Part shown: one piece after another, positions 1 to 64,000 of the stretch
Position numbering within the stretch: position 1 is the stretch's first letter
Layout: each line of letters opens with the position of its first letter
Origin: Actinorugispora endophytica
GTDB lineage: Bacteria; Actinomycetota; Actinomycetes; Streptosporangiales; Streptosporangiaceae
DNA: 64,000 nucleotides
Assembly: GCF_004363075.1 (NCBI RefSeq)
Contig: NZ_SNYN01000001.1
Span: 473,938-537,937 of the forward strand
Reading direction: 5' to 3'
Notes under the pieces: model-generated
What the model was told of the DNA's origin: nothing
Database searches by the model: none
What the model saw: only the letters and a program-made list of their open reading frames with translations
Program-made: the position numbers and the translations under genes

Positions 1-23
1 TGCGCGCCAAGGACGAGAAGTAG
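1..23 (+). CDS. C-terminal tail of a response regulator (partial)
   Basis: The first bases read in frame as RAKDEK followed by TAG. A lysine-rich tail ending 8 bp before a sensor kinase start is what the end of an OmpR-type response regulator in a two-component operon would look like. Only six residues are visible, so the assignment rests on position alone. Confidence 0.35.
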
Positions 24-31
24 GGCCGCCG

Positions 32-1426
32 GTGCCCCCGGGAACGCTCCGCTCACGCCTGCTGGTCGGCCTGCTCATCGTGACGGGGGTCGGCCTGCTG
101 GTGAGCTCGCTGGTCAGCGTCCTCACCCTGCGCGCCTTCATCAACGAGCGGCTCGAGGCCCAGCTGCTGCTCACCACCGAGCGGGCCATGGTCCGGCTGG
201 ACAACGGGACGCCGCCGGTGGGCGTCGACGCGCCCAGTCCGTCGCCGTACTTCGTGATCCTGCTCAACCCCGAGACGGGCGAGGTCAACCAGATCTACGG
301 CGACACCTTCCGCGAGGACGTGGTGCTGAACCGCATCGCCCGGCTCTCGCTGGAGGAGCTGCGCTCCCACGCCTCCTCCCAGGAGATCTTCGAGGTGGAC
401 GTCCCCAACGGCACGGTGCCCCCGCACATGGTCACCGTCCGGGCCCGCCACGACGCGATCATGGTCAGCGGGGTGCCCACCGAGGAGCGCCAGGACTACC
501 CGCGCCAGCTGATGACGGTGCAGATGATCACCGCGGTCCTGCTCCTGGGCGCGCTGATCCTGGCCGGGGGAAGGCTGATCGTGCGGGCGCTCGCCCCGCT
601 GAACCGGATGGCGACCACCGCCGGGCGGATCAGCACCGGCTCGGACCTGGCCGACCGGATGCCCGACGCCGACCCCTACAGCGAGGTCGGACGGCTCGGG
701 ATGGCGATCAACACGATGCTGGGGCGGCTGGAGAACGCCTTCAGGGCCAAGGCCGAGTCCGAGCGCCGGGTCCGCGACTTCGCCGCCGACGCCTCCCACG
801 AGCTGCGGACCCCGCTCACCACGATCCGCGGCTACACCGAGCTGTACCGGCAGGGCGCGATCCCGCCGGAGGACCTGCCCGAGGCCATGGGCCGGGTGGA
901 GGGCGAGGCCACCCGGATGTCCCAGCTGGTCGCGGAGCTGCTGGAGCTGGCCCGGCTGGACCGCACCGGGTCGCTCGAACTGGCCACCTGCGACCTGGCG
1001 ACGCTGGCCCGGGACATGGCCGGGGACGCCGCCGCGCTGGAACCGGACCGGAGCGTCACGCTGGACGTGCCCGACCGGCTCTTCTGGGAGGTCGACGAGA
1101 CGCGGTTCCGCCAGATCCTCGCGAACCTGCTGGCCAACGTCCGCGAGCACACCCCCGCGGACACACCGGTGACGATCCGGCTGCGCGCGCACGCCGACGA
1201 GGAGGCCGTCCTGGAGGTGATCGACGCGGGTCCGGGGATGCCCCCCGACGACGCGGCCCGCGCCTTCGACCGCTTCTACCGGGGCACCCGCTCCCCGGGC
1301 GCGGGCAGCGGCCTCGGGCTGTCCATCGTGCAGGCCATCGCCGCCGCCCACGGCGGCGCGGTCGCCATCGACTCCCGGCCCGGCGAGGGCGCCACCGTCA
1401 CCGTGCGCTTCCCGGCCCGGCACTGA
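32..1426 (+). CDS. HAMP-domain sensor histidine kinase
   Basis: Membrane sensor kinase of a two-component system, 464 residues with a GTG start. A first membrane segment lies at about residues 10-32, an extracytoplasmic sensor region at 33-160 and a second membrane segment at about 163-183. HAMP, HisKA and HATPase_c domains follow. The phospho-acceptor is H256 in the H-box SHELRTPLTTIRGY. The N-box (LANLLANVREHTP, about residue 365), the G1 box (DAGPGMPP) and the G2 box (GSGLGLSIV) are all present, so the kinase should be active. It follows the tail of a probable response regulator by 8 bp, giving the usual regulator-then-kinase order. The sensor region gives no clue to the signal. The architecture resembles actinobacterial TcrY/MprB-like kinases. 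Confidence 0.9.
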   Translation: MPPGTLRSRLLVGLLIVTGVGLLVSSLVSVLTLRAFINERLEAQLLLTTERAMVRLDNGTPPVGVDAPSPSPYFVILLNPETGEVNQIYGDTFREDVVLNRIARLSLEELRSHASSQEIFEVDVPNGTVPPHMVTVRARHDAIMVSGVPTEERQDYPRQLMTVQMITAVLLLGALILAGGRLIVRALAPLNRMATTAGRISTGSDLADRMPDADPYSEVGRLGMAINTMLGRLENAFRAKAESERRVRDFAADASHELRTPLTTIRGYTELYRQGAIPPEDLPEAMGRVEGEATRMSQLVAELLELARLDRTGSLELATCDLATLARDMAGDAAALEPDRSVTLDVPDRLFWEVDETRFRQILANLLANVREHTPADTPVTIRLRAHADEEAVLEVIDAGPGMPPDDAARAFDRFYRGTRSPGAGSGLGLSIVQAIAAAHGGAVAIDSRPGEGATVTVRFPARH

Positions 1427-1482
1427 CCCGGGCGGGTCCGGCCTGCCCGGGAGCGGAGGGACGGGGCGGATAGATTGGGGGC

Positions 1483-1650
1483 ATGGACATCGCGATCGTC
1501 TGCCAGGACTGCCACGGCAGCGGCTACCGGGTCCGGGTCTACGGGTACGTGTCCGCCGACGACGACCACGCCGAGATGCTGGTCCCCCGTGACTGCGAAC
1601 CCTGCAACGGCTCCGGGCGGATCCTGACCTCCGGCTGGTCGGCGGGCTGA
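1483..1650 (+). CDS. Small DnaJ-zinc-finger-like protein (two CxxCxGSG motifs)
   Basis: A 55-residue frame opening with [17 protein letters not shown], preceded by a purine-rich stretch (gggagcggagggacgg). It carries two copies of the motif found in DnaJ zinc-binding domains, CQDCHGSG near the start and CEPCNGSG near residue 40. The four cysteines could bind one zinc ion. There is no J domain or membrane segment. It stands alone between the sensor kinase and a membrane-anchored protein. Function is unknown; such short CxxCxGxG proteins may act in folding or as metal-binding adaptors. Codon bias and motif pairing argue that it is real. Confidence 0.65.
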
Positions 1651-1772
1651 TCCCGTCCGGCTTCCGGGCCCCGGACTTGTCCAACCGGCGGAAGACTCAA
1701 TAGCCTTCGACGGGAACCCCCCTTCGCCGGCATCCCGGCACTCCCAGCCGTCCCTTGAGGAGGCGTCCCCCC

Positions 1773-2315
1773 ATGAGCCTGGAGCCCGATGCTCCCGTTT
1801 CCCCGGACTCCGGCCCCCGCCACCGGTTGCGGCAGAAAGCGTCCCCCTCGCGCGCGCCGGACCTGGTCCGGTGGTCGCTGACGGTCGCGTCCGCACTCGC
1901 CGTCGGCTGCGCCGTGGCCCTCGCCCTCCTCGTCCAGCCGGTGGAAGGGCACGACCCGCAGGAGGCGGCGTCCCTCGTGCCGCCCGCCGTCCCCTCGGCC
2001 TCCCCCTCCCCGGTCGAGGCCACCCCGTCCTCGACGCCCTCACCGCCGTCCCCGCCGCCCTCCGCCGAGGCCGCCGCCTCGGGCGCCGCGGAGGTCACGA
2101 CCGAGGAGGTCCGGGAGACCGAGGCCCCTCGGCCTCGGCCCGAGGCCGAGAGCCCCGCCCCGGCGCCCTCCCCCGAGGACTCCTCGTCCCCGGCGCCCTC
2201 CCCCGAGAGGGGCGAGGACGGGAACGGCAGCGGAGGCGAGGAAGAGGAGGACGACCAGCAGGAGGACGACGACTCCCCCGAATGGTGGGAGTGGCCCTGG
2301 GGCCACCGGCACTGA
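1773..2315 (+). CDS. Membrane-anchored protein with Pro/Ser/Glu-rich extracellular tail
   Basis: 180 residues. The ATG at 1773 is preferred because TTGAGGAGG lies about 9 bp upstream. A short cytoplasmic N-terminus (about 30 residues) leads to one membrane segment ([17 protein letters not shown]). The long tail is rich in proline, serine and glutamate with repeats such as PAPSPE, then runs of E, D and Q, ending [11 protein letters not shown]. It looks like a single-pass protein with a disordered acidic stalk and an aromatic C-terminal tip. No catalytic domain is visible and I do not recognise a family. Confidence 0.6.
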
Positions 2316-2356
2316 CCACTTGGCGCCCGCCTCCGCACGCCGTTACGTTAGTACTC

Positions 2357-3568
2357 GTGTACGAATCAACACCGCTGCCCCACCCCCGGCGCGACGCCGT
2401 CCTCTCCCGCCCGCAGGCCCGCCGGGTGGCACTGGGAGCCCAGGGGTTCACCGACCGGCGGCCCTCCGCCCCGGCGACCATGCGGCACCTGCGGCGGGTG
2501 GTCGACCGGGTCGGCGTCATCCAGATCGACAGCGTGAACGTGCTCTCGCGCAGCCAGTACCTGCCGGTGTACTCGCGGCTGGGCCCCTACGACCGGACGC
2601 TCCTGGACCGCGCGGGCACCGCGCGCAGCCGCCACCTCGTGGAGTACTGGGCGCACGAGGCGAGTCTCGTCCCTCCCGGGACGCACCGGCTGCTGCGCTG
2701 GCGGATGGCGCGCGCCCGCGACGAGGCGTGGGGCGGCATGCGGCGGATCGCCGCCGAACACCCGGACCTGGTGAAGGCGGTGCTCGCCGAGGTGGACCGG
2801 ATCGGCCCGGCCACCGCGCGCCGGGTCGAGGCCGCGCTCGAACACGACGCGCCCCGGACCAAGGACCAGTGGGGCTGGAACTGGTCGCTGGTGAAGTCCG
2901 CGCTGGAGTACCTGTTCTGGTGCGGCGAGGTCACCACCGACGGACGCACCCAGCAGTTCGAGCGCCGCTACGACCTGCCCTCCCGGGTGCTCCCGGCGGC
3001 CGTGCACGAGGCCCCCGACCCCGACCCCGCCGACGCCCGCCGGGAACTGGTGGCCATCGCGGCCCGCGCGCACGGCGTGGCCACCCAGAAGTGCCTGCGC
3101 GACTACTTCCGCCTCGACGCGGGCCAGGCCCGCGCGGCGATCGCCGACCTGGTGGACTCCGGCGAGCTGGTACCGGTGCGCGTCGAGGGCTGGAACCAGC
3201 CCGCGTTCCTGCACCGCGACGCCCGGTTCCCCCGCGCGGTGGCCGCCCGCGCCCTGCTCAGCCCGTTCGACTCGCTGGTCTGGGAGCGCACCCGCACCGA
3301 GGAGCTGTTCGGCTTCCGCTACCGCCTGGAGATCTACGTCCCCGCGCCCAAGCGCGTCCACGGCTACTACGTGCTGCCGTTCCTGCTGGGCGACCGCCTG
3401 GTGGCCCGGGTCGACCTGAAGGCCGACCGCGCGGCGGGCGTGCTGCTGGTCCGACGCACCACGGTCGAACCGGACGCGCCGCCCGAGACCGCGCCGGAAC
3501 TGGCCGCGGAACTCGCCCTGATGGCGGAGTGGCTCGGCCTGGAACACGGCGTGCGGATCCCGGAGTAG
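2357..3568 (+). CDS. ycaQ: Winged-helix DNA glycosylase of the YcaQ/AlkX type (HTH_42)
   Basis: 403 residues from a GTG start. Members of this family are winged-helix glycosylases that unhook alkylated bases and interstrand crosslinks. The catalytic signature of the AlkX branch, Q-hydrophobic-D, is visible as Q56-I57-D58 in [22 protein letters not shown]; AlkZ-type self-resistance enzymes have Q-x-Q instead. Other family hallmarks are [24 protein letters not shown] and the C-terminal [21 protein letters not shown]. No ribosome-binding site precedes the GTG, and an AT-rich stretch (cgttacgttagtac) ends just upstream, so the mRNA may be leaderless. The frame stays open upstream to 1871 but that part lacks family similarity. 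A palindromic repeat begins 7 bp after the TAG stop. Confidence 0.85.
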
Positions 3569-3574
3569 GGAACC

Positions 3575-3815
3575 TCCGGCGCGGGGGTGAATTCGGGCAC
3601 CGGTGGTTTTGTTGACGGTCGTGGGCTTTCTGCCCGTTTCGGGGCCGGGAAGGGCAGAAAGCCCAAGACCGTCAACGAAACCCTCACGCAACGGACATCA
3701 CGGGCGCGGCCCCGACCCGCACCCGCCGTCGCCGCCCGTTGTGACCCCGCGATCCGCGTGGCGTGAGGCCGAAAGACCCCCGAAGCACCGGTGCCCGAAT
3801 CACCCCCGCGCCGGA
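3575..3815. repeat. Palindromic TIR element, copy 1 (one-armed form)
   Basis: A 241 bp element bounded by inverted repeats of about 30 bp (3575-3605 and 3786-3815; core GCGGGGGTGA..TCGGGCACCGGTG) that match except for a one-base indel. Inside is a 25 bp stem with one mismatch (3611-3635 with 3652-3676, core GGGCTTTCTGCCC). One long arm lies on the right only. It starts 7 bp after the TAG of the glycosylase gene. Copies 2-4 are at 4605, 40486 and 43544. No reading frame inside is credible. It may act as a 3' terminator for the upstream gene. Confidence 0.85.
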
Positions 3816-4011
3816 ACCCCCATAGTCCCGGGTTCCTCGGAGGCACACCGGCCGCCACGGCGCATCCCCTCGCCTGGGGATCGCCGAGGCCGCTTGAGGC
3901 CACCCGTTCCCCGCTCCGAACAGGCGTTCCGGCCCTGCCCGGAGGACCCGGGCCCCTAGGATCCGGTTGAGGGGCCGGTTCCACGGCCCCCTGACAGAAA
4001 GTCCCCCGAAG

Positions 4012-4491
4012 ATGCGTGCACGCACCCTGGCCGCCGCCCTCGTGGCGGCCCTCACCGCCGCGCTCTGCCTTGCGGCCCCCGCCGAGGCCGCCCCGGCGCT
4101 CCAGTTCACCTACGCCCGCTACGACAGCCCGGGCACCGACACCGGATCCAACAAGTCGGTCAACGGCGAGTACGTGACCATCCGGAACACCACCAACAGG
4201 ACCGTCAACCTCAGGGGCTACGTCCTGCACGACGCGCCCTCGGCCGCGAACCGGTCCAAGGGCCGCAAGTGGAACTACGCCTACACCTTCGGCAGCTACT
4301 CGCTCGCCGCGGGGAAGTCGGTGACGGTGTACACCGGGACGGGGTCGGCGGGCTCCACGAGCCGGTACTGGGGGTACAAGCGGTACGTCTGGAACAACGA
4401 CGGGGACACCGCGACCCTGCGCAGCCCCGGCGGCTCCGTGGTCGACAGCTGCGTCTGGCGCTCGAAGGGGTCCGGCTCCACCAGGTGCTGA
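4012..4491 (+). CDS. Secreted lamin-tail-domain (LTD) protein
   Basis: 159 residues. A clear Sec signal peptide (MRARTLAAALVAALTAALCLAAPAEA) would be cleaved near residue 27. The mature part is a single lamin-tail domain: NGEYVTIRNTTNRTVNLRGYVLHD is the hallmark strand pattern and NNDGDTATLRSPGGSVVDSC closes the domain. Bacterial LTD proteins are extracellular and often linked to nucleases or surface structures; here the domain stands alone. Two cysteines, one near the end of the domain and one at the extreme C-terminus, could form a disulfide. The ATG at 4012 is chosen because the signal peptide begins there. A 31 bp hairpin follows the stop by 14 bp. Confidence 0.85.
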   Translation: MRARTLAAALVAALTAALCLAAPAEAAPALQFTYARYDSPGTDTGSNKSVNGEYVTIRNTTNRTVNLRGYVLHDAPSAANRSKGRKWNYAYTFGSYSLAAGKSVTVYTGTGSAGSTSRYWGYKRYVWNNDGDTATLRSPGGSVVDSCVWRSKGSGSTRC

Positions 4492-4505
4492 CGCCTGCCC
4501 CTTCC

Positions 4506-4577
4506 CTCCCGGTGACCGTGACGTCTCCGGGGTCTCAACCGCTTCCGAGACCCCGGAGACGTCACGGTCACCGGGAG
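4506..4577. terminator. Long perfect hairpin after the LTD gene (family H, copy 1)
   Basis: 31 bp perfect inverted repeat (4506-4536 with 4547-4577) around a 10-base loop. The stem contains TCCGGGGTCTC and its complement, a core shared with hairpins at 30666 and 43455. There is no U-tract. It sits 14 bp after a stop codon and probably terminates transcription. Confidence 0.75.
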
Positions 4578-4604
4578 AGGGAGGGCGCGGGACACCAGGG
4601 GGTC

Positions 4605-4948
4605 TCCGGTGCGGGGGTGATTCGCGTGCCGGTGTTTCGGGTGGGTCTTTCGACCTCACGCCGTGCGGATCGCGGGGTGACGGCGGGTGCGGGGCCGGAG
4701 GCCCGCGCGTCCCCACCGGATGTCCGTGACGCGGCGGTCCGAAGGCCGGCCCCGCCCCCACCCGGAATGATCACGGGCTTTCCGCCCTTCCAGGCCCCGA
4801 AACGGGCAGAAAGCCCAAGACCGTCAACAAAATCCCCACACACCGGACATGATGGACGCGACCTCGATCCGCACCCGCCATCACTGCCCGCTGTAACCAG
4901 GCCCCGAGCGGACCTCGACCCGACAGGGCCCGAACCCCCCGCGCCGAA
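4605..4948. repeat. Palindromic TIR element, copy 2 (two-armed, partly decayed)
   Basis: About 344 bp. The left end matches the family terminal repeat (tccggtgcgggggtgattcg); the right end is more diverged (ggcccgaaccccccgcgccg). The central CGGGCTTTCCGCCC..GGGCAGAAAGCCC palindrome is present near 4772-4822. The right end lies 6 bp from the TAG stop of the thiolase gene on the minus strand. Outer boundaries are by eye. Confidence 0.75.
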
Positions 4949-4954
4949 GCCTCC

Positions 4955-6097
4955 CTAGACCCGCTCGATGACGGTGACGTTGGCCTGGCCGCCGCCCTCG
5001 CACATGGTCTGCAGGCCGTAGCGGCCTCCCGTGCGGTGCAGTTCGTGGACCAGCTTGGTCATCAGGACGGCACCGGTGGCGCCCAGCGGGTGGCCCAGGG
5101 CGATGGCGCCGCCGTTGGGGTTGACCCTGGCCGGGTCCGCCCCGGTCTCCTCGATCCAGGCCAGCGGGACGGGGGCGAACGCCTCGTTGATCTCGGTGAC
5201 GTCGATGTCGTCGATGCCGAGCCCGGACTTCTCCAGCGCGATCCGGGTGGCCGGGATCGGCGCGGTGAGCATGTACACCGGGTCGTCCCCGACCAGGGAG
5301 AGCTGCACGATCCGGGCCAGCGGGGTGAGGCCGTGCCCGGCGACGGCCCGCTCGGAGGCGATCAGGAGCGCGCTCGCGCCGACCGAGATCTGGCTGGCCA
5401 CGGCCGCGGTGATCGCCCACCCCTCGCGCAGGGGCCTGAGTCCGGCCATCTTCTCCAGGCTGGTGTCGGGACGCACGCCCTCGTCCCGGGCGACCCCGGC
5501 CAGCGGCGCGATCTCCTTGTCGAAGCGCCCCCCGTCACGCGCCTCGGCCGCCCGGCGGTGGCTCTCCAGCGCGTACTCCTCCAGGTCGGCGCGCTTGTAC
5601 CCCCACTTCTCGCACATCAGCTGCGCGCCGCGGAACTGCGAGATCTCCTGCGCGCCGTACCGCTCGGTCCAGCCCTCGCCGTAGACCGGGATGTCGTTGT
5701 CGACGGCGAACCGGGCGTTGGCGCCCATCGGCACCATGCCCATGTTCTCCACACCGGCGGCCACCACGAGGTCCTGAGTCCCGGACATGACGCCCTGCGC
5801 GGCGAAGTGCACGGCCTGTTGGGAGGAGCCGCACTGGCGGTCGATGGTGACGCCCGCCGTGGTCTCGGGCAGCCCCGCCGACAGCCACGCGGTGCGGGCC
5901 AGGTCCAGCGCCTGCGGTCCGACCTGGCTGACGCAGCCCATGATCACGTCCTCGACCGCGGCCGCGTCCACCCCGGTGCGCCGGACGAGCTCCTTGAGGA
6001 CGTGCGCCCCCAGGTCGGCCGGGTGCACCGCGGCGAGCGCGCCCTTCCTGGTCCCGACCGGTGTGCGGACGGCCCCGACGATGTATGCCTCAGCCAC
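4955..6097 (-). CDS. Acetyl-CoA acetyltransferase (thiolase)
   Basis: 380 residues. Type II thiolase that cleaves 3-ketoacyl-CoA or condenses acetyl-CoA. The nucleophile is C89 in DRQCGSSQQAVHFAAQG, the acid/base pair is H336 in GHPLGATGA and C366 in CEGGGQANVTVIE, and the VTEINEAFAPV motif is intact. The GTG at 6097 is chosen because of CCTCCAGGAGGA just upstream and because VAEAYIVGAVRTPVG is the normal thiolase start. The gene has its own promoter region containing AACCGAA-N5-TTCGGTT, also found before the acyl-CoA dehydrogenase gene at 7853. That suggests a role in fatty-acid or branched-acid degradation. No partner hydratase/dehydrogenase gene is adjacent. Confidence 0.93.
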   Translation of the reverse strand: MAEAYIVGAVRTPVGTRKGALAAVHPADLGAHVLKELVRRTGVDAAAVEDVIMGCVSQVGPQALDLARTAWLSAGLPETTAGVTIDRQCGSSQQAVHFAAQGVMSGTQDLVVAAGVENMGMVPMGANARFAVDNDIPVYGEGWTERYGAQEISQFRGAQLMCEKWGYKRADLEEYALESHRRAAEARDGGRFDKEIAPLAGVARDEGVRPDTSLEKMAGLRPLREGWAITAAVASQISVGASALLIASERAVAGHGLTPLARIVQLSLVGDDPVYMLTAPIPATRIALEKSGLGIDDIDVTEINEAFAPVPLAWIEETGADPARVNPNGGAIALGHPLGATGAVLMTKLVHELHRTGGRYGLQTMCEGGGQANVTVIERV

Positions 6098-6140
6098 GGT
6101 TCCTCCTGGAGGACGTCGTTCCCGACGGTTCGGACTATCC

Positions 6141-6159
6141 AACCGAACGATATTCGGTT
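6141..6159. promoter_or_regulatory. Operator AACCGAA-N5-TTCGGTT upstream of the thiolase gene
   Basis: Perfect 7-5-7 inverted repeat, 44 bp upstream of the thiolase start. It overlaps a plausible minus-strand promoter (TTGCCA, 16 bp, TATCGT). The same 19 bp layout, differing only in the central five bases, occurs at 7766-7784. The size suits a TetR-type repressor, whose gene is not in the window. Confidence 0.7.
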
Positions 6160-6242
6160 CTGTTGGAATGGCAAGAGCCGGGCCCGCCCGCGCGCCTCCC
6201 CGCTTACCGGCACTTCACCTCCCGCCCGGGGATAATTCCGCC

Positions 6243-7088
6243 ATGCTGCTAGAACGGGTCGGCAAGCGGTACCACCCGCGCGCGCCGTGGGTTCTCCGCG
6301 ACATCGACCTCCACCTCCCCGAGTCCTCGCTGGTCCGGATCTCGGGCGGGAACGGCGGAGGCAAGTCCACCCTGCTGCGCCTGCTCGCGGGGGTCAGCGC
6401 GCCCACCGCCGGGAGTGTCCGGAACCGGCCGCGCACCGCGTACGTGCCCGAGCGGTTCCCGCCCGCGCTGCCCTTCGACGCCGCCCGCTACCTGCGGCAC
6501 CTGGGACGGGTGCACGGCCTCGGCGCCGCCGAGGCGGCACGCCGGGCCGACCACTGGACCGAGCGGCTCGGGCTCGGCGACCACGCGCGCTCCCCGCTGC
6601 GGCAGCTGTCCAAGGGCACCTCGCAGAAGGTCGCGGTCGCCCAGGCCCTGATGGCCGAACCGGGTCTGCTGGTGCTGGACGAGGCGTGGACCGGGCTGGA
6701 CGCGGGGTCCCGGGCCGTGCTGGACGCGGCGGTGCTGGACAGGGTCGCGGCGGGCGGACGGGCGGTCTTCGTGGACCACGACCCGCGGCGGCTCGCCGGC
6801 CGCGTCGACGCCGCCTACGCCGTCACCGGGACGGGGCTGCGGCCCGTCGGGACCGCCCCCGCGCCCCCTCCCGGCGCGCGCGTGCTCATCGAGGTCGACG
6901 GGCTCGGCCCGGAACCGCTCCCCGCCCTGCCCGGCTCCCCCGAGGTGACGCCCGCCACCTCCGGCCGCACCCGGTTGACCGTCTCCGAACACCACTCCGA
7001 CGCGCTGCTGCGCGCCCTCCTCGACCTGCCCTCCGCCCCGCACGTGCGCGCCGTGCGCGGCGCCACCGACCCCGGGGAGTCCGCGTGA
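6243..7088 (+). CDS. ABC transporter ATP-binding protein (ABC-2 exporter type)
   Basis: 281 residues. Nucleotide-binding subunit of an export ABC transporter. Walker A is GGNGGGKST (about residues 36-44), the signature is LSKGTSQKVAVAQAL (K in place of the second G, as in many ABC-2 ATPases), Walker B is LLVLDEAW and the H-loop is VFVDHD. After about residue 205 comes an unusual 75-residue extension with no recognised domain. The ATG at 6243 matches the normal start of the domain. The gene overlaps its permease by 4 bp, so the two are translationally coupled. Substrate is unknown. Confidence 0.9.
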   Translation: MLLERVGKRYHPRAPWVLRDIDLHLPESSLVRISGGNGGGKSTLLRLLAGVSAPTAGSVRNRPRTAYVPERFPPALPFDAARYLRHLGRVHGLGAAEAARRADHWTERLGLGDHARSPLRQLSKGTSQKVAVAQALMAEPGLLVLDEAWTGLDAGSRAVLDAAVLDRVAAGGRAVFVDHDPRRLAGRVDAAYAVTGTGLRPVGTAPAPPPGARVLIEVDGLGPEPLPALPGSPEVTPATSGRTRLTVSEHHSDALLRALLDLPSAPHVRAVRGATDPGESA

Positions 7089-7747
7089 CCGCCCTCATCG
7101 GCTACCGCCTCGACCTGGTCCTGCGCTCCTACCGGTGGGTGCCCCCGCTCCTGCTGTGGGCGGTCGTCGTGGCGATCGGCAGCATGCCGGGACAGCCGCT
7201 GACCGAGGCCCTCGCCTACAACTCCGCCGCGCTGCTCCCCGCCGCCGCGTGGCTGGCCCGCGTCTGCCTGCTCGCCGAACCCGACGCGGCGCGGGCCTGC
7301 GCGGCCGCCGCGCGCGGCCCGGTCCGGACGCACCTGTCGGGGGTGGCGGCGGCGCTGCTGGCCGGTGCCGCGCCGGCCCTGCTGGGCATCGGGGTCGCCG
7401 CCGCGTTCACCGGAAGGACCGATCCCGCTCTGCGCGGCGCCGCGGACTGGGCGGGGGCGCTGGCGGTGGGCTGCGCGACCGGGGCGGCGTGCGTCCTGGT
7501 CGGGGTGGCGGTCGGGGCGCTGTGCACGACCCTGCTGGAGCGCCGCCCGGCCTACGCGGTTCCCGCCACCGGACTGCTGACGGTGACGGCCCTGCTGGTC
7601 GCGGGCTCGCCCGCCAACGCGGCGATCACCTCGGTGACCGGCGGCCCCGAGGCGACGCCCGTCCAGGCGGCGGCGCTGGCCGGGGCCCTCGCCCTGGCCG
7701 CCGCAACCGCCTGGGGCACCGCGCTCGTCGCGCGCCGCCGGTATTGA
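7085..7747 (+). CDS. ABC transporter permease subunit
   Basis: 220 residues of mostly hydrophobic sequence with about six predicted membrane helices (for example PPLLLWAVVVAIGS, ALLAGAAPALLGIGVAAAF, AGALAVGCATGAACVLVGVAVGAL, AGALALAAATAWGTALVA). The GTG overlaps the stop of the ATPase gene in the usual GTGA arrangement. With that ATPase it should form a small ABC-2-type exporter. Cargo cannot be inferred. Confidence 0.8.
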   Translation: MTALIGYRLDLVLRSYRWVPPLLLWAVVVAIGSMPGQPLTEALAYNSAALLPAAAWLARVCLLAEPDAARACAAAARGPVRTHLSGVAAALLAGAAPALLGIGVAAAFTGRTDPALRGAADWAGALAVGCATGAACVLVGVAVGALCTTLLERRPAYAVPATGLLTVTALLVAGSPANAAITSVTGGPEATPVQAAALAGALALAAATAWGTALVARRRY

Positions 7748-7765
7748 CACCAGCGCCCTCTGCAA

Positions 7766-7784
7766 AACCGAACTCAATTCGGTT
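7766..7784. promoter_or_regulatory. Operator AACCGAA-N5-TTCGGTT upstream of the acyl-CoA dehydrogenase gene
   Basis: Second copy of the 7-5-7 repeat seen at 6141. It fills the spacer between a possible -35 (TGCAAA, 7761-7766) and -10 (TTACTG, 7783-7788), where a bound repressor would block polymerase. The start codon is 68 bp downstream. Confidence 0.7.
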
Positions 7785-7852
7785 ACTGTGATCCACAGCA
7801 CACGGCTCCGTTCCGGAGACCGCCCGCACCGCGACGCCGAGGGGTCAGTCCT

Positions 7853-8995
7853 ATGCAGAGGGAGCTGTTCGAGGCCGAGCACGACCTGTTCCGCGACTCG
7901 GTGGCGGAGTTCCTCGAGCGCGAGGTGACGCCGTTCCACGGCCAGTGGGAGAAGGACGGGATCGTCCCCCGCGACGTGTGGCTCAGGGCCGGGGAGGTCG
8001 GCGTCCTGGGACTCGGGGTGCCCGAGGAGTTCGGCGGCTCCGGGGTCGCCGACTACCGCTTCAACGCCGTCGTCGGCGAGGAGATCTGCGCCGCCGCCGC
8101 GTCGGGGCTCGGCTTCACCCTCCAGAACGACGTCGTCGCCCCCTACCTCGTCGGGCTGACCGACGACGAGCAGAAGCGCCGCTGGCTCCCCGGCTTCTCC
8201 CGGGGCGAGCTGATCGGCGCCATCGCCATGACCGAACCGGGCGCGGGCAGCGACCTCCAGGGCATCCGGGCCACGGCCGTCCGCGACGGCGGTGACTACG
8301 TCCTCAACGGGCAGAAGACGTTCGTCACCAACGGTGTCAACGCCGACCTGGTGATCGTGGTGGCCCGCACCGACCCCGACGCGGGGGCGCACGGGATCTC
8401 GCTGCTGGTGGCCGAACGCGGCATGCCCGGCTTCGAGCGCGGCCGCAACCTCGACAAGGCCGGCCTCAAGGCGCAGGACACCGCGGAGCTGTCCTTCACC
8501 GACGTCCGGGTCCCCGCGGCCAACCTGATCGGCCGGGAGGGCGGGGGCTTCCTCCACCTGATGCGCAACCTGCCCCAGGAGCGGCTGGCCATCGCGGTGT
8601 CGGCCACCGCCTCCGCCGAGCGCACCCTCGCCCAGACCATCGCGTACTGCAAGGAGCGGACGGCTTTCGGACGCCCCATCGGCGCGTTCCAGAACACCCG
8701 TTTCGTGCTCGCCGAACTCGCCACCGAGGTCGAACTGGCCCGCGTCTACGTGGACCGCGCCATCACCCTGCACAATCGCGGCGGGCTCGACGCCGCGGAC
8801 GCCGCCAAGGCGAAGTGGTGGACGAGTGAGCTCTGCAACAAGGTGATGGACCGTTGCCTCCAGCTCCACGGCGGGTATGGGTACATGATGGAGTACCCCG
8901 TGGCGAAGGCCTGGCAGGACGCCCGCATCCAGTCGATCTTCGGTGGCACCACCGAGATCATGAAGGAGATCGTGGGCCGTTCGCTGGGCCTGTGA
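7853..8995 (+). CDS. Acyl-CoA dehydrogenase
   Basis: 380 residues, full length for the family. FAD-dependent enzyme that introduces the 2,3-double bond into acyl-CoA. Family signatures are AMTEPGAGSDLQGI, ERTAFGRPIGAFQNTRF, QLHGGYGYMMEYPVAKAWQDARI and the C-terminal IFGGTTEIMKEIVGRSLGL that carries the usual catalytic-base region. The start ATG has GAGGGGTC shortly upstream. It shares its operator with the thiolase gene on the other side of the ABC exporter, so the two enzymes are probably induced together. Chain-length specificity is not evident. Confidence 0.94.
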   Translation: MQRELFEAEHDLFRDSVAEFLEREVTPFHGQWEKDGIVPRDVWLRAGEVGVLGLGVPEEFGGSGVADYRFNAVVGEEICAAAASGLGFTLQNDVVAPYLVGLTDDEQKRRWLPGFSRGELIGAIAMTEPGAGSDLQGIRATAVRDGGDYVLNGQKTFVTNGVNADLVIVVARTDPDAGAHGISLLVAERGMPGFERGRNLDKAGLKAQDTAELSFTDVRVPAANLIGREGGGFLHLMRNLPQERLAIAVSATASAERTLAQTIAYCKERTAFGRPIGAFQNTRFVLAELATEVELARVYVDRAITLHNRGGLDAADAAKAKWWTSELCNKVMDRCLQLHGGYGYMMEYPVAKAWQDARIQSIFGGTTEIMKEIVGRSLGL

Positions 8996-9037
8996 AGCGC
9001 CACACCCCCTACGGGCCCCGGCGAAAGGCACAACACC

Positions 9038-9208
9038 ATGAGCGGCGCGTTCGACGGCGCGATCGTACTCGGACTGCTGGTCCTCTTCGTGATCCTCGGA
9101 ATCCGCTGGCTTCGCAAGCGCGTGCAGATCCCGTGGACCACCAGCGGACTCGTCCTGTTCTTCGTCGTCCTGGTCCTGCTGCTGTGGGCGTACCAGACCA
9201 CTACCTGA
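9038..9208 (+). CDS. Small two-helix membrane protein
   Basis: A 56-residue frame 42 bp after the acyl-CoA dehydrogenase. Two hydrophobic segments (FDGAIVLGLLVLFVILGIRW and LVLFFVVLVLLLWAYQ) flank a short basic loop (LRKRVQIPWTTS), predicting a hairpin with its loop in the cytoplasm. GGCGAAAGG lies about 10 bp before the ATG. Probably cotranscribed with the dehydrogenase. Function unknown. Confidence 0.6.
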   Translation: MSGAFDGAIVLGLLVLFVILGIRWLRKRVQIPWTTSGLVLFFVVLVLLLWAYQTTT

Positions 9209-9219
9209 CCTCCTGACCT

Positions 9220-9301
9220 GGAACTCCCCCCTCGATCCACGGTTCGTCCGCTCCTCCCGGGGCAGGTGCGGGCTCTAGAGGCGAGGAGAAGGGGGAGTTC
9301 C
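9220..9301 (+). promoter_or_regulatory. Long-range inverted repeat spanning the BrkB-type gene leader
   Basis: GGAACTCCCCC (9220-9230) is the exact complement of GGGGGAGTTCC (9291-9301), which lies immediately before the GTG at 9302 and contains its likely ribosome-binding purines. If the leader RNA includes both arms, the start region would be paired. A structural suggestion only. Confidence 0.35.
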
Positions 9302-10414
9302 GTGAGCACATCCGAACACGGTCGGCGATCCGGGCGGGCGACCGTCGGCGACGACCGCTCCATCGACCTCCCACCGCAGAGGGGGAGGCACTCCGAGGAC
9401 CTGCCTTCGGGAGGGCCCCCCCGAGGCGCCGACCGCGCCTCCGACTCGGGGGACCACCCCGGCGGCGGCTACGCCGAGCCCGACTCCCTGAGCGAGCTCC
9501 CGGCGACGTCGTGGTGGGCGTCGCTCAAGCGGACCGTCGTGGAGTTCAAGGAGGACAACCTGACCGACCTGGCCGCCGGGTTGACCTACTACTCCGTGCT
9601 GTCCCTCTTCCCCGCCCTGCTGGTGCTCGTCTCACTGCTGGGCCTGGCCGGGCAGTCGGCCACCGACGCCATCGTCGGCGAGCTGAGCGCCGTCGCCCCC
9701 GCCGAGACCACGACCATCGTGAACACCGCCCTGCAGACCCTGCAGCAGAACCAGGCCGCTGCCGGGCTGTTCGGTCTGCTCAGCCTCGCCGTCGCGCTGT
9801 GGTCGGCGTCCGCCTACATCGCCGGCTTCATGCGGGCCTCCAACGTGGTCTACGACGTCCGCGAGGGGCGCCCGTTCTGGAAGACGCTGCCCATCCGGGT
9901 CGGCGTCACCCTGCTCATGCTCGTGCTGCTGACCATCAGCGCGCTGATCGTGGTCTTCTCGGGCGGGCTGGCCGAACGCGCCGGAGAACTGCTGGGCCTG
10001 GGCCCGGTGGCGGTCACCGTGTGGCGCGTCGCCAAGTGGCCGGTGCTGCTGGTCCTGGTGAGCTTCATCATCTCGCTGCTGTACTGGGCCGCCCCCAACG
10101 CCAGACGCCCCTTCCGCTGGGTGAGCCCGGGCAGCCTGCTGGCCGTCCTCATCTGGGTGGCGGCGTCCGCGGCGTTCGCCTTCTACGTCGCGAACTTCGG
10201 CTCGTACAGCAGGACCTACGGAAGCCTGGCGACCGTCGTCATCTTCCTGGTGTGGCTGTGGATCTCCAACATCGCGATCCTCCTGGGCGCCGAGTACAAC
10301 GCGGAGATCGAGCGGAGCCGCGCCATGGCCGGGGGGCAGCCGATCTCGGAGGAGCCCTACGTCGAGGTGCGCGACGAGCCCGGCCCCAGGCCGTTCACCG
10401 AGGGGAGCCCGTAG
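9302..10414 (+). CDS. YihY/BrkB-family integral membrane protein
   Basis: 370 residues. An N-terminal polar region of about 75 residues precedes the membrane domain. Family motifs are DNLTDLAAGLTYYSVLSLFPALLVLVSL near residue 85 and IFLVWLWISNIAILLGAEYNAEIER near residue 320. About six transmembrane helices are visible. The family was once called ribonuclease BN; its members are now regarded as membrane proteins of uncertain function, possibly transporters. The GTG at 9302 follows GGCGAGGAGAAGGGGGAG. The gene converges on the PP2C regulator gene at 10441. Confidence 0.9.
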   Translation: MSTSEHGRRSGRATVGDDRSIDLPPQRGRHSEDLPSGGPPRGADRASDSGDHPGGGYAEPDSLSELPATSWWASLKRTVVEFKEDNLTDLAAGLTYYSVLSLFPALLVLVSLLGLAGQSATDAIVGELSAVAPAETTTIVNTALQTLQQNQAAAGLFGLLSLAVALWSASAYIAGFMRASNVVYDVREGRPFWKTLPIRVGVTLLMLVLLTISALIVVFSGGLAERAGELLGLGPVAVTVWRVAKWPVLLVLVSFIISLLYWAAPNARRPFRWVSPGSLLAVLIWVAASAAFAFYVANFGSYSRTYGSLATVVIFLVWLWISNIAILLGAEYNAEIERSRAMAGGQPISEEPYVEVRDEPGPRPFTEGSP

Positions 10415-10440
10415 GACCGCGGCGGTCCGGCGGAAGCGCC

Positions 10441-12687
10441 CTACTCCTCCGGCCGCATGGAGATCTCGAACCACACCGCCTTGCCCTCGGGGGTCGGGCG
10501 CGACCCCCAGCGGGAGGCCAGCTGGTCGACGAGGTAGAGGCCGCGGCCCCCCTCGTCGTCGGCGCCCGCGGTGCGGATGCGGGGCAGGCGCAGGTCGTTG
10601 TCGAAGACCTCGACCCAGACGGAGGAGGCCCCGCGGCGCAGCCGGAGCAGGAACTCCCGGCTGCTGACGGCCTCCGGCTCGCCCTCGGCAGCCTCCTCCA
10701 GCAGGTCCGACCAGTCCTCGTCGAACTCGTCGAAGCCCTCCAGGGCGGGCTGGACGTCGGAGTCCTTCACGCCCTCCTCGGTGAACTCGCGGCTCACCGG
10801 GTGCGGGGTGGCGTGGATGACGACGTTGGTGACGATCTCCGAGACCAGCAGGCAGGCCAGCTCCGCCTGGTCGCGGTCCATGCCCCAGTCCTTGAAGGTG
10901 TCGGCCGCCAGATGCCGCGCCTCGCCCACGGTGGGGGCCTCGGCGGGGAACCAGCTCTGCTCCAGCCCCAGCTCATCGGGGTGCGACCGGACGACCAGCA
11001 GGGCCGTGTCGTCCTCCATCTCGCCCGGGACCGCGTTCTGCGCGACCATCGCGATCTGGTCGACGTCCTTGTCCGCGACCTCGCGGACCCGCTTGTGCAG
11101 CAGCCTCAGGGCGCCGTCCACGTCGATCGAACCGCCGAGCGGCCGGCGCGCGACCAGGCCGTCGGTGTACAGCAGCAGGGTGGCGCCCGGCGGGAGCGTG
11201 AGCGTGGACTGCCGGTAGACCGAGTCCCCCGGCACGCCCTTGGGCTTGACGCCCAGCAGCTTGTCCCGGAACTCCAGCTCCAGGTCCGTGACCTCCCCGC
11301 CGCAGATCAGCAGCGGGGGCTGGTGCCCCGCGTTGGCGTAGGTCAGCTCCCGGGACCAGGCGTCGTAGGCCATGTAGAGGCAGCTCACACTGGGTACCCA
11401 GGTCCCGCCCTCGCCGTCGGGCTGGCCGAGTCTGCGCACCCACTCGTCGAGTTCGCGCAGGATCTCGTCGGGCTCGCGGTCGGCCTGGGCGAAGGCCCGC
11501 AGGGCCGCGCGGAGCTGGCTCATGACGGCGGCCGCGTGCGGCCCGCGTCCCTCGACGTCGCCGATGACGATCCCGACCCGTCCGGCGGACAGCGGGATCA
11601 CGTCGTAGAAGTCTCCGCCGACCTGGGTCTGGACGCCGTGGCCGTGCGCCTCCAGCGGCTTGGCGGGAGCGTAGTCGTGCGCGATCGACAACCCGTCGAA
11701 CTCCGGGAAGTCCCGGGGCAGCAGGCTGTTCTGGAACGCCAGCGCGGTGTCCCGCTCCTCCTCGAACAGCCGGGCGTTGTCGATGGACAGCGCGACCCGG
11801 GAGGCGATGGCGCCGATGAGGTCGCGGTCGAAGCTGTCGTAGTCGGTCTTGTTCCGGGCCGAGAGGCTGGAGAGGGCGAGCGTGAGCACGCCCAGGACCT
11901 CGCCGCGGGCGCGCAGCGGCGCCGCGATGACCGACGTCACCCCCACCTGCTCGGACACCTTCGCCGAACGCCCGTTCGGCGCGACCTTGTTGAGGTGCGA
12001 GTAGTCGCCCGCGATCACCGTCTCCATGCGCCGGATGGCCTTGTGGACGAAGTGCTGCTCGGAGTAGCGGACCTCCTCGCCGACCTCCGTCCAGCTGCCC
12101 GGCGGGGGGCTCCAGCCCTCGGCGTGCACCGAGACGCGGCGCACCAGGTGGTCGTGGTCGTAGAGGTCGATGAAGCAGTGGTCGGCGAACTGGGGGACCA
12201 GGGTCTCGGCGACGGCCTTCATCGTGGTCCCGAACTCCAGCGAACTGGCGAGGCGGCGGCCGATCCGGTCCAGGAGGCCGTACTGCTCCTCGACCCGGCC
12301 GCTGCGCAGCGCCTCGTTGGCGAAGACCGCCACGCCGTCCACGGCGTCCGGGGACCGCTTCGTCGGGACCGCGCTGACGCGCACGTGCACCCAGGTGGAG
12401 TCGCCGCGCAGGACCGCGAAGGTGCCCTCCCAGGTGTCGCCCCGGAGCACCCGGCGGATGAGTTGGGCGACGTGCTCGTGGTCGGACTCGTGGATGCCGA
12501 TGTCCACCAGGGGGACGCCGAGGTAGTCGCGCCCTCCGACGAAACCGAAGAGCTCACCGGCGTGGGCGTTCCAGTACCGCAGGTTGCCGAAGCGGTCCGT
12601 CACCAACACGGCGACCTGCGCCTGCTCCAGGACCTCCGCCCCGGCCAACGCGTTGTCGTCGTAGAAGGCTTCCCCCCACCGCTTCAT
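10441..12687 (-). CDS. PAS-GAF-PP2C (SpoIIE/RsbU-type) phosphatase with HATPase_c domain
   Basis: 748 residues. Likely regulator of an anti-sigma/anti-anti-sigma switch. Domains in order: PAS (about 20-115, LVTDRFGNLRYWNAHAGELFGF), GAF (about 130-300), PP2C/SpoIIE phosphatase (about 330-560, VGGDFYDVIPLSAGRVGIVIGDVEGRG with metal-binding aspartates) and an RsbW-like ATPase domain (about 590-745, ELACLLVSEIVTNVVIHA and DDEGGRGLYLVDQLASRWG). A PP2C phosphatase and a kinase-like ATPase in one chain is common in Streptomyces-type actinomycetes. The protein is soluble. No sigma factor or antagonist gene is adjacent, so its partners must lie elsewhere. Confidence 0.92.
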   Translation of the reverse strand: MKRWGEAFYDDNALAGAEVLEQAQVAVLVTDRFGNLRYWNAHAGELFGFVGGRDYLGVPLVDIGIHESDHEHVAQLIRRVLRGDTWEGTFAVLRGDSTWVHVRVSAVPTKRSPDAVDGVAVFANEALRSGRVEEQYGLLDRIGRRLASSLEFGTTMKAVAETLVPQFADHCFIDLYDHDHLVRRVSVHAEGWSPPPGSWTEVGEEVRYSEQHFVHKAIRRMETVIAGDYSHLNKVAPNGRSAKVSEQVGVTSVIAAPLRARGEVLGVLTLALSSLSARNKTDYDSFDRDLIGAIASRVALSIDNARLFEEERDTALAFQNSLLPRDFPEFDGLSIAHDYAPAKPLEAHGHGVQTQVGGDFYDVIPLSAGRVGIVIGDVEGRGPHAAAVMSQLRAALRAFAQADREPDEILRELDEWVRRLGQPDGEGGTWVPSVSCLYMAYDAWSRELTYANAGHQPPLLICGGEVTDLELEFRDKLLGVKPKGVPGDSVYRQSTLTLPPGATLLLYTDGLVARRPLGGSIDVDGALRLLHKRVREVADKDVDQIAMVAQNAVPGEMEDDTALLVVRSHPDELGLEQSWFPAEAPTVGEARHLAADTFKDWGMDRDQAELACLLVSEIVTNVVIHATPHPVSREFTEEGVKDSDVQPALEGFDEFDEDWSDLLEEAAEGEPEAVSSREFLLRLRRGASSVWVEVFDNDLRLPRIRTAGADDEGGRGLYLVDQLASRWGSRPTPEGKAVWFEISMRPEE

Positions 12688-12879
12688 TACGCAGCCACCT
12701 CGCCGTCACGGACCGTACTCATGATGACCGACGCGACCCGCTCCGTCCTCCGCCAGACGAGCGTACGCGCTTTCATGTCTACCGGCCCACGCCATGTGGC
12801 GAGAGTAGCAACAGCCCCGATGTATCCGCAGAGCAACGTGACATCTCGCGGACCGTCCGCACGGCCCGGAAGACACGCG

Positions 12880-13590
12880 CTAGGGCCTGGCGACGAAAAT
12901 GTGAGTGGCGATCTGCCGCGGTAGTTCGGTCGGCTCGCCATCCTCGCGGGTACCACCAATCACTCGCACACCCTCGTCGCTCGCGACGAGCGTCACTTCC
13001 TCTTCGGGCTGCACCCCGGCGCGCTTGAGGGCGAGCATGACCTCGGTGTCGCTCTGCACCTGCTCGCTGATGCGGCGGACCGTCACCACGACCGGGCTGC
13101 CGGACGCCACCTCGATCATCGGGACGATGGAGCCGTCGGCGAACGGCTCCGGCGAATAGTCCACCAGGCCCAGCTCGTCCAGGCCGGGGACCGGGTTGCC
13201 GTGCGGACAGGTCCACGGCGCCTTGAGCAGTCCGACCAGGCGCTCCTCGACGGCCTCGGAGATCACGTGCTCCCAGCGGCACGCCTCGACGTGGACGTCC
13301 TCCCAGGGCAGCCCGATGATGTCGACCAGTAGCCGCTCGGCCAGCCGGTGCTTGCGCATGACGTGCGTGGCCAGGCGGCGGCCCTCGGCCGTCATGACCA
13401 GGTGCCGGTCGTTCTCCACGCGGAGCAGGCCGTCGCGCTCCATGCGCGCCACGGTCTGGCTGACGGTGGGCCCGCTCTGCTGGAGGCGTTCGGCGATGCG
13501 GGCCCGAAGCGGCACGATGCCCTCTTCTTCGAGCTCGAAGATCGTACGGAGGTACATCTCCGTGGTGTCGATGAGTCCGTGTGCGGTCAA
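12880..13590 (-). CDS. ideR: DtxR/IdeR-family metal-dependent transcriptional regulator
   Basis: 236 residues. Iron-responsive repressor. An N-terminal winged helix (MYLRTIFELEEEGIVPLRARIAERL, then GPTVSQTVARMERDGLL) leads to the metal-binding and dimerisation domain (MRKHRLAERLLVDIIGLPWEDVHVEACRWEHVIS, CPHGNPVPG) and a C-terminal SH3-like domain. The cysteine in EACRWEH matches the DtxR Cys-102 site typical of iron rather than manganese sensors. The TTG at 13590 (LTAHGLIDTTEMY) is chosen because GGGAGAGGGAG precedes it; ATG/GTG codons further upstream lack one. A TATGAT box lies on the minus strand at 13766-13771. Confidence 0.88.
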   Translation of the reverse strand: MTAHGLIDTTEMYLRTIFELEEEGIVPLRARIAERLQQSGPTVSQTVARMERDGLLRVENDRHLVMTAEGRRLATHVMRKHRLAERLLVDIIGLPWEDVHVEACRWEHVISEAVEERLVGLLKAPWTCPHGNPVPGLDELGLVDYSPEPFADGSIVPMIEVASGSPVVVTVRRISEQVQSDTEVMLALKRAGVQPEEEVTLVASDEGVRVIGGTREDGEPTELPRQIATHIFVARP

Positions 13591-13874
13591 AGCTCCCTCT
13601 CCCGTCTTGGGCCCGTTGAGAGCGGATAACGGTGTTCGTCTCAACACGGGCCGGCGCGCGGGTGTTCCGGTGACCGCGCTCTCGGGCGGTCCGGAGTGGG
13701 GTCAGCCCGCCGATCCGATCTGAAAGCGCGTTCCCGGCCGCGGAAACGGCCACCGTTCGGGGTCAATCATAGCCTGACGGAACACCTCCCATTTCGGGGA
13801 AATGTGATTCACGACACTCTTTGGAGCGGCCTCCGATTCCCGCCGTTCCGCACCCCTCGTCCGAGGGGAGCGCC

Positions 13875-14540
13875 TCACGGGGAGAGCCGGTCGATCACCC
13901 AATCGCCGTCGGAGGCCGCCCCGGCGGCCAGCAGGTACCGGAAGCGGTCGTGCATCCGGTCGCTCCGCCCCTGCCAGAACTCCACCTCCCGCGGCACGAG
14001 ACGGAACCCGCCCCAGTAGGCGGGCCGGGGGATCTCGACGCCGGGCGGCCACACCTCCGCGAACCGCGCGTACAGGCCGTCGAGCCCGGCGCGGTCCGCG
14101 ACCGGGGCGGACTGGCGCTCGCTCGCCCACGCGCCGAGCTGCGAACCGCGGGGGCGCCGTGCGAAATACTCGTCGTTCTCCCGGTCCGTGAGACGTTCGA
14201 CACTTCCGGAAATCATGACTTGACGCCGGATCGCGTGCCACGGAAACACCACGCAGGCGCGCGGGTCATCTTCGAGCGAGCGTCCCTTGCGCGACCGGTA
14301 GTTGGTGAAGAATCGCAGGCCAGCGTGGTCGTACCCCTTCATGAGGACCGTCCTGGCGCGCGGCGCCCCGGTGGGGTCGATCGTCGACAGCACCATCGCG
14401 TTGGGCTCCGCCAGCCCCGATGTGTGGGCTTGTGTGAACCAGGTGTGAAACTGCTCCATAGGGTGCGAGGACAGCTCAGAACGGCACAACGGCGTACCGT
14501 CGTACGGTTCACGCAGCTCAGCAGGGTCACAATGGTTCAC
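13875..14540 (-). CDS. pdxH: Pyridoxine/pyridoxamine 5'-phosphate oxidase
   Basis: 221 residues, the usual length. FMN enzyme that oxidises PNP or PMP to pyridoxal 5'-phosphate. Signatures are MVLSTIDPTGAPRARTVLMKGYDHAGLRFFTNYRSRKGR, PRACVVFPWHAIRRQVMISG, RPRGSQLGAWASERQS and the C-terminal EFWQGRSDRMHDRFRY. The start is GTG. It is divergent from the citrate synthase gene with 143 bp between the two starts. Confidence 0.95.
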   Translation of the reverse strand: MNHCDPAELREPYDGTPLCRSELSSHPMEQFHTWFTQAHTSGLAEPNAMVLSTIDPTGAPRARTVLMKGYDHAGLRFFTNYRSRKGRSLEDDPRACVVFPWHAIRRQVMISGSVERLTDRENDEYFARRPRGSQLGAWASERQSAPVADRAGLDGLYARFAEVWPPGVEIPRPAYWGGFRLVPREVEFWQGRSDRMHDRFRYLLAAGAASDGDWVIDRLSP

Positions 14541-14599
14541 AGTGGTGCATCCTCACATGACCTGTGGGGTAGGCGCCACCTGGCGGCAGGACCATTAGC

Positions 14600-14614
14600 G
14601 ACACCTCGCGTGTC
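14600..14614. promoter_or_regulatory. Inverted repeat GACAC-N5-GTGTC between pdxH and citrate synthase
   Basis: Short perfect 5-5-5 inverted repeat, 70 bp upstream of the citrate synthase start and 60 bp from the pdxH start. It could be an operator for either gene, but at this length chance is possible. Confidence 0.3.
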
Positions 14615-14683
14615 ATTGGAAAATCCCCAAACGGTTCAATGGATCCATCCCTTCCTAGGACCGAGGAGACGGAGGAAGCCGGT

Positions 14684-15790
14684 ATGTCGGACTTCAAACC
14701 CGGGCTCGAAGGAGTCGTGGCGTTCGAGACCGAGATCGCCGAACCGGACAAGGAGGGCGGTGCCCTTCGGTATCGGGGCGTCGACATCGAGAATCTCGTC
14801 GGTCATGTCACCTTCGGGCGTGTTTGGGGGCTGTTGGTCGACAACAGCTTCAACCCCGGACTTCCCTTCGCGGACCCGATCACCCTGCCGGTCTCGACCG
14901 GTGACGTCCGTGTCGACGTGCAGAGCGCGCTGGCGACCCTCGCACCGCTGTGGGGCTTCAAGCCGCTGCTCGACATCGACGACGCGGAGGCGCGCGACAA
15001 CGTCGCCCGCGCCACCGCCGCAGCGCTCTCGGTGATCGCCCAGTCCGCCCGAGGCGACCGGCCGAAGGTCGCGCAGAGCCGTGTCGAAGAGGGCACGACC
15101 ATCGTCGAGCGGTTCATGATCCAGCTCCGCGACGAGCCGGATCCCCGCCACGTCAAGGCCGTGGACGCCTACTGGACGTCCGCCGCCGAGCACGGCATGA
15201 ACGCCTCGACGTTCACCGCCCGCGTCATCGCGTCGACCGGCGCCGACGTGGCCGCCGCGCTCTCGGGCGCGGTCGGCGCCATGTCGGGTCCGCTGCACGG
15301 CGGCGCCCCGGCCCGCGTACTGCACATGCTGGACGAGACCGAGCGCATCGGCGACGCGCGCAAGTACGTCACCCAGGCCCTCGACAAGGGCGAGCGGCTC
15401 ATGGGCTTCGGCCACCGCGTCTACCGCGCGGAGGACCCCCGGGCCCGCGTCCTGCGCCGTACCGCCAAGGAGCTGAACGCCCCCCGGTACGAGGTCGCCG
15501 CCTCCCTGGAGAAGGCGGCCCTGGACGAGCTGCACGCCCGCAAGCCCGACCGCGTGCTCGCCACCAACGTGGAGTACTGGGCCGCCGTCGTGCTGGACTT
15601 CGCCGAGATCCCGTCGTCGCTGTTCACCTCGATGTTCACCAGCGCCCGCACCGCGGGCTGGTCGGCGCACATCCTGGAGCAGAAGCGCACCGGCCGCCTG
15701 GTGCGCCCCAGCGCCGACTACACCGGTCCCGCCGAGCGCGCGCTCTCCTCGGTCGAGGGCGCGGACGAGGCCGTGGCCCAGGGCGTCTGA
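14684..15790 (+). CDS. Citrate synthase (citrate synthase 2 / 2-methylcitrate synthase family)
   Basis: 368 residues, the short actinobacterial type. Condenses acetyl-CoA (or propionyl-CoA) with oxaloacetate. Catalytic motifs: the first active-site histidine in SGPLHGGAPARVLHML, the second in LMGFGHRVYRAEDPRA, and the distal region VLATNVEYWAAVVLDFAEIP. The ATG at 14684 follows GGAGGAAGCCGGT. The N-terminus (MSDFKPGLEGVVAFETEIAEPDKEGGALRYRGVDIENLVG) matches this branch. Citrate and methylcitrate synthases cannot be told apart from sequence alone; no prpB/prpD neighbours favours citrate. Confidence 0.92.
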   Translation: MSDFKPGLEGVVAFETEIAEPDKEGGALRYRGVDIENLVGHVTFGRVWGLLVDNSFNPGLPFADPITLPVSTGDVRVDVQSALATLAPLWGFKPLLDIDDAEARDNVARATAAALSVIAQSARGDRPKVAQSRVEEGTTIVERFMIQLRDEPDPRHVKAVDAYWTSAAEHGMNASTFTARVIASTGADVAAALSGAVGAMSGPLHGGAPARVLHMLDETERIGDARKYVTQALDKGERLMGFGHRVYRAEDPRARVLRRTAKELNAPRYEVAASLEKAALDELHARKPDRVLATNVEYWAAVVLDFAEIPSSLFTSMFTSARTAGWSAHILEQKRTGRLVRPSADYTGPAERALSSVEGADEAVAQGV

Positions 15791-15810
15791 CGGCCTGGCC
15801 CGACCCCCGC

Positions 15811-15848
15811 GAGGCCCCCGCGACCTGACGACAGGCCGCGGGGGCCTC
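15811..15848 (+). terminator. Terminator after citrate synthase
   Basis: 12 bp perfect stem (GAGGCCCCCGCG, 15811-15822, with 15837-15848) around a 14-base loop, 20 bp after the stop. It lies between convergent genes and may work for both. Confidence 0.75.
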
Positions 15849-15881
15849 TCCCGTGGGCGGGTCCTCGGGCCGCCCGGGGTC

Positions 15882-18800
15882 TCAGGGCAGGCAGTTGGGA
15901 CCCGGGGCCCACCGTTCGAAGGTGATCCGGCCGCACGCCGCCAGCACGTGCTGGGTGTCCTGGGGGCCCGCCTGGACCAGTTGCACGAGCTTGTCGTCGA
16001 ACCAGTACCCGTCGCCCGGCCGGTCGAAGGCCAGCGTCCCGCTGACCCCGACCAGGTCCCTGGTCCGCTGGATCGCGGAGAGCAGGTCCGACGGCGGTTC
16101 ATCGGAGCGCTCCGGGCCGAACTGGGACCGCTGGGCGCGGTCGACGGAGTCCGAGACCACGGTCAGGGTGTCGTAGGCCATCGCGGCGTGCGCGACGGAG
16201 GGGCCCCGGACCCGGTCCTGGTGCTCTGTCACGTCGATCTCCGAGGGAAGGTCGAGTTCCTCGCTGAGGCGGGCCAGGTTGGCGTAGAACGGCCGCTCCC
16301 CGTTCCCCCCGGTGAGCCCCCAGGTGCCCGTGGCCGCCAGCGGTGTGTAGTAGACGGGGGTCTGGCCGCTGACGTCCCCCAGGTGCGTCAGGTTGTCGGT
16401 GGCGTACTGGGCGATGTCGTCCGACCCCATGACCCGCACTCCGCCGGGGCACCGCCCCGTCTGCTGGAGGGCGTTGAGGAAGCCGCCGAAGTCGGCCGAC
16501 CGGCCCGCGTAGTAGAACAGTTCGGGCGGGTCCGCGCAGACCTCCCGGACCACGTCCTGCAGGCTCGGCTGCCCTTCGCCGCCGTAGGGGACGACCCCCG
16601 GCGGGAAGCCCTCCGCCGCCTCCGCCCCGGCCTCCCCGCCCAGGGCGGTGAACCGGGCCATGAAGCTGCCCGCCAGGTCCACCCCGTAGCTCTCCGTGCT
16701 GGAGTCGTCGGCGACGGCGACCGCCGACCTGGACGGCTCCAGACTCCCGTCGGCGCTCTCCGCGCCCGACCAGCCCCACTGGGCGGCCTGCCGGGCGAGG
16801 CGGGTGTTGGACGGCGCGATGGGGAAGAAGAAGTCGGTGCGCTCCTCACCGATCCGGGCGATGTCGTCGTAGGTCGCGGTGCTGGAGACCATGGGCAGCC
16901 CGAACTTGGAGAGCGCCCCGATGGTGGCCGTCGTCGTGGTCAGGCTCTGCCCGAAGCCGACGGCCGCCATGATGCTGTCGTCCTTCCTCATCTCCTCGCC
17001 GATCCGCTCGGCCACCGTCTCCCCGTGCGCCCATCCGGGACCGGTGTTGGCCAGCAGCAGCCGGATGAGCGGGACGCCCTGGTTCACGGCGTCGTCGTTG
17101 TGCATCTCCTGGCGCAGCGCCAGTCCCGCGAGCTCGCCCTGGACCCCGGCGAGCCTGCTGTTGTCCGCGTCGGGGTCGCGGACCGACATCTGCCCGAAGT
17201 AGACCACCGTCACATAGGGGTCCTTCTTCGTGTCGATCGCGTCGTTCTGCTCCCTGATCCGGTCCTGGACCGACTCCAGCCTCGGGTCGAAGGGGAACGA
17301 GCCGTCGGTGAAGCCGACGCAGTCCCTGGCGCCGCTCCCCGTCGTGGCCCCCCACACCCCCTGGTGCCGGACCATCGGGCGCCAGCACTCGCCGTTGAAG
17401 TGGTCCACCGCCCAGCCGGCCCCGAGCAGCGGCGCCAGCACGGCCAGGCTGACGACGGCCCGGCGCAGGGCCTCCTGCCGTCTCCTCCTCCTGCTGGGGA
17501 CCCTGGCCTCGCGTCCCCTGAGGCCGTCGGGGATCCTGCCGCCCAGCGCCGCCCGCGCCCCGGCCGTGGGACCGAGGTCCCAGGAGAGCACCCGGCTCGG
17601 GCCCAGGTGCGCGCCGCGGTGGCGCCGGAGCGCCCAGTCGGTGATCTCCTGGACGAGCGTCCTCTCGCCGTTCCGGTCCTCGGGCGCGTCCGGCGGCCGG
17701 TCCGCTCCCACCGGGCCGGGGACGACCGTGACGACGACCAGGGGGTCCGGCGCGTACTCGGTGGTGCGGACCTCCTCGATCGCCTCGACGAGGTCGATGC
17801 GCCGGGCCGGGGACTCCGAGACGCCGTCCCAGCGGGTCGCGGTCCGGTCCGCGATCAGGACGGGGCGGTCGAACGCCGTCCGGTAGCGGCGCTTGGGGTA
17901 GGCCTCCTCCAGGTCCGCCAGGACCGCGTTGACCAGGAGCAGCCGCAGCCGGTGCGCCTTCTCTCCGAGCTCGGCGCGCCGCCTCTTGCCGAGGCCGGGA
18001 CCCGAAGGCCCGTACACCACCGCCTGGTAGGCCCGACCCACCTCCTGGGCGACGATCCGGTGGTCCGGGAACAGGGACTGCTCGGTCTCCGGCTGCAGGG
18101 AGAACTGCCCGGTCAGCCACCGGTAGGGCCGCCACGGCTGGCTCCAGCACAGGTAGACCAGTCCGCGCAGGAGCGCGATGAAGGAGAAGACCAGGACCGC
18201 GATGACCTGCTCGAGGGTCTCCAGGTCGGGCACGTTCTGCACGCCCAGCAGGAGGAACAGGCCGAGCAGGAGGTTGACGACGAAGCCCAGCGGCGTCATG
18301 ACCTTCTGGTCGAACCAGTCGAACGCCGGGACGTTCCCGTCCTTGCCGTCGTTCCCCCGGATCCTGTCGACCACGGTGTACAGGCCCGCGTAGAGGACCT
18401 GGTAGACCAGCCTGCCGACGCCGTCGAGGACCCCCTGTCCGGCGCGGACGGCCCACACCCGGGCCGACCGCGCCGTCCGCAGCCGGCCGTCGTCCCCCGC
18501 GCCGCGCCGGGCCGCGGAGCGCTCCTCCGCGGCCCTGGACCGCAGTGCCTCGGCGATCTCGGGGGAGCTCCTGACCCCGCTGTCCGCCTCCCGGGGTTCG
18601 AGCCAGCCCCCCGACGGCCGCCCCGAGCTCTCGGCCTGCGTCCCGAAGACCTGGAACAGCGCCAGCAGGGACTCGGTCCTGGGGAACTCCAGCGGATCGG
18701 GCGACCTCCAGTCGGGGTCGGCAACCTCTGTCCGCCGCTTCGCGAACTCCTCGACCAGCCCTCTGACGTCGGCCTCGGTGCGCAGCAGGTCCTCCGCGGC

Positions 18801-19163
18801 GCCGCCCTCTCCGTTCGGGGCCTTCTCGGGGTCGGTCCTCTCGGCCTCCGCCAGCACCGCGACGGGCTGGTTGGCGCTGCGGGCCAGCAGCAACCCGGTG
18901 ATGATCCCGGCGTCGGCGCCGGGAGGCTCCTCCCCCGCCCGGAGCTCCAGCACGGGGAGCGGCCGCTGTTCCACGGCCTCGTCTCCGCGGCTGAGAAAAC
19001 GCCAGGGGCGGCGGCGCCGGATCCGCCGCTCGGCCTTGCGGCGGCCGGCGACCAGTTCTCTTCCGAGGGGCCGGCGCGCCTTGTCGTAGGCGTCGAGGAA
19101 CTCCGGCACGTAGGCGGGGCTTCCGTCGGGGGGCGCGGAGCCCTGTCGCTGATCCTCTGTCAC
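15882..19163 (-). CDS. Large membrane receptor-like protein with C-terminal periplasmic-binding (type I) domain
   Basis: 1,093 residues from the GTG at 19163. The N-terminal 285 residues are cytoplasmic and rich in charged residues. Two membrane segments follow (VVNLLLGLFLLLGVQ, about 288-308; VIAVLVFSFIALLRGLVYL, about 317-337), then a second cytoplasmic region of about 220 residues with strand-like motifs (RPVLIADRTATRW, DPLVVVTVVPGPV). A third membrane segment lies at about 564-584 (VVSLAVLAPLLGAGWAV). From about 645 the outer part resembles Leu/Ile/Val-binding type I receptors (PYVTVVYFGQMSV, IMAAVGFGQSLTTTTATIGAL, ELFYYAGRSADFGGFLNAL). No Walker motif, kinase or cyclase domain is visible. 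It is monocistronic. An ABC substrate-binding annotation would be misleading, since no transporter is near and the protein is membrane-embedded. It looks like a ligand receptor with an unassigned cytoplasmic output domain. Confidence 0.75.
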   Translation of the reverse strand: MTEDQRQGSAPPDGSPAYVPEFLDAYDKARRPLGRELVAGRRKAERRIRRRRPWRFLSRGDEAVEQRPLPVLELRAGEEPPGADAGIITGLLLARSANQPVAVLAEAERTDPEKAPNGEGGAAEDLLRTEADVRGLVEEFAKRRTEVADPDWRSPDPLEFPRTESLLALFQVFGTQAESSGRPSGGWLEPREADSGVRSSPEIAEALRSRAAEERSAARRGAGDDGRLRTARSARVWAVRAGQGVLDGVGRLVYQVLYAGLYTVVDRIRGNDGKDGNVPAFDWFDQKVMTPLGFVVNLLLGLFLLLGVQNVPDLETLEQVIAVLVFSFIALLRGLVYLCWSQPWRPYRWLTGQFSLQPETEQSLFPDHRIVAQEVGRAYQAVVYGPSGPGLGKRRRAELGEKAHRLRLLLVNAVLADLEEAYPKRRYRTAFDRPVLIADRTATRWDGVSESPARRIDLVEAIEEVRTTEYAPDPLVVVTVVPGPVGADRPPDAPEDRNGERTLVQEITDWALRRHRGAHLGPSRVLSWDLGPTAGARAALGGRIPDGLRGREARVPSRRRRRQEALRRAVVSLAVLAPLLGAGWAVDHFNGECWRPMVRHQGVWGATTGSGARDCVGFTDGSFPFDPRLESVQDRIREQNDAIDTKKDPYVTVVYFGQMSVRDPDADNSRLAGVQGELAGLALRQEMHNDDAVNQGVPLIRLLLANTGPGWAHGETVAERIGEEMRKDDSIMAAVGFGQSLTTTTATIGALSKFGLPMVSSTATYDDIARIGEERTDFFFPIAPSNTRLARQAAQWGWSGAESADGSLEPSRSAVAVADDSSTESYGVDLAGSFMARFTALGGEAGAEAAEGFPPGVVPYGGEGQPSLQDVVREVCADPPELFYYAGRSADFGGFLNALQQTGRCPGGVRVMGSDDIAQYATDNLTHLGDVSGQTPVYYTPLAATGTWGLTGGNGERPFYANLARLSEELDLPSEIDVTEHQDRVRGPSVAHAAMAYDTLTVVSDSVDRAQRSQFGPERSDEPPSDLLSAIQRTRDLVGVSGTLAFDRPGDGYWFDDKLVQLVQAGPQDTQHVLAACGRITFERWAPGPNCLP

Positions 19164-19342
19164 GAAACAGGATGCCTTTCTGGGGGGCACGCCGCGGGAG
19201 AACGGCGGCGTCCTTTCTTTCTTCCCTGAACCCGGGTTTGGTGCCACCTGATTCACCGAATCGCGGCCGTCCGGTTCCGGCCCCGCCGAAACGGCCGCTG
19301 TTTCCTCCCCCTCACCTGCGGCACAGCGCGTCGTCCGAGTAG

Positions 19343-20473
<1,131 letters not shown>

Positions 20474-20497
20474 CCGCCGACCTCGGTATAGACATAG

Positions 20498-20528
20498 GGG
20501 CTGGTCCCGGATTCACCGGGGCCGGCCC
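20498..20528 (+). terminator. Intrinsic-type terminator after serC
   Basis: 13 bp stem with two G-U pairs (gggctggtcccgg with ccggggccggccc) and a 5-base loop, followed by CTTTCG, 24 bp after the serC stop. Confidence 0.7.
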
Positions 20529-20560
20529 TTTCGCTTCGCCCCACACGGACGGACCCGGCC

Positions 20561-21556
20561 TTGCGCAGGAACAAGCAGCTGCCCCACATCAAGATCATCT
20601 CGCACCGCGGCGCGTCGGGCCACCGGCCCGAGCACACCCTCTCCTCCTACACGCTGGGGGCCCGCTACGGCGGCGACTTCATCGAGGTCGACCTGGTCTC
20701 CACCAAGGACGGGCACCTGATCGCCCGGCACGAGCCGGAGATCGGTCACACCACCGACGTGGCGTCGCGCCCGGAGTTCGCCGACCGCCGCGGCACCCGG
20801 ACCATCGACGGGGTCGAGGTCACCGGTTTCTTCGCCGAGGACTTCACGCTGGAGGAGATCCGGACGCTGCGCGCGGTGGAGCGGCTGCCCTCGGTGCGCC
20901 CGGACAACGCCGCGCACGACGGCGACTACCCGGTCCCCACCCTGGTGGAAATCATCGAGCTGGCCAAGGCGCTCACCAGGGAGTTGGGGCGTCCCATCGG
21001 GGTCTACCCCGAGACCAAGCACCCCGCCCACCACGCCTCGGCCGGCCTCGGCCTGGAGCCGCCGCTGATCCGGACCCTGCGCGAGCACGGCCTGGCCGGG
21101 CCGGAGCCCGAGGTACCGGTGTTCCTGCAGTCCTTCGAGCCCGAGAGCCTGAAGAAGCTGGGCGAACTCCGGCTGCCGCGGGTCCTCCTGATCGGCGCCG
21201 AGGAGCGGTGGGCGCCCTTCACCACCCGCGAGGGGCTGGCCGGGGTGGCGGCCTTCGCCGACGCGATCGGACCCGACAAGTCACTGGTCGTCGCCGTCAC
21301 CGAGGACGGCGAGCTGGGCGAGCCGACCTCCCTGGTCGCCGACGCGCACGACGCGGGCCTGCTCGTGCACCCGTACACCTTCCGCAGCGAGAACCACTTC
21401 CTGCCCGAGTCGCTGCGGTCGGGCGGCGGCCCGACCGCCTACGGGGCCTTCGCCGCCGAGTACGAGGCGTTCTTCGCCGCGGGCGTGGACGGCGTCTTCA
21501 CCGACCACTCCCGTCACGCCTTCCTCGCCCGCGAGATCTTCCTCGACGAGGGCTGA
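20561..21556 (+). CDS. Glycerophosphodiester phosphodiesterase
   Basis: 331 residues from a TTG start with no strong ribosome-binding site. Hydrolyses glycerophosphodiesters to glycerol-3-phosphate and an alcohol. The GDPD core is clear: IISHRGASGHRPEHTLSSY (catalytic histidine/arginine), EVDLVSTKDGHLIARHEPEI (metal ligands and second histidine) and the C-terminal GVDGVFTDHSRHAF. No signal peptide is visible, so it is probably cytoplasmic. Its last 27 codons belong to a tandemly duplicated segment and reappear as a fragment at 22483. Confidence 0.92.
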   Translation: MRRNKQLPHIKIISHRGASGHRPEHTLSSYTLGARYGGDFIEVDLVSTKDGHLIARHEPEIGHTTDVASRPEFADRRGTRTIDGVEVTGFFAEDFTLEEIRTLRAVERLPSVRPDNAAHDGDYPVPTLVEIIELAKALTRELGRPIGVYPETKHPAHHASAGLGLEPPLIRTLREHGLAGPEPEVPVFLQSFEPESLKKLGELRLPRVLLIGAEERWAPFTTREGLAGVAAFADAIGPDKSLVVAVTEDGELGEPTSLVADAHDAGLLVHPYTFRSENHFLPESLRSGGGPTAYGAFAAEYEAFFAAGVDGVFTDHSRHAFLAREIFLDEG

Positions 21557-21565
21557 TCCGGGAGA

Positions 21566-21589
21566 GCGGCGCGGTCGGGGCCGCGCCGC
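21566..21589 (+). terminator. Terminator after the GDPD gene (also in unit B at 22573-22596)
   Basis: Perfect 9 bp GC stem (GCGGCGCGG with CCGCGCCGC) around a 6-base loop, 10 bp after the stop. The same hairpin recurs 1,007 bp downstream. Confidence 0.65.
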
Positions 21590-21669
21590 GACCGGGAGAA
21601 CGGCCTCCCCGCCTCTGCGGACCGTGTGAAACGGCCGGTGCTTCTTTATCCTGTGGACGACGACGGGCA

Positions 21670-21700
21670 GGCCGGAAGCGATGCGGTTACACTTCCGGCC
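21670..21700 (+). promoter_or_regulatory. Leader hairpin before Uma2 gene A (identical copy at 22677-22707)
   Basis: GGCCGGAAG (21670-21678) pairs perfectly with CTTCCGGCC (21692-21700) over a 13-base loop. The right arm ends one base before CAGGAGGTGA, the ribosome-binding site. A weak promoter-like pair (GTGAAA..TTATCC) lies just upstream. The hairpin is identical in both units, as if conserved for control of expression. Confidence 0.45.
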
Positions 21701-21719
21701 CAGGAGGTGACGTAGCGAA

Positions 21720-22331
21720 ATGAGTCTCGCTGTGATGGAAACCGTTTCCGGTGGCGACACGCCTGATTCCAACCCCTTGCTGCGCGCCTGGCAGGAGCTG
21801 GACGTGCCCGAAGGCTGGCGGGCCGAGATCATCGATGGAGAAATCAGGCTGATGACGCCGCCTTCGAGACCGCACAACTTCATCGCGGCGAAAGTGTCCC
21901 GGGCGCTGCTGCGCTCCATTCCCGAGACATGGGACGTCTACCAGACACTGGGGCTGCGTATCGACTCACTGGGAGACCTCTACGTACCGGATCTCGTCGT
22001 CATCCCCGACAGCGCCATGCTGGATGACGGCGCGGACCTCCCGTGCTCCGCCGAGGACGCGCTCCTGGTGGTCGAGATCGTTTCCAAGAGCAACGGCGAC
22101 CGTGATCGCAGGACGAAGCTGCGGGGATACGCGCACGGCTTGGTCCCGCTGTACCTCCTGGTCGACCGGTGGGCCGAGGAAGGGCCTTCGGTGACCCTGT
22201 ACGAGGATCCGGAGAACGGGCGGTACCGCAGGCACACCACCGTGCCCTTCGGCGCCAAGGCCAGCCTTCCCTCTCCGTTCGGACTGGAACTCGACACCTC
22301 GGACTTCCCCGACGCGAAGCAGTGGAAGTAG
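21720..22331 (+). CDS. Uma2-family (DUF820) putative PD-(D/E)XK endonuclease, copy A
   Basis: 203 residues. Uma2/DUF820 proteins have a restriction-endonuclease-like fold; their biological role is unproven. The PD motif is VPDLVVIP (about residues 90-97), the E-x-K region is LLVVEIVSKSN (about 113-123), and the conserved RRTKLRGYA helix follows. It starts with ATG after AGGAGGTGACGTAGCGAA. It shares MSLAVMET and RAWQELDVP with copy B, but overall identity is roughly 55-60% by eye, far below that of the flanking DNA. Gene order is GDPD, Uma2, then a convergent beta-propeller fragment. Confidence 0.82.
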   Translation: MSLAVMETVSGGDTPDSNPLLRAWQELDVPEGWRAEIIDGEIRLMTPPSRPHNFIAAKVSRALLRSIPETWDVYQTLGLRIDSLGDLYVPDLVVIPDSAMLDDGADLPCSAEDALLVVEIVSKSNGDRDRRTKLRGYAHGLVPLYLLVDRWAEEGPSVTLYEDPENGRYRRHTTVPFGAKASLPSPFGLELDTSDFPDAKQWK

Positions 22332-22334
22332 TCC

Positions 22335-22481
22335 TCAGCCGCTGCGGGCCAGCCAGGTGATGGCGAGGACGACCACCAGCGCGACGCCGACGCCGCCGAG
22401 GATGAGGAGGCCCGCTCCGCCGTCCTCGCGGGGTCCGGACGCCTCTCCCCCGCCGGAAGGCCGCGACTCCTCCTCGCTCGG
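22335..22481 (-). pseudogene. Duplicated 3' fragment of the membrane-anchored propeller gene at 23339
   Basis: In the minus frame this reads SGGGEASGPREDGG, a membrane segment (LLILGGVGVALVVVLAITWL) and ARSG-stop, the same C-terminus as the intact gene ending at 23339. Upstream sequence is missing because it joins GDPD sequence at about 22482. It is a by-product of the tandem duplication. Confidence 0.85.
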
Positions 22482-22482
22482 A

Positions 22483-22563
22483 GCCGCGGGCGTGGACGGT
22501 GTCTTCACCGACCACTCCCGCCACGCCTTCCTCGCCCGCGAGGTCTTCCTCGACGAGGGCTGA
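22483..22563 (+). pseudogene. Duplicated 3' fragment of the GDPD gene
   Basis: Encodes AAGVDGVFTDHSRHAFLAREVFLDEG-stop, matching the end of the phosphodiesterase at 20561-21556 apart from one I-to-V change. No start or upstream coding sequence is attached. It marks the duplication junction. Confidence 0.88.
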
Positions 22564-22726
22564 CCCGGGAGAGCGGCGCGGTCGGGGCCGCGCCGCGACC
22601 GGGAGAACGGCCTCCCCGCCTCTGCGGACCGTGTGAAACGGCCGGTGCTTCTTTATCCTGTGGACGACGACGGGCAGGCCGGAAGCGATGCGGTTACACT
22701 TCCGGCCCAGGAGGTGACGTAGCGAA

Positions 22727-23335
22727 ATGAGTCTCGCTGTGATGGAAACCGGTCCCCATTCCATGGAACCCGATCCCGAGGACGTGCTGCGCGCCTGGCA
22801 GGAGCTGGACGTGCCCGACGGATGGCGGGCCGAGATCATCGATCCTGGAAAGATCAGCCTGATGTCGCCCCCCTCGAACCCGCACAACTTCATCGCCGAA
22901 CTGGTTCAGGACGCTTTCCACCCGGCCAAGCCAGACAAGACCGGTCTCTATCAGACCGTAGGGCTGTGGATCGCCGTCACCGGTCGGCTCTTCATCCCTG
23001 ACCTCGCTGTGATCCCCCGGTCCATCGTGCGGGAGTCCAAGGCACCGCTGGCGGCACACGAGGCCCTCATCGTCGTGGAGATCACTTCCAGGGACAACGC
23101 CACCGACGACCGCGTCAAGAAACTCGCCGGATACGCGCACGGCATGGTTCCGCTCTACCTGCTGGTCGACGCCTGGGACCCGACAGGCCCGTCGGTGACC
23201 CTGTACGAGCAGCCCCACAACGGCCGGTACGACGTGCACCACACGGTTTCGTTCGGCAGGGCCATCACTGTTCCGGCACCGTTCGACATCGAACTGGACA
23301 CCTCGGAGTTCCCCCCCGGTTCGGAGTGGAAGTAG
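22727..23335 (+). CDS. Uma2-family (DUF820) putative endonuclease, copy B
   Basis: 202 residues. Same family and leader as copy A. PD is in IPDLAVIP and the acidic strand is LIVVEITSRDN, where the lysine of copy A's EIVSKS is an arginine; the downstream KKLAGYAHG helix is kept. The C-terminus IELDTSEFPPGSEWK parallels LELDTSDFPDAKQWK in copy A. The K-to-R change near the active site may alter or abolish activity, while the second conserved lysine remains. The stop is 3 bp from the stop of the convergent propeller gene. Confidence 0.82.
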   Translation: MSLAVMETGPHSMEPDPEDVLRAWQELDVPDGWRAEIIDPGKISLMSPPSNPHNFIAELVQDAFHPAKPDKTGLYQTVGLWIAVTGRLFIPDLAVIPRSIVRESKAPLAAHEALIVVEITSRDNATDDRVKKLAGYAHGMVPLYLLVDAWDPTGPSVTLYEQPHNGRYDVHHTVSFGRAITVPAPFDIELDTSEFPPGSEWK

Positions 23336-23338
23336 CCC

Positions 23339-24415
23339 TCAGCCGCTGCGGGCCAGCCAGGTGATGGCGAGGACGACCACCAGCGCGACGCCGACGCCGC
23401 CGAGGATGAGGAGGCCCGCTCCGCCGTCCTCGCGGGGTCCGGACGCCTCTCCCCCGCCGGAAGGCCGCGACTCCTCCTCGCTCGGGGCGGCCGGGGCGGG
23501 CTCCGTCTCCGGGAGCGGAACGCGCCACACCGGGCTCCCCACCCCCTCGGTCCCCGCCAGCAGCGCGGTCCCGTCCCGGGTGTAGGCCAGCGACTCGCCC
23601 TGGTCGCTCTCCGGGAGCCCCAGACGGGCCGTGCTCCGCCCGGGGACCCCCTCGGAGGCGTCGTAGACCGCCACGCTCCAGTAGGTCCGGATCGCGTAGT
23701 ACCCGCCGTCCGGCGAGAACGACGCGTCAGTGGCGAACAGCGGGGCCGGGCCGACTCTGGTGAGGGTGTTCACGGCCTCGGGGTCGAGCCGCTCGGGCGC
23801 GGCGTAGAGCCCGCCCGCGAGCTCCTTGCTGACGACGTAGAGCCGGTTGTCGCGCGGGTCCACGAGGATGCCCTCGGCGTCGCGGCCTCCGTCGGCGTAG
23901 GCGAGGGTGAACGCGGTCGCCGTGACCGTCTGGTCGACGAGGTCGCGGGGCTCCGGCAGGCGGTACACGCGCACGTCCGGCCAGCCGCCCTGGTAGTTGT
24001 CGCCGATGTCCGCGACGTAGACCGCCGGCTCGCCCGCGTCGTCGGCCCCGACCGCGACGGCCTCCCAGTCCCGGGCCTCCACCCCGTCCCCGGCCAGCCG
24101 GACCGTGGCCACCGTCTCGCCCCGCTCGTCGACGGCGTAGACGTCCGGGCCGTACTGCGGGCCGCTGTCGTTGTGCGTCCAGTACACGCCCTCGTGCCGT
24201 ACCGAGGCCGCCATCCCGCTGGACTCGGCGATCCGCGGGTCGGTGAGGGCGAAGGCGGTCTCGGTGCCCTCGGGGACCCGCTCGCCCGCCGACGCCCCGG
24301 GGGACTCCGCCGGTTCCCGGTCCTGCGCGGGGAGTGCCCCGGCGCCCAGCAGCACGGGAAGGATCATGGCCGCAACCGTCAACCGCACGCGGACGCCTGG
24401 TGTCATGGTCCACAT
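23339..24415 (-). CDS. Secreted, membrane-anchored beta-propeller-like protein
   Basis: 358 residues. An N-terminal signal segment ([21 protein letters not shown]), a beta-propeller-like body (ESSGMAASVRHEGVYWTHNDSGPQYGPDVYAVDERGETVATVRLAG; DWEAVAVGADDAGEPAVYVADIGDN; DAEGILVDPRDNRLYVVSKE) and a C-terminal membrane anchor with basic tail (LLILGGVGVALVVVLAITWLARSG). The DWEAVAV..YVADIGDN pattern occurs in a widespread group of actinobacterial extracellular proteins of unknown function related to phytase-like/esterase-like propellers. An alternative ATG lies at 24406. Its last 49 codons are duplicated at 22335. Confidence 0.75.
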   Translation of the reverse strand: MWTMTPGVRVRLTVAAMILPVLLGAGALPAQDREPAESPGASAGERVPEGTETAFALTDPRIAESSGMAASVRHEGVYWTHNDSGPQYGPDVYAVDERGETVATVRLAGDGVEARDWEAVAVGADDAGEPAVYVADIGDNYQGGWPDVRVYRLPEPRDLVDQTVTATAFTLAYADGGRDAEGILVDPRDNRLYVVSKELAGGLYAAPERLDPEAVNTLTRVGPAPLFATDASFSPDGGYYAIRTYWSVAVYDASEGVPGRSTARLGLPESDQGESLAYTRDGTALLAGTEGVGSPVWRVPLPETEPAPAAPSEEESRPSGGGEASGPREDGGAGLLILGGVGVALVVVLAITWLARSG

Positions 24416-24467
24416 CCTCGCATCCGGTTCCGCGGGGCTCCGGCGCCAGGACCGTCGGGGGCCGGGC

Positions 24468-24566
24468 CTACTGGAGCAGGGCGCCCACGACGACGACGAG
24501 CATGATCGCCGCGAGCACCGCGGGAAGCAGCCAGCGCTGCTTCCGGTTGTTGGTGAGCATGCTCAT
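24468..24566 (-). CDS. Very small single-helix membrane peptide
   Basis: 32 residues: a basic start (MSMLTNNRKQRW) and one hydrophobic helix (LLPAVLAAIMLVVVVGALLQ). GAGGAAG lies about 12 bp upstream of the ATG. The in-frame extension toward 24905 overlaps thpR and looks random. The clean basic-then-hydrophobic design argues for a genuine micro-protein. Function unknown. Confidence 0.4.
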   Translation of the reverse strand: MSMLTNNRKQRWLLPAVLAAIMLVVVVGALLQ

Positions 24567-24628
24567 GGGACGTCCCGGCTTCCTCGCGGTCTTTCCAGTG
24601 TTCCGGCCTTCGGTTCTGCTCCGCGTGC

Positions 24629-25177
24629 TCAGGTTAGTGCCCAGGTGTCGACGGTCCGGTACCGGGGAGCGCCCCCGCGACGGCTGTGCACGAGCCGCAC
24701 CTCGGCGGCCCGCCAGCGCTCGGTGTCCAGGGCGTCCAGTTCCGCGCGCTGGGCCGACAGGTCTGCCGCCCGGCGGGAGCGGGCCAGGGTGAGGTGCGGC
24801 GTGTAGGCGCGGTCCTCCACCCCGACGCCGGCGGCGACGGCGGCCCCGCGCAGCTCCGCGGCCAGCGCGGTCAGCTCCGGGACGTCCCCGGTGAGGCTCG
24901 CCCACAGCACGTGGGCGCGTGCGGGGTCCGCCGGGAAGGTCCCGGCCCCGCCCAGTCCCAGCGTCATCGCCCGGTGCCGCGCGGCCGCGCGGGCCAGACC
25001 CGCGCGCACCGCGTCCACGCCCTCGTCCGGCACCTCTCCCAGGAACAGCAGCGTCACGTGCCAGTCCTCCCGCGACGTCCAGCGCAGGCCGTCGCGGCGG
25101 CCGCGCGCGGCGGCCGCCGCCGCGGCCAGTTCGTCGAGCGCGGCAGCGGGCGGGACGAGCGCGGCGAACAGGCGCAT
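24629..25177 (-). CDS. thpR: RNA 2',3'-cyclic phosphodiesterase (2H phosphoesterase)
   Basis: 182 residues. Member of the 2H superfamily (LigT/ThpR), which opens 2',3'-cyclic phosphates on RNA. Both catalytic H-x-T-x motifs are present: WHVTLLFLGEV near residue 40 and YTPHLTLARSR near residue 125. The start MRLFAALVPP is typical. The stop of the MFS gene lies 13 bp beyond the thpR start on the same strand, so the MFS gene is upstream and the two may share a transcript. Confidence 0.92.
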   Translation of the reverse strand: MRLFAALVPPAAALDELAAAAAAARGRRDGLRWTSREDWHVTLLFLGEVPDEGVDAVRAGLARAAARHRAMTLGLGGAGTFPADPARAHVLWASLTGDVPELTALAAELRGAAVAAGVGVEDRAYTPHLTLARSRRAADLSAQRAELDALDTERWRAAEVRLVHSRRGGAPRYRTVDTWALT

Positions 25178-25190
25178 CGGACCTCCGGGG

Positions 25191-26453
25191 TCAGGCGGCC
25201 GGCTCCCTGAGGGGGCGCCGGGTCAGTTCGACGTAGGGGCGTCGCGGAGTGATCCGCACGCCGACCCCGAGCCTACGCCCGAGCGCGACGGCGACCAGGG
25301 AGGTGACCAGCACGCTCACCACGCCGCCGACCGCCAGGCTCACCGGGGGACCGAAGACGTCCGCGAGCACGCCCACGACGGGCGCGCCGATGGGCGCGAC
25401 CCCGAGGAAGACCAGCATGTACATGGCCATGACGCGGCCGCGCATACTCGCCTCCACGCTGAGCTGGAAGAACGCGTTCATCGTGGTGGTGAACGTCATG
25501 AACACGACCCCCATGGGCACCAGGACCAGGGCGAAGGCCCAGTAGGCCGGCATGAATCCCGCGACGACCTGGAGGACTCCGAACATGAACGCCCCGAACA
25601 GCAGCGTCCGCAGCCGGGGCTCCTCCCGCCGGGCCGCGAGCAGCGCCCCGGCGAGCGCGCCGACCGCGAAGCAGGCGGCGGCCAGGCCGTACGCCTGGGC
25701 TCCCGCCCGGAAGACGTTGTTGACCATGAGCGCGAACTGGTTCTGTCCGTTGGAGCCGAACAGCTGCACGAAGCCGACCATGACGAGCAGCAGGACCAGG
25801 TCGCGGCGGCCCGCGACGTAGCGCAGCCCCTCGCGGATCTGGCCCTTCGCGCGCCGGGCGGGCTCGCTCACGTGCAGTTCGCCCGGCCGCATCATGGCCA
25901 GGCCCGCGAGCACGCCGGTGAAGGACAGCGCGTTGACCAGGAAGACCGGCCCCGTGCCGGCGGCGGCGATGAGCAGGCCCGCCACAGCGGGACCCACGAC
26001 CCGGCCGAGCTGGAAGCTGGCGCTGTTCAGGGCGACCGCGTTGGGAAGGTCCCGCCGTCCGACCATTTCGATCACGAAGGTCTGGCGGGCCGGGTTGTCC
26101 ACGACGGTGACCAGGCCGAGCCCGAGGGCGAAGAGGTAGACGTGCCAGACCTGCGCGGTGCCGAGCGTGGCGAGCACGCCGAGGCCGAGGGCCAGGACTC
26201 CCATCAGGGCCTGGGTGGCGATGAGGATGCGGCGCTTGGAGAGGCGGTCCACGAGCGCGCCGCCCCACAGGCCGAGGAACAGCATGGGAAGGAACTGCAG
26301 GGCGGTCGTGACGCCGAGCGCCACGCCGCTGCCTCCGCTGAGCTGCAGGACCAGCCAGTCCTGGGCGACGCGCTGCATCCATGTGCCGCTGTTGGAGACG
26401 GCCTGGCCGAGGGCGAAGAGGCGGTAGTTGCGGACGCGCAGCGAGCGGAACAT
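25191..26453 (-). CDS. MFS transporter (EntS/MFS_3-type exporter)
   Basis: 420 residues with about 12 membrane helices. N-terminal MFRSLRVRNYRLFALGQAVSNSGTWMQRVAQDWLVLQLS is typical of DHA3-like multidrug/siderophore exporters; GALVDRLSKRRILIATQ is the MFS loop 2-3 motif. The start is uncertain. No ATG, GTG or TTG in this frame lies between 26453 and the end of the MarR gene, so the ATG at 26453 is the best choice although its ribosome-binding site is weak. An upstream GTG inside the MarR gene is the alternative. MarR regulator and exporter are cotranscribed, suggesting efflux induced by a small-molecule ligand. Confidence 0.85.
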   Translation of the reverse strand: MFRSLRVRNYRLFALGQAVSNSGTWMQRVAQDWLVLQLSGGSGVALGVTTALQFLPMLFLGLWGGALVDRLSKRRILIATQALMGVLALGLGVLATLGTAQVWHVYLFALGLGLVTVVDNPARQTFVIEMVGRRDLPNAVALNSASFQLGRVVGPAVAGLLIAAAGTGPVFLVNALSFTGVLAGLAMMRPGELHVSEPARRAKGQIREGLRYVAGRRDLVLLLVMVGFVQLFGSNGQNQFALMVNNVFRAGAQAYGLAAACFAVGALAGALLAARREEPRLRTLLFGAFMFGVLQVVAGFMPAYWAFALVLVPMGVVFMTFTTTMNAFFQLSVEASMRGRVMAMYMLVFLGVAPIGAPVVGVLADVFGPPVSLAVGGVVSVLVTSLVAVALGRRLGVGVRITPRRPYVELTRRPLREPAA

Positions 26454-26572
26454 GCCCGGCCTGCGGCCGGGGTCGTCCGCTGCGGCGTCCTGGTCGGGGC
26501 GGGGCTCGTCCGGGGCGGGGTGCGTGGCGTGCTCCTCGGTGTCGTCGGATACCCCGCCGCTTCCCCCGTTGG

Positions 26573-27028
26573 CTAGGACCGGCTCAGCCGGTTCAGGATC
26601 TCCGCCGCCGTGCGCAGCGTCGCCTTCTCCTCCCTCGTCAGCTCCGCGAGCCGCTGGGTCAGCCACGCCTCGCGGCGCTGCTGGTCGGACTGCACCAGCA
26701 GGGCGCCCTCGTCGGTGAGTTCCACGAGCTGCTGGCGCCGGTCGTCCGGGTGCTTCATCCTGCGCACCAGCCCGCGCTCCTCCAGGGCCGAGACGATCCT
26801 GGTCATCGACGGGGGCTGCACCTTCTCGTACTCCGCGAGCGCGCCGGGTGTCATCGTGCCGTGCCGGGCCAGGGCGAACAGCACCGCGCCCTGCCCCAAG
26901 GAGAGGGAGGAGTCGGGCCGCTGCGCGCGAAGCCGCCTGGCCAGCCGTCCCACGGCCATGCGAAGCACCGCGGCCAGACCGGCGTCCGTGCCGGTCTGCT
27001 GGGAAACGTCGGGATACTTCATTAGCAT
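26573..27028 (-). CDS. MarR-family transcriptional regulator
   Basis: 151 residues (149 if the second ATG at 27022 is used). Winged-helix dimer that usually represses its own operon. LSLGQGAVLFALARHGTMTPGALAEYEKVQPPSMTRIVSALEERGLVRRMKHPDDRRQQLVELTDEG covers the recognition helix and wing. It sits directly upstream of the MFS exporter on the same strand. A TTAGCA-N14-TGCTAA repeat overlaps the start codons. Confidence 0.9.
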   Translation of the reverse strand: MLMKYPDVSQQTGTDAGLAAVLRMAVGRLARRLRAQRPDSSLSLGQGAVLFALARHGTMTPGALAEYEKVQPPSMTRIVSALEERGLVRRMKHPDDRRQQLVELTDEGALLVQSDQQRREAWLTQRLAELTREEKATLRTAAEILNRLSRS

Positions 27029-27047
27029 GACTCATTACTCTTGCTAA
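27022..27047. promoter_or_regulatory. Probable MarR operator TTAGCA-N14-TGCTAA
   Basis: Perfect 6 bp arms in a locally AT-rich stretch overlapping the marR start region. Position and symmetry suit autoregulation by the MarR protein encoded immediately downstream. Confidence 0.5.
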
Positions 27048-27110
27048 CGATATCTCGCGCCGGGGGATTCCGACAGAGAACAAGCGTTGAACCATGATCC
27101 CAGTCGTGCG

Positions 27111-27144
27111 CGCGCCCCGCCCACCGGAAGGCGGACGGGGCGCG
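27111..27144 (-). terminator. Terminator after the NCS2 permease gene
   Basis: 15 bp stem with two G-U pairs (CGCGCCCCGTCCGCC on the minus strand) around a TTCC loop, 26 bp beyond the permease stop. It separates the permease from the downstream MarR-MFS unit. Confidence 0.7.
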
Positions 27145-27169
27145 AGGAGCGAGACGCGAAGCGCGGGGG

Positions 27170-28681
27170 TCAGGCCAGAGCCGCCTGGATCGGCTCCAGG
27201 CAGAAGTAGACGAGGAAGGCCGCGGCGACGACCCACATCAACGGGTGCACGTCCCTGGGCCTGCCCTGGGCCAGCTTGATCACCACGTAGCTGACGAAGC
27301 CCGCCCCGATGCCGTCGGCGATCGAGTAGGCGAACGGCATCACCACGATCGTCAGGAAGGCCGGGATCGCGACGCCGAGATCGGTGAAGTCGATCTTGGT
27401 CACCTGGGTCATCATCAGGAAGCCGACGACGATGAGCACCGGGGTGGCCGCCTCGAACGGGACGAGGTTGACCAGTGGCGAGAACAGCGTCGCCACCAGG
27501 AAGAGCACGCCCGTGACGACCGAGGCGAGTCCGGTGCGGGCCCCCTCCCCGGCCGCGGCGGCCGACTCCGCGTAGACGGTGGCCGAGGAGGACGAGGTCG
27601 CGCCGCCCGCGACGGCCGCGAGGGAGTCCACCACCAGGACGTTGCGCGCGCCCGGGAGGTCGCCGTCCTCCTCCAGGAGGCCCGCCTGACCGGCCACCCC
27701 GACCATGGTGCCCATGGTGTCGAAGAAGTCGGCCAGGATCAGCGTGAAGACCAGCAGGATCACGGCGACGACGCCGATGTGCTCGAAGCCGCCGAGCAGG
27801 TTGAACCGGCCGATCAGGCCGAAGTCGGGGAGGGCCAGCACCGGCCCCGACAGCTCGGGCACGTTCAGCGACCAGCCGGTCGGGTTGACGTTCCCCTGCC
27901 CGTCGCTCATCGGGCCGACCTCGGCGACGGCCTCCACGACCAGCGCGACCACCGTGGCAGTGATGATGCCGATCAGCATCGCGCCCTTGACCCCCCGGAC
28001 CATCAGGACGACGGTCAGCGCCAGGCCGATCACGAAGACCAGGATCGGCCAGCCGTTCAGGCCGTTGTCTCCCAGCTGCACCGGCACGGTGGTGTTGGCG
28101 ATGTCGGGGACGCGGCGCACGAAGCCCGCGTTGACGAAGCCCACCAGGGTCAGGAACAGGCCCAGGCCCACCGCGATCGCGGTCTTGAGCCCGGCCGGGA
28201 TCGCGCGGAAGACGGCGACGCGGAACCCGGTGAACACCAGGACCAACAGGATCAGCCCCTCGATGACCACCAGGCCCATCGCGTCCGCCCAGGTCATCTG
28301 GGGCGCGATGGTGACGGCGACGATCACGTTGAGGCCCATTCCGGCCGCCAGGCCGAACGGGTAGCGGCCGATCACACCCATCAGGATGCTCAGCACGCCC
28401 GCCACCAGGGCGGTGGCGGCGGCCACCATGGGAATCGCCACGCCGGGGTCCGACGCGCCGCCGACCAGGTCGCCGTTCATGTCGACCGCGGTGCCGATGA
28501 TCAAGGGGTTGAGGACGATGATGTAGGCCATGGCGAAGAACATCGCCAGGCCGCCCCGGAACTCGCGCGCGAAGTCGGACCGGCGCGCCGAGACCTGGAA
28601 GTAGCGGTCGACGGCGGCTTTGAATCCGGTCGGCGCGGGGGTCCCCGCGCCCGGGGCAGTGGGATTGGACGGTTCGTTCAC
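27170..28681 (-). CDS. NCS2-family purine permease (AzgA/PbuG-like)
   Basis: 503 residues, about 14 hydrophobic segments. Proton-coupled uptake of hypoxanthine, guanine or adenine is the known role of this branch. Signatures: FAREFRGGLAMFFAMAYIIVLNPLIIG at the start, GRYPFGLAAGMGLNVIVA, ILADFFDTMGTMVGVAGQAGLL and ATSSSSATVYAESAAAAGEGARTGLASVVTGVLF. The start is GTG (VNEPSNP). It is divergent from DUF2530 with a 155 bp gap. No purine riboswitch pattern was recognised in the leader. Confidence 0.92.
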   Translation of the reverse strand: MNEPSNPTAPGAGTPAPTGFKAAVDRYFQVSARRSDFAREFRGGLAMFFAMAYIIVLNPLIIGTAVDMNGDLVGGASDPGVAIPMVAAATALVAGVLSILMGVIGRYPFGLAAGMGLNVIVAVTIAPQMTWADAMGLVVIEGLILLVLVFTGFRVAVFRAIPAGLKTAIAVGLGLFLTLVGFVNAGFVRRVPDIANTTVPVQLGDNGLNGWPILVFVIGLALTVVLMVRGVKGAMLIGIITATVVALVVEAVAEVGPMSDGQGNVNPTGWSLNVPELSGPVLALPDFGLIGRFNLLGGFEHIGVVAVILLVFTLILADFFDTMGTMVGVAGQAGLLEEDGDLPGARNVLVVDSLAAVAGGATSSSSATVYAESAAAAGEGARTGLASVVTGVLFLVATLFSPLVNLVPFEAATPVLIVVGFLMMTQVTKIDFTDLGVAIPAFLTIVVMPFAYSIADGIGAGFVSYVVIKLAQGRPRDVHPLMWVVAAAFLVYFCLEPIQAALA

Positions 28682-28836
28682 TTGCTCAAGCCTGACAGAC
28701 GATGGTCACGTTGCCACGTCAGGGCAGTTTCAGATTCCTACTGGTTTTTACTGTTCTGGGCGTTTTCCTCCGGGGGGACATCCGGCCGCCGCCACTCCTC
28801 GCCGGGCGGCTCCGGGCGATCGTCTAGCCTTGGAGC

Positions 28837-29088
28837 GTGCGCAGACCCCGCCGACCGGACCCCGAGGTCCACGAGACCGACTACCGCGTGCCCACGGCGG
28901 TGGGCTCCGTGGCGTGGGCTGTCGCCCTGGTCGTGCTGCTCGCCCGGGGTGACGACCTCGCCGCCGCGGAGCGCTGGTGGATCTGGGTCTGCGTGACCGG
29001 GATCGGACTGGGCGTGTTCGCGTTCTTCTACATCCCCTGGCTGCTGCGCAGGCGCAGCGAGGCCGACGGGCGGAACCGGTCCGCCTGA
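28837..29088 (+). CDS. DUF2530 membrane protein
   Basis: 83 residues with two membrane helices (SVAWAVALVVLLARG and WWIWVCVTGIGLGVFAFFYIPWLL). The pattern PDPEVHETDYRVPTAVGSVAWAVALV is characteristic of DUF2530, conserved in actinobacteria beside purine permease genes. The start is GTG. Function unknown. Confidence 0.85.
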   Translation: MRRPRRPDPEVHETDYRVPTAVGSVAWAVALVVLLARGDDLAAAERWWIWVCVTGIGLGVFAFFYIPWLLRRRSEADGRNRSA

Positions 29089-29164
29089 CCCCGGGCGCCC
29101 GCCCCGGCCGCCGGCCTTCCCCCACCGGTCCCGACATTCGGCGCACGTCCTTGATAATGAGTGC

Positions 29165-30652
29165 GTGTCCGAATCGCTCCGCCCCCTCTCCCGCCACCTC
29201 GCCGACCGCTTGCGCGGCATCCTGCTCGACGCCGACTACACCGTGTCCGGTGTGCGCGACCGGCTCGGCGACACCGCGGCGCGCGCGCTCGCCCGCGAGC
29301 AGCTGGTCCCCGCCCTGCGCGCCACCGGCGGCGACGAGCGCCTCGGCCTGCTGCTGCGCCTCTGGTGGCTCCAGGAGGCCGCCCCCGAGGCCGCGGCGCG
29401 CGCGATCCTGCCGGTCACCGAACTCGCCGAGGCCGGGCTGCTGTCGGTGCGCGACGGCCGGGTGCGCGCGCTGGTGCACCTGGGCCCGTGGGAGCTGGGC
29501 GGGGGCCGCCCCGGCTACGTCGTCTCCGACCCCACGGTGCGCCCCGGGCGCGGCCATCCCCGACCGGACCACGTGGTGGGCGCGGGCGGCGCGTCGGCCA
29601 CCCTGTCCAGGCTCATCGTGGACGGCCCGGTGGAGAACGCGCTCGACCTGGGCACCGGCTGCGGGGTGCAGTCGCTGCACCTGGCCGAACGGTCGGGCCG
29701 GGTGTGCGCCACCGACCTGAACCCGCGCGCCCTGTGGATGACGCGGCTCAGCTGCGCGCTGTCCGGGCTGGACAACGTCGAGGTGCGCGAGGGGTCGCTG
29801 TACGAGCCGGTCGGTGGGCGGCGCTTCGACCTGATCGTCTCCAACCCGCCGTTCGTGGTCACCCCCGGCTCGGCCCGCTACACCTACCGCGAGTCGGACC
29901 TCCCCGGCGACTCGGTGTGCGCCGAGATCATCCGCGGCGCCCCCGCGCACCTGACCGAGGGCGGCTGGTGCCAACTGCTCGCCAACTGGCTGCACGTGGA
30001 CGGGGAGGACTGGCGCGACCGCGTCGGCGGGTGGGTCGAGGGCACGGGCTGCTCGGGCTGGGTGGTCCAGCGCGACGTGCAGGACCCGGCCGAGTACGTG
30101 GAGCTGTGGCTGCGCGACTCGTGCGAGCAGGGCTCCCCCGAGTACGCCCTGCGCTACGACGCCTGGCTCGACTACTTCGACCGCGAGGGCGTCAAGGGGA
30201 TCGGCTTCGGCTGGATCTGCCTGCGCAACGACGCCGCCCAGGACGCCACCGTCCGGGTGGAGGAACTGCGCCACGAGATCGCCCAGCCGGTGGGCCCCTA
30301 CCTGCCCGAAGTGGTGAACGGCACGATGACCGCGCACCGCCTCACCGACGCGGCCCTGCTGTCCGCGCACGTGGCCCTGGCTCCGGGGATCGAGGAGGAG
30401 CGCGTCGGCGCGCCGGGCGCGCCGGACCCCGAGCGGATCCTGCTGCGCCAGACCGAGGGCCTGCGCCGCGTGGCCCAGGTGGGAACGGTCGAGGCGGCCC
30501 TGGCGAGCGTGTGCGACGGCACGATGCCGGCCGGTCCTCTGCTGGACGCCATCGCCGAGCTGACCGGCCAGGACCCGGCGACGCTGCGGGAGCGCACCCC
30601 CGCCGTCCTGCGCGGCCTGATCGCGGAGGGCTTCTTCCGGGTGGCGCGCTAA
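29165..30652 (+). CDS. Class I SAM-dependent methyltransferase with N-terminal extension (HemK-like core)
   Basis: 495 residues. An N-terminal helical/winged-helix-like region of about 150 residues is followed by a methyltransferase fold: motif I ALDLGTGCGVQSLHLAE (about residue 160) and motif IV DLIVSNPPFVVTPGS near residue 225. The NPPF tetrapeptide is that of amide/amino-group methyltransferases acting on glutamine or adenine. The C-terminal 150 residues (EQGSPEYALRYDAWLDYFDREGVKGIGFGWICLRN) are typical of this actinobacterial family. Target unknown: protein glutamine, rRNA adenine or DNA are all possible. A 32 bp hairpin follows. Confidence 0.85.
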   Translation: MSESLRPLSRHLADRLRGILLDADYTVSGVRDRLGDTAARALAREQLVPALRATGGDERLGLLLRLWWLQEAAPEAAARAILPVTELAEAGLLSVRDGRVRALVHLGPWELGGGRPGYVVSDPTVRPGRGHPRPDHVVGAGGASATLSRLIVDGPVENALDLGTGCGVQSLHLAERSGRVCATDLNPRALWMTRLSCALSGLDNVEVREGSLYEPVGGRRFDLIVSNPPFVVTPGSARYTYRESDLPGDSVCAEIIRGAPAHLTEGGWCQLLANWLHVDGEDWRDRVGGWVEGTGCSGWVVQRDVQDPAEYVELWLRDSCEQGSPEYALRYDAWLDYFDREGVKGIGFGWICLRNDAAQDATVRVEELRHEIAQPVGPYLPEVVNGTMTAHRLTDAALLSAHVALAPGIEEERVGAPGAPDPERILLRQTEGLRRVAQVGTVEAALASVCDGTMPAGPLLDAIAELTGQDPATLRERTPAVLRGLIAEGFFRVAR

Positions 30653-30665
30653 CCCCTCGACGGTT

Positions 30666-30737
30666 TCCTCGGTGATCGTGACCTTTCCGGGGTCTCAGCG
30701 GCGATTGAGACCCCGGAAAGGTCACGATCACCGAGGA
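30666..30737. terminator. Long perfect hairpin after the methyltransferase gene (family H, copy 2)
   Basis: 32 bp perfect inverted repeat (30666-30697 with 30706-30737), 8-base loop. It shares TTTCCGGGGTCTCA and GGTGAyCGTGAC with the hairpin at 4506. It lies 14 bp after the stop codon. Confidence 0.75.
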
Positions 30738-30843
30738 GACCACAGGTTTTCCGGAGATTTCATCCGGGCGTGGGGGCGGACCGGCCCGGAGGCGACCGGG
30801 TGGTCGCGTACCGTAGTGCAGCACCGGCTCTGGAGAGGTCCCC

Positions 30844-33800
30844 ATGACGCAGACGAAGGCCGACCCGTTCGGCGTGGGCGAGCTTCGCAGGAGGGTTCTC
30901 GACGGGTGGGCGGACTCGCCCGCGCGCTTCAGGGAGGACGCCAACGCCGAGGAGGACTACGCGCTCGGCGGCTACCGGGACCGGGTCGTCGTGGAGCTGG
31001 CGCAGAACGCCGCCGACGCCGCCCACCGGGCCGGGGAGCGGGGACGGCTGCGCCTGGCCCTGCGCGGACGGGAGTTCACCGCCGCCAACACCGGCGCTCC
31101 GCTGACCCCCGAAGGGGTGGAGTCGCTGGCCACGCTGCGGGCCTCGGCCAAGCGGGACGCCGCGCACGGCGCGGTGGGCCGCTTCGGGGTGGGGTTCACC
31201 GCCGTGGTCTCGGTCTGCGACGACGTGCTGGTCGCCTCGCGGGACGGCGCGGTCCGGTGGAGCAGGGAGCGCGCCGAGGCGCTGGTGCGGTCCGAACTCG
31301 TGGACGGCGGCCGGGCGCGACCCGAACTCGCCGACGAGCTGCGGCGGCGCGGCGGCCGGGTGCCGCTGCTGCGGCTGCCCTTCGAGGAGGACGCCCGCGC
31401 CCCCGAGGGCTACGACAGCGCCGTCACCCTCGTCCTGCGCGACGCCGACGCCGGGGCCCGGCTGGCGACCCAGCTCGCCGAGACCGGGCAGGCGCTGCTC
31501 CTGGCCCTGCCGTGGCTGGCCGAGGTCGAGATCGACGTGGACGGCCAGGTCCGCACGCTCGGCTCCGAGCCGGGCCCCGAGGGCCGCGTCACCACCCGCG
31601 TCGTGGACGCGTCCGGTGAGCGCGCCATCCACTGGCGCACCCTCACCCGCTCGGGCCGGTTCGCCCCCGACGCGCTGGCCGACCGCCCCACCGAGGAGCG
31701 CGACCAGCTCGACTGGACCCTGACCTGGGCGGTCGCGGTGGACCCGGCCGGGACCGTGGCGGGGCTGCCCGCGGACGTGCCGCGCGTGGTGCACGCGCCC
31801 ACCCCCAGCGACGAGGAGCTGCACGTCCCCGCGCTGCTGGTCGGCACCTTCCCCCTGGCCCCGGACCGCCGCCGGATCGCGCCCGGACCCGCCTCGGAGG
31901 CTCTCGCCACCGCCGCCGCCACCGCCTACGCGGACCTGCTGTGCCTGCTGGACGCCCGGGCCACCTGGGACCTGGTTCCACTGGACCTGATGCGCGGCGC
32001 CGAGTTCGACGCCCGCTTCCGGGCCCGGGCCGCCGAAGCCCTCCAGGACGCGCCCTTCCTGGAGACCGCGTCCGGGGCCCCCGTACGTCCCCGCGACGCC
32101 GTCGTCGTGGAGGGCGGCGCGGACCTGGTCGAGGTCCTGGCCGACCTGCTGCCCAACGCCCTGCCGGGCGACTGGAACCTTCGGCACCCGGGACTGCGCG
32201 CGCTGCGGCTGCGCCGGATCGGACTCGCCGACCTCGCGGACCTGCTCGGCGACCTGGACCGGCCGCCGAGGTGGTGGGCCCGCCTGTACGCCGCGCTGCG
32301 CGCCGCCGGGCAGCACGGCGCGGACCTGGGCGAACTGGGCGCGCTGCCGGTCCCCCTCCTGGACGGGCGGCTGGTGCGGGGCCCGCGCGGGCTGCTGCTT
32401 CCCGTCGGCTCGTCCTTCGCGAGCGGCACACTGGACGTCGGGGCGCTGACCCCGCTGGGGCTCCGGATCGTCCACCCCGAGGCGGTGGACCCGCTGCTGA
32501 CCAGGCTCGGCGCGATCGAGGCGAACGAGCGGGCCGTTCTGACCGACCCGCTGACCAGGGCCGCGGTGGAGAACTCGCTGGACGCCGACGACCCCGACGA
32601 GATCGCCCAGGCCGTGCTGGAGCTGGTCGCGGCCTCGGCCACCACGCTGGAGGAGGCGCCGTGGCTGGCCGATCTGGCGCTGCGCGACGACGAGGGCGGC
32701 TACTCCCCCGCCGCCGAACTGCTGCTCCCCGACAGCCCGCTGCTGGAGATCCTCACCGACGACGCCCCCTTCGGCGTGCTCGCCGAGGACCTGGCCGAGG
32801 CCTACGACTCCGAGACCCTGGAGGCGGTGGGCGTGCTGCGGCTGTTCGCCGTGTGCAGGGGGCACGACGTGACGCTGGGCGAGGCGCTGGAGGAGAGCCT
32901 CGACGACCTTCCGCTGGACGGCCTGGAGGAGTGGGCCTCCGAGGTCACCGCGCTGCTGGGCGACCTCTCGCTGCCTCCGGTGGTGCCGGAGCTGATGGGG
33001 GTGCGGGACCTGGAGTTCGTGCGCGAGGACCGCTGGCCGCAGGCGCTGGCGCTGCTCGCCGTGCCCGGGCCGCGCGGCGCCGTGGTGGAGCCGACCCGGG
33101 TGCTGACGGGCGACGGCCGCTCGGTGGACGTGCCCTCGTACACCGCGTGGTGGCTGCGCACCGGCGCGCTGCTGGACGGCAGCCCCCCGGTGGAGCTGCG
33201 CGCCGCCGACGCCGACCCCGCGCTGACCGGCCTGTACGACGAGATCCCGGCGCACCTGGACCCCGAACTGGCCCGCGCCCTGGGGGTGCGCACGAGCCTC
33301 GACGACCTCCTCGCCGACCCGGACGGCCCGGACGACCTGCTGGAGCGCCTGGGCGACCCGAAGCGCCAGGTGTCCCGGGAGTCGCTGCGCCGGATCTGGA
33401 CCGCGCTGGCCGGGGTCCCGGACGACCACGTGTCCCCGCCCGCGGCCGTGCGCGCCGTGCGCGGCGGCGCGGTCGTCGTGGTGGACGCCGAGGACGCGGT
33501 GGTCCTGGACTCGCCCGACCTGCTGCCGCTGCTGGCCGACCGCCCGGCGGTGCTGCTGCCGGCCGACCGCGCCGCGGCCCTGGCCGACGTCCTCGACCTG
33601 GACCTGGCCTCCGAGGTGGTCGACGGCCGGGTGACCTCCTCGGGCGACGTCCGCCCGGTCCCCGACGAGGTGCGGGTCCTCCTCGGCCCGAGCCCGCTGA
33701 CCTATCTGCACCACGACGAGCTGCGGGTGGACGGCGTCCCGGTCGAGTGGCGCTGCGCGGGAGGCCACCTGCACACCGCGACGACCGACGGCCTGGCCCG

Positions 33801-33909
33801 CGCCCTGTGCTGGTCCACCGGCCAGTGGTCGCGCCGCCACCTCGTCGCGGCCCTGCTGCGCGACCCGCAGACCCTGTCGGTCCTGCTGGCAGAGGCCGAC
33901 CTGGACTGA
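30844..33909 (+). CDS. Sacsin/Hsp90-like GHKL ATPase protein
   Basis: 1,021 residues. The N-terminal domain is a GHKL ATPase of the sacsin type: N-box VVVELAQNAADAAHRAG at about residue 48, then FTAANTGAPLTPEGVESLATLRASAKRD (lid and D-x-G equivalent) and the glycine box GRFGVGFTAVVSVCDD near residue 109. The remaining 800 residues have no domain I can name and probably form a long client- or DNA-binding scaffold. The ATG follows TGGAGAGG. It ends at a terminator shared with the convergent AIM24 gene. Proteins of this shape are conserved in actinobacteria and annotated as ATP-binding or molecular chaperone Hsp90-like; the client is unknown. Confidence 0.82.
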   Translation: MTQTKADPFGVGELRRRVLDGWADSPARFREDANAEEDYALGGYRDRVVVELAQNAADAAHRAGERGRLRLALRGREFTAANTGAPLTPEGVESLATLRASAKRDAAHGAVGRFGVGFTAVVSVCDDVLVASRDGAVRWSRERAEALVRSELVDGGRARPELADELRRRGGRVPLLRLPFEEDARAPEGYDSAVTLVLRDADAGARLATQLAETGQALLLALPWLAEVEIDVDGQVRTLGSEPGPEGRVTTRVVDASGERAIHWRTLTRSGRFAPDALADRPTEERDQLDWTLTWAVAVDPAGTVAGLPADVPRVVHAPTPSDEELHVPALLVGTFPLAPDRRRIAPGPASEALATAAATAYADLLCLLDARATWDLVPLDLMRGAEFDARFRARAAEALQDAPFLETASGAPVRPRDAVVVEGGADLVEVLADLLPNALPGDWNLRHPGLRALRLRRIGLADLADLLGDLDRPPRWWARLYAALRAAGQHGADLGELGALPVPLLDGRLVRGPRGLLLPVGSSFASGTLDVGALTPLGLRIVHPEAVDPLLTRLGAIEANERAVLTDPLTRAAVENSLDADDPDEIAQAVLELVAASATTLEEAPWLADLALRDDEGGYSPAAELLLPDSPLLEILTDDAPFGVLAEDLAEAYDSETLEAVGVLRLFAVCRGHDVTLGEALEESLDDLPLDGLEEWASEVTALLGDLSLPPVVPELMGVRDLEFVREDRWPQALALLAVPGPRGAVVEPTRVLTGDGRSVDVPSYTAWWLRTGALLDGSPPVELRAADADPALTGLYDEIPAHLDPELARALGVRTSLDDLLADPDGPDDLLERLGDPKRQVSRESLRRIWTALAGVPDDHVSPPAAVRAVRGGAVVVVDAEDAVVLDSPDLLPLLADRPAVLLPADRAAALADVLDLDLASEVVDGRVTSSGDVRPVPDEVRVLLGPSPLTYLHHDELRVDGVPVEWRCAGGHLHTATTDGLARALCWSTGQWSRRHLVAALLRDPQTLSVLLAEADLD

Positions 33910-33912
33910 TCC

Positions 33913-33944
33913 CCGCTTCCCGCCGCGGAGGCCGCGGGAAGCGG
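33913..33944. terminator. Bidirectional terminator between the sacsin-like and AIM24 genes
   Basis: 11 bp perfect stem CCGCTTCCCGC / GCGGGAAGCGG with a GC-rich 10-base loop, lying in the 41 bp between convergent stop codons. Confidence 0.75.
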
Positions 33945-33950
33945 TCCGGG

Positions 33951-34613
33951 TCAGCCGCCCTGGGCCACCACCTGCGGGCCTTCGGACGCCTGGACCAGGA
34001 CGAACCCCTGGCCCTGGAAGGCGAGCTGGAACGCCTCACCGCTGCCGCGGCCGATCAGCGCGCCCATCTTGGCCGTCCTGCGCACGCTGGTCTGCAACGA
34101 GGTGGCCCAGGCGACCGCCGAGTCGGTGTCGACGTAGGTGGGCTGGTCCACGTCGAGCATGACCGGGGTGCCGTGGCAGGCGATGGCGACCCGCCCCCTG
34201 CCGGTGAAGACGGTGTTGAACAGGCCCCCGGCGGCCATGCCGACGCCCTCGACCCGGCGGATGTCCCACTCCAGTCCCGGTTCGAAGGCGAGCACGTTCT
34301 CGCCGTTCACGGTGACGGAGTCGTCTTCGAGGTCGATGACGTGGATCTCCCAGGCGTCCCGGGCGAGGAAGACGTCGCCCCGCCCCGAGACCTTCATGAG
34401 CGGCAGGCCCTCGCCGGTGAACGCCTTCTTGAAGAACCGGCCGACACCGCCCGCGCCCTGGTAGGCGAAGTCGACGTCGCCCTGGTAGGCCACCATCGCC
34501 CCCTGCCGGGCGAAGAACTCCCCGTCGAAGGAGACCCTCAGCATCCTGGCGTTCTGCAGGGTCATCCCCTGCTGTCCGGACTCCTGTGCCTGCTGGAACA
34601 GCTCACTGCGCAC
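33951..34613 (-). CDS. AIM24-family protein
   Basis: 220 residues. AIM24/TIGR00266 proteins form a beta-sandwich of unknown biochemical role. Visible hallmarks: MLRVSFDGEFFARQGAMVAYQGDVDFAYQGAGGVGRFFKKAFTGEGLPLMKVSGRGDVFLA and GLFNTVFTGRGRVAIACHGTPVML. There is no signal peptide. The GTG at 34613 follows GCGAGGAGTG; the frame stays open upstream but that sequence is not family-like. Confidence 0.9.
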   Translation of the reverse strand: MRSELFQQAQESGQQGMTLQNARMLRVSFDGEFFARQGAMVAYQGDVDFAYQGAGGVGRFFKKAFTGEGLPLMKVSGRGDVFLARDAWEIHVIDLEDDSVTVNGENVLAFEPGLEWDIRRVEGVGMAAGGLFNTVFTGRGRVAIACHGTPVMLDVDQPTYVDTDSAVAWATSLQTSVRRTAKMGALIGRGSGEAFQLAFQGQGFVLVQASEGPQVVAQGG

Positions 34614-34809
34614 GTGCTCACTCCTCGCGAGATCGATGGTCTCCAACTCAGACGCCCCCGACCGGAACCGGTTCCCGAACGGAGGCGTCGTCTTCGGCCG
34701 CCCCGCGCCGGGGCGGGCGTCCCGCTGGGAGGCACTCCGGCCGCCGGAGCGGGCCCACCGCGATCGGACGAGGAAGGCCGGGCCCGGCGCGGGGCGGGTC
34801 CGGCCTTGG

Positions 34810-35676
34810 TCAGGGCTGCTTCGACTCCGCCGGGGTGCCCGAGGCGACGAGTTCGAGCTCGGTGGTGTCGTCGAAGACGATGTTGTCGTAGCCCATCTCG
34901 TCGACCACCGGGGTGAGCGGCTCGGGCCCGCCGGCGGGCAGCTCGGCCTCGGAGTGGGCGCCGCAGCCGTGGTCCAGGGAGACCACCCGACCGTCGTCGG
35001 GGGCGTACTCGTTGGCGCAGACACCGAACATCTGACGGAACTCGCCCGCCAGCGGGGTCATGAAACCACAGGTCGCGCATTTGGCGGGGGCGGCGTTGGC
35101 GATCGGGCTGTCGGGGCCGGAGGTGCCGGTGTACCAGCGCTCGGCGGCGGCCTCACGGCCCGTCTCCGAGAGGACCCGGGCCCGGCCCAGGCCCAGCTCC
35201 CAGACCATCTGCTTGTCGTAGCCGTCTTCGGCCGTCTCGTCCTCGGCGGCCTGGGAGTAGCCCGGCATCAACCGCTCGTCGTCCGCGGAGCTCGGCAGCA
35301 GGTCGCCGACGCCGAGGTCGCCCGGGCGCAGGCGCTCCTTCCAGGGCAGCCATTCGGGGGCGAGCAGCGCTTCCGCCCCGGGCAGCAGCACCGACTCGTT
35401 GACAGTGACGTACTTGGCGCGGGCGGCGCGCACGACCGTGACGGCGTAGTGCCAACCGGGATAGGCGGGATCGAGGCACGCGAAGAGGTGGGTGACGACG
35501 CGGTCACCCTCCACTTGGGCGCCGATGTGTTCGCCCACCCACTCAGGACGCCCGATCTCGGCTGCCGCCGCGCGGGCCTGGCCCTGGGCCTCGATACATG
35601 CCTGGTCTGGTACGGGAGAACGACGGGTACGGCTCACCTCTCCATTTTCGCTGATTACCGGCACCAACTTGACCAT
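34810..35676 (-). CDS. DUF3027 protein
   Basis: 288 residues from the ATG at 35676, or 275 from the GTG at 35637 (VSRTRRSPVPDQACIEAQGQARAAA), which has GGAGAG directly abutting it. Typical DUF3027 blocks: VGEHIGAQVEGDRVVTHLFACLDPAYPGWHYAVTVVRA, PWKERLRPGDLGVGDLLPS, then KCATCGFMTPLAGEFRQMFGVCANEYAPDDGRVVSLDHGCGAHSEA. The last block carries four cysteines and a histidine and may bind zinc. Conserved in actinobacteria next to the cold-shock gene. Function unknown. Confidence 0.88.
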   Translation of the reverse strand: MVKLVPVISENGEVSRTRRSPVPDQACIEAQGQARAAAAEIGRPEWVGEHIGAQVEGDRVVTHLFACLDPAYPGWHYAVTVVRAARAKYVTVNESVLLPGAEALLAPEWLPWKERLRPGDLGVGDLLPSSADDERLMPGYSQAAEDETAEDGYDKQMVWELGLGRARVLSETGREAAAERWYTGTSGPDSPIANAAPAKCATCGFMTPLAGEFRQMFGVCANEYAPDDGRVVSLDHGCGAHSEAELPAGGPEPLTPVVDEMGYDNIVFDDTTELELVASGTPAESKQP

Positions 35677-35725
35677 GACAGCGATCGATAGACGACCGTT
35701 ACCCGCATCACCCCCGAAAAGGACA

Positions 35726-35753
35726 CGTCCCGTCACGCGAAGGCGACAGGACG
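35726..35753 (-). terminator. Probable terminator after the cold-shock gene
   Basis: 11 bp imperfect stem (plus strand cgtcccgtcac.. with ..gcgacaggacg, two G-U pairs), about 10 bp beyond the cold-shock stop and followed on the minus strand by TCCTTTTC. It separates the two same-strand genes. Confidence 0.5.
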
Positions 35754-35762
35754 CGTCGGGGG

Positions 35763-36146
35763 TCAGGCCTCCAGATCGTCCGCGACGATGCGCAGGACCT
35801 GGGCGATCTTGGCCGCCTCGCGGCGGTCGGGGTGCTTGTTCCTGCGGTAGGAGTTGGAGACCCCGTCGAGCAGCTTGATCAGGTCCTCGATGATGGGGAC
35901 CATCTCGTCGGGCTTCTTGCGCAGGGCCTTGGCCACCGACCGGGGCGCTTCGAGCAACCTGACCTGGAGCGCCTGGGCGCCCTTGCGGCCCTCCGCGACC
36001 CCGAACTCGACCCGCTGCCCGGGACGGAGCGCGGCCGTGTCGGGCGGAAGCGCCGAGGAGTGCAGGAAGACCTCGCCGCCGTCGTCGTTGGTGAGGAAGC
36101 CGAACCCCTTGTCCGCGTCGTACCACTTGACCTTGCCAGTGGGCAC
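35763..36146 (-). CDS. Cold-shock domain protein with C-terminal helical extension
   Basis: 127 residues. N-terminal CSD of about 65 residues with RNP1 (DKGFGFL) and RNP2 (EVFLHSS) binds single-stranded nucleic acid. A helical extension of about 60 residues follows (KALRKKPDEMVPIIEDLIKLLDGVSNSYRRNKHPDRREAAKIAQVLRIVADDLEA), absent from the 67-residue Csp proteins. This two-part form is known in actinobacteria. The GTG at 36146 follows GAAGAGG at a good distance. Confidence 0.9.
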   Translation of the reverse strand: MPTGKVKWYDADKGFGFLTNDDGGEVFLHSSALPPDTAALRPGQRVEFGVAEGRKGAQALQVRLLEAPRSVAKALRKKPDEMVPIIEDLIKLLDGVSNSYRRNKHPDRREAAKIAQVLRIVADDLEA

Positions 36147-36370
36147 GTGTGACCTCTTCGCTGTCGCCGTGGAGACAACGAGGACGACCACGCGTGCCCT
36201 CCTCGGGGGACGGTCGGTCTCCTCGCCCCTCCGTCGTCGGATGGGAGCTTTCAGGCTAGTCCCGAGCACACTGGACAGCCACCGGATAATCGCCCTAAAC
36301 AGGACGAGAAGGCACTCGGTTCCGACCGCAACCGGTCACCGCTCCTTCCCGTGCGAGGGTTCCGGACACC

Positions 36371-36634
36371 GTGCCCGCGTTCTTTCGGTCACCGCTCCGG
36401 CCGCTTCCCGGACCGGCCGGCGGGACCGCTGGACGGGCGACACGGGATCTCCCGGTGTGCGGGTGTCCCCGTCCACGCGACGCCACCGACCCGCGCCTCC
36501 GACGGGCGTCGACGGCGCCGTCCGCCGGGCTCTCCCCCCGGCTCCCCGAGCCCGAGCGGCAGGCCCCGCGCGGACGCGTCCCGGCCGCCTGGGACGGGGC
36601 CCTCCCCGCCGTCCCGGCGCTGACGACCGCGTGA
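36371..36634 (+). CDS. Candidate short ORF, 87 residues, unassigned
   Basis: GTG start, TGA stop 17 bp before a strong hairpin. About 85-90% of its codons end in G or C, like neighbouring genes. The product is arginine/proline-rich (VPAFFRSPLRPLPGPAGG.. to ..PAAWDGALPAVPALTTA) with no known domain, and an overlapping frame has similar composition, so it may be chance. An untranslated RNA ending at the hairpin would fit equally well. Confidence 0.2.
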   Translation: MPAFFRSPLRPLPGPAGGTAGRATRDLPVCGCPRPRDATDPRLRRASTAPSAGLSPRLPEPERQAPRGRVPAAWDGALPAVPALTTA

Positions 36635-36651
36635 GGGTCCGCCCGAAAGGG

Positions 36652-36683
36652 CGAGAGGCCCGGAACGTGTTCCGGGCCTCTCG
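36652..36683 (+). terminator. Isolated strong hairpin in the csp/helicase-associated gap
   Basis: Perfect 14 bp stem CGAGAGGCCCGGAA / TTCCGGGCCTCTCG with a CGTG loop. No confident gene ends nearby on either strand. It implies an unannotated transcript. Confidence 0.6.
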
Positions 36684-37030
36684 TGGCGGCACCCCTCGCA
36701 CCGCTGGTTGCGGAGTTGTGGGACGGGACCCGGCGGTTTCGGGGTGCCGTCGCCACCGACGCTCCCCCGGAGGCGGGCTGCCCCGGCGGCCGTCGTTGGT
36801 CGTCTCATCCATCGGAACGGGACGCGTTGACATCATTACCCGGCAAGGCCGCGCACACTCGCACAAAAACGCAGGTCAAGGACTATATTCCGGATCGTTT
36901 GCCAACCTGTGACCGAACCCGGCCGACCGTGTCGCGCGTACCCCGGGAAGGGGCCGCGCGCACGGGGCTCCGGGACGGGGACCCGTCCGAACGGACACAT
37001 CGGGGAAGCGATGGAATAGCGTAAAGAGCG

Positions 37031-39496
37031 ATGAGCGACGACGCGGAGCCTGTCGCGCGCCGGGACCCGGAGCGCGCCCCCACCTATACCTCCTGGCTGC
37101 GGGGTCTGTCGGACACCGAACTGGGCGCGCTGTTCATCGTGCGCCCGGACCTCGTCAACCCGGTGCCGGCCGGAATCGCGGCGCTGGCCGCGCGGGCCAC
37201 CGCCAAACCCACGGTCGTGCGCGCCCTGGACCGGCTGGACCGGTTCTCCCTCCAGGTGCTGGAGGGCCTGCTGGCGCTGGGCGACCCGTTGTTCTCCGGC
37301 CCTCCCGCGGGAACCGACCGGGCGGCGCTGGCCGCGGCGCTGGACGTCCGGGGCCCGCTCCTGGACACCACGCTGGACCGGCTGCGCACAGCCGCCCTGG
37401 TGTGGGACGACGGCGGAACGCTGCGTCCGATCTCGGTCCTGCGCGGCATCCTCGACCGGCCCGCCGGACTCGGTCCGCCGCTGGTCGCGCTGCTCAGCGT
37501 GCAGTCCCTGGAGCGGCTCAACCGGTTGGCCGCGGACCTCGGCCTGTCCGCCGGCTACGCGGACGGCGACCCCGCGGCGCGGATCGCCTCCGAGCTGACC
37601 CGCCGGAGCCGGCTCGACGCGCTCCTGGCCGAGGCCGGCGAGTCGGCCCGGCCGGTGCTGGACCGGCTCGTCTGGGGGCCCTCCCACGGCAGCGTCACCA
37701 ACGCCCGCCGCGAGGTCTCGCTCGCCTCCGCCGCCTCGCCCATCGACCGGCTGCTGGCGCTCGGCCTGATCGTCGCCACCGACGAGCACACCGTCGCGCT
37801 GCCCCGGGAAGTGGCCCTGCACCTGCGCGGAGGGCGGCTGTTCTCCAGGACCGCGTCGATCCCTCCCCGGCTCGACGGACCCGCGCACGACCTCGCCTCG
37901 GCGGGCCGGGCCGCCGCCGGCCAGGCGTTCACGGTGGTCCGGGTGGTCGAGGAGCTCCTCGAGGACTGGGCCGGGAACCCGCCGGGGGTGCTGCGCAACG
38001 GCGGCCTGGGGGTGCGCGACCTCAGGCGCGCGGCCCGCACGCTCGACACCGACGAGCCGACCGCGGCCGTGCTGCTGGAGATCACGTACGCGGCCGGACT
38101 GATCGCGGCCGACGGCGAGGTGGACGGCGAGTGGCTGCCCACCGGGGAGTACGACATCTGGCGTGCGCACGGCCCCGCCCGCCGCTGGGTCTGGCTCGCC
38201 GAGGCGTGGCTGCGCTCCCCCCGGGTGGCGAGCCTGAGCGGGCAGAAGGACGCGCGCGGCCGGGCCCGCAACGTCCTGGGCGAAGGACTCGAACGGCGCT
38301 CGGCCCCCGAGACCCGGCTGGACGTGCTGCGCGCCCTCGCCCGAGCCTCCGAGGCGACCGCGCCGACCCCCGAGGCGGTCGCCGAGTACCTGGCCTGGCT
38401 GCGTCCGCGCCGGCAGGGGACCGCCTTCGCGGACCTGGTGCGCGGCACCCTCGACGAGGCCGCGACCCTTGGGCTGACCGGGCGCGGCGTACTCGTCCCG
38501 TACGCGCGGGCCCTGCTTCCGGAGCGGAACGCCGGCGCCGCGGCGCCCACCGGCGCGGAGGGGGCCGCCGCCGCGTCCCTGCTCGCCTCCCAACTCCCCG
38601 AACCGCTCGACCACTTCCTCCTCCAGGGCGACCTCACCGCGGTGGCCCCCGGCCCGCTGCTGCCCCCGCTGGCGCGCGAACTGGCACTGGCAGCGGACGT
38701 GGAGTCGACCGGGGGCGCCACCGTCTACCGGTTCAGCGCCGCCTCGGTCCGCCGCGCCCTGGACGCCGGGCGCGGCGCGGACGAACTGGTCGGGCTGCTC
38801 GAACGCCACTCGACCACACCGGTGCCGCAGCCCCTGCGCTACCTCGTGACCGACGTGGCCCGGCGGCACGGGCGGCTGCGGGTGGGGACCGCCTCCAGCT
38901 ATCTGCGCTGCGACGACCCCGCCGTGCTGGACGAGCTCCTGAGCGACCGGCGCGCCGCCGACCTGCTGCTGTTCCCGCTCGCCCCGACCGTCATCGCCTC
39001 CCGGTTGAACCGGCCGGTCCTGCTGGACCGGCTCACCGAACTGGGGTACCACGCGGTCCCCGAGGCGACCGACGGAACGATGCAGCTCAACCGCCCCGAG
39101 ACGCGCCGGGCCGCCGCGCGCGCGAGCGTCTCGGAGCTCGCCGAGCCGGATCCCCCCGGTCCCGAGCTGCGGGCGGCGGCGGTGCGCGCGATCCGCGCGG
39201 GCGACGAGGCCGCGACCGCGGTGCGGCACCCCATCGACTCCCCCGACGCCGAGCAGCCGCGCTCCCCGGTCGCCGCGACGACGGCCGCGCTCGCCGCGGC
39301 CGCCGCCGAGGGAAGGCGGGTCTGGATCGGCTACCTGGACACCGAGGGCATCGCCGGCAGCAGCATCGTGGAACCCGCAAAGGTGGACGGCGGGTTCCTC
39401 ACCGCCTACGACACGACCCGGGCCGCCGTGCGCCGCTTCGCCGTCCACCGCATCACCGGGGTCGCCTCACTCGGTGGGGAACCCGCGTCCTCCTGA
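37031..39496 (+). CDS. Helicase-associated (Helicase_C_3/XPB N-terminal-like) protein with C-terminal WYL-like domain
   Basis: 821 residues. Winged-helix-rich protein of the family annotated as helicase C-terminal or helicase-associated domain protein in actinobacteria. It has no Walker motifs, so it is not itself a helicase. N-terminal SWLRGLSDTELGALFIVRPDLVNPVPAGIAALAARATAKPTVVRALDRLDRFSLQVLEGL is typical; GRLRVGTASSYLRCDDPAVLDELL marks the helicase-associated fold. The last 70 residues (EGRRVWIGYLDTEGIAGSSIVEPAKVDGGFLTAYDTTRAAVRRFAVHRITGV) are a WYL-like ligand-binding domain. The XPB helicase gene lies 1.5 kb downstream in the same direction, separated by two small membrane proteins and a repeat element. 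A joint role in DNA repair is likely but unproven. Confidence 0.85.
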   Translation: MSDDAEPVARRDPERAPTYTSWLRGLSDTELGALFIVRPDLVNPVPAGIAALAARATAKPTVVRALDRLDRFSLQVLEGLLALGDPLFSGPPAGTDRAALAAALDVRGPLLDTTLDRLRTAALVWDDGGTLRPISVLRGILDRPAGLGPPLVALLSVQSLERLNRLAADLGLSAGYADGDPAARIASELTRRSRLDALLAEAGESARPVLDRLVWGPSHGSVTNARREVSLASAASPIDRLLALGLIVATDEHTVALPREVALHLRGGRLFSRTASIPPRLDGPAHDLASAGRAAAGQAFTVVRVVEELLEDWAGNPPGVLRNGGLGVRDLRRAARTLDTDEPTAAVLLEITYAAGLIAADGEVDGEWLPTGEYDIWRAHGPARRWVWLAEAWLRSPRVASLSGQKDARGRARNVLGEGLERRSAPETRLDVLRALARASEATAPTPEAVAEYLAWLRPRRQGTAFADLVRGTLDEAATLGLTGRGVLVPYARALLPERNAGAAAPTGAEGAAAASLLASQLPEPLDHFLLQGDLTAVAPGPLLPPLARELALAADVESTGGATVYRFSAASVRRALDAGRGADELVGLLERHSTTPVPQPLRYLVTDVARRHGRLRVGTASSYLRCDDPAVLDELLSDRRAADLLLFPLAPTVIASRLNRPVLLDRLTELGYHAVPEATDGTMQLNRPETRRAAARASVSELAEPDPPGPELRAAAVRAIRAGDEAATAVRHPIDSPDAEQPRSPVAATTAALAAAAAEGRRVWIGYLDTEGIAGSSIVEPAKVDGGFLTAYDTTRAAVRRFAVHRITGVASLGGEPASS

Positions 39497-39604
39497 CCGG
39501 TGCGGGCCGCACCGGACTGGGTATCCACCCCTCGGAAATCCCTCCCGGGTTCTGATGAGATGGGAGGGCCATGTCCGGTGCACGGAAACGAGGATCCTCC
39601 CCCC

Positions 39605-40015
39605 ATGAGCAACCAGTCGCCGCTACCGCCCGGAGCGTCCGACCCCCGCGACGAGCCGCCGCCCCGGATCCGCCGAACCGAACGCGACCGGGACGGTGAC
39701 CGGCGCGACGACGCGGAGGGGGAACACCGGCCGACCGGGGCGAGCAGCTCCACGATGGCGCTCATCCTGCACGCGCTGACCTTCCTGTGCTGCGCCAACT
39801 GGCTGTTCGGGGTCATCGGCATCGTCTTCGCGATAAGGGCGGCCCACAAACGCGACCGGGGGCTCTACACTCAGGCCGAAACCCTCACCCGGTACTCGTG
39901 GTACTGCCTGGGCGCCGCGGCCGTCATGTTCACGGTCATGCTCATCTCCTTCGGTGTCATCCTCACCCAGTCGGGGTCGTGGGTAGAGGGGTTCACATCG
40001 GACTTCAACTACTGA
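39605..40015 (+). CDS. Dispanin/DUF4190-like small membrane protein 1
   Basis: 136 residues. A polar, proline/arginine-rich N-terminus of about 50 residues precedes two membrane segments. MALILHALTFLCCANWLFGVIGIVFAIRAAHKRDRGLYTQAETLTRYSWYCLGAAAVMFTVMLISFGVIL fits the CD225/dispanin layout with its double cysteine before a G-rich hairpin. The ATG at 39605 is preferred over an upstream start because the family begins with such a polar tail and GAGGA precedes it. It is paired with a paralogue 56 bp downstream. Confidence 0.75.
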   Translation: MSNQSPLPPGASDPRDEPPPRIRRTERDRDGDRRDDAEGEHRPTGASSSTMALILHALTFLCCANWLFGVIGIVFAIRAAHKRDRGLYTQAETLTRYSWYCLGAAAVMFTVMLISFGVILTQSGSWVEGFTSDFNY

Positions 40016-40070
40016 CCGGCGCCCCGAACAACGGCCCGGTACTCGTGGACAGCAGAAAAGGCAGGAGCTC

Positions 40071-40478
40071 ATGAGCAGCCAGTGGCCCGGCTCAGGCGAC
40101 TATTGGGGCGACCCTCACCAGCCCCAGCAGCCGGGCCGGGACGGTGGATACGGCCGAACCGGCGGCCCCTGGCAGCCACCCGCTCCCCAGGTGCCGCCGC
40201 ACCCCGGGTTTCTCCCCCAGCCCCCCGGCGTCCCCCCGGGTCCGCCGCCGGCCAAGGGGAACACGGTCCTGGCGCTGATCATCGCGATCATCGTCACCCT
40301 GTCCTGCTGCGGCTTCACCAACATCATCGGCATCGTGTTCGCCTCGGTCGCCCTCAGCAAGGAGCAGGAACCGGAGGCCTTCGAGAAGTACACCCGGTGG
40401 GCGTGGCTGTCCAACTTCGTCCACATCGGCATCCTGGTGCTCATCGTCGTCCTCTTCGTGATGCTCAGCTACATCTAG
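40071..40478 (+). CDS. Dispanin/DUF4190-like small membrane protein 2
   Basis: 135 residues. N-terminal 62 residues rich in Q, P, G and W (QPQQPGRDGGYGRTGGPWQPPAP), then NTVLALIIAIIVTLSCCGFTNIIGIVFASVALSKEQEPEAFEKYTRWAWLSNFVHIGILVLIVVLFVML. Same two-helix fold and CC motif as its neighbour. AGGCAGGAGCTC precedes the ATG. A repeat element begins right after its TAG stop. Function unknown. Confidence 0.78.
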   Translation: MSSQWPGSGDYWGDPHQPQQPGRDGGYGRTGGPWQPPAPQVPPHPGFLPQPPGVPPGPPPAKGNTVLALIIAIIVTLSCCGFTNIIGIVFASVALSKEQEPEAFEKYTRWAWLSNFVHIGILVLIVVLFVMLSYI

Positions 40479-40485
40479 GGAAGCT

Positions 40486-40921
40486 CCGACCCGGGGGTGA
40501 TTCGGCGTGCCGGTGCTTCGGTGGCCTTTCGGCCTCCTGTCACGCGGATCGCGGGGTCACGGCGGGCGGCGACGGCGGGTGGGGGTCGGGGCCGCGCCCA
40601 CGGTGTCCGTTTCGCGTGGTTTCCGTTGGTGATCTTGCTGTTTCCCCCCGAGAACCTTGACCTCGGGGGAAACAGCAAGATCACCGGACATTCGAGGGCC
40701 GGTTCCGCCCCCACCCGGAATGATCTTGGGCTTTCCGCCCTTCCCGGCCCCGAAACGGGCAGAAAGCCCACGACCGTCAACGGCCCCCTCACGCAACGGA
40801 CGTCGTGGGCGCGGCCCCGACCCCCGCCCTCCGGCCCCGCCCGCCGTCACCTCGCGGTCCGCACGGCATGAGGCCGAGAAACCCACCCGAAGCATCAGCA
40901 CGCCGATCCCCCCGCCGGAAA
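40486..40921. repeat. Palindromic TIR element, copy 3 (full two-armed form with nested hairpin)
   Basis: About 436 bp, the longest copy. Terminal repeats are tccgacccgggggtgattcg at the left and a complementary cgatccccccgccgga at the right. Both long arms are present and complementary over much of their length (for example cacgcggatcgcggggtcac on the left against cctcgcggtccgcacggc on the right). The central CTTGGGCTTTCCGCCC / GGGCAGAAAGCCC palindrome is at about 40724-40770. A family-H hairpin lies inside the left half. It begins 8 bp after the TAG of the dispanin-like gene. Confidence 0.82.
40628..40685. terminator. Family-H-like hairpin nested in repeat copy 3
   Basis: Stem of about 24 bp with a one-base bulge (GGTGATCTTGCTGTTTCC.. 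with its complement), loop of about 9 bases. It begins GGTGATC like the other family-H hairpins but has a different inner core (CCCCCGAG rather than CGGGGTCTC). Confidence 0.65.
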
Positions 40922-41000
40922 CTCCACAGCGCGGTCGCCGCGGACGTCCACCGGACCGGAGGACGGATAGCCTGGAGCGTCGCGCCGAGAGGAGACGCCC

Positions 41001-42650
41001 GTGTCCGGTCCGCTCATCGTCCAGTCCGACAAGACCCTGCTGCTCGAAGTCGACCACGAACTGGCCGCCGAGTGCCGGCGGGCGATCGCGCCGTTCGCGG
41101 AGCTGGAGCGCGCCCCCGAGCACATGCACACCTACCGGGTGACGCCGCTGGCGCTGTGGAACGCGCGGGCCGCCGGGCACGACGCCGAGCAGGTCGTGGA
41201 CGCGTTCGTCAAGTACTCGCGCTACCCCGTGCCGCACTCGCTCCTGGTGGACATCGCCGAGACGATGGACCGCTACGGGCGGCTGCGGTTGCTCGCCCAC
41301 CCCGTGCACGGCCTGGTGCTGAACGCGCTCGACCAGGCCGTGCTCGAGGAGGTCGTGCGCGCCAGGAAGATCAAGCCGATGCTGGGCGAGCGGGTCGAGC
41401 CGGACACCGTCCCGGTGCACCCGAGCGAGCGCGGCAACCTCAAGCAGGCCCTGCTCAAACTCGGCTGGCCGGCCGAGGACCTGGCCGGCTACGTGGACGG
41501 CGAGGCGCACCCGATCGAACTGGCGCAGGACGGCTGGGAGCTGCGCGGCTACCAGCGCGAGGCCGCCGAGAGCTTCGACGCGGGCGGGTCGGGCGTGGTC
41601 GTGCTGCCGTGCGGAGCCGGAAAGACCATCGTGGGCGCGGCGGCCATGGCGCTGGCCGGCGCCACCACGCTGATCCTGGTCACCAACACCGTCTCGGTGC
41701 ACCAGTGGCGCTCGGAACTGCTGCGCCGCACCTCGCTCACCGAGGACGAGATCGGCGAGTACTCGGGCACCCGCAAGGAGATCCGGCCGGTCACCATCGC
41801 CACCTACCAGGTGATGGCCGCGCGCCGCAAGGGCGTCCACACGCACCTGGAGCTGTTCGAGGCGCGCGACTGGGGCCTGGTGGTCTACGACGAGGTCCAC
41901 CTGCTGCCCGCGCCGATCTTCCGGATGACCGCGGACCTGCAGGCGCGCCGCCGCCTCGGGTTGACCGCGACCCTGGTGCGCGAGGACGGACGCGAGGGCG
42001 ACGTGTTCTCCCTGATCGGCCCCAAGCGCTACGACGCTCCCTGGAAGGAGATGGAGAACCAGGGCTGGATCGCCCCCGCCGACTGCGTGGAGGTCCGGGT
42101 CACCCTGACCGAGTCCGAGCGGCTGGCCTACGCCACCGCCGACCCCGGGGAGCGCTACCGGTTCTGCGCCTCCACCGACGCCAAGACCGAGGTCGTACGC
42201 GAACTGGTGCGTCGGCACGAGGACGAGCAGGTGTTGGTGATCGGTTCCTACATCGACCAGCTGGACGAGGTGGGCGCGGCGCTGGACGCCCCCGTCATCA
42301 AGGGCGAGACGCGGGTCGGGGAACGGGAGCGGCTGTTCGACGCGTTCCGCTCCGGCGAGCTGCGCACCCTGGTGGTGTCCAAGGTCGCGAACTTCTCCAT
42401 CGACCTGCCCGAGGCCGCCGTGGCCATCCAGATCTCGGGCTCCTTCGGCTCCCGCCAGGAGGAGGCCCAGCGACTGGGCCGGGTGCTGCGCCCCAAGTCC
42501 GACGGCCGGGCCGCCCGCTTCTACGCGGTGGTGGCCCGCGACACCCTCGACCAGGACTACGCCGCGCACCGCCAGCGCTTCCTGGCCGAGCAGGGCTACG
42601 CCTACCGGATCGCGGACGCCGACGACGTGGTCGCGGGCCGGGAGGTCTGA
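41001..42650 (+). CDS. Bacterial XPB/Ssl2-type DNA helicase
   Basis: 549 residues. SF2 DNA helicase related to eukaryotic and archaeal XPB. Walker A LPCGAGKTIVGAAA begins near residue 202; the DEVH box is at residues 297-300 (VVYDEVHLLPAP); motif III is GLTATLVREDGREGD, which also holds the XPB-specific RED segment; motif VI is QEEAQRLGRVLRPK. The N-terminal damage-recognition-like domain is present. The start is GTG. No Bax1/NurA-like nuclease gene is adjacent; the helicase-associated WYL protein at 37031 is the nearest likely partner. Confidence 0.95.
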   Translation: MSGPLIVQSDKTLLLEVDHELAAECRRAIAPFAELERAPEHMHTYRVTPLALWNARAAGHDAEQVVDAFVKYSRYPVPHSLLVDIAETMDRYGRLRLLAHPVHGLVLNALDQAVLEEVVRARKIKPMLGERVEPDTVPVHPSERGNLKQALLKLGWPAEDLAGYVDGEAHPIELAQDGWELRGYQREAAESFDAGGSGVVVLPCGAGKTIVGAAAMALAGATTLILVTNTVSVHQWRSELLRRTSLTEDEIGEYSGTRKEIRPVTIATYQVMAARRKGVHTHLELFEARDWGLVVYDEVHLLPAPIFRMTADLQARRRLGLTATLVREDGREGDVFSLIGPKRYDAPWKEMENQGWIAPADCVEVRVTLTESERLAYATADPGERYRFCASTDAKTEVVRELVRRHEDEQVLVIGSYIDQLDEVGAALDAPVIKGETRVGERERLFDAFRSGELRTLVVSKVANFSIDLPEAAVAIQISGSFGSRQEEAQRLGRVLRPKSDGRAARFYAVVARDTLDQDYAAHRQRFLAEQGYAYRIADADDVVAGREV

Positions 42651-42735
42651 GCCGCTCCCCGAAGCCCGGGACGGAGGGGCCGGCCGGTGCTAGCATCCCG
42701 GTGCCCCTCCCCTTCCCCTCATCCCCGGAGCCGCC

Positions 42736-43458
42736 ATGTCCCGGCTACGCCGCGGCCTGATCACCGCGACCGTCCTCCTCGTCAGCCTCGCCCTCGTGCT
42801 CTTGGGGACGAACACGCTGATGAACTCGCGCACCTTCCAGCTCACCGGTGAGATCGTCCACCGGGTGGACACGGACGACCGCGTCGTGGCGCTGACCTTC
42901 GACGACGGTCCCACCGAGCACGCCGAGGAGGTGGTGCGGACGCTGGACGGGCTCGGCGTCCGGGCGACCTTCTACGTGACGGGCCGGGAGCTGGAGGAGA
43001 ACCCCCGGATGGGGGCGCTCATCGCCGAGGCGGGCCACGAACTGGGCAACCACACCTACTCGCACCAGAGGATGGTCTTCCGGTCCGCCGACTTCACCAC
43101 CTCGGAGATCGAGCGCACCGACGCGGCGATCCGCGAGACCGGGTACTCCGGCGAGATCACGTTCCGCCCGCCTAACGGCAAGAAGCTCTACATCCTCCCG
43201 AGCTACCTGGCCGAGCACGACAGGACCACGGTGACCTGGGACGTCGAGCCCGATTCCGCGGAGGTCTCGGACGCCGGGACGATCGCCGAGGCAACCGTGC
43301 GCCAGGTGCGTCCCGGGTCGATCGTCCTGCTGCACCCGATGTACGACGCCCGCACCCCGACCCGCGACGCGCTCTCCTCCATCGTCGAGTCCCTGACAGC
43401 CGACGGGTACCGCTTCGTGACCGTGTCCGAGCTGCTGGCCCTGCGCCCTTCCCGCTGA
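42736..43458 (+). CDS. Polysaccharide deacetylase (NodB-domain, membrane-anchored or secreted)
   Basis: 240 residues. An N-terminal hydrophobic segment (GLITATVLLVSLALVLLGTNTLM) serves as signal anchor. The NodB domain has the metal triad: D in ALTFDDGPTEHAEEV and the two histidines in ELGNHTYSHQRM. RPPNGKKLYILPSYLAEHDRTTVTWDVEP and SIVLLHPMYDARTPTRDAL supply the catalytic-base and H-containing motifs. It probably removes acetyl groups from peptidoglycan or another cell-wall glycan. A family-H hairpin begins at its stop codon. Confidence 0.92.
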   Translation: MSRLRRGLITATVLLVSLALVLLGTNTLMNSRTFQLTGEIVHRVDTDDRVVALTFDDGPTEHAEEVVRTLDGLGVRATFYVTGRELEENPRMGALIAEAGHELGNHTYSHQRMVFRSADFTTSEIERTDAAIRETGYSGEITFRPPNGKKLYILPSYLAEHDRTTVTWDVEPDSAEVSDAGTIAEATVRQVRPGSIVLLHPMYDARTPTRDALSSIVESLTADGYRFVTVSELLALRPSR

Positions 43459-43514
43459 CCGTGGCCCTTCCGGGGTCTCGGAGACGGTTGAGACCCCGGG
43501 AAGGCCGGGACCGG
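43455..43514. terminator. Imperfect long hairpin at the deacetylase stop (family H, copy 4)
   Basis: Arms of about 25 bp with several mismatches; inner core CCGGGGTCTC / GAGACCCCGG shared with the hairpins at 4506 and 30666. The left arm overlaps the stop codon. Confidence 0.6.
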
Positions 43515-43543
43515 CACTTCAAGGCCCGGGAGGCTACGGGGTT

Positions 43544-43761
43544 TCCGGTGCGGGGGTGGCTCGGGCACCGGTGCTTCGGAGGCTTTTCGGCCTCATGTCG
43601 TGCGGATCGCGGGGTCACGGCGGGCGGCGAAGGCGGGCGGGGGTCGGGGCCGCGCCCACCCGGAATGATCACGGGCTTTCCACCCTTCCCGGCCCCGAAA
43701 CGGGCAGAAAGCCCAAGACCGTCAACAAAACCACCGGTGCCCGAGTCATCCCCGCGCCGGA
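43544..43761. repeat. Palindromic TIR element, copy 4 (one-armed form)
   Basis: 218 bp. Terminal repeats tccggtgcgggggtggctcg and its near-complement cgagtcatccccgcgccgga. It contains one long arm on the left and the CGGGCTTTCCACCC / GGGCAGAAAGCCC centre. The right end lies 6 bp from the TAG stop of the minus-strand gene at 43768. Relative to copy 1 it is inverted and carries the matching sequence cagaaagcccaagaccgtca. Confidence 0.85.
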
Positions 43762-43767
43762 GACTCC

Positions 43768-44133
43768 CTAGATCGCCGGCAGCGAGCCCACGATCAGGGT
43801 TCCGCCCGCGATCGCCCAGGCCACCAGGGAGTAGCCGAGGGTCTGGGCGCGCAGGACGGACCTGGCCCGCAGCGCCGGGGTGGCGAAGGCCGCGACCATC
43901 AGGATCAGGGCGAGCATCGCCGGGATCAGCGACGCGATGGCGAACAGCGCCATCTGGTCGACGCACTTCTGATAGCCCTGGACCAGTGGGTCACCGCAGA
44001 ACACCCTGTCTCCCGACTCCGTGAAAACCAACAGCGAATAAGCGGCCGCCATCGCGGCGCCCGCGACCACCAGACCCGTCAGCACCGCGGAAACCGCGCG
44101 TACTCCCCCGAACCGGTCGTGTGAGGACGACAC
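43768..44133 (-). CDS. Small integral membrane protein, unassigned
   Basis: 121 residues with three membrane segments (VSAVLTGLVVAGAAMAAAYSLLVF, MALFAIASLIPAMLALILMVAAF, TLGYSLVAWAIAGGTLIVGSL). A short outer loop between the first two has two cysteines (RVFCGDPLVQGYQKCVDQ) that could form a disulfide. The GTG at 44133 is directly preceded by CAGGAG with almost no spacing, so the start is uncertain. No family recognised. Confidence 0.6.
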   Translation of the reverse strand: MSSSHDRFGGVRAVSAVLTGLVVAGAAMAAAYSLLVFTESGDRVFCGDPLVQGYQKCVDQMALFAIASLIPAMLALILMVAAFATPALRARSVLRAQTLGYSLVAWAIAGGTLIVGSLPAI

Positions 44134-44254
44134 CTCCTGACCGTACCCCGGACGACCGATCCAGATCGAACGTCACCCCGAAACCGCCGGGGAGCGACAC
44201 GAGGGAATGGCCACACGGTGTCGGTAAGGACCCCGCGGTCCGTAGGGTTGGACC

Positions 44255-44677
44255 ATGGACATCCCCGACACCGCACCGCCCGCCGTCGTGGACGCGCTGG
44301 CATGGGTGCACGTCCGTGACGGGCGGGTGCTCAAGGTCCGCTCGACCGGCAAGGACGCCTTCTACCTGCCGGGCGGCAAACGCGAGCCCGGTGAGAGCGA
44401 CGCCCAGGCGCTGGTGCGCGAGGTCTCCGAGGAGTTGTCGGTCCGGCTCGACCCGGCGACGCTGGCACTGTTCACGGTGGTCGACGAGGCCGCGCACGGC
44501 TATCCCGAGGGCACCAGAGTCCGGTTGACCTGCTACACGGCCGAGTCCACCGGTGAGCCCGTCCCCAGTTCGGAGATCGCCGAACTGGCCTGGTTCGGCC
44601 CCTCCGACGCCGCCCGCTGCGCCCCCGCGGGGGTTCGCGTCCTGGCCGAACTGACCGCGCGGGGGATGCTGTTCTGA
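44255..44677 (+). CDS. NUDIX hydrolase
   Basis: 140 residues. Cleaves nucleoside diphosphates linked to another moiety. The Nudix box GGKREPGESDAQALVREVSEELSV matches the consensus GX5EX7REUXEEXGU with the final glycine replaced by serine. N-terminal VDALAWVHVRDGRVLKVRSTGKDAFYLPGGK is typical of small housecleaning enzymes. Substrate unknown. It is followed by a bidirectional terminator shared with groEL. Confidence 0.9.
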   Translation: MDIPDTAPPAVVDALAWVHVRDGRVLKVRSTGKDAFYLPGGKREPGESDAQALVREVSEELSVRLDPATLALFTVVDEAAHGYPEGTRVRLTCYTAESTGEPVPSSEIAELAWFGPSDAARCAPAGVRVLAELTARGMLF

Positions 44678-44702
44678 GAGACGGGTCCGGCCGCACGCGA
44701 AA

Positions 44703-44728
44703 GGGGCGGCCCCCGAAAGGGCCGCCCC
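44703..44728. terminator. Bidirectional terminator between the NUDIX and groEL genes
   Basis: 10 bp perfect GC stem GGGGCGGCCC / GGGCCGCCCC around CCGAAA, between convergent stop codons. Confidence 0.8.
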
Positions 44729-44753
44729 CGGGTGGAGCGGTGAGCGGTGCGGA

Positions 44754-46530
<1,777 letters not shown>

Positions 46531-46538
46531 CGGTCTTC

Positions 46539-46567
46539 TTTTTAGCACTCTCCTCGGGAGAGTGCAA
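46539..46567 (-). promoter_or_regulatory. Probable groEL promoter
   Basis: On the minus strand TTGCAC (-35), 17 bp spacer, TAAAAA (-10). CIRCE 2 covers the spacer and CIRCE 1 lies just downstream, as expected for HrcA repression. Confidence 0.55.
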
Positions 46568-46568
46568 A
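46542..46568. promoter_or_regulatory. CIRCE operator 2 (one mismatch)
   Basis: TTAGCACTC-N9-GAGTGCAAA, one base off the palindrome in the right arm, 11 bp from CIRCE 1. Paired sites suggest cooperative HrcA binding. Confidence 0.88.
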
Positions 46569-46725
46569 CGCCCTCGCGGTTTCTCTCAACGGAAGCCACC
46601 CGCAGGTCAGAGCCGGGAAAACCGGTTCCCGCCAGGAACCCGGGCACGCTCGGAGGCCGTTCCCGGACAGGAAAACGGCCGGAGCGCTCGGCGCGCTCCG
46701 GCCGTTCAGGGTGTCCGGGGACGGG

Positions 46726-47004
46726 TCAGCAGCCGCCCGCGACCGCCGGGATGATCGAGACCTGGCTGTTCTCGGGGGTCTCGGTGTCCAGGCCGTCGGC
46801 GAACCGGACGTCCTCGTCCCCCACGTACACGTTGACGAAGCGGCGGATCCTGCCGTTGTCGTCGAGGATGCGGGCCCGGATCCCCGGGAAGTTGGCCTCC
46901 AGGTCGGCGAGCACCTCCTTGAGGGTGCCGCCGTCGGCCGCGACCTCGGCCTCGCTCTTGGTGTAGGTGCGCAGGATGGTGGGAACGCGGACGCTGACGC
47001 TCAT
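46726..47004 (-). CDS. ThiS/MoaD-family ubiquitin-like sulfur carrier, C-terminus GGC
   Basis: 92 residues. Beta-grasp sulfur carrier related to CysO/MoaD: VRVPTILRTYTKSEAEVAADGGTLKEVLADLEANFPGIRARI, then RRFVNVYVGDEDVRFADGLDTE and VSIIPAVAGGC. Carriers must end in Gly-Gly to be thiocarboxylated. Here one cysteine follows the GG, so a peptidase (JAMM/Mec+ type) would have to trim it first, as reported for other extended carriers. It lies 101 bp downstream of the threonine-synthase-family gene in the same direction, under the same SAM riboswitch. A role as sulfur donor to that PLP enzyme is the best inference; CysO-type cysteine synthesis is the alternative. Confidence 0.88.
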   Translation of the reverse strand: MSVSVRVPTILRTYTKSEAEVAADGGTLKEVLADLEANFPGIRARILDDNGRIRRFVNVYVGDEDVRFADGLDTETPENSQVSIIPAVAGGC

Positions 47005-47105
47005 GGCTGTGGGACTCCTCTGTTCGTGCTGCTGCTCGTCGGGAACGGACCGGCCGCTCGAAAGGGCGGCCGGGATCGGGCCGGAGGAGGCCTCCGGGTG
47101 CCTGC

Positions 47106-48374
47106 TCAGAGCAGGCCGGCCTCCTTGAAGGCCCCCAGGGACGGCTTGATCGTCGCGGTGACGCCGGCGCCGGACACCGCGTTGAGCGTCTTGAGCCCGT
47201 CACCGGTGTTCAGCACCACGGTCTCGGCCTCCGGGTCGAGCAGCCCCTTGCCCAGGAGTTTGCGCAGCACCCCGGTGGTGACGCCGCCCGCCGTCTCGGC
47301 GAAGACCCCCTCGGTGCGCGCCAGCAGCCGGATCGCGTCGACGATCTCGGGGTCGCTCACGTGTTCCACCGCGCCGCCGGTGCGGCGGCAGATGTCGAGC
47401 ACGTACGGCCCGTCCGCGGGGTTGCCGATCGCCAGCGACTTGGCGATGGTGTCGGGCTTGACCGGCTGGATCACGTCGTGGCCGTTCTCCCACGCCCTGG
47501 CCACCGGGGAGCAGCCGGTGGCCTGCGCGCCGAAGATCCGGTACGGCCTGTCCTCGACGAGGCCGAGCTTGACCAGCTCCTGGAAGCCCTTGTCGATCTT
47601 GGTCAGCTGGGAGCCCGAGGCGATCGGGATGACGATCTGCTCGGGGAGGCGCCAGCCCAGCTGCTCGGCGATCTCGTAGGCGAGCGTCTTGGAGCCCTCG
47701 CCGTAGTAGGGGCGCAGGTTGACGTTGACGAACCCCCAGTCCTCACCCGCCGGGTCCCCGATGAGCTCGGAGCAGAACCGGTTGACGTCGTCGTAGTTCC
47801 CGTCGATCGCCACCAGCCGGCCGCCGTAGACAGCGGCCATGACGACCTTGCCCTCCTCCAGGCCCGCCGGGATGAACACGCAGGACTCGAACCCGGCCCG
47901 GGCGGCGGCCGCCCCGACCGCGCCGGCGAGGTTCCCGGTGGACGAGCAGGACAGGGTGGTGAACCCGAAGGTGCGCGCCGCCTCGACGGCGATCGCCACG
48001 ACGCGGTCCTTGAAGGAGTGCGTCGGGTTGCCGGAGTCGTCCTTGACGTGCAGGGAGCGCAGCCCCAGTTCCGCGGCGAGGCGGTCGGCCCTGACCAGCG
48101 GGGTCTGGCCGGGGTTCATGTTCGGCAGGTCCTGGACGTTGCCCGGGACCGGCAGGAGGTCCTTGTAGCGCCAGATGTTGTTCGGTCCCCGGGCGATGGA
48201 CTCGCGGGTGACCCGTCCGAACTCGTAGGCCACTTCCAGCGGGCCGAAGCACTCGGTACACGCGAACCGCGGACCGAGTTCGTAGCGCGCGCCGCACTCG
48301 CGGCAGGACAGCGCGACGGCGGGGCCGAAGGCGTCGGTGGCGGACGTGGCGGGTTCCGTGGCGGCAAGCACCAT
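47106..48374 (-). CDS. thrC: Threonine-synthase-family PLP enzyme (ThrC or MetM-like homocysteine synthase)
   Basis: 422 residues. An N-terminal zinc ribbon (C24, C27, C39, C42) precedes the fold-type II PLP domain. The Schiff-base lysine is K122 in GNPTHSFKDRVV, and STGNLAGAVGAAAARAG binds the PLP phosphate. Known members convert O-phosphohomoserine to threonine. Two things here point to sulfur metabolism instead: a SAM-I riboswitch controls the gene, and a thiocarboxylate-type sulfur carrier follows it. I recall ThrC homologues paired with a sulfur carrier (MetM/MetO) being described in Streptomyces as making homocysteine from O-phosphohomoserine, but cannot verify that here. The ATG follows GAGGGGAG, which lies beside the 3' strand of riboswitch helix P1. 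Confidence 0.9.
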   Translation of the reverse strand: MVLAATEPATSATDAFGPAVALSCRECGARYELGPRFACTECFGPLEVAYEFGRVTRESIARGPNNIWRYKDLLPVPGNVQDLPNMNPGQTPLVRADRLAAELGLRSLHVKDDSGNPTHSFKDRVVAIAVEAARTFGFTTLSCSSTGNLAGAVGAAAARAGFESCVFIPAGLEEGKVVMAAVYGGRLVAIDGNYDDVNRFCSELIGDPAGEDWGFVNVNLRPYYGEGSKTLAYEIAEQLGWRLPEQIVIPIASGSQLTKIDKGFQELVKLGLVEDRPYRIFGAQATGCSPVARAWENGHDVIQPVKPDTIAKSLAIGNPADGPYVLDICRRTGGAVEHVSDPEIVDAIRLLARTEGVFAETAGGVTTGVLRKLLGKGLLDPEAETVVLNTGDGLKTLNAVSGAGVTATIKPSLGAFKEAGLL

Positions 48375-48385
48375 GAGGCGTCTCC

Positions 48386-48523
48386 CCTCATCTTTCCCGC
48401 GCCGCTCTGGCGACGGGACGGAGTTGGCACCTGTCCCGGTCGCCCCGCACTTGACGAGAAACGTGTACCGGGATGGTTGCCGGGGCTTCGCAGGGCCGTA
48501 TCCCTCCACCCCTCTGGATGAGC
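48386..48523 (-). ncRNA. SAM-I (S-box) riboswitch
   Basis: On the minus strand the leader shows the S-box core in order: P1 5' strand GCTCATC, AGAGGGGTGGAGGGA, GGCCC..GAAGCCCCGGCAACC, a P3 helix (ATCCCGGT / ACCGGGAC), GGTGCCAACTCC, a P4 hairpin (CCCGTCGCC..GGCGCGGG) and AAAGATGAG as the P1 3' strand. GATGAGGGGAG overlaps the ribosome-binding site of the thrC-like gene, whose ATG is 12 bp beyond. SAM binding would stabilise P1 and probably hide the site, acting on translation. Confidence 0.93.
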
Positions 48524-48787
48524 AATATGAAGTTGTCGCCCGGTTTCGCGCCGAGACCTGTCGGTCACTCTAACCGACGGCATGTCGGATTTTCCATCCG
48601 GGGTCGCCCCCGTTCCACGGCCCCGCCCGGGGGCGTGAGAAAGCCCTCCCGGGGGAAGGACGGGTTTGCGGAGGGACGCCCCGGGCGAGACATACCGAGA
48701 ACGTCACGTGACCCGCCTCCCGTCACCGTATGGGCGGTGTAGTCAAATGGGGCATCCGACCCGAACCGCTGAGAGGTGGACCAACAG
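48524..48787. other. Intergenic space between the riboswitch and otsA
   Basis: 264 bp between divergent transcripts. On the minus strand CATATT (48527-48532) could be the -10 of the riboswitch transcript, placing its start a few bases before P1. No gene or strong hairpin was seen in the rest. Confidence 0.4.
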
Positions 48788-50227
48788 GTGGACAAGGCAC
48801 AGATCCTCGTCGCTTCCAACAGGGGACCGGTGTCCTTTTCGATCGGGGACGACGGCTCCGTCAACTCGCGCAGGGGCGGCGGGGGGCTCGTCTCCGGACT
48901 GAGCTCGGTGACCGCCGAGACCGACACCCTGTGGGTGTGCGCGGCGCTGTCCGACGCCGACCGCGAGGCCGCCTCCGCCGCGCCCGAGGGCCGGCTGGAC
49001 AAAGCGGGGCACGACCTCGGCGGGGCGCTCGTGCGCATGCTCGACATCCCCGCCGGCACCTTCGCCAACGCCTACAACTCCGTGGCGAACTCCACACTCT
49101 GGTTCGTCCACCACATGCTCTACGACACCCCGAACAAGCCCGCGTTCGACGCGGGCTTCCACGCCGAGTGGGAGGACTACCGCGCCTACAACTCGGCCTT
49201 CGCCGAGGCGCTGCTCACCGGCTCCGCCGAGGGCGCGAAGGTGGCCGTGCAGGACTACCACCTGGCACTGGTGCCCCGGATGCTGCGAGGCCGGCGCCCG
49301 GACCTGCGCATCGCGCACTTCTCACACACGCCCTGGGCCCCGCCGGAGTACTTCCGGATGCTGCCCGGCCGGGTCGGCCGCGAACTCCTGGAGGGCATGC
49401 TCGGCGCCGACCACGTCGGCTTCCTCAGCACGCGCTGGGCGGACGCGTTCCTGCGGTGCTGCGAGACGTTCCTGCGCGCCGAGGTGAACTGGGAGAACCG
49501 GACCGTGGACTACGGCGGCCGGGTCATCCAGGTGGGCGTGCACGGCCTGGGCGCGGACGCCGACGGACTGCGTGAGAGGGCCTCCGCCGAGGACGTCGCC
49601 CAACGGCGCGCGGCGCTGCGCGAGCTCGTGGGCGACCGCAGGCTGGTCCTGCGCGTGGACCGGACCGAGCTGTCCAAGAACATCGCGCGCGGCATGGCCG
49701 CCTTCGGCGAGCTGCTGCGCGACCGGCCCGAATGGCGCGGACGCGTCACCCACCTGGCGTTCGCCTACCCGAGCCGCGGGGACGTGGCGGAGTACCGCGC
49801 GTACACCGAGTCGGTGCGCGCGGCCGCCGAGGCGGTCAACGCCGAGTTCGGAACCCCCGACTGGACCCCGGTGGTCCTGGAGGTCAACGACGACTACCCG
49901 CGCTCGCTGGCGTCCTACCAGATCGCCGACGTGCTGCTGGTGAACCCGATCCGGGACGGCATGAACCTGGTCGCCAAGGAGGGGCCGGTGCTGTCCGAGA
50001 ACGGGGTCGCCCTGGTGCTGTCCACCGAGGCGGGGGCCGCCGACGACCTGGGCTCCGACGCGCTGCTGGTCAACCCGTACGACGTGAGCGAGACCGCCGC
50101 GGCGCTGCACGAGGCGCTGGCCATGGACGGCGACGAGCGCAGGAAGCGCAACGACCGCCTGGTCGAGGCCGCGGTGGCGCTGCCCCCGCAGCGCTGGTTC
50201 CTGGACCAGCTCCGGGCCCTGGGCTGA
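48788..50227 (+). CDS. otsA: Trehalose-6-phosphate synthase
   Basis: 479 residues, GT20 family. Makes trehalose-6-phosphate from UDP- or GDP-glucose and glucose-6-phosphate. Start ILVASNRGPVSFS; donor/acceptor motifs VQDYHLALVPRMLRGRRPDLRIAHFSHTPWAPPEYFRMLP, RVDRTELSKNIARGMAAFGELL, and LVNPIRDGMNLVAKEGPVLSENGVALVLSTEAGAADDLG. The GTG at 48788 has GAGAGG 11 bp upstream; another in-frame GTG lies at 48776. The phosphatase OtsB is encoded convergently just downstream, with an Uma2 gene in between. Confidence 0.95.
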   Translation: MDKAQILVASNRGPVSFSIGDDGSVNSRRGGGGLVSGLSSVTAETDTLWVCAALSDADREAASAAPEGRLDKAGHDLGGALVRMLDIPAGTFANAYNSVANSTLWFVHHMLYDTPNKPAFDAGFHAEWEDYRAYNSAFAEALLTGSAEGAKVAVQDYHLALVPRMLRGRRPDLRIAHFSHTPWAPPEYFRMLPGRVGRELLEGMLGADHVGFLSTRWADAFLRCCETFLRAEVNWENRTVDYGGRVIQVGVHGLGADADGLRERASAEDVAQRRAALRELVGDRRLVLRVDRTELSKNIARGMAAFGELLRDRPEWRGRVTHLAFAYPSRGDVAEYRAYTESVRAAAEAVNAEFGTPDWTPVVLEVNDDYPRSLASYQIADVLLVNPIRDGMNLVAKEGPVLSENGVALVLSTEAGAADDLGSDALLVNPYDVSETAAALHEALAMDGDERRKRNDRLVEAAVALPPQRWFLDQLRALG

Positions 50228-50235
50228 TCTCGCGT

Positions 50236-50269
50236 CGCCTGGTCTGGCCGCATGCGGCCAGACCAGGCG
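50236..50269. terminator. 34 bp perfect palindrome after otsA
   Basis: CGCCTGGTCTGGCCGCA followed at once by its exact complement (two 17 bp arms, centre GCATGC), 8 bp after the otsA stop and 71 bp before the Uma2 start. As RNA it would form a terminator-like hairpin; as DNA it could also be an operator for the Uma2 gene. Confidence 0.65.
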
Positions 50270-50340
50270 ATATCACCGCTTCCGACCTTGACCGTCACCC
50301 AGGGTCGCCATACTGGTTTCCATGCACGACGGGAGGCAAT

Positions 50341-50958
50341 ATGGCAGTCATGACTATTGGCGAGACACGCGCACCGCACCGGCGGTTGACCTCGGAGGAC
50401 CTGCTGCGGATGCCGGACGACGGTCGCCGGTACGAGCTGGTCGAAGGGCGGCTTGACGTGTCGCCCGCACCGGTGTTCCTGCACACCCTCATCGAGTCCC
50501 GGTTGACCATCTATCTGGGCGGTATCGCGCCGGACGACCTCATGGTGCTGTCCGGCCCGGGGATCGACTTCGACGCCGACCGCGCCCACCACCGCATCCC
50601 CGACCTCGCGGTCATCCACTCTGCGGACGCCGAGCGGCCCTACCTCACCAGGCCGCCGCTGCTGGCCGTCGAGGTGGTCTCGCCCGAGAGCGTGTTCCGC
50701 GACCACCACACCAAGCTGCGCGAGTACGCCGGGTTCGGCATCGGGTCGTACTGGATCGTCAGCCCCTCGACCGACAAGCCCGGCATCGCCGAGTTCCGCC
50801 TCGACGGCGACCGCTACGTCGAGACCGCCCAGGTGTTCGGCGAGGACGTCTTCACCACCGACGCGCCCTTCCCGGTCCGGATCGTCCCGCACTGGCTGCT
50901 GGCGGACGGCCCCTGGAAGAAGCGCATCGGCGGCGAGGAAGCGGACTCAGACTCCTAG
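50341..50958 (+). CDS. Uma2-family (DUF820) putative endonuclease, copy C
   Basis: 205 residues. More typical Uma2 architecture than copies A and B: LTSEDLLRMPDDGRRYELVEGRLDVSPAP at the N-terminus, PD in HRIPDLAVIHSAD, E-x-x-S-P-x-S in LLAVEVVSPES, then TKLREYAGFGIGSYWIV. ACGGGAGGCAAT precedes the ATG. It is only distantly similar to copies A and B, so it is not a recent duplicate. It interrupts the otsA-otsB neighbourhood and overlaps the convergent otsB by 12 bp at the 3' ends. Confidence 0.88.
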   Translation: MAVMTIGETRAPHRRLTSEDLLRMPDDGRRYELVEGRLDVSPAPVFLHTLIESRLTIYLGGIAPDDLMVLSGPGIDFDADRAHHRIPDLAVIHSADAERPYLTRPPLLAVEVVSPESVFRDHHTKLREYAGFGIGSYWIVSPSTDKPGIAEFRLDGDRYVETAQVFGEDVFTTDAPFPVRIVPHWLLADGPWKKRIGGEEADSDS

Positions 50959-51765
50959 CGTCCGGGCCAGGTCCTCCAGGAACGCCACGACCCCGGCGGG
51001 GCCGTCCACGACCAGGTCGGCCCGCGCGGCCAGTTCGACGACCTCGGCGGAGCCGCTGCACAGCTTCAGCCCGGGAACGCCGTCGGCGCGCAGGCGCTCG
51101 ACGGCGTCGAAGGCCGCCAGGTCCCCCAGGTCGTCCCCCGCGAACAGCACCGTCTCCGCGCCCAGGGCGCCGGCCAGGCCGGTGAGCGCCACGCCCTTGT
51201 CCATGCCGGGCGGGCGCAGTTCGATGACCATGCGGCCCGGCTCCACCGCGAGTCCGGCCCGCTCCGCCAGGTCCGCGAGCGGGGCGCCCAGCAGGTCGAG
51301 CGCGCCGTCGGGGTCGGCGGTGCGCCGCGTGTGCACGGCCAGGGCGTGGTTCTTGTCCTCGATCCAGGTGCCGTCGGGCGCGCCGAGCCGCTTGAGCACC
51401 CCGGGCAGCGCCGCGCGCACCCGGGCCACGCCCGGCGGCGGGTCGGGCACGGCGAGGCGGCCGTCCTCCCAGCGCTCCCGGCCGTACTGGCCGAGCACCG
51501 TGAGGCCCGGCACCGCGTCCAGCCCCCCGTACTCCACGGCCACTGCGGCGGGGCGGCCGGTGACGACGGCGACCGCGCGCACCCGGTCGGCCAGGGCGCG
51601 CAGCGCCGGGACGACGCCCGGGTGCGCCCGGGAGTCGCGCGGGTCGGGCACGATCGGGGCGAGGGTCCCGTCGAAGTCGAAGGCGAGGAGGGCGCGGCCG
51701 GGCTCGCTCTGGATGCGGTCGAGCGCGGCGCGGCCGTCCGCGGTGGTCGGGCGGTACGGAGTCAT
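50947..51765 (-). CDS. otsB: Trehalose-6-phosphate phosphatase
   Basis: 272 residues. HAD-superfamily phosphatase that releases trehalose. The nucleophile aspartate is D30 in LAFDFDGTLAPI, with D32 as general acid; VAVVTGRP is motif II; DKGVALTGL holds the motif III lysine; FAGDDLGDLAAFDAV is motif IV. It is encoded convergently to otsA and the Uma2 gene, unlike the usual otsBA operon. Confidence 0.94.
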   Translation of the reverse strand: MTPYRPTTADGRAALDRIQSEPGRALLAFDFDGTLAPIVPDPRDSRAHPGVVPALRALADRVRAVAVVTGRPAAVAVEYGGLDAVPGLTVLGQYGRERWEDGRLAVPDPPPGVARVRAALPGVLKRLGAPDGTWIEDKNHALAVHTRRTADPDGALDLLGAPLADLAERAGLAVEPGRMVIELRPPGMDKGVALTGLAGALGAETVLFAGDDLGDLAAFDAVERLRADGVPGLKLCSGSAEVVELAARADLVVDGPAGVVAFLEDLARTLGV

Positions 51766-51845
51766 GGGCGGCTTCCCGTTCGGTGGTGGGACGTGCGCCG
51801 CGCCGGTCGCGGCGCTCGACGGGGAGCGGGTCGGCGTCCCCGGGG

Positions 51846-52169
51846 CTACAACTGGATGCCCAGCTTGCGGGCGGTGCGCTGGCGGCGGCGGTCGGCACGC
51901 CGCCTGCGGAGCCGTTTGACGGTCATGGGGTCGAAGACGAGCGCCTCGGGGCGCTCGATCAGGCCGTTGAGGAGCTGGTAGTAGCGGGTCGGCGAGAAGC
52001 CGAACTCGTCACGGATGGCCTGCTCCTTGGAACCCTCGAACTTCCACCACTGGCGTTCGAAGGCGAGGATCCGCTGCTCGCGTTCGTCCAGTCGGGGTTC
52101 GTCGACGGGTATCGCCCCGTCTGCTGGGAGATCGGACGGATCCCGGTCTCTCGGCCCTGCATCGGACAT
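51846..52169 (-). CDS. DUF3263 protein
   Basis: 107 residues. LDEREQRILAFERQWWKFEGSKEQAIRDEFGFSPTRYYQLLNGLIERPEALVFDPMTVKRLRRRRADRRRQR is the DUF3263 signature, which contains a helix-turn-helix-like segment and a basic tail. It is found almost only in actinobacteria, often near otsB. Probably a small DNA-binding protein; function unknown. Confidence 0.9.
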   Translation of the reverse strand: MSDAGPRDRDPSDLPADGAIPVDEPRLDEREQRILAFERQWWKFEGSKEQAIRDEFGFSPTRYYQLLNGLIERPEALVFDPMTVKRLRRRRADRRRQRTARKLGIQL

Positions 52170-52350
52170 TGGGCGCCTCCTCGTCCGGATTGGCGCGACT
52201 TATGCTAGCGAGTCCACATGAACCCGGGAACGCGTTCCGCCGGACGGCCCTCCCGTACTCCGGAGGCTACCCGACAGGGCCGCGCGGCAGCGGGCGGGAA
52301 GAGGGCCCGCCCCTCCCGGCCGGGTGAGCCGACCGAAGGAGCGACCCGGC

Positions 52351-53190
52351 ATGACCGACCCAGGCGGCCACAGGTGCCTGTCCTTCCTCACCGACTACGG
52401 AACACGCGACGGCTTCGTGGCCGCCTGCCACGGCCAGATGCTGCGGCACGCCCCCGGCCTGCGCGTCGTCGACATCACGCACGAGATCCCGCCGGGGGAC
52501 GTCCGGCGCGGCGCGACCGTGCTGGCCGACACCGTGCCCGAGTTCCCGCGCGCGGTGCACGTGTGCGTCGTGGACCCCGGGGTGGGCACGGAGCGGCGCA
52601 GCGTCGCGCTGGCCGCCGGGGGGCACGTCCTGGTCGGCCCGGACAACGGCCTGCTGGTCTGGGCGGCCGAGGCGCTCGGCGGGATCGACGCGGCCTTCGA
52701 GCTGACCGACGAGTCGCTGTGGCGGCGTCCGGTGTCCGACACCTTCCACGGCCGGGACGTCTACGCCCCCGTCGGCGCGCGGATCGCCGCCGGCCTGCCC
52801 CCGGCCGGGGTCGGCCCGGAGCTGGACCCGGCGGGCCTGGCCCGGCTGCCCGAGCCGCTCCGTGAGGTCTCCACGGGATCGGCCCGCGGCGAGGTGCGCG
52901 CCGTCGACCGGTTCGGCAACTGCCAGTTGTCCCTGCGGCCCGGCGACCTGCGCGCCGCCCTCGCCGGAGCGTCCGCGCCGGACGCGCTGACCGTCCGCCT
53001 GCCCGGCGGCACCCGTCCGCTCGCCGCGGCCCGGACCTTCGGCGCGGTCGGGGCAGGCGAGCCGCTGCTGCTGACCGACTCGGCCGGGAGGCTGGCCCTC
53101 GCGGTGAACGGCGGCAGCGCGGCCGAGGTGTTCGGCCTGGACGTCGGTGATCCGGTCGAGCTCGGAGCGCACCCGCGCATGACAGAATGA
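52351..53190 (+). CDS. SAM hydroxide adenosyltransferase (DUF62)
   Basis: 279 residues. Members of this family cleave S-adenosylmethionine with hydroxide to adenosine and methionine and are related to the SAM-dependent fluorinase and chlorinase. Family motifs: FLTDYGTRDGFVAACHGQML, VVDITHEIPPGDVRRGA, VHVCVVDPGVGTERRSVAL, GPDNGLLVWAAE, SDTFHGRDVYAPVGARIAAG and VRAVDRFGNCQLSL. The fluorinase-specific loop is absent, so a hydroxide enzyme is the likely identity. The ATG follows GAAGGAGCGACCCGGC. Confidence 0.92.
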   Translation: MTDPGGHRCLSFLTDYGTRDGFVAACHGQMLRHAPGLRVVDITHEIPPGDVRRGATVLADTVPEFPRAVHVCVVDPGVGTERRSVALAAGGHVLVGPDNGLLVWAAEALGGIDAAFELTDESLWRRPVSDTFHGRDVYAPVGARIAAGLPPAGVGPELDPAGLARLPEPLREVSTGSARGEVRAVDRFGNCQLSLRPGDLRAALAGASAPDALTVRLPGGTRPLAAARTFGAVGAGEPLLLTDSAGRLALAVNGGSAAEVFGLDVGDPVELGAHPRMTE

Positions 53191-53265
53191 CCGGACCTCG
53201 GGGGCTGCTGCGGTCGGGCCGCGCGGGGGAGGGAGCCATCGGCCGTCGGGGAGGGTTGCACCGCC

Positions 53266-54507
53266 ATGCGCATGACACGGACCGGGACACTCATCGCGCT
53301 GGGCGCCTGCGCGGCGGTCGTCGCCGGACCGCTCACCGTTCCGGCCGCGGCCGACGTGGCGGACCTGCGATACGACCAGTGGGGGCTGGAGACGGTCGGC
53401 GCCTCCCAGGTGTGGGAGACCACCCGGGGCGCGGGTGTCACGGTGGCCCTGCTGGACACCGGTGTGGACACCGAGCACCCCGACCTCGGCTCCGTCACCG
53501 CCGGCCCCGACCTCACCGGGCAGGACCTGGCGCCCGGCAGCGAGCACTACGGCGTGCACGGCACGATGATGGCCGGGATCGTCTCCGCGAGCGGACACGG
53601 CGTCGAACACAGCGGCGGGGTCATGGGGGTCGCCCCCGACGCGGACCTCCTGTCGGTCCGGGTGGCGCTCGACGAGGACGACCCCGAGCGGGGCGACTTC
53701 CCCGGCGGAGCGGGGTCCGGCAGCGCGCTGGCCGAGGGCATCCGGTACGCCGTGGACCAGGGCGCGCAGGTCGTCAGCGTCTCGCTCGCCGACGCCAACG
53801 CCGGTTCCGAGGGCCGCGAGGACGAGCAGCGGGCCATCGACAACGCGCTGGCCAACGGCGTGGTGGTGGTCGTCTCGGGTGGCGACGGCGGCGTGGACGG
53901 CGGGCCGGCCTATCCGGCCGCGTACGAAGGCGTGCTCGCGGTGGGGTCGGTGGGCGAGGACGGACTGGTGTCGGACTTCTCCAGCCGCCAGGACCACATC
54001 GCGCTGACCGCGCCGGGCGAGGAGATCATCGCCCCCGCTCCGAACAGCGAGTACCTGGCCGCCACTGGCAGCAGCGCCGCGGCGGCGTTCACCTCCGGCG
54101 TCGCCGCGCTGATCCGGTCGCGGTATCCGCAGTTGAACCCCGAGCAGGTCACCGAGGCGCTCCTCTCGGGCTCCGTGCTCCCCGAGGGCGCGGAAGGGCA
54201 GCCGGGCTACGGAGCCGGGGTGCTGAACGCGCCCCGGGCGATGGCGGCCGCCGACGTGATCGCCGCCGACGTGCCCGCCTTCGACCCCGAGATCGCGGAG
54301 GAGCTCGCCGACAGGCCGCTCGTCCCGACGTGGGCGCTGTGGGCGGGCGGCGCGGTGCTCGCCGTCGTGCTGGCCGTGGCGGGGGGCCTGCTGCTGCGCA
54401 GGCGCCTGTCCAACCCGTACGACCTGCCCCCGCGCGAGGCCCCGCCCGAGGGGCGGACGCGCCGCAGGAGGCAGCGCGGCGGCCGTCGGCGCAGGATCAC
54501 GCGCTGA
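53266..54507 (+). CDS. Mycosin-like S8 subtilisin-family serine protease, membrane-anchored
   Basis: 413 residues. Signal segment MRMTRTGTLIALGACAAVVAGPLTVPAAA, S8 domain and a C-terminal membrane anchor (LWAGGAVLAVVLAVAGGLLL) with an arginine-rich cytoplasmic tail, the design of type VII-associated mycosins. Triad: D64 in VALLDTGVD, H98 in YGVHGTMMAG, S270 in ATGSSAAAAFTSG (the usual GTS reads GSS). No esx, eccB-E or WXG100 gene is nearby, so it is either an orphan mycosin or a separate surface protease. It ends 11 bp inside the convergent serine hydrolase gene. Confidence 0.9.
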   Translation: MRMTRTGTLIALGACAAVVAGPLTVPAAADVADLRYDQWGLETVGASQVWETTRGAGVTVALLDTGVDTEHPDLGSVTAGPDLTGQDLAPGSEHYGVHGTMMAGIVSASGHGVEHSGGVMGVAPDADLLSVRVALDEDDPERGDFPGGAGSGSALAEGIRYAVDQGAQVVSVSLADANAGSEGREDEQRAIDNALANGVVVVVSGGDGGVDGGPAYPAAYEGVLAVGSVGEDGLVSDFSSRQDHIALTAPGEEIIAPAPNSEYLAATGSSAAAAFTSGVAALIRSRYPQLNPEQVTEALLSGSVLPEGAEGQPGYGAGVLNAPRAMAAADVIAADVPAFDPEIAEELADRPLVPTWALWAGGAVLAVVLAVAGGLLLRRRLSNPYDLPPREAPPEGRTRRRRQRGGRRRRITR

Positions 54508-55519
54508 AGGCCGCGCGAACCGTCGCCCGCAGGTCGAACAGCCCGGGGCGCCGCCGCCCGTAGTGCACGGCGTTGGTGAGCAGACCGACGTAGCGGCCGC
54601 TCCGCGGGTGCAGGTACAGGCTCGTCCCGGTGAAGCCGTTGTGGTAGACGAGGCCGTCGTCGGTGACCAGCCAGGCCAGCCCCCGGGAGTAGTGCTCGTG
54701 CACCACTTCGTGCGGCGTCCAGCTCTGCCTGACGAAGCTGGTGAACGGGTTCGCGCCGTGTTCCCCCATGTGCCGCGACAGCAGCTCCCGGGCGAACACG
54801 CCCAGGTCCGTGGCGGTGCTGAAGACGCCGGCGTGCCCGGCGACGCCGCCCATGAGTGCCGCGCTCTCGTCGTGTACGACTCCCCAGGTGGCCGCGGCGC
54901 CGGGGATCCGGCGCTCGGTGGGGGCGACCGAGGCCGTGCGCGGCAGCGGGCCGTACGTCGTCGCCGTCATCCCGGCCTCCCGCCACGCCTCGCCCGCCAG
55001 CCGGTCCAGGGGCCGCCCGTACAGGCGCTCCAGCAGCAGCCCCAGCAGGATGAAGCCGCGGTCGATGTAGCGGTACCCGGGCTCCTCCAGCTCCTCGGAG
55101 AGGATGGCCTCGGCCAGCGGCTGCTCGGTTCCGACGTAGCGTTCGAGCCAGGTCACCGGGTTCAGCCGGGACGTGTGCGTGAGGATCTGCCGGGTCGTCA
55201 CCGCGCCGCCCGGGTACGGCCCTCCCGGGTGGTAGCGGGCCATGGGGGCGTCCAGGTCCAGGAGCCCCTCCCCGACCGCCCGGCCGACCAGGATCCACGT
55301 GGCCATGATCTTGGTGAGGCTCGCCACGTCGTAGCGCACGTCGGGCGCGGTGACCGCCTCCCCGCACTCGGTTCCCACCCGTCCGACCGGGACGAACTCC
55401 CACATCGTTCCGGAACCGACCACCGCGACCCCGCCGGGCAGCCATTCGGCGTCGACCATCACCTTCAGGACACCGCGCAGCTCCGCGCCGGTCGCCGCCA
55501 CCCAGTCCCCGTCACGCAC
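54497..55519 (-). CDS. Serine hydrolase (beta-lactamase class C / esterase family)
   Basis: 340 residues. The S-x-x-K motif is in YDVASLTKIMATWILVG and marks the nucleophile serine; YRYIDRGFILLG is in the position of the Y-x-N motif with aspartate for asparagine; VYHNGFTGTSLYLHP supplies the H/K-T-G-like third motif. No signal peptide is visible, so it is probably a cytoplasmic esterase or peptidase and not a secreted beta-lactamase. It begins 34 bp from the left end of a 470 bp gene-free stretch. Confidence 0.88.
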   Translation of the reverse strand: MRDGDWVAATGAELRGVLKVMVDAEWLPGGVAVVGSGTMWEFVPVGRVGTECGEAVTAPDVRYDVASLTKIMATWILVGRAVGEGLLDLDAPMARYHPGGPYPGGAVTTRQILTHTSRLNPVTWLERYVGTEQPLAEAILSEELEEPGYRYIDRGFILLGLLLERLYGRPLDRLAGEAWREAGMTATTYGPLPRTASVAPTERRIPGAAATWGVVHDESAALMGGVAGHAGVFSTATDLGVFARELLSRHMGEHGANPFTSFVRQSWTPHEVVHEHYSRGLAWLVTDDGLVYHNGFTGTSLYLHPRSGRYVGLLTNAVHYGRRRPGLFDLRATVRAAFSA

Positions 55520-55992
55520 ACTCTCTCCTCGCCTTGCCTGTCCCCACCCCCCGGATACCCGAACCGGAACCGGATCTCACCCGGGCGGAATACGGACGGA
55601 ACTTTTCAGCCGGGTAAAAACCGGGCCTCGGCGGCCCGGATCACGGTGACAAGGGACGCCTCCGACCACTTCACCACGGAGGCACCCCTTCAGGCCGAAA
55701 CGGCAGGGACCGACACACCGCGCGCCCCGGACGAAAACCGGTTCCGCGTGAACCCGTCGGGCCGCGGGCCCGAACCGGTCCGCTGGCCACCGATCGCGTG
55801 GAGGGCCCGGCCCCGTCAGCCACGACGAGCAGCGGAAGGAAGCGTGGCTTCGGAGGAACACCGTCCGGCCCGGTACGACTTCTGGAAGGCTCGGTACCGG
55901 GCTTCGCGCAGGGCCTGCGGGAACCGCCGGGGACAAGGCCGGGGCCCGGCCAGACCGGGCATCGGACGACGGGAGTGGGGAGTGCCCTCGAA
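55520..55992. other. 473 bp intergenic region
   Basis: Between the divergent serine hydrolase and MazG-like genes. It contains short GC palindromes (ccgggtaaaaaccggg; cgggcctcggcggcccg) but no frame with convincing composition, no tRNA and no repeat found elsewhere in the window. Confidence 0.5.
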
Positions 55993-56337
55993 GTGGACAT
56001 CGAACAGCTGTCGGCCGCGGTCGAAGAGGTCTCGAAGGGCTACGCCGCCAGGTTCGACATCGAGCGGAGTGCCGACTGGTTCGTCCTGAAGCTGCACGAG
56101 GAGCTCGGCGAACTGACCCAGTGCCACCTCATGGCCACGGGCCGGGCCCGCCCCAAGGGCCGGTCGGCCGAGGAGATCCGGGACGACCTCCACGCGGAGA
56201 TGGCCGACGTCCTCAGCCACGTCCTGCTCCTCGCCCGCTTCCACGGGGTGGACCTGGAGGCGGCGGTGACGAGGAAGTGGCTGTCCCGCGACTCCCGGAC
56301 GGCCGCCCCCTCCCCCGCCCCCGGCTCTCCCGGGTGA
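55993..56337 (+). CDS. MazG-like nucleotide pyrophosphohydrolase-family protein
   Basis: 114 residues. All-alpha NTP pyrophosphatase fold: DWFVLKLHEELGELTQCHLMATGR contains the E-x-x-E-like metal motif and RDDLHAEMADVLSHVLLLARFHGVDLEAAV the second E-x-x-D motif. It hydrolyses NTPs or dNTPs to monophosphates in known members. The GTG at 55993 is chosen because GGGGAG lies about 10 bp upstream; GTG at 55975 is the alternative. A strong terminator follows at once. Confidence 0.82.
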   Translation: MDIEQLSAAVEEVSKGYAARFDIERSADWFVLKLHEELGELTQCHLMATGRARPKGRSAEEIRDDLHAEMADVLSHVLLLARFHGVDLEAAVTRKWLSRDSRTAAPSPAPGSPG

Positions 56338-56344
56338 GACCGCG

Positions 56345-56390
56345 GACGGGAACGGCCCGTCCGGACGAATCCGGACGGGCCGTTCCCGTC
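56345..56390. terminator. 21 bp terminator hairpin between the MazG-like gene and tRNA-Thr
   Basis: Perfect 21 bp stem (56345-56365 with 56370-56390, contains AACGGCCCGTCCGGA) and CGAA loop. It lies between the plus-strand MazG-like gene and the minus-strand tRNA and probably serves both. Confidence 0.85.
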
Positions 56391-56423
56391 AAGCCTGCCA
56401 AGTGCCGCTTCTTCGGTTGTGAG

Positions 56424-56496
56424 AGCCGGCGAGGGGACTTGAACCCCTAACCTGCCGCTTACAAGGCGGCTGCTCTGCCAATTGAGCCACGCCGGC
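56424..56496 (-). tRNA. trnT: tRNA-Thr (anticodon TGT)
   Basis: Cloverleaf on the minus strand: acceptor GCCGGCG / CGCCGGC, D-arm with GGCTCAATTGGCAGAGC, anticodon stem GCCGC / GCGGC with loop CTTGTAA (anticodon TGT, reading ACA and ACG codons), T-arm AGGGGTTCAAGTCCCCT. The 3' CCA is not encoded. It lies 41 bp upstream of the rlmB stop on the same strand. Confidence 0.95.
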
Positions 56497-56537
56497 CGGT
56501 GTCGAGACACCCACGGGGAATGGTACCGGTTCCGGAG

Positions 56538-57494
56538 TCAGTCCGCTGACGAGCGGCGGCGGGCGACCTCGTAGAGGGAGACCCCGGCGGCCACGGAGGC
56601 GTTCAGGGACTCCGCTCCACTGATCGGGATACCGGCCACGGCGTCGCAGGACTCGCGCACCAGGCGGGACAGGCCCTTGCCCTCGGAGCCGACCACGACC
56701 ACCAGCGGACCGGTCGTCAGTTCGAGGCGGTCGATGCTGGTGTCGCCGTCCGCGTCGAGGCCGACCACGAAGAGGCCCGCCTCCTTGTACAGCTCCAGGG
56801 CGCGGGTCAGGTTGACGGCCTGGGCGACGGGCAGGCGCGCGAGGGTGCCGGCCGAGGTCTTCCAGGCGGCCATGGTGACTCCGGCCGCGCGGCGCTCGGG
56901 GATGAGCAGGCCGTTCGCCCCGAAGGCCGCGGCCGAACGCGCGATGGCGCCCAGGTTGTGCGGGTCCGTGACCCCGTCCAGGGCGATGATCAGCGGAACC
57001 GTCTCGCCCGCCAGGGCCGCGTCGAGCAGGCCCTCGGCGTCCCAGTAACGGTAGGGGCGCACCTGCAGGGCGATGCCCTGGTGGACCGCGCCCGGCAGAC
57101 CGTTGCTGTCGCAGCGGCGGTCCAGCTCGGAGCGGTTGATCTCCAGGATCTCGATGCCCTTGGCCCCGGCGAGCTTGGTGGCCTCGGTGATCCGGTCGTC
57201 GGGGTCGAGGCTGTTGGACAGGAACAGCTTCGCGGCGGGCATGCCCGCGCGCAGCGCCTCCAGGACCGGGTTGCGGCCGATCAGCAGCTCGGCGCCACCC
57301 CCCTTGGTCTGCGCGACGGGGTGCGCCGGCCCGCTCGGCCTGCCCTGGGCGCGCTTGGCCGCGGCAGAGCGCTGCTTGCCGCTGTACCAGTGCCGCTCCT
57401 CAGCGGGGAGCGTTCCCTTCTTTCCCTCCAGCGAGCGGCGGCCCTTGCCTCCGCTTCCCTTGGTCGGACCCTTCTTCGTTCTCTTCGACGGCAT
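56538..57494 (-). CDS. rlmB: 23S rRNA (guanosine-2'-O)-methyltransferase RlmB (SpoU/TrmH family)
   Basis: 318 residues. A basic N-terminal extension of about 70 residues precedes the ribosomal substrate-binding and SPOUT domains. Motif 1 is DGVTDPHNLGAIARSAAAFGANGLLIP, motif 2 LVVVVGSEGKGLSRLVRESCD, motif 3 IPISGAESLNASVAAGVSLYEVARRR; together they form the knot that binds SAM. It starts at the ATG at 57494 (MPSKRTKKGPTKGSG). The order cysS then rlmB is common in actinobacteria. Confidence 0.95.
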   Translation of the reverse strand: MPSKRTKKGPTKGSGGKGRRSLEGKKGTLPAEERHWYSGKQRSAAAKRAQGRPSGPAHPVAQTKGGGAELLIGRNPVLEALRAGMPAAKLFLSNSLDPDDRITEATKLAGAKGIEILEINRSELDRRCDSNGLPGAVHQGIALQVRPYRYWDAEGLLDAALAGETVPLIIALDGVTDPHNLGAIARSAAAFGANGLLIPERRAAGVTMAAWKTSAGTLARLPVAQAVNLTRALELYKEAGLFVVGLDADGDTSIDRLELTTGPLVVVVGSEGKGLSRLVRESCDAVAGIPISGAESLNASVAAGVSLYEVARRRSSAD

Positions 57495-57577
57495 GGTGCC
57501 CGTCCTCTCTCCGCCTTCTCGGCGGGCATGGTGAAGGCCACGGCCGCGACGGCCGTGGCCTGGGACGCGTCCCGGAA

Positions 57578-58978
<1,401 letters not shown>

Positions 58979-59316
58979 GTTGTCAAGGGTAGCCGTTTCC
59001 ACGTGTACAACGCGGTTTTTCCGGGTGACGGTTCGACCTCCCGCGAAACCGCCCGGCAGCTGGGAGGGGGCCGGCGGCGCTCGCGCTCCGGCCCCCGAAG
59101 CGGTCCGCACGTAATTCCCCGGAATGCCGCGGCCGAAGTCGCGACACGCCGGATCGGCACCGCGCCGGAACACCACCGCGAGGACGCGGGCGAACAGCCC
59201 CAACTGCGGGAACGGGAAATCGACCGTGATTATGCCCCGGACCACCGCCCGCCACTTCCAGCGGGTTTCGGGCGGAAGCCTCGTGCGAGCGGCCATTACG
59301 GACTAGCCTGCGCACA
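58979..59316. other. 338 bp divergent gap between cysS and the membrane protein gene
   Basis: Contains the promoters for two divergent genes. A 60-codon plus-strand frame (59124-59306) has composition like the surrounding shadows and no start context. Nothing else was seen. Confidence 0.4.
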
Positions 59317-60642
59317 ATGGCAGCCAATTCCTCCCGAAAAGCCCAGGCCCCCCGCAGCGCGCCGCAGCCGCCCGGCACGGGGGGACCACGCACGGGCGTC
59401 ATCATGACGGCGGTACTCGGCGTCGCGACGATCGCGGCCTGCGCCATCCTGCTGTCCTACAACGGGATCTACCAGATCGCCGTCCGGGGCGGCATCGACG
59501 AGCGGCTGGCCCACCTGTACCCGGCCCTGTTCACCCTGCTGCTGGTGATGGCCTTCTGGACCACCTACCTGCTGCGCGACGCCCAGCGGCGGCGCCGCCT
59601 CTGGGTGGACGCCCTCGTACTGACGCTGATCCTGCTGGCGGCCGCCGCCAGCGCCATGAACTCGCTCCGCTACGAGCTCCTGGACTGGGCCGCCGCGGTC
59701 GTCGTAGCCGTCGCGCCCTGGATCGCGCTGCTGATCGCCTTCCGGCTCCTGCTGTGGATCACGCTGCAACTGCGCGGCGAGCGCTCCCGGCCGCGCCGGG
59801 GCCGGGCGGGCACGCGCACCGGCGACACCCCGGCCGGGCACGGCTCCGACGACGCCGACCGGTCCGGGTCCGAACGGACGGCGGCGACGAGCCGCCCCGC
59901 CTCGGCCGCTCCGGTGCCGCGCTTCGCCGACGAGCACGCCGACCGCGATCCGGGGCCCGCCTCCGGGCCGGCTCCGAGGCCCGCCCCGGATCCGGTTCCC
60001 GCTCCGGTTCCGGCCGCGGACCCCGCCGTGGAGGAACCCATCCGGCCGTTCGGATCTCCCGCGGCCGAGACCGTACCCGAGTCCTTCGTGGACTCGGTCC
60101 CGCTCCGGGCCGAGGAACTGTCCGCCCCCGACAACTGGACGGTCGAACCGCGGCCGGTCGCCCCCGAACCGCCCCCGGTCCCCGCAGAGGTCGCGGATGT
60201 CACGGATGTCACGGATGTCACGGATGTCGCGGATGTTCCCGGGAACGACGAGGAACTGCCCAGGCGCCCCCGCACGGGAGAGGAGAGCGCGATCAGGAAG
60301 GCGGCCGCCTCCCCCGAACCGGTGCCGCTGCCCTCCCTCCGGACCCCGGACCCGAGCGACAGCGACAGCGACAGCGACAGCGACCCGATGGCGCCGGACG
60401 ACGGCTTCGACGCGGACGAGCCACTGGACGACCCCACGAGCGATGAGGCGCACGAGCCCGTCGGGGAGTCTCCGGAACCCGCCGTGTGGTTCCCTCCGGA
60501 CCCCGAACCGGAGCCCCGTCGCCAACCCCTTCCGCAGCTGCGCAAGCGGCCCATGGTCCTCCGGCCGCGCAAGACCGGCAGCCTTCCGCAGGAACCCCCG
60601 TCCGGGCGGGTGCGCAGCGCACCGACCCCGCCGAGGGACTGA
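59317..60642 (+). CDS. Four-helix membrane protein with long disordered acidic tail
   Basis: 441 residues. Four membrane helices in the first 155 residues (VIMTAVLGVATIAACAILLSY, YPALFTLLLVMAFWTTYLL, LWVDALVLTLILLAAAASAM, AVVVAVAPWIALLIAFRLLLWI), a DUF2637-like layout. The rest is a hydrophilic Pro/Asp/Glu-rich tail with two microrepeats: five tandem 9-base units around 60193-60237 encoding VADVTDVTDVTDVADV, and SD dipeptides from 6-base AGCGAC units around 60355-60385. Such membrane proteins with cytoplasmic tails occur near SpdB-type genes in actinomycetes; function unknown. Its 3' end faces ispF across a 37 bp hairpin. Confidence 0.75.
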   Translation: MAANSSRKAQAPRSAPQPPGTGGPRTGVIMTAVLGVATIAACAILLSYNGIYQIAVRGGIDERLAHLYPALFTLLLVMAFWTTYLLRDAQRRRRLWVDALVLTLILLAAAASAMNSLRYELLDWAAAVVVAVAPWIALLIAFRLLLWITLQLRGERSRPRRGRAGTRTGDTPAGHGSDDADRSGSERTAATSRPASAAPVPRFADEHADRDPGPASGPAPRPAPDPVPAPVPAADPAVEEPIRPFGSPAAETVPESFVDSVPLRAEELSAPDNWTVEPRPVAPEPPPVPAEVADVTDVTDVTDVADVPGNDEELPRRPRTGEESAIRKAAASPEPVPLPSLRTPDPSDSDSDSDSDPMAPDDGFDADEPLDDPTSDEAHEPVGESPEPAVWFPPDPEPEPRRQPLPQLRKRPMVLRPRKTGSLPQEPPSGRVRSAPTPPRD

Positions 60643-60655
60643 CCGGTCCGCACGC

Positions 60656-60740
60656 CGGGTGCGCCGCTGACCGACGACGAGGAAGGGCCCCGCTCAGTCT
60701 GAACGGGGCCCTTCCTCGTCGTCGGTCAGCGGCGCACCCG
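60656..60740. terminator. 37 bp perfect hairpin overlapping the ispF 3' end
   Basis: 60656-60692 is the exact complement of 60704-60740; loop of 11 bases (ctcagtctgaa). The right arm includes the ispF stop codon and its last four codons, so part of the coding sequence has an inverted copy beyond the stop. It lies between convergent genes and should terminate both. Confidence 0.88.
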
Positions 60741-61199
60741 GACGCACAGGGCCGTGGCGACCGCCGCTATGCCCTCTCCGCGACCGGTGAGCCCCAGACC
60801 GTCGGTCGTGGTCGCCGAGCACGACACCGGCGCCCCGATCGCCTCCGAGAGGGTCTTCTCGGCTTCGAGGCGGCGCGGGGCGAACTTCGGCCGGTTGCTG
60901 ATGATCTGGACCGCGACGTTGCCGATCTCGTACCCGGCCTCCCGTACCCGCCGGGCGGTCTCGGACAGCAGTGCCACCCCGGAGGCCCCGTGCCAGGCGG
61001 GGTCCGAGGTGCCGAAGTGCGCACCGAGATCCCCCAGGGCACAGGCCGAGAAGAGAGCGTCGCAGGCCGCGTGGGCGGCCACGTCACCGTCGGAGTGTCC
61101 GCTGACCCCGTCCTCGCCCGGCCATTCGAGTCCGGCGAGGAAAAGGGTGCGTCCCGACGCGAACGGGTGGACGTCTGTTCCGACGCCCACCCTCGGCAT
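60726..61199 (-). CDS. ispF: 2-C-methyl-D-erythritol 2,4-cyclodiphosphate synthase
   Basis: 157 residues. MEP-pathway enzyme for isoprenoid precursors. [60 protein letters not shown] holds the zinc ligands (D-x-H and the later H) and the SGHSDGD signature. [24 protein letters not shown] completes the cytidine-binding site. The ATG at 61199 is chosen; a TTG at 61211 adds four residues. It starts 28 bp after the carD stop and is probably cotranscribed with carD; ispD is not next to it. Confidence 0.95.
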
Positions 61200-61226
61200 A
61201 TCGCGAATCAATGCGTTATTTCTCAG

Positions 61227-61709
61227 CTAACTCGTGAGGACCTCGTCGAGAAGGGCCTCTGCCTTGTCCTCGTTGGTCTTTTCGGCGAGGGCGAGTTCAC
61301 TCACCAGAATCTGCCGGGCCTTGGCGAGCATTCGCTTTTCGCCGGCGGAAAGACCGCGCTCCTTGTCGCGCCGCCAGAGGTCCCGGACGACCTCGGCGAC
61401 CTTGTTGACGTCACCGGAGGCGAGCTTCTCGAGGTTCGCCTTGTAACGCCGCGACCAGTTGGTCGGCTCCTCGGTGTGCGGTGCGCGAAGCACCTCGAAG
61501 ACCTTGTCCAGGCCTTCCTGACCCACTACGTCGCGAACGCCGACGTCCTCGGCGTTGTCCGCCGGCACTCGTACCGTAAGATCGCCCTTGTCGACCTTGA
61601 GGACGAGGTAAATCTTGTCCTCGCCCTTAATGGTCCGTGTTTCGATAGCCTCAATGCGAGCAGCCCCATGATGGGGGTAGACAACAGTGTCGCCGACCTT
61701 GAAAGTCAT
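61227..61709 (-). CDS. carD: CarD-family RNA polymerase-binding regulator
   Basis: 160 residues. Binds the RNA polymerase beta subunit and stabilises open complexes. The N-terminal RID domain is [39 protein letters not shown]; the C-terminal DNA-binding helices include [60 protein letters not shown] with the conserved tryptophan near the upstream fork. The gene order carD-ispF is conserved in actinobacteria. Confidence 0.96.
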
Positions 61710-62007
61710 GTGACAAGTACCCCTTCCGCTACCACAAGGGTACCACGTATCTACGACTTAACGTACCTATTGGATTTGTGAACGCGCAGGTCAAAGCCAT
61801 AATTGCAGGCTTGACAAAGCCAACCCGGGGTGCTTGTCGGACCTCTGAGAAAGCTTGTGGGACACGTCCGGGGCCGCTTCTCCTGGCCACACCGGGAATC
61901 CCTCCATTCTACCCGGGATACCGGCGTTCGGCCATGGTCGCGCGCGTGACGCGGGGCCGTGGCGTACGCCACGGCCCCGCTGGTGCCGATTCCGGTCCCC
62001 GCCCGGA
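61710..62007. other. carD promoter region and phoU downstream region
   Basis: 298 bp. On the minus strand TTGACC (near 61790) and TAGGTA (near 61766) at about 18 bp spacing could form the carD promoter, within an unusually AT-rich block (61740-61815). The remaining part up to the phoU stop has no supported gene. Confidence 0.35.
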
Positions 62008-62670
62008 TCAGGCGTCCGTGTCGATGTCCTTGGGCCTCTCCCCGGTCACCATGTAGACGAGGTGGTCGGCCACGTGCACGGCGTGGTCGCCGAAGCGCTC
62101 GTAGAAGCGGCCCGCCAGGGTGACGTCCATCGTGGCCTCCACCCCGTGCTCCCACCCCTGCCGAAGGATGCGCTCGAGCAGCTTGCGGCGGAGCCGGTCC
62201 ATCCGGTCGTCGTCGGCGTCGAGTTCCAGCGCGGTCTCGGCGTCCCTGTTGAAGACGACGTCACCGGCCTTGATCACCAGCAGTTCGGCCTGGTGGCCCA
62301 TCTCCAGGACGATGGAGCGCAGCTCCTTGGGAATGGCCGAGTCGGGGTGCCGACGGCGCGCGATCTTGGCGATGTGCACCGCGTGGTCGCCCATCCGCTC
62401 CAGGTCACCCGACATGTGCAGCGAGGTGATGATGGTGCGCAGGTCCTGTGCGACGGGCTGCTGGCGCGCCATCAGGTCGAAGGCGCTGTTGTCGATCTCC
62501 TCGTTGAGCCGGTTGATCTCCGCGTCTCCGGAGATGACCTCCTGGGCGGCCGAGAGGTCGGCGTCCAGCAGCGCGGTGGTGGCGCGTGCGATCGCGTGGC
62601 GGGCCAGCCTGGTCATCTCGACCAGCCGTTCGGTGAGGGCGTCAAGGTCCTCGTGGTAAGTGTCGCGCAT
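62008..62670 (-). CDS. phoU: Phosphate-signalling regulator PhoU
   Basis: 220 residues. Two three-helix repeats, each with the metal-binding E/D-x-x-x-D motif: LHMSGDLERMGDHAVHIAKIAR in the first and LAGRFYERFGDHAVHVADHLVYMVTGERP in the second. It couples the Pst transporter to the sensor kinase in phosphate signalling. It starts divergently from senX3 (123 bp between them), the usual arrangement in actinobacteria. The ATG follows ATTGAGGCC. Confidence 0.96.
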   Translation of the reverse strand: MRDTYHEDLDALTERLVEMTRLARHAIARATTALLDADLSAAQEVISGDAEINRLNEEIDNSAFDLMARQQPVAQDLRTIITSLHMSGDLERMGDHAVHIAKIARRRHPDSAIPKELRSIVLEMGHQAELLVIKAGDVVFNRDAETALELDADDDRMDRLRRKLLERILRQGWEHGVEATMDVTLAGRFYERFGDHAVHVADHLVYMVTGERPKDIDTDA

Positions 62671-62793
62671 GGCCTCAATCGTCCCAGGTGGTAACTGAAT
62701 CACCGCGGAAGCGATGATGAATTCTCGGGGAACCTCGGTTGTAACACATGGCCAATCGGGTAAAGCGGCGTTCTGCCCGCTTACGATCGGATT

Positions 62794-63972
62794 GTGCAAG
62801 GGGAGCTGTTGGCCGCGATCGCGGGGATCGTCGGACTCGTGACAGGGGTCGCGGCCGGTCTGGCGTTTCGAATGAGTGAGGCGGGCCGTAGTCGTACCCC
62901 GAATCCGGCGCCGCAGTCGGAACTGCCGTCGGGGATCGCCGAAGTACTCGCGGCGCTGCCGTCGTCGGCGGTGGTCCTGGACCCCGCGGACCGGGTCCTC
63001 CGGGCCAGTTCGGCGGCCCGCGCCTACCGGCTCGTGCGCGGTGACGAGCTCGTCATCGGGGACCTGCTGGCCCTGGCGCGCCAGGTGCGCCGGGACGGCG
63101 TGATCCGCGAGACCGAGATCGAGGTGGCGGTGCGCAAGTTCGGCCCCGACTCCACGTCCTTCGCGGTGCGGGTGGCCCCGCTGGGCGGCACCGGACTGGT
63201 GCTGGTGCTGGCCGAGGACCAGACCGAACGGCGGAGGGTGGAGGCCGTACGGCGGGACTTCGTCGCCAATATCAGCCACGAGCTGAAGACCCCCGTCGGC
63301 GCGCTGTCGCTGCTCGCCGAGACGGTGGCCGACGCCAGCGACGACCCCGAGGCGGTGCGCCGCTTCACCGGTCGTATGCAGCAGGAGGCGTCGCGGCTGA
63401 CCAGCGTCATCCAGGACCTCATCACCCTGTCCCGCATCCAGGGGGCCGAGCCGATGGCCGAGCCCACCGACGTCCCGCTCGACAGCGTCGTGGACGAGGC
63501 GCTGGACGCGGTGCGGATGGCCGCCGACTCCAAGCACATCGAACTGGTGTCGAGCGGCACCGAAGGCGTGTCCGTGGTCGGCGACGAGGGCCTGCTGGTG
63601 ACCGCCATGCGCAATCTGGTGGCCAACGCGGTCGCGTACAGTCCAGAGCGCACCCGGGTCTCGGTATCGGTGCTGGTCACCTCCTCGACAGTGGACATCA
63701 GCGTGGCCGACCAGGGCATCGGGATCCCACAACAGGACCTGGAAAGAGTCTTCGAGCGCTTCTACCGTGTGGACGCGGCTCGGAGCCGGGCGACCGGAGG
63801 CACCGGTCTCGGCCTGGCGATTGTGAAGCACATCATGACCCACCATCGTGGGGAAGTGACCGTGTGGAGCAAGGAGGGTTCGGGGTCGACGTTCACTCTG
63901 CGTCTGCCCCGGCCCGAAACTCGGGAGCCCCAGCGCTCCGGTGGAAATACCTATCGGGAGGCAGCACAGTGA
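62794..63972 (+). CDS. senX3: Phosphate-responsive sensor histidine kinase (SenX3/PhoR type)
   Basis: 392 residues from a GTG start. One membrane segment near the N-terminus (LLAAIAGIVGLVTGVAAGLAF), a PAS-like domain (about 45-145), HisKA with H162 in FVANISHELKTPVGALSLL, and HATPase_c with N-box VTAMRNLVANAVAYSP, G1 VADQGIGIPQQDLERVF and G2 RATGGTGLGLAIVKHIM. Its stop overlaps the start of the response regulator (GTGA), so the two are translationally coupled. Confidence 0.95.
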   Translation: MQGELLAAIAGIVGLVTGVAAGLAFRMSEAGRSRTPNPAPQSELPSGIAEVLAALPSSAVVLDPADRVLRASSAARAYRLVRGDELVIGDLLALARQVRRDGVIRETEIEVAVRKFGPDSTSFAVRVAPLGGTGLVLVLAEDQTERRRVEAVRRDFVANISHELKTPVGALSLLAETVADASDDPEAVRRFTGRMQQEASRLTSVIQDLITLSRIQGAEPMAEPTDVPLDSVVDEALDAVRMAADSKHIELVSSGTEGVSVVGDEGLLVTAMRNLVANAVAYSPERTRVSVSVLVTSSTVDISVADQGIGIPQQDLERVFERFYRVDAARSRATGGTGLGLAIVKHIMTHHRGEVTVWSKEGSGSTFTLRLPRPETREPQRSGGNTYREAAQ

Positions 63973-64000
63973 CGCGTGTACTCGTCGTCGAGGACGAAGA
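63969..64000 (+). CDS. regX3: Response regulator RegX3/PhoP (5' end only)
   Basis: Starts with GTG in the GTGA overlap with senX3. The visible residues VTRVLVVEDEE are the first strand and acidic pocket of a receiver domain. The rest lies beyond the window. Confidence 0.85.
   Translation, partial: MTRVLVVEDE

Follow-up and report, generated by a model that had tools for sequence, protein, structure and literature searches.

Two Uma2 lineages in tandem between near-identical flanks in Actinorugispora endophytica: probable allele exchange at one chromosomal slot

How can two neighboring genes differ widely when the DNA on either side of them is almost the same? A locus in Actinorugispora endophytica, analyzed here within a window of 64,000 nucleotides (the whole stretch of DNA studied), raises this question. 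The slot in question is the gap between two convergent genes, one for glycerophosphodiester phosphodiesterase (GDPD) and one termed propeller-like (Table 1); the latter label comes from a reading made from the letters alone (the sequence-only reading), and the gene has only a sub-threshold match to the phytase-like family PF13449 (E 0.0091; 16.4 bits against a cut-off of 27.6). That reading had described two direct units of about 1.0 kb with near-identical flanks, each enclosing a Uma2 gene, and our analysis bears this out: one direct repeat covers 274 nt (at 21476 and 22483, 98% alike, spacing 1007) and a second covers 238 nt, partly the end of the open reading frame (ORF) (at 22267 and 23271, 89% alike, spacing 1004).

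Table 1. Features of the slot and its neighbors (positions in the window)
Feature	Position	Strand	Remarks
GDPD gene, intact, left neighbor	20561..21556	+	Pfam PF03009, E 2e-37; synteny kept in relatives
Unit A	21476..22482	+	GDPD 3' end, leader, UmaA, propeller 3' tail fragment
UmaA leader with palindrome (21670-21700) and ribosome-binding site	21557..21719	+	162/163 positions match unit B
UmaA, Uma2 family, 203 aa	21720..22331	+	PF05685, E 4.9e-25
Propeller-gene 3' end fragment in unit A	22332..22482	-	149 nt equal to the intact gene's end
Tandem junction	22482..22483	.	propeller tail joined to GDPD tail, no long microhomology
Unit B	22483..23485/6	+	GDPD-tail fragment (22483-22563), leader, UmaB, propeller 3' end
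UmaB, Uma2 family, 202 aa, other allelic lineage	22727..23335	+	PF05685, E 4.2e-20
Propeller-like gene, intact, right neighbor	23339..24415	-	synteny kept in relatives

The left flanks of the two units (21476-21743 in unit A) differ at 4 of 268 nt (21493, 21514, 21536, and 21557). From 21558 to 21744 there is no difference at all, so that the identity, previously noted for the leader and the first six codons, in fact runs through eight whole codons and one base. The right flank, given earlier as 147 bp in common, has 149 identical nt, as the units differ there at two positions only: 22332, which adjoins the stop codon, and 22482, the base at the junction. The flank differences are clustered: all 4 fall within the first 82 positions, with 0 in the other 333 (p about 0.0014, a post hoc value that leaves out the difference at 22332). 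UmaA begins 163 nt after the GDPD gene; the 395 nt between UmaA and UmaB consist of flank fragments and leader, the GDPD copy of unit B being a fragment fused to the propeller-tail fragment.

Both enclosed proteins belong to the Uma2 family (PF05685, PD-(D/E)XK superfamily), with scores of 88.4 (UmaA) and 72.4 bits (UmaB) against a curated cut-off of 27. A predicted model of UmaA (pLDDT 82.8) has the fold of solved Uma2/DUF820-like proteins, its seven PDB matches at E<=0.001 all being chains of 9y1l, 3ot2, 1wdj, and 6okh. Among 18 aligned rows including both copies, E36, E119, and K133 (UmaA numbering) are invariant and D91 is nearly so; we take these conserved acidic residues and the lysine of the core to be catalytic, and UmaA and UmaB are predicted nucleases. 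The PADLOC candidate models PDC-S03 match both (best E 1.4e-17 for UmaA and 1.2e-13 for UmaB); as these are candidate models, the match is no proof of a defense role. No small partner gene, as in a type II toxin-antitoxin pair, was seen beside UmaA and UmaB among the listed frames of at least 80 aa. The proteins are identical at 118 of 201 positions (58.7%), within the 55-60% estimated earlier by eye. Divergence between the two genes is dN 0.37 and dS 0.59 (ratio 0.63) by NG86 and dN 0.30 and dS 2.34 by YN00, and a codon model over eight Uma2 genes gave an omega of about 0.12; selection on these genes is purifying. Strong diversifying selection on the coding part, one of three explanations offered by the sequence-only reading, is not supported, given that omega and the divergence of synonymous sites as well. 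GC3 is 83% in the Uma2 genes versus 95.5-97.3% in SerC, GDPD, and the propeller gene, and 8/8 Uma2 sequences lie below the GDPD gene of their own genome. As a sign of foreign origin this counts little, because 6 of 49 heuristically called window genes (a list that includes doubtful calls) are lower still and low expression could explain it.

The two genes did not diverge in the present genome. A UmaA-type Uma2 gene stands singly in the same slot of Thermobifida cellulosilytica (G345, locus L049), and a UmaB-type gene stands singly there in another species with the same genus code (G344). In the tree, which left out matches of fewer than 110 aligned residues and the four additional Uma2 loci present in the window's genome, UmaA groups with G345 (support 100/99) and UmaB with G344 (100/100), the latter pair then joining G023 (100/98). 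Placing UmaA and UmaB in one clade is rejected (delta lnL 95.9, p-AU 5.7e-6), and a simple recent duplication is ruled out by the tree. Four-way comparison of UmaA, UmaB, G345, and G344 gave informative sites of 25 genus to 0 allele in the left flank, 11 genus to 90 allele (7 crossed) in the ORF from codon 9, and 40 genus to 0 allele in the right flank. The ORF signal thus conflicts with the flank signal, and the switch falls at the ORF edges. The same holds for G345 and G344 alone (GDPD tail 94%, leader 78%, and right flank 82% alike; ORF 61%). ORF identity is 80% between UmaA and G345 and 79% between UmaB and G344, which gives the two splits a similar apparent age. Over its first eight codons, the A-type gene of G345, which is frameshifted, is only 62-67% like the other three.

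Of the three earlier explanations, the evidence most favors replacement of alleles by recombination in the flanks: each type is found alone at this slot in a species of a neighboring genus, and the switch in signal coincides with the edges of the ORF. Its main rival is gene conversion confined to the flanks of an old tandem pair. We consider it reasonably probable that an allelic Uma2 cassette has been exchanged through its flanks at this slot and that the two types were recently placed in tandem here. The slot would hold a one-gene cassette of at least two long-separated allelic lineages, with related lineages carrying A, B, another Uma2 gene, other sequence, or nothing. Homologous recombination in the shared leader and 3' flank would swap the coding part, roughly codon 9 through the stop, in one piece, so that species history would show in the flanks and allele history in the ORF. 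The tandem may stem from a recent illegitimate event that joined a copy bearing A to one bearing B; alternatively, a tandem duplication may have been followed by replacement of one ORF. Either way, the result would resemble a bacterial heterozygote. The comparison set has one genome per species, and the alternation of A and B is accordingly one seen between species. It may persist because Uma2 nucleases differ in the foreign DNA against which they help.

The state of the slot in relatives bears on this explanation and on its strongest competitor. Among 53 relatives' loci with both neighbors placed, 7 hold one Uma2 gene, 18 have a gap of less than 300 bp (one of them with a B-type remnant), and 28 hold other sequence; none of the 53 holds two. 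The slot is volatile. In one relative (L153) the gap contains a transposase-like gene (PF13359). A mobile element carrying the pair was considered for the window itself and rejected, no recombinase having been recognized on inspection of the reading frames between the GDPD and propeller genes.

The competitor is that A and B were duplicated before the genera split and have since stayed as a tandem pair, with conversion homogenizing the flanks alone, the ORFs having become too different to recombine. In other lineages, recombination between the repeats on either side would have removed one of the copies. The parallel crossing of the genus split by A and B, each with an about equally old counterpart in the neighboring genus, is what such a pair would also lead one to expect, and to that extent it speaks against the exchange explanation. 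Between the genomes G170 (tandem) and G173 (single), where leader exchange is also seen, the difference is one additional ORF whose leader is a copy, so that the tandem may be a recurrent and older state. It also suits an ancient pair that a collapse by way of the repeats would be scarless. Against this, the 7 single and 0 double occurrences would need many independent losses, and on both sides recent conversion would have had to hold the functionless GDPD- and propeller-tail fragments near-identical. The gaps of all 7 single-copy loci show at most short matches to their own GDPD or propeller tail (15-38 nt, in 4 of 7 loci); the window, as a control, gives 81 and 156 nt. We judge an ancient tandem pair unlikely, if well short of negligible.

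That two strains or two loci were wrongly joined is very unlikely. With 44 contigs the genome is a draft, and short-read assembly can be misled by repeats of 190-270 nt, but the junction lies outside the repeat and inside a 941-kb contig, the 30-mer across it has a single occurrence in the window and none in 100 shuffles, the listed completeness is 100 with contamination 0.04, and similar tandems were assembled in G170 and G154. Recent duplication with strong diversifying selection acting on either coding region, or on the two together, would account for near-identical flanks around differing ORFs, and the NG86 ratio of the pair is above that of most Uma2 pairs, but the low omega over eight genes, a dS of 0.59 or more against 5 differences in about 415 flank positions, and the closer relative that each gene has in another species make it hardly credible.

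The pattern recurs at other Uma2 loci. UmaA relatives at E <= 1e-10 occur in 259 of 341 genomes of the host's family, and among the matches listed we compared 91 Uma2 genes from 38 genomes rather than from all 259, having dropped matches shorter than 350 nt or with less than 110 nt upstream. These gave 165 syntenic pairs, of which 29 close ones were realigned with MAFFT and 27 kept after 2 with short proteins were dropped. Under thresholds set after seeing the data (GDPD >= 92.5%, upstream >= 85%, downstream >= 80%, a 100-nt stretch of ORF < 70%), 7 of the 27 pairs combine kept flanks with a collapsed ORF, and the other 20 have no stretch below 70%. The sequence-only reading had named equal divergence of flanks and genes in related genomes as a refutation; in the 7 pairs the ORF is far more diverged than flanks and control genes. 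The 66 available identities of SerC, GDPD, and the propeller gene over the 27 pairs were all at least 0.92; GDPD had itself served in choosing the pairs, and among the 7 the propeller gene could be compared in only 2. The 7 pairs have dS 0.39-0.88 and dN/dS 0.19-0.61, and the ordinary pairs have dS 0.07-0.46, overlapping their low end; one of the 7 (G158/G147) has flanks only 85/87% alike.

Site patterns at these loci are of more than one kind. In the quartet G171/G169/G172/G170, the ORF has 49 allele, 5 species, and 9 crossed sites and the upstream and downstream flanks have 21 species, 5 allele, and 7 crossed, with 2 allele and 0 species sites in the leader. For G165/G145/G166 the ORF itself gives a mixed signal, 43 allele and 24 species sites when G136 is the fourth row and 23 and 19 when it is G163. 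Near-identical leaders were found in three of four adjacent tandem pairs, which are those noticed rather than a census: the window, G170 (leaders 95% alike, proteins 65% identical), and G154 (92% and 60%); the fourth, G264, showed no leader similarity. In looser pairs 3-5 kb apart, the upstream regions are 79% (G280) and 83% (G281) alike versus 69% and 71% for the ORFs.

More tentatively, Uma2 genes in the host's actinobacterial family could be a dispersed group of nuclease loci that swap alleles and whose variants are kept by frequency-dependent selection, a reading we hold to be possible rather than probable. Leader and 3' flank would serve as recombination handles, the ORF being swapped as a block or as a half-ORF mosaic; alleles would be kept across species and genera, as expected of a specificity gene in defense or competition, and the window would show a rare state, two alleles captured in one chromosome.

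In-place xenologous gene displacement, or allele replacement through conserved flanks, is a general concept. The locus resembles it in the conflict between ORF and flank signals and in break points at the gene edges, and differs in having both versions in tandem and in showing the pattern at several loci of one gene family. Type I restriction hsdS genes and polymorphic toxin cassettes are swappable specificity genes with constant flanks and exchangeable coding blocks. Unlike these, the UmaA/UmaB pair has no recombinase, methylase, or immunity partner recognized in the frames beside it; the Uma2 loci are like them in their constant flanks and exchangeable coding block and in a half-ORF change seen in G152/G135. 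The evidence for in-place exchange of the ORF, with old alleles at one slot and two of them side by side here, suggests selection for variety, as in specificity or defense genes. A heading of PMC1274311 uses the term "xenologous gene displacement," and a passage of the same 2005 paper calls the function of Uma2, a widespread predicted nuclease family, unknown; the evidence for allele exchange offers a direct handle on that function. Uma2 (COG4636, DUF820, PF05685) is described in part of a 2009 paper (PMC2701414) as forming "cassettes of paralogous genes" in cyanobacteria. UmaA and UmaB are members of this family, of which tandem paralogs are a habit in that account. Unlike the cyanobacterial cassettes as described there, they are no local duplicate pair, each matching an allele that stands alone at the same slot in another species, and the unit of change is the ORF.

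The shared leader was also scanned for RNA and promoter signals. What had been called a terminator is a palindrome rich in G+C that lacks a T-run, and a terminator scan gave no terminator-like site on the + strand. No Rfam family matched at the gathering threshold, and no sigma-70 consensus promoter was found, in 21400-23600. The leader hairpin proposed earlier is present as a palindrome; its single-sequence fold is no better than that of shuffles (z -0.05), but the stem has some covariation support across 20 distinct leaders.

Alignment of the tandem Uma2 units A and B bore out the sequence-only reading that near-identical flanks surround diverged open reading frames (ORFs). The left flank, comprising the GDPD 3' end, the leader, and the first eight codons, differs at 4 of 268 nt, with zero differences across positions 21558 to 21744; the right flank is identical over 149 nt, with a single difference at 22332, adjoining the stop codon; and the proteins share 118 of 201 residues. 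The shared start also stood, with identity reaching eight codons rather than the six first reported. At the junction 22482/22483, the propeller-gene tail of unit A is fused to the GDPD-tail fragment of unit B, and the sequence there contains no long microhomology.

Features of the tandem Uma2 units (window positions)
Feature	Position	Length	Remarks
Unit A	21476-22482		Direct repeat, tandem with unit B
Unit B	22483-23485/6		Direct repeat, tandem with unit A
UmaA	21720-22331	203 aa	Uma2 by Pfam
UmaB	22727-23335	202 aa	Uma2 by Pfam
Palindromic leader	21670-21700 and 22677-22707		Just 5' of ribosome-binding site

The simplest account, toward which we lean, is that ORFs at this locus are replaced through the leader and 3' flank, combined with one recent joining: homologous recombination through these segments would swap the ORF, and the joining would have set A and B in tandem. 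When these two were aligned with the genes of Thermobifida cellulosilytica (G345) and G344, informative sites in codon 9 to the end favored allele pairing (90 allele, 11 genus, and 7 crossed), whereas the left and right flanks gave 25 and 40 sites for genus pairing and 0 for allele pairing, which can hardly score there because A and B are near-identical. The independent half of this comparison, G345 versus G344, gave identities of 94% (GDPD tail), 78% (leader), 82% (right flank), and 61% (ORF). Codons 1 to 8 hold 0 informative sites, and there G345 is only 62 to 67% like the other three rows.

Phylogenetic analysis placed the two genes in separate allelic lineages. In a Uma2 tree of 50 rows (the T. 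cellulosilytica gene entered twice), UmaA grouped with G345/L049 (support, 100/99), then G175 (96/83), then G170/G173 (98/84), and UmaB grouped with G344 (100/100), then G023 (100/98). Constraining A and B to one clade cost 95.9 log units (p-AU, 5.7e-6). The tree of SerC, GDPD, and propeller genes placed the window's genome with G176 (91/93), beside G344 to G347, which carry the T. cellulosilytica genus code and whose genus we read as Thermobifida from that species' record. G345 and G344 thus share one genus code and carry A-type and B-type Uma2, respectively, at the same slot, the gap between the convergent GDPD and propeller genes. ORF identity is 80% for A-G345 and 79% for B-G344, so neither lineage looks younger than the divergence from the T. 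cellulosilytica genus.

The collection holds one genome of the window's genus, its own, and a GDPD match at E <= 1e-100 was found in 73 of 341 genomes of the wider family. We compared 68 relatives' loci around GDPD (one genome contributed two); both neighbors were placed in 53, and in the other 15 no propeller gene was located within the stretch read, in some cases because of a contig end. A single Uma2 gene occupies 7 of the 53 slots (G345, G344, G023, G010, G175, G170, and G173), and two Uma2 genes occur at the slot in none of the 68 loci. The gap is under 300 bp in 18, including the 105-bp gap of G347 (L133), an apparent deletion scar in which, as read, the final codons of a B-type Uma2 and a portion of the leader survive. 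The remaining 28 slots contain 520 to 4232 bp of other sequence; among 18 chosen reading frames scanned from such gaps, 10 had no match and 8 had matches (kinase-like, glyoxalase-like, DUF5753 regulator, transposase-like, dehydrogenase, and CBM96). In G023 (L089), an aminoglycoside/hydroxyurea-kinase-like frame (PF04655) lies between GDPD and Uma2, and G018 (L093) has a similar frame. A frameshift near codon 80 splits the T. cellulosilytica A-type gene; therefore, this allele seems to be decaying.

The main rival, which we consider rather unlikely, is an ancient tandem pair whose flanks were kept alike by conversion, with reciprocal loss elsewhere. Tandem and single Uma2 states do interconvert, since the difference between G170 and G173 is an additional ORF whose leader is a copy; however, no window-like tandem leftovers were found in the gaps of the seven single-copy loci, only hits of 15 to 38 nt in four of them. 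ORF replacement and conversion with loss may both be acting. The strong diversifying selection on the coding part that had also been proposed was not supported by a codon model of eight Uma2 genes (omega about 0.12, versus about 0.07 for GDPD); the A-B pair alone gave a ratio of 0.63 by NG86 and 0.13 by YN00, with synonymous sites far apart in both, and the difference is mostly old constrained divergence rather than an adaptive burst, with single selected sites possible.

Similar patterns recur at other Uma2 loci. Among the matches listed, 91 Uma2 genes with leaders from 38 genomes gave 165 syntenic between-genome pairs, 27 of them between closely related species whose flanks are conserved and whose proteins are full length; the 66 SerC, GDPD, and propeller comparisons available across these 27 were each at least 0.92. 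Among these listed matches, an ORF window fell below 70% identity in 7 of the 27 pairs (dS, 0.39 to 0.88; dN/dS, 0.19 to 0.61; dS in the other 20, 0.07 to 0.46), which by our count amount to four clear events plus a fifth, weaker one (G158/G147, flanks just 85/87%), with G129 common to three pairs. In G152/G135, the change is confined to the first half of the ORF (69, 61, and 55% and then 93, 94, and 98%). A second quartet (G171/G169/G172/G170) repeats the switch of signal between ORF (49 allele, 5 species, and 9 crossed) and upstream plus downstream sequence (21 species, 5 allele, and 7 crossed; leader, 2 allele). In a third (G165/G145/G166), the ORF was mixed, at 43:24 or 23:19 allele:species depending on the fourth row. 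Leader and protein identities in adjacent tandem pairs were 100 and 59% in the window, 95 and 65% in G170, and 92 and 60% in G154; the leader match was absent between the copies in G264. For comparison, between-genome pairs with protein identity of 0.55 to 0.65 (n = 378) had a median leader identity of 0.69, with 4.8% above 0.8.

The leader palindrome may be a regulatory hairpin or operator. Across 20 distinct Uma2 leaders, an eight-pair stem of our choosing had 81% of cells paired, a covariation score above 500/500 shuffles, and 6 pairs changed on both sides (reached by 13/500 shuffles), a control weakened by the relatedness of the leaders. In the RNAalifold consensus, the paired columns coincide only in part with those of this stem.

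The model predicted for UmaA finds its matches among solved Uma2/DUF820-like structures, and UmaA and UmaB each match the candidate-defense model PDC-S03; we infer a nuclease role in defense or competition. An earlier study describes Uma2 as a likely solo toxin, "cyanobacteria-specific" and mostly in cassettes of paralogous genes (PMC2701414). The accessible part of the Uma2/DUF820 literature, mostly outside subscription journals, yielded no description of in-place Uma2 allele replacement, and of the papers listed on trans-species polymorphism in bacteria, judged by titles, none concerned a bacterial gene family. A further Uma2-like match lies at 50395-50865 (+ strand) within a 460-residue open frame. 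GC3 is 83% in both Uma2 genes and 95.5 to 97.3% in SerC, GDPD, and propeller genes, and it was below that of the same genome's GDPD in all eight Uma2 sequences compared.
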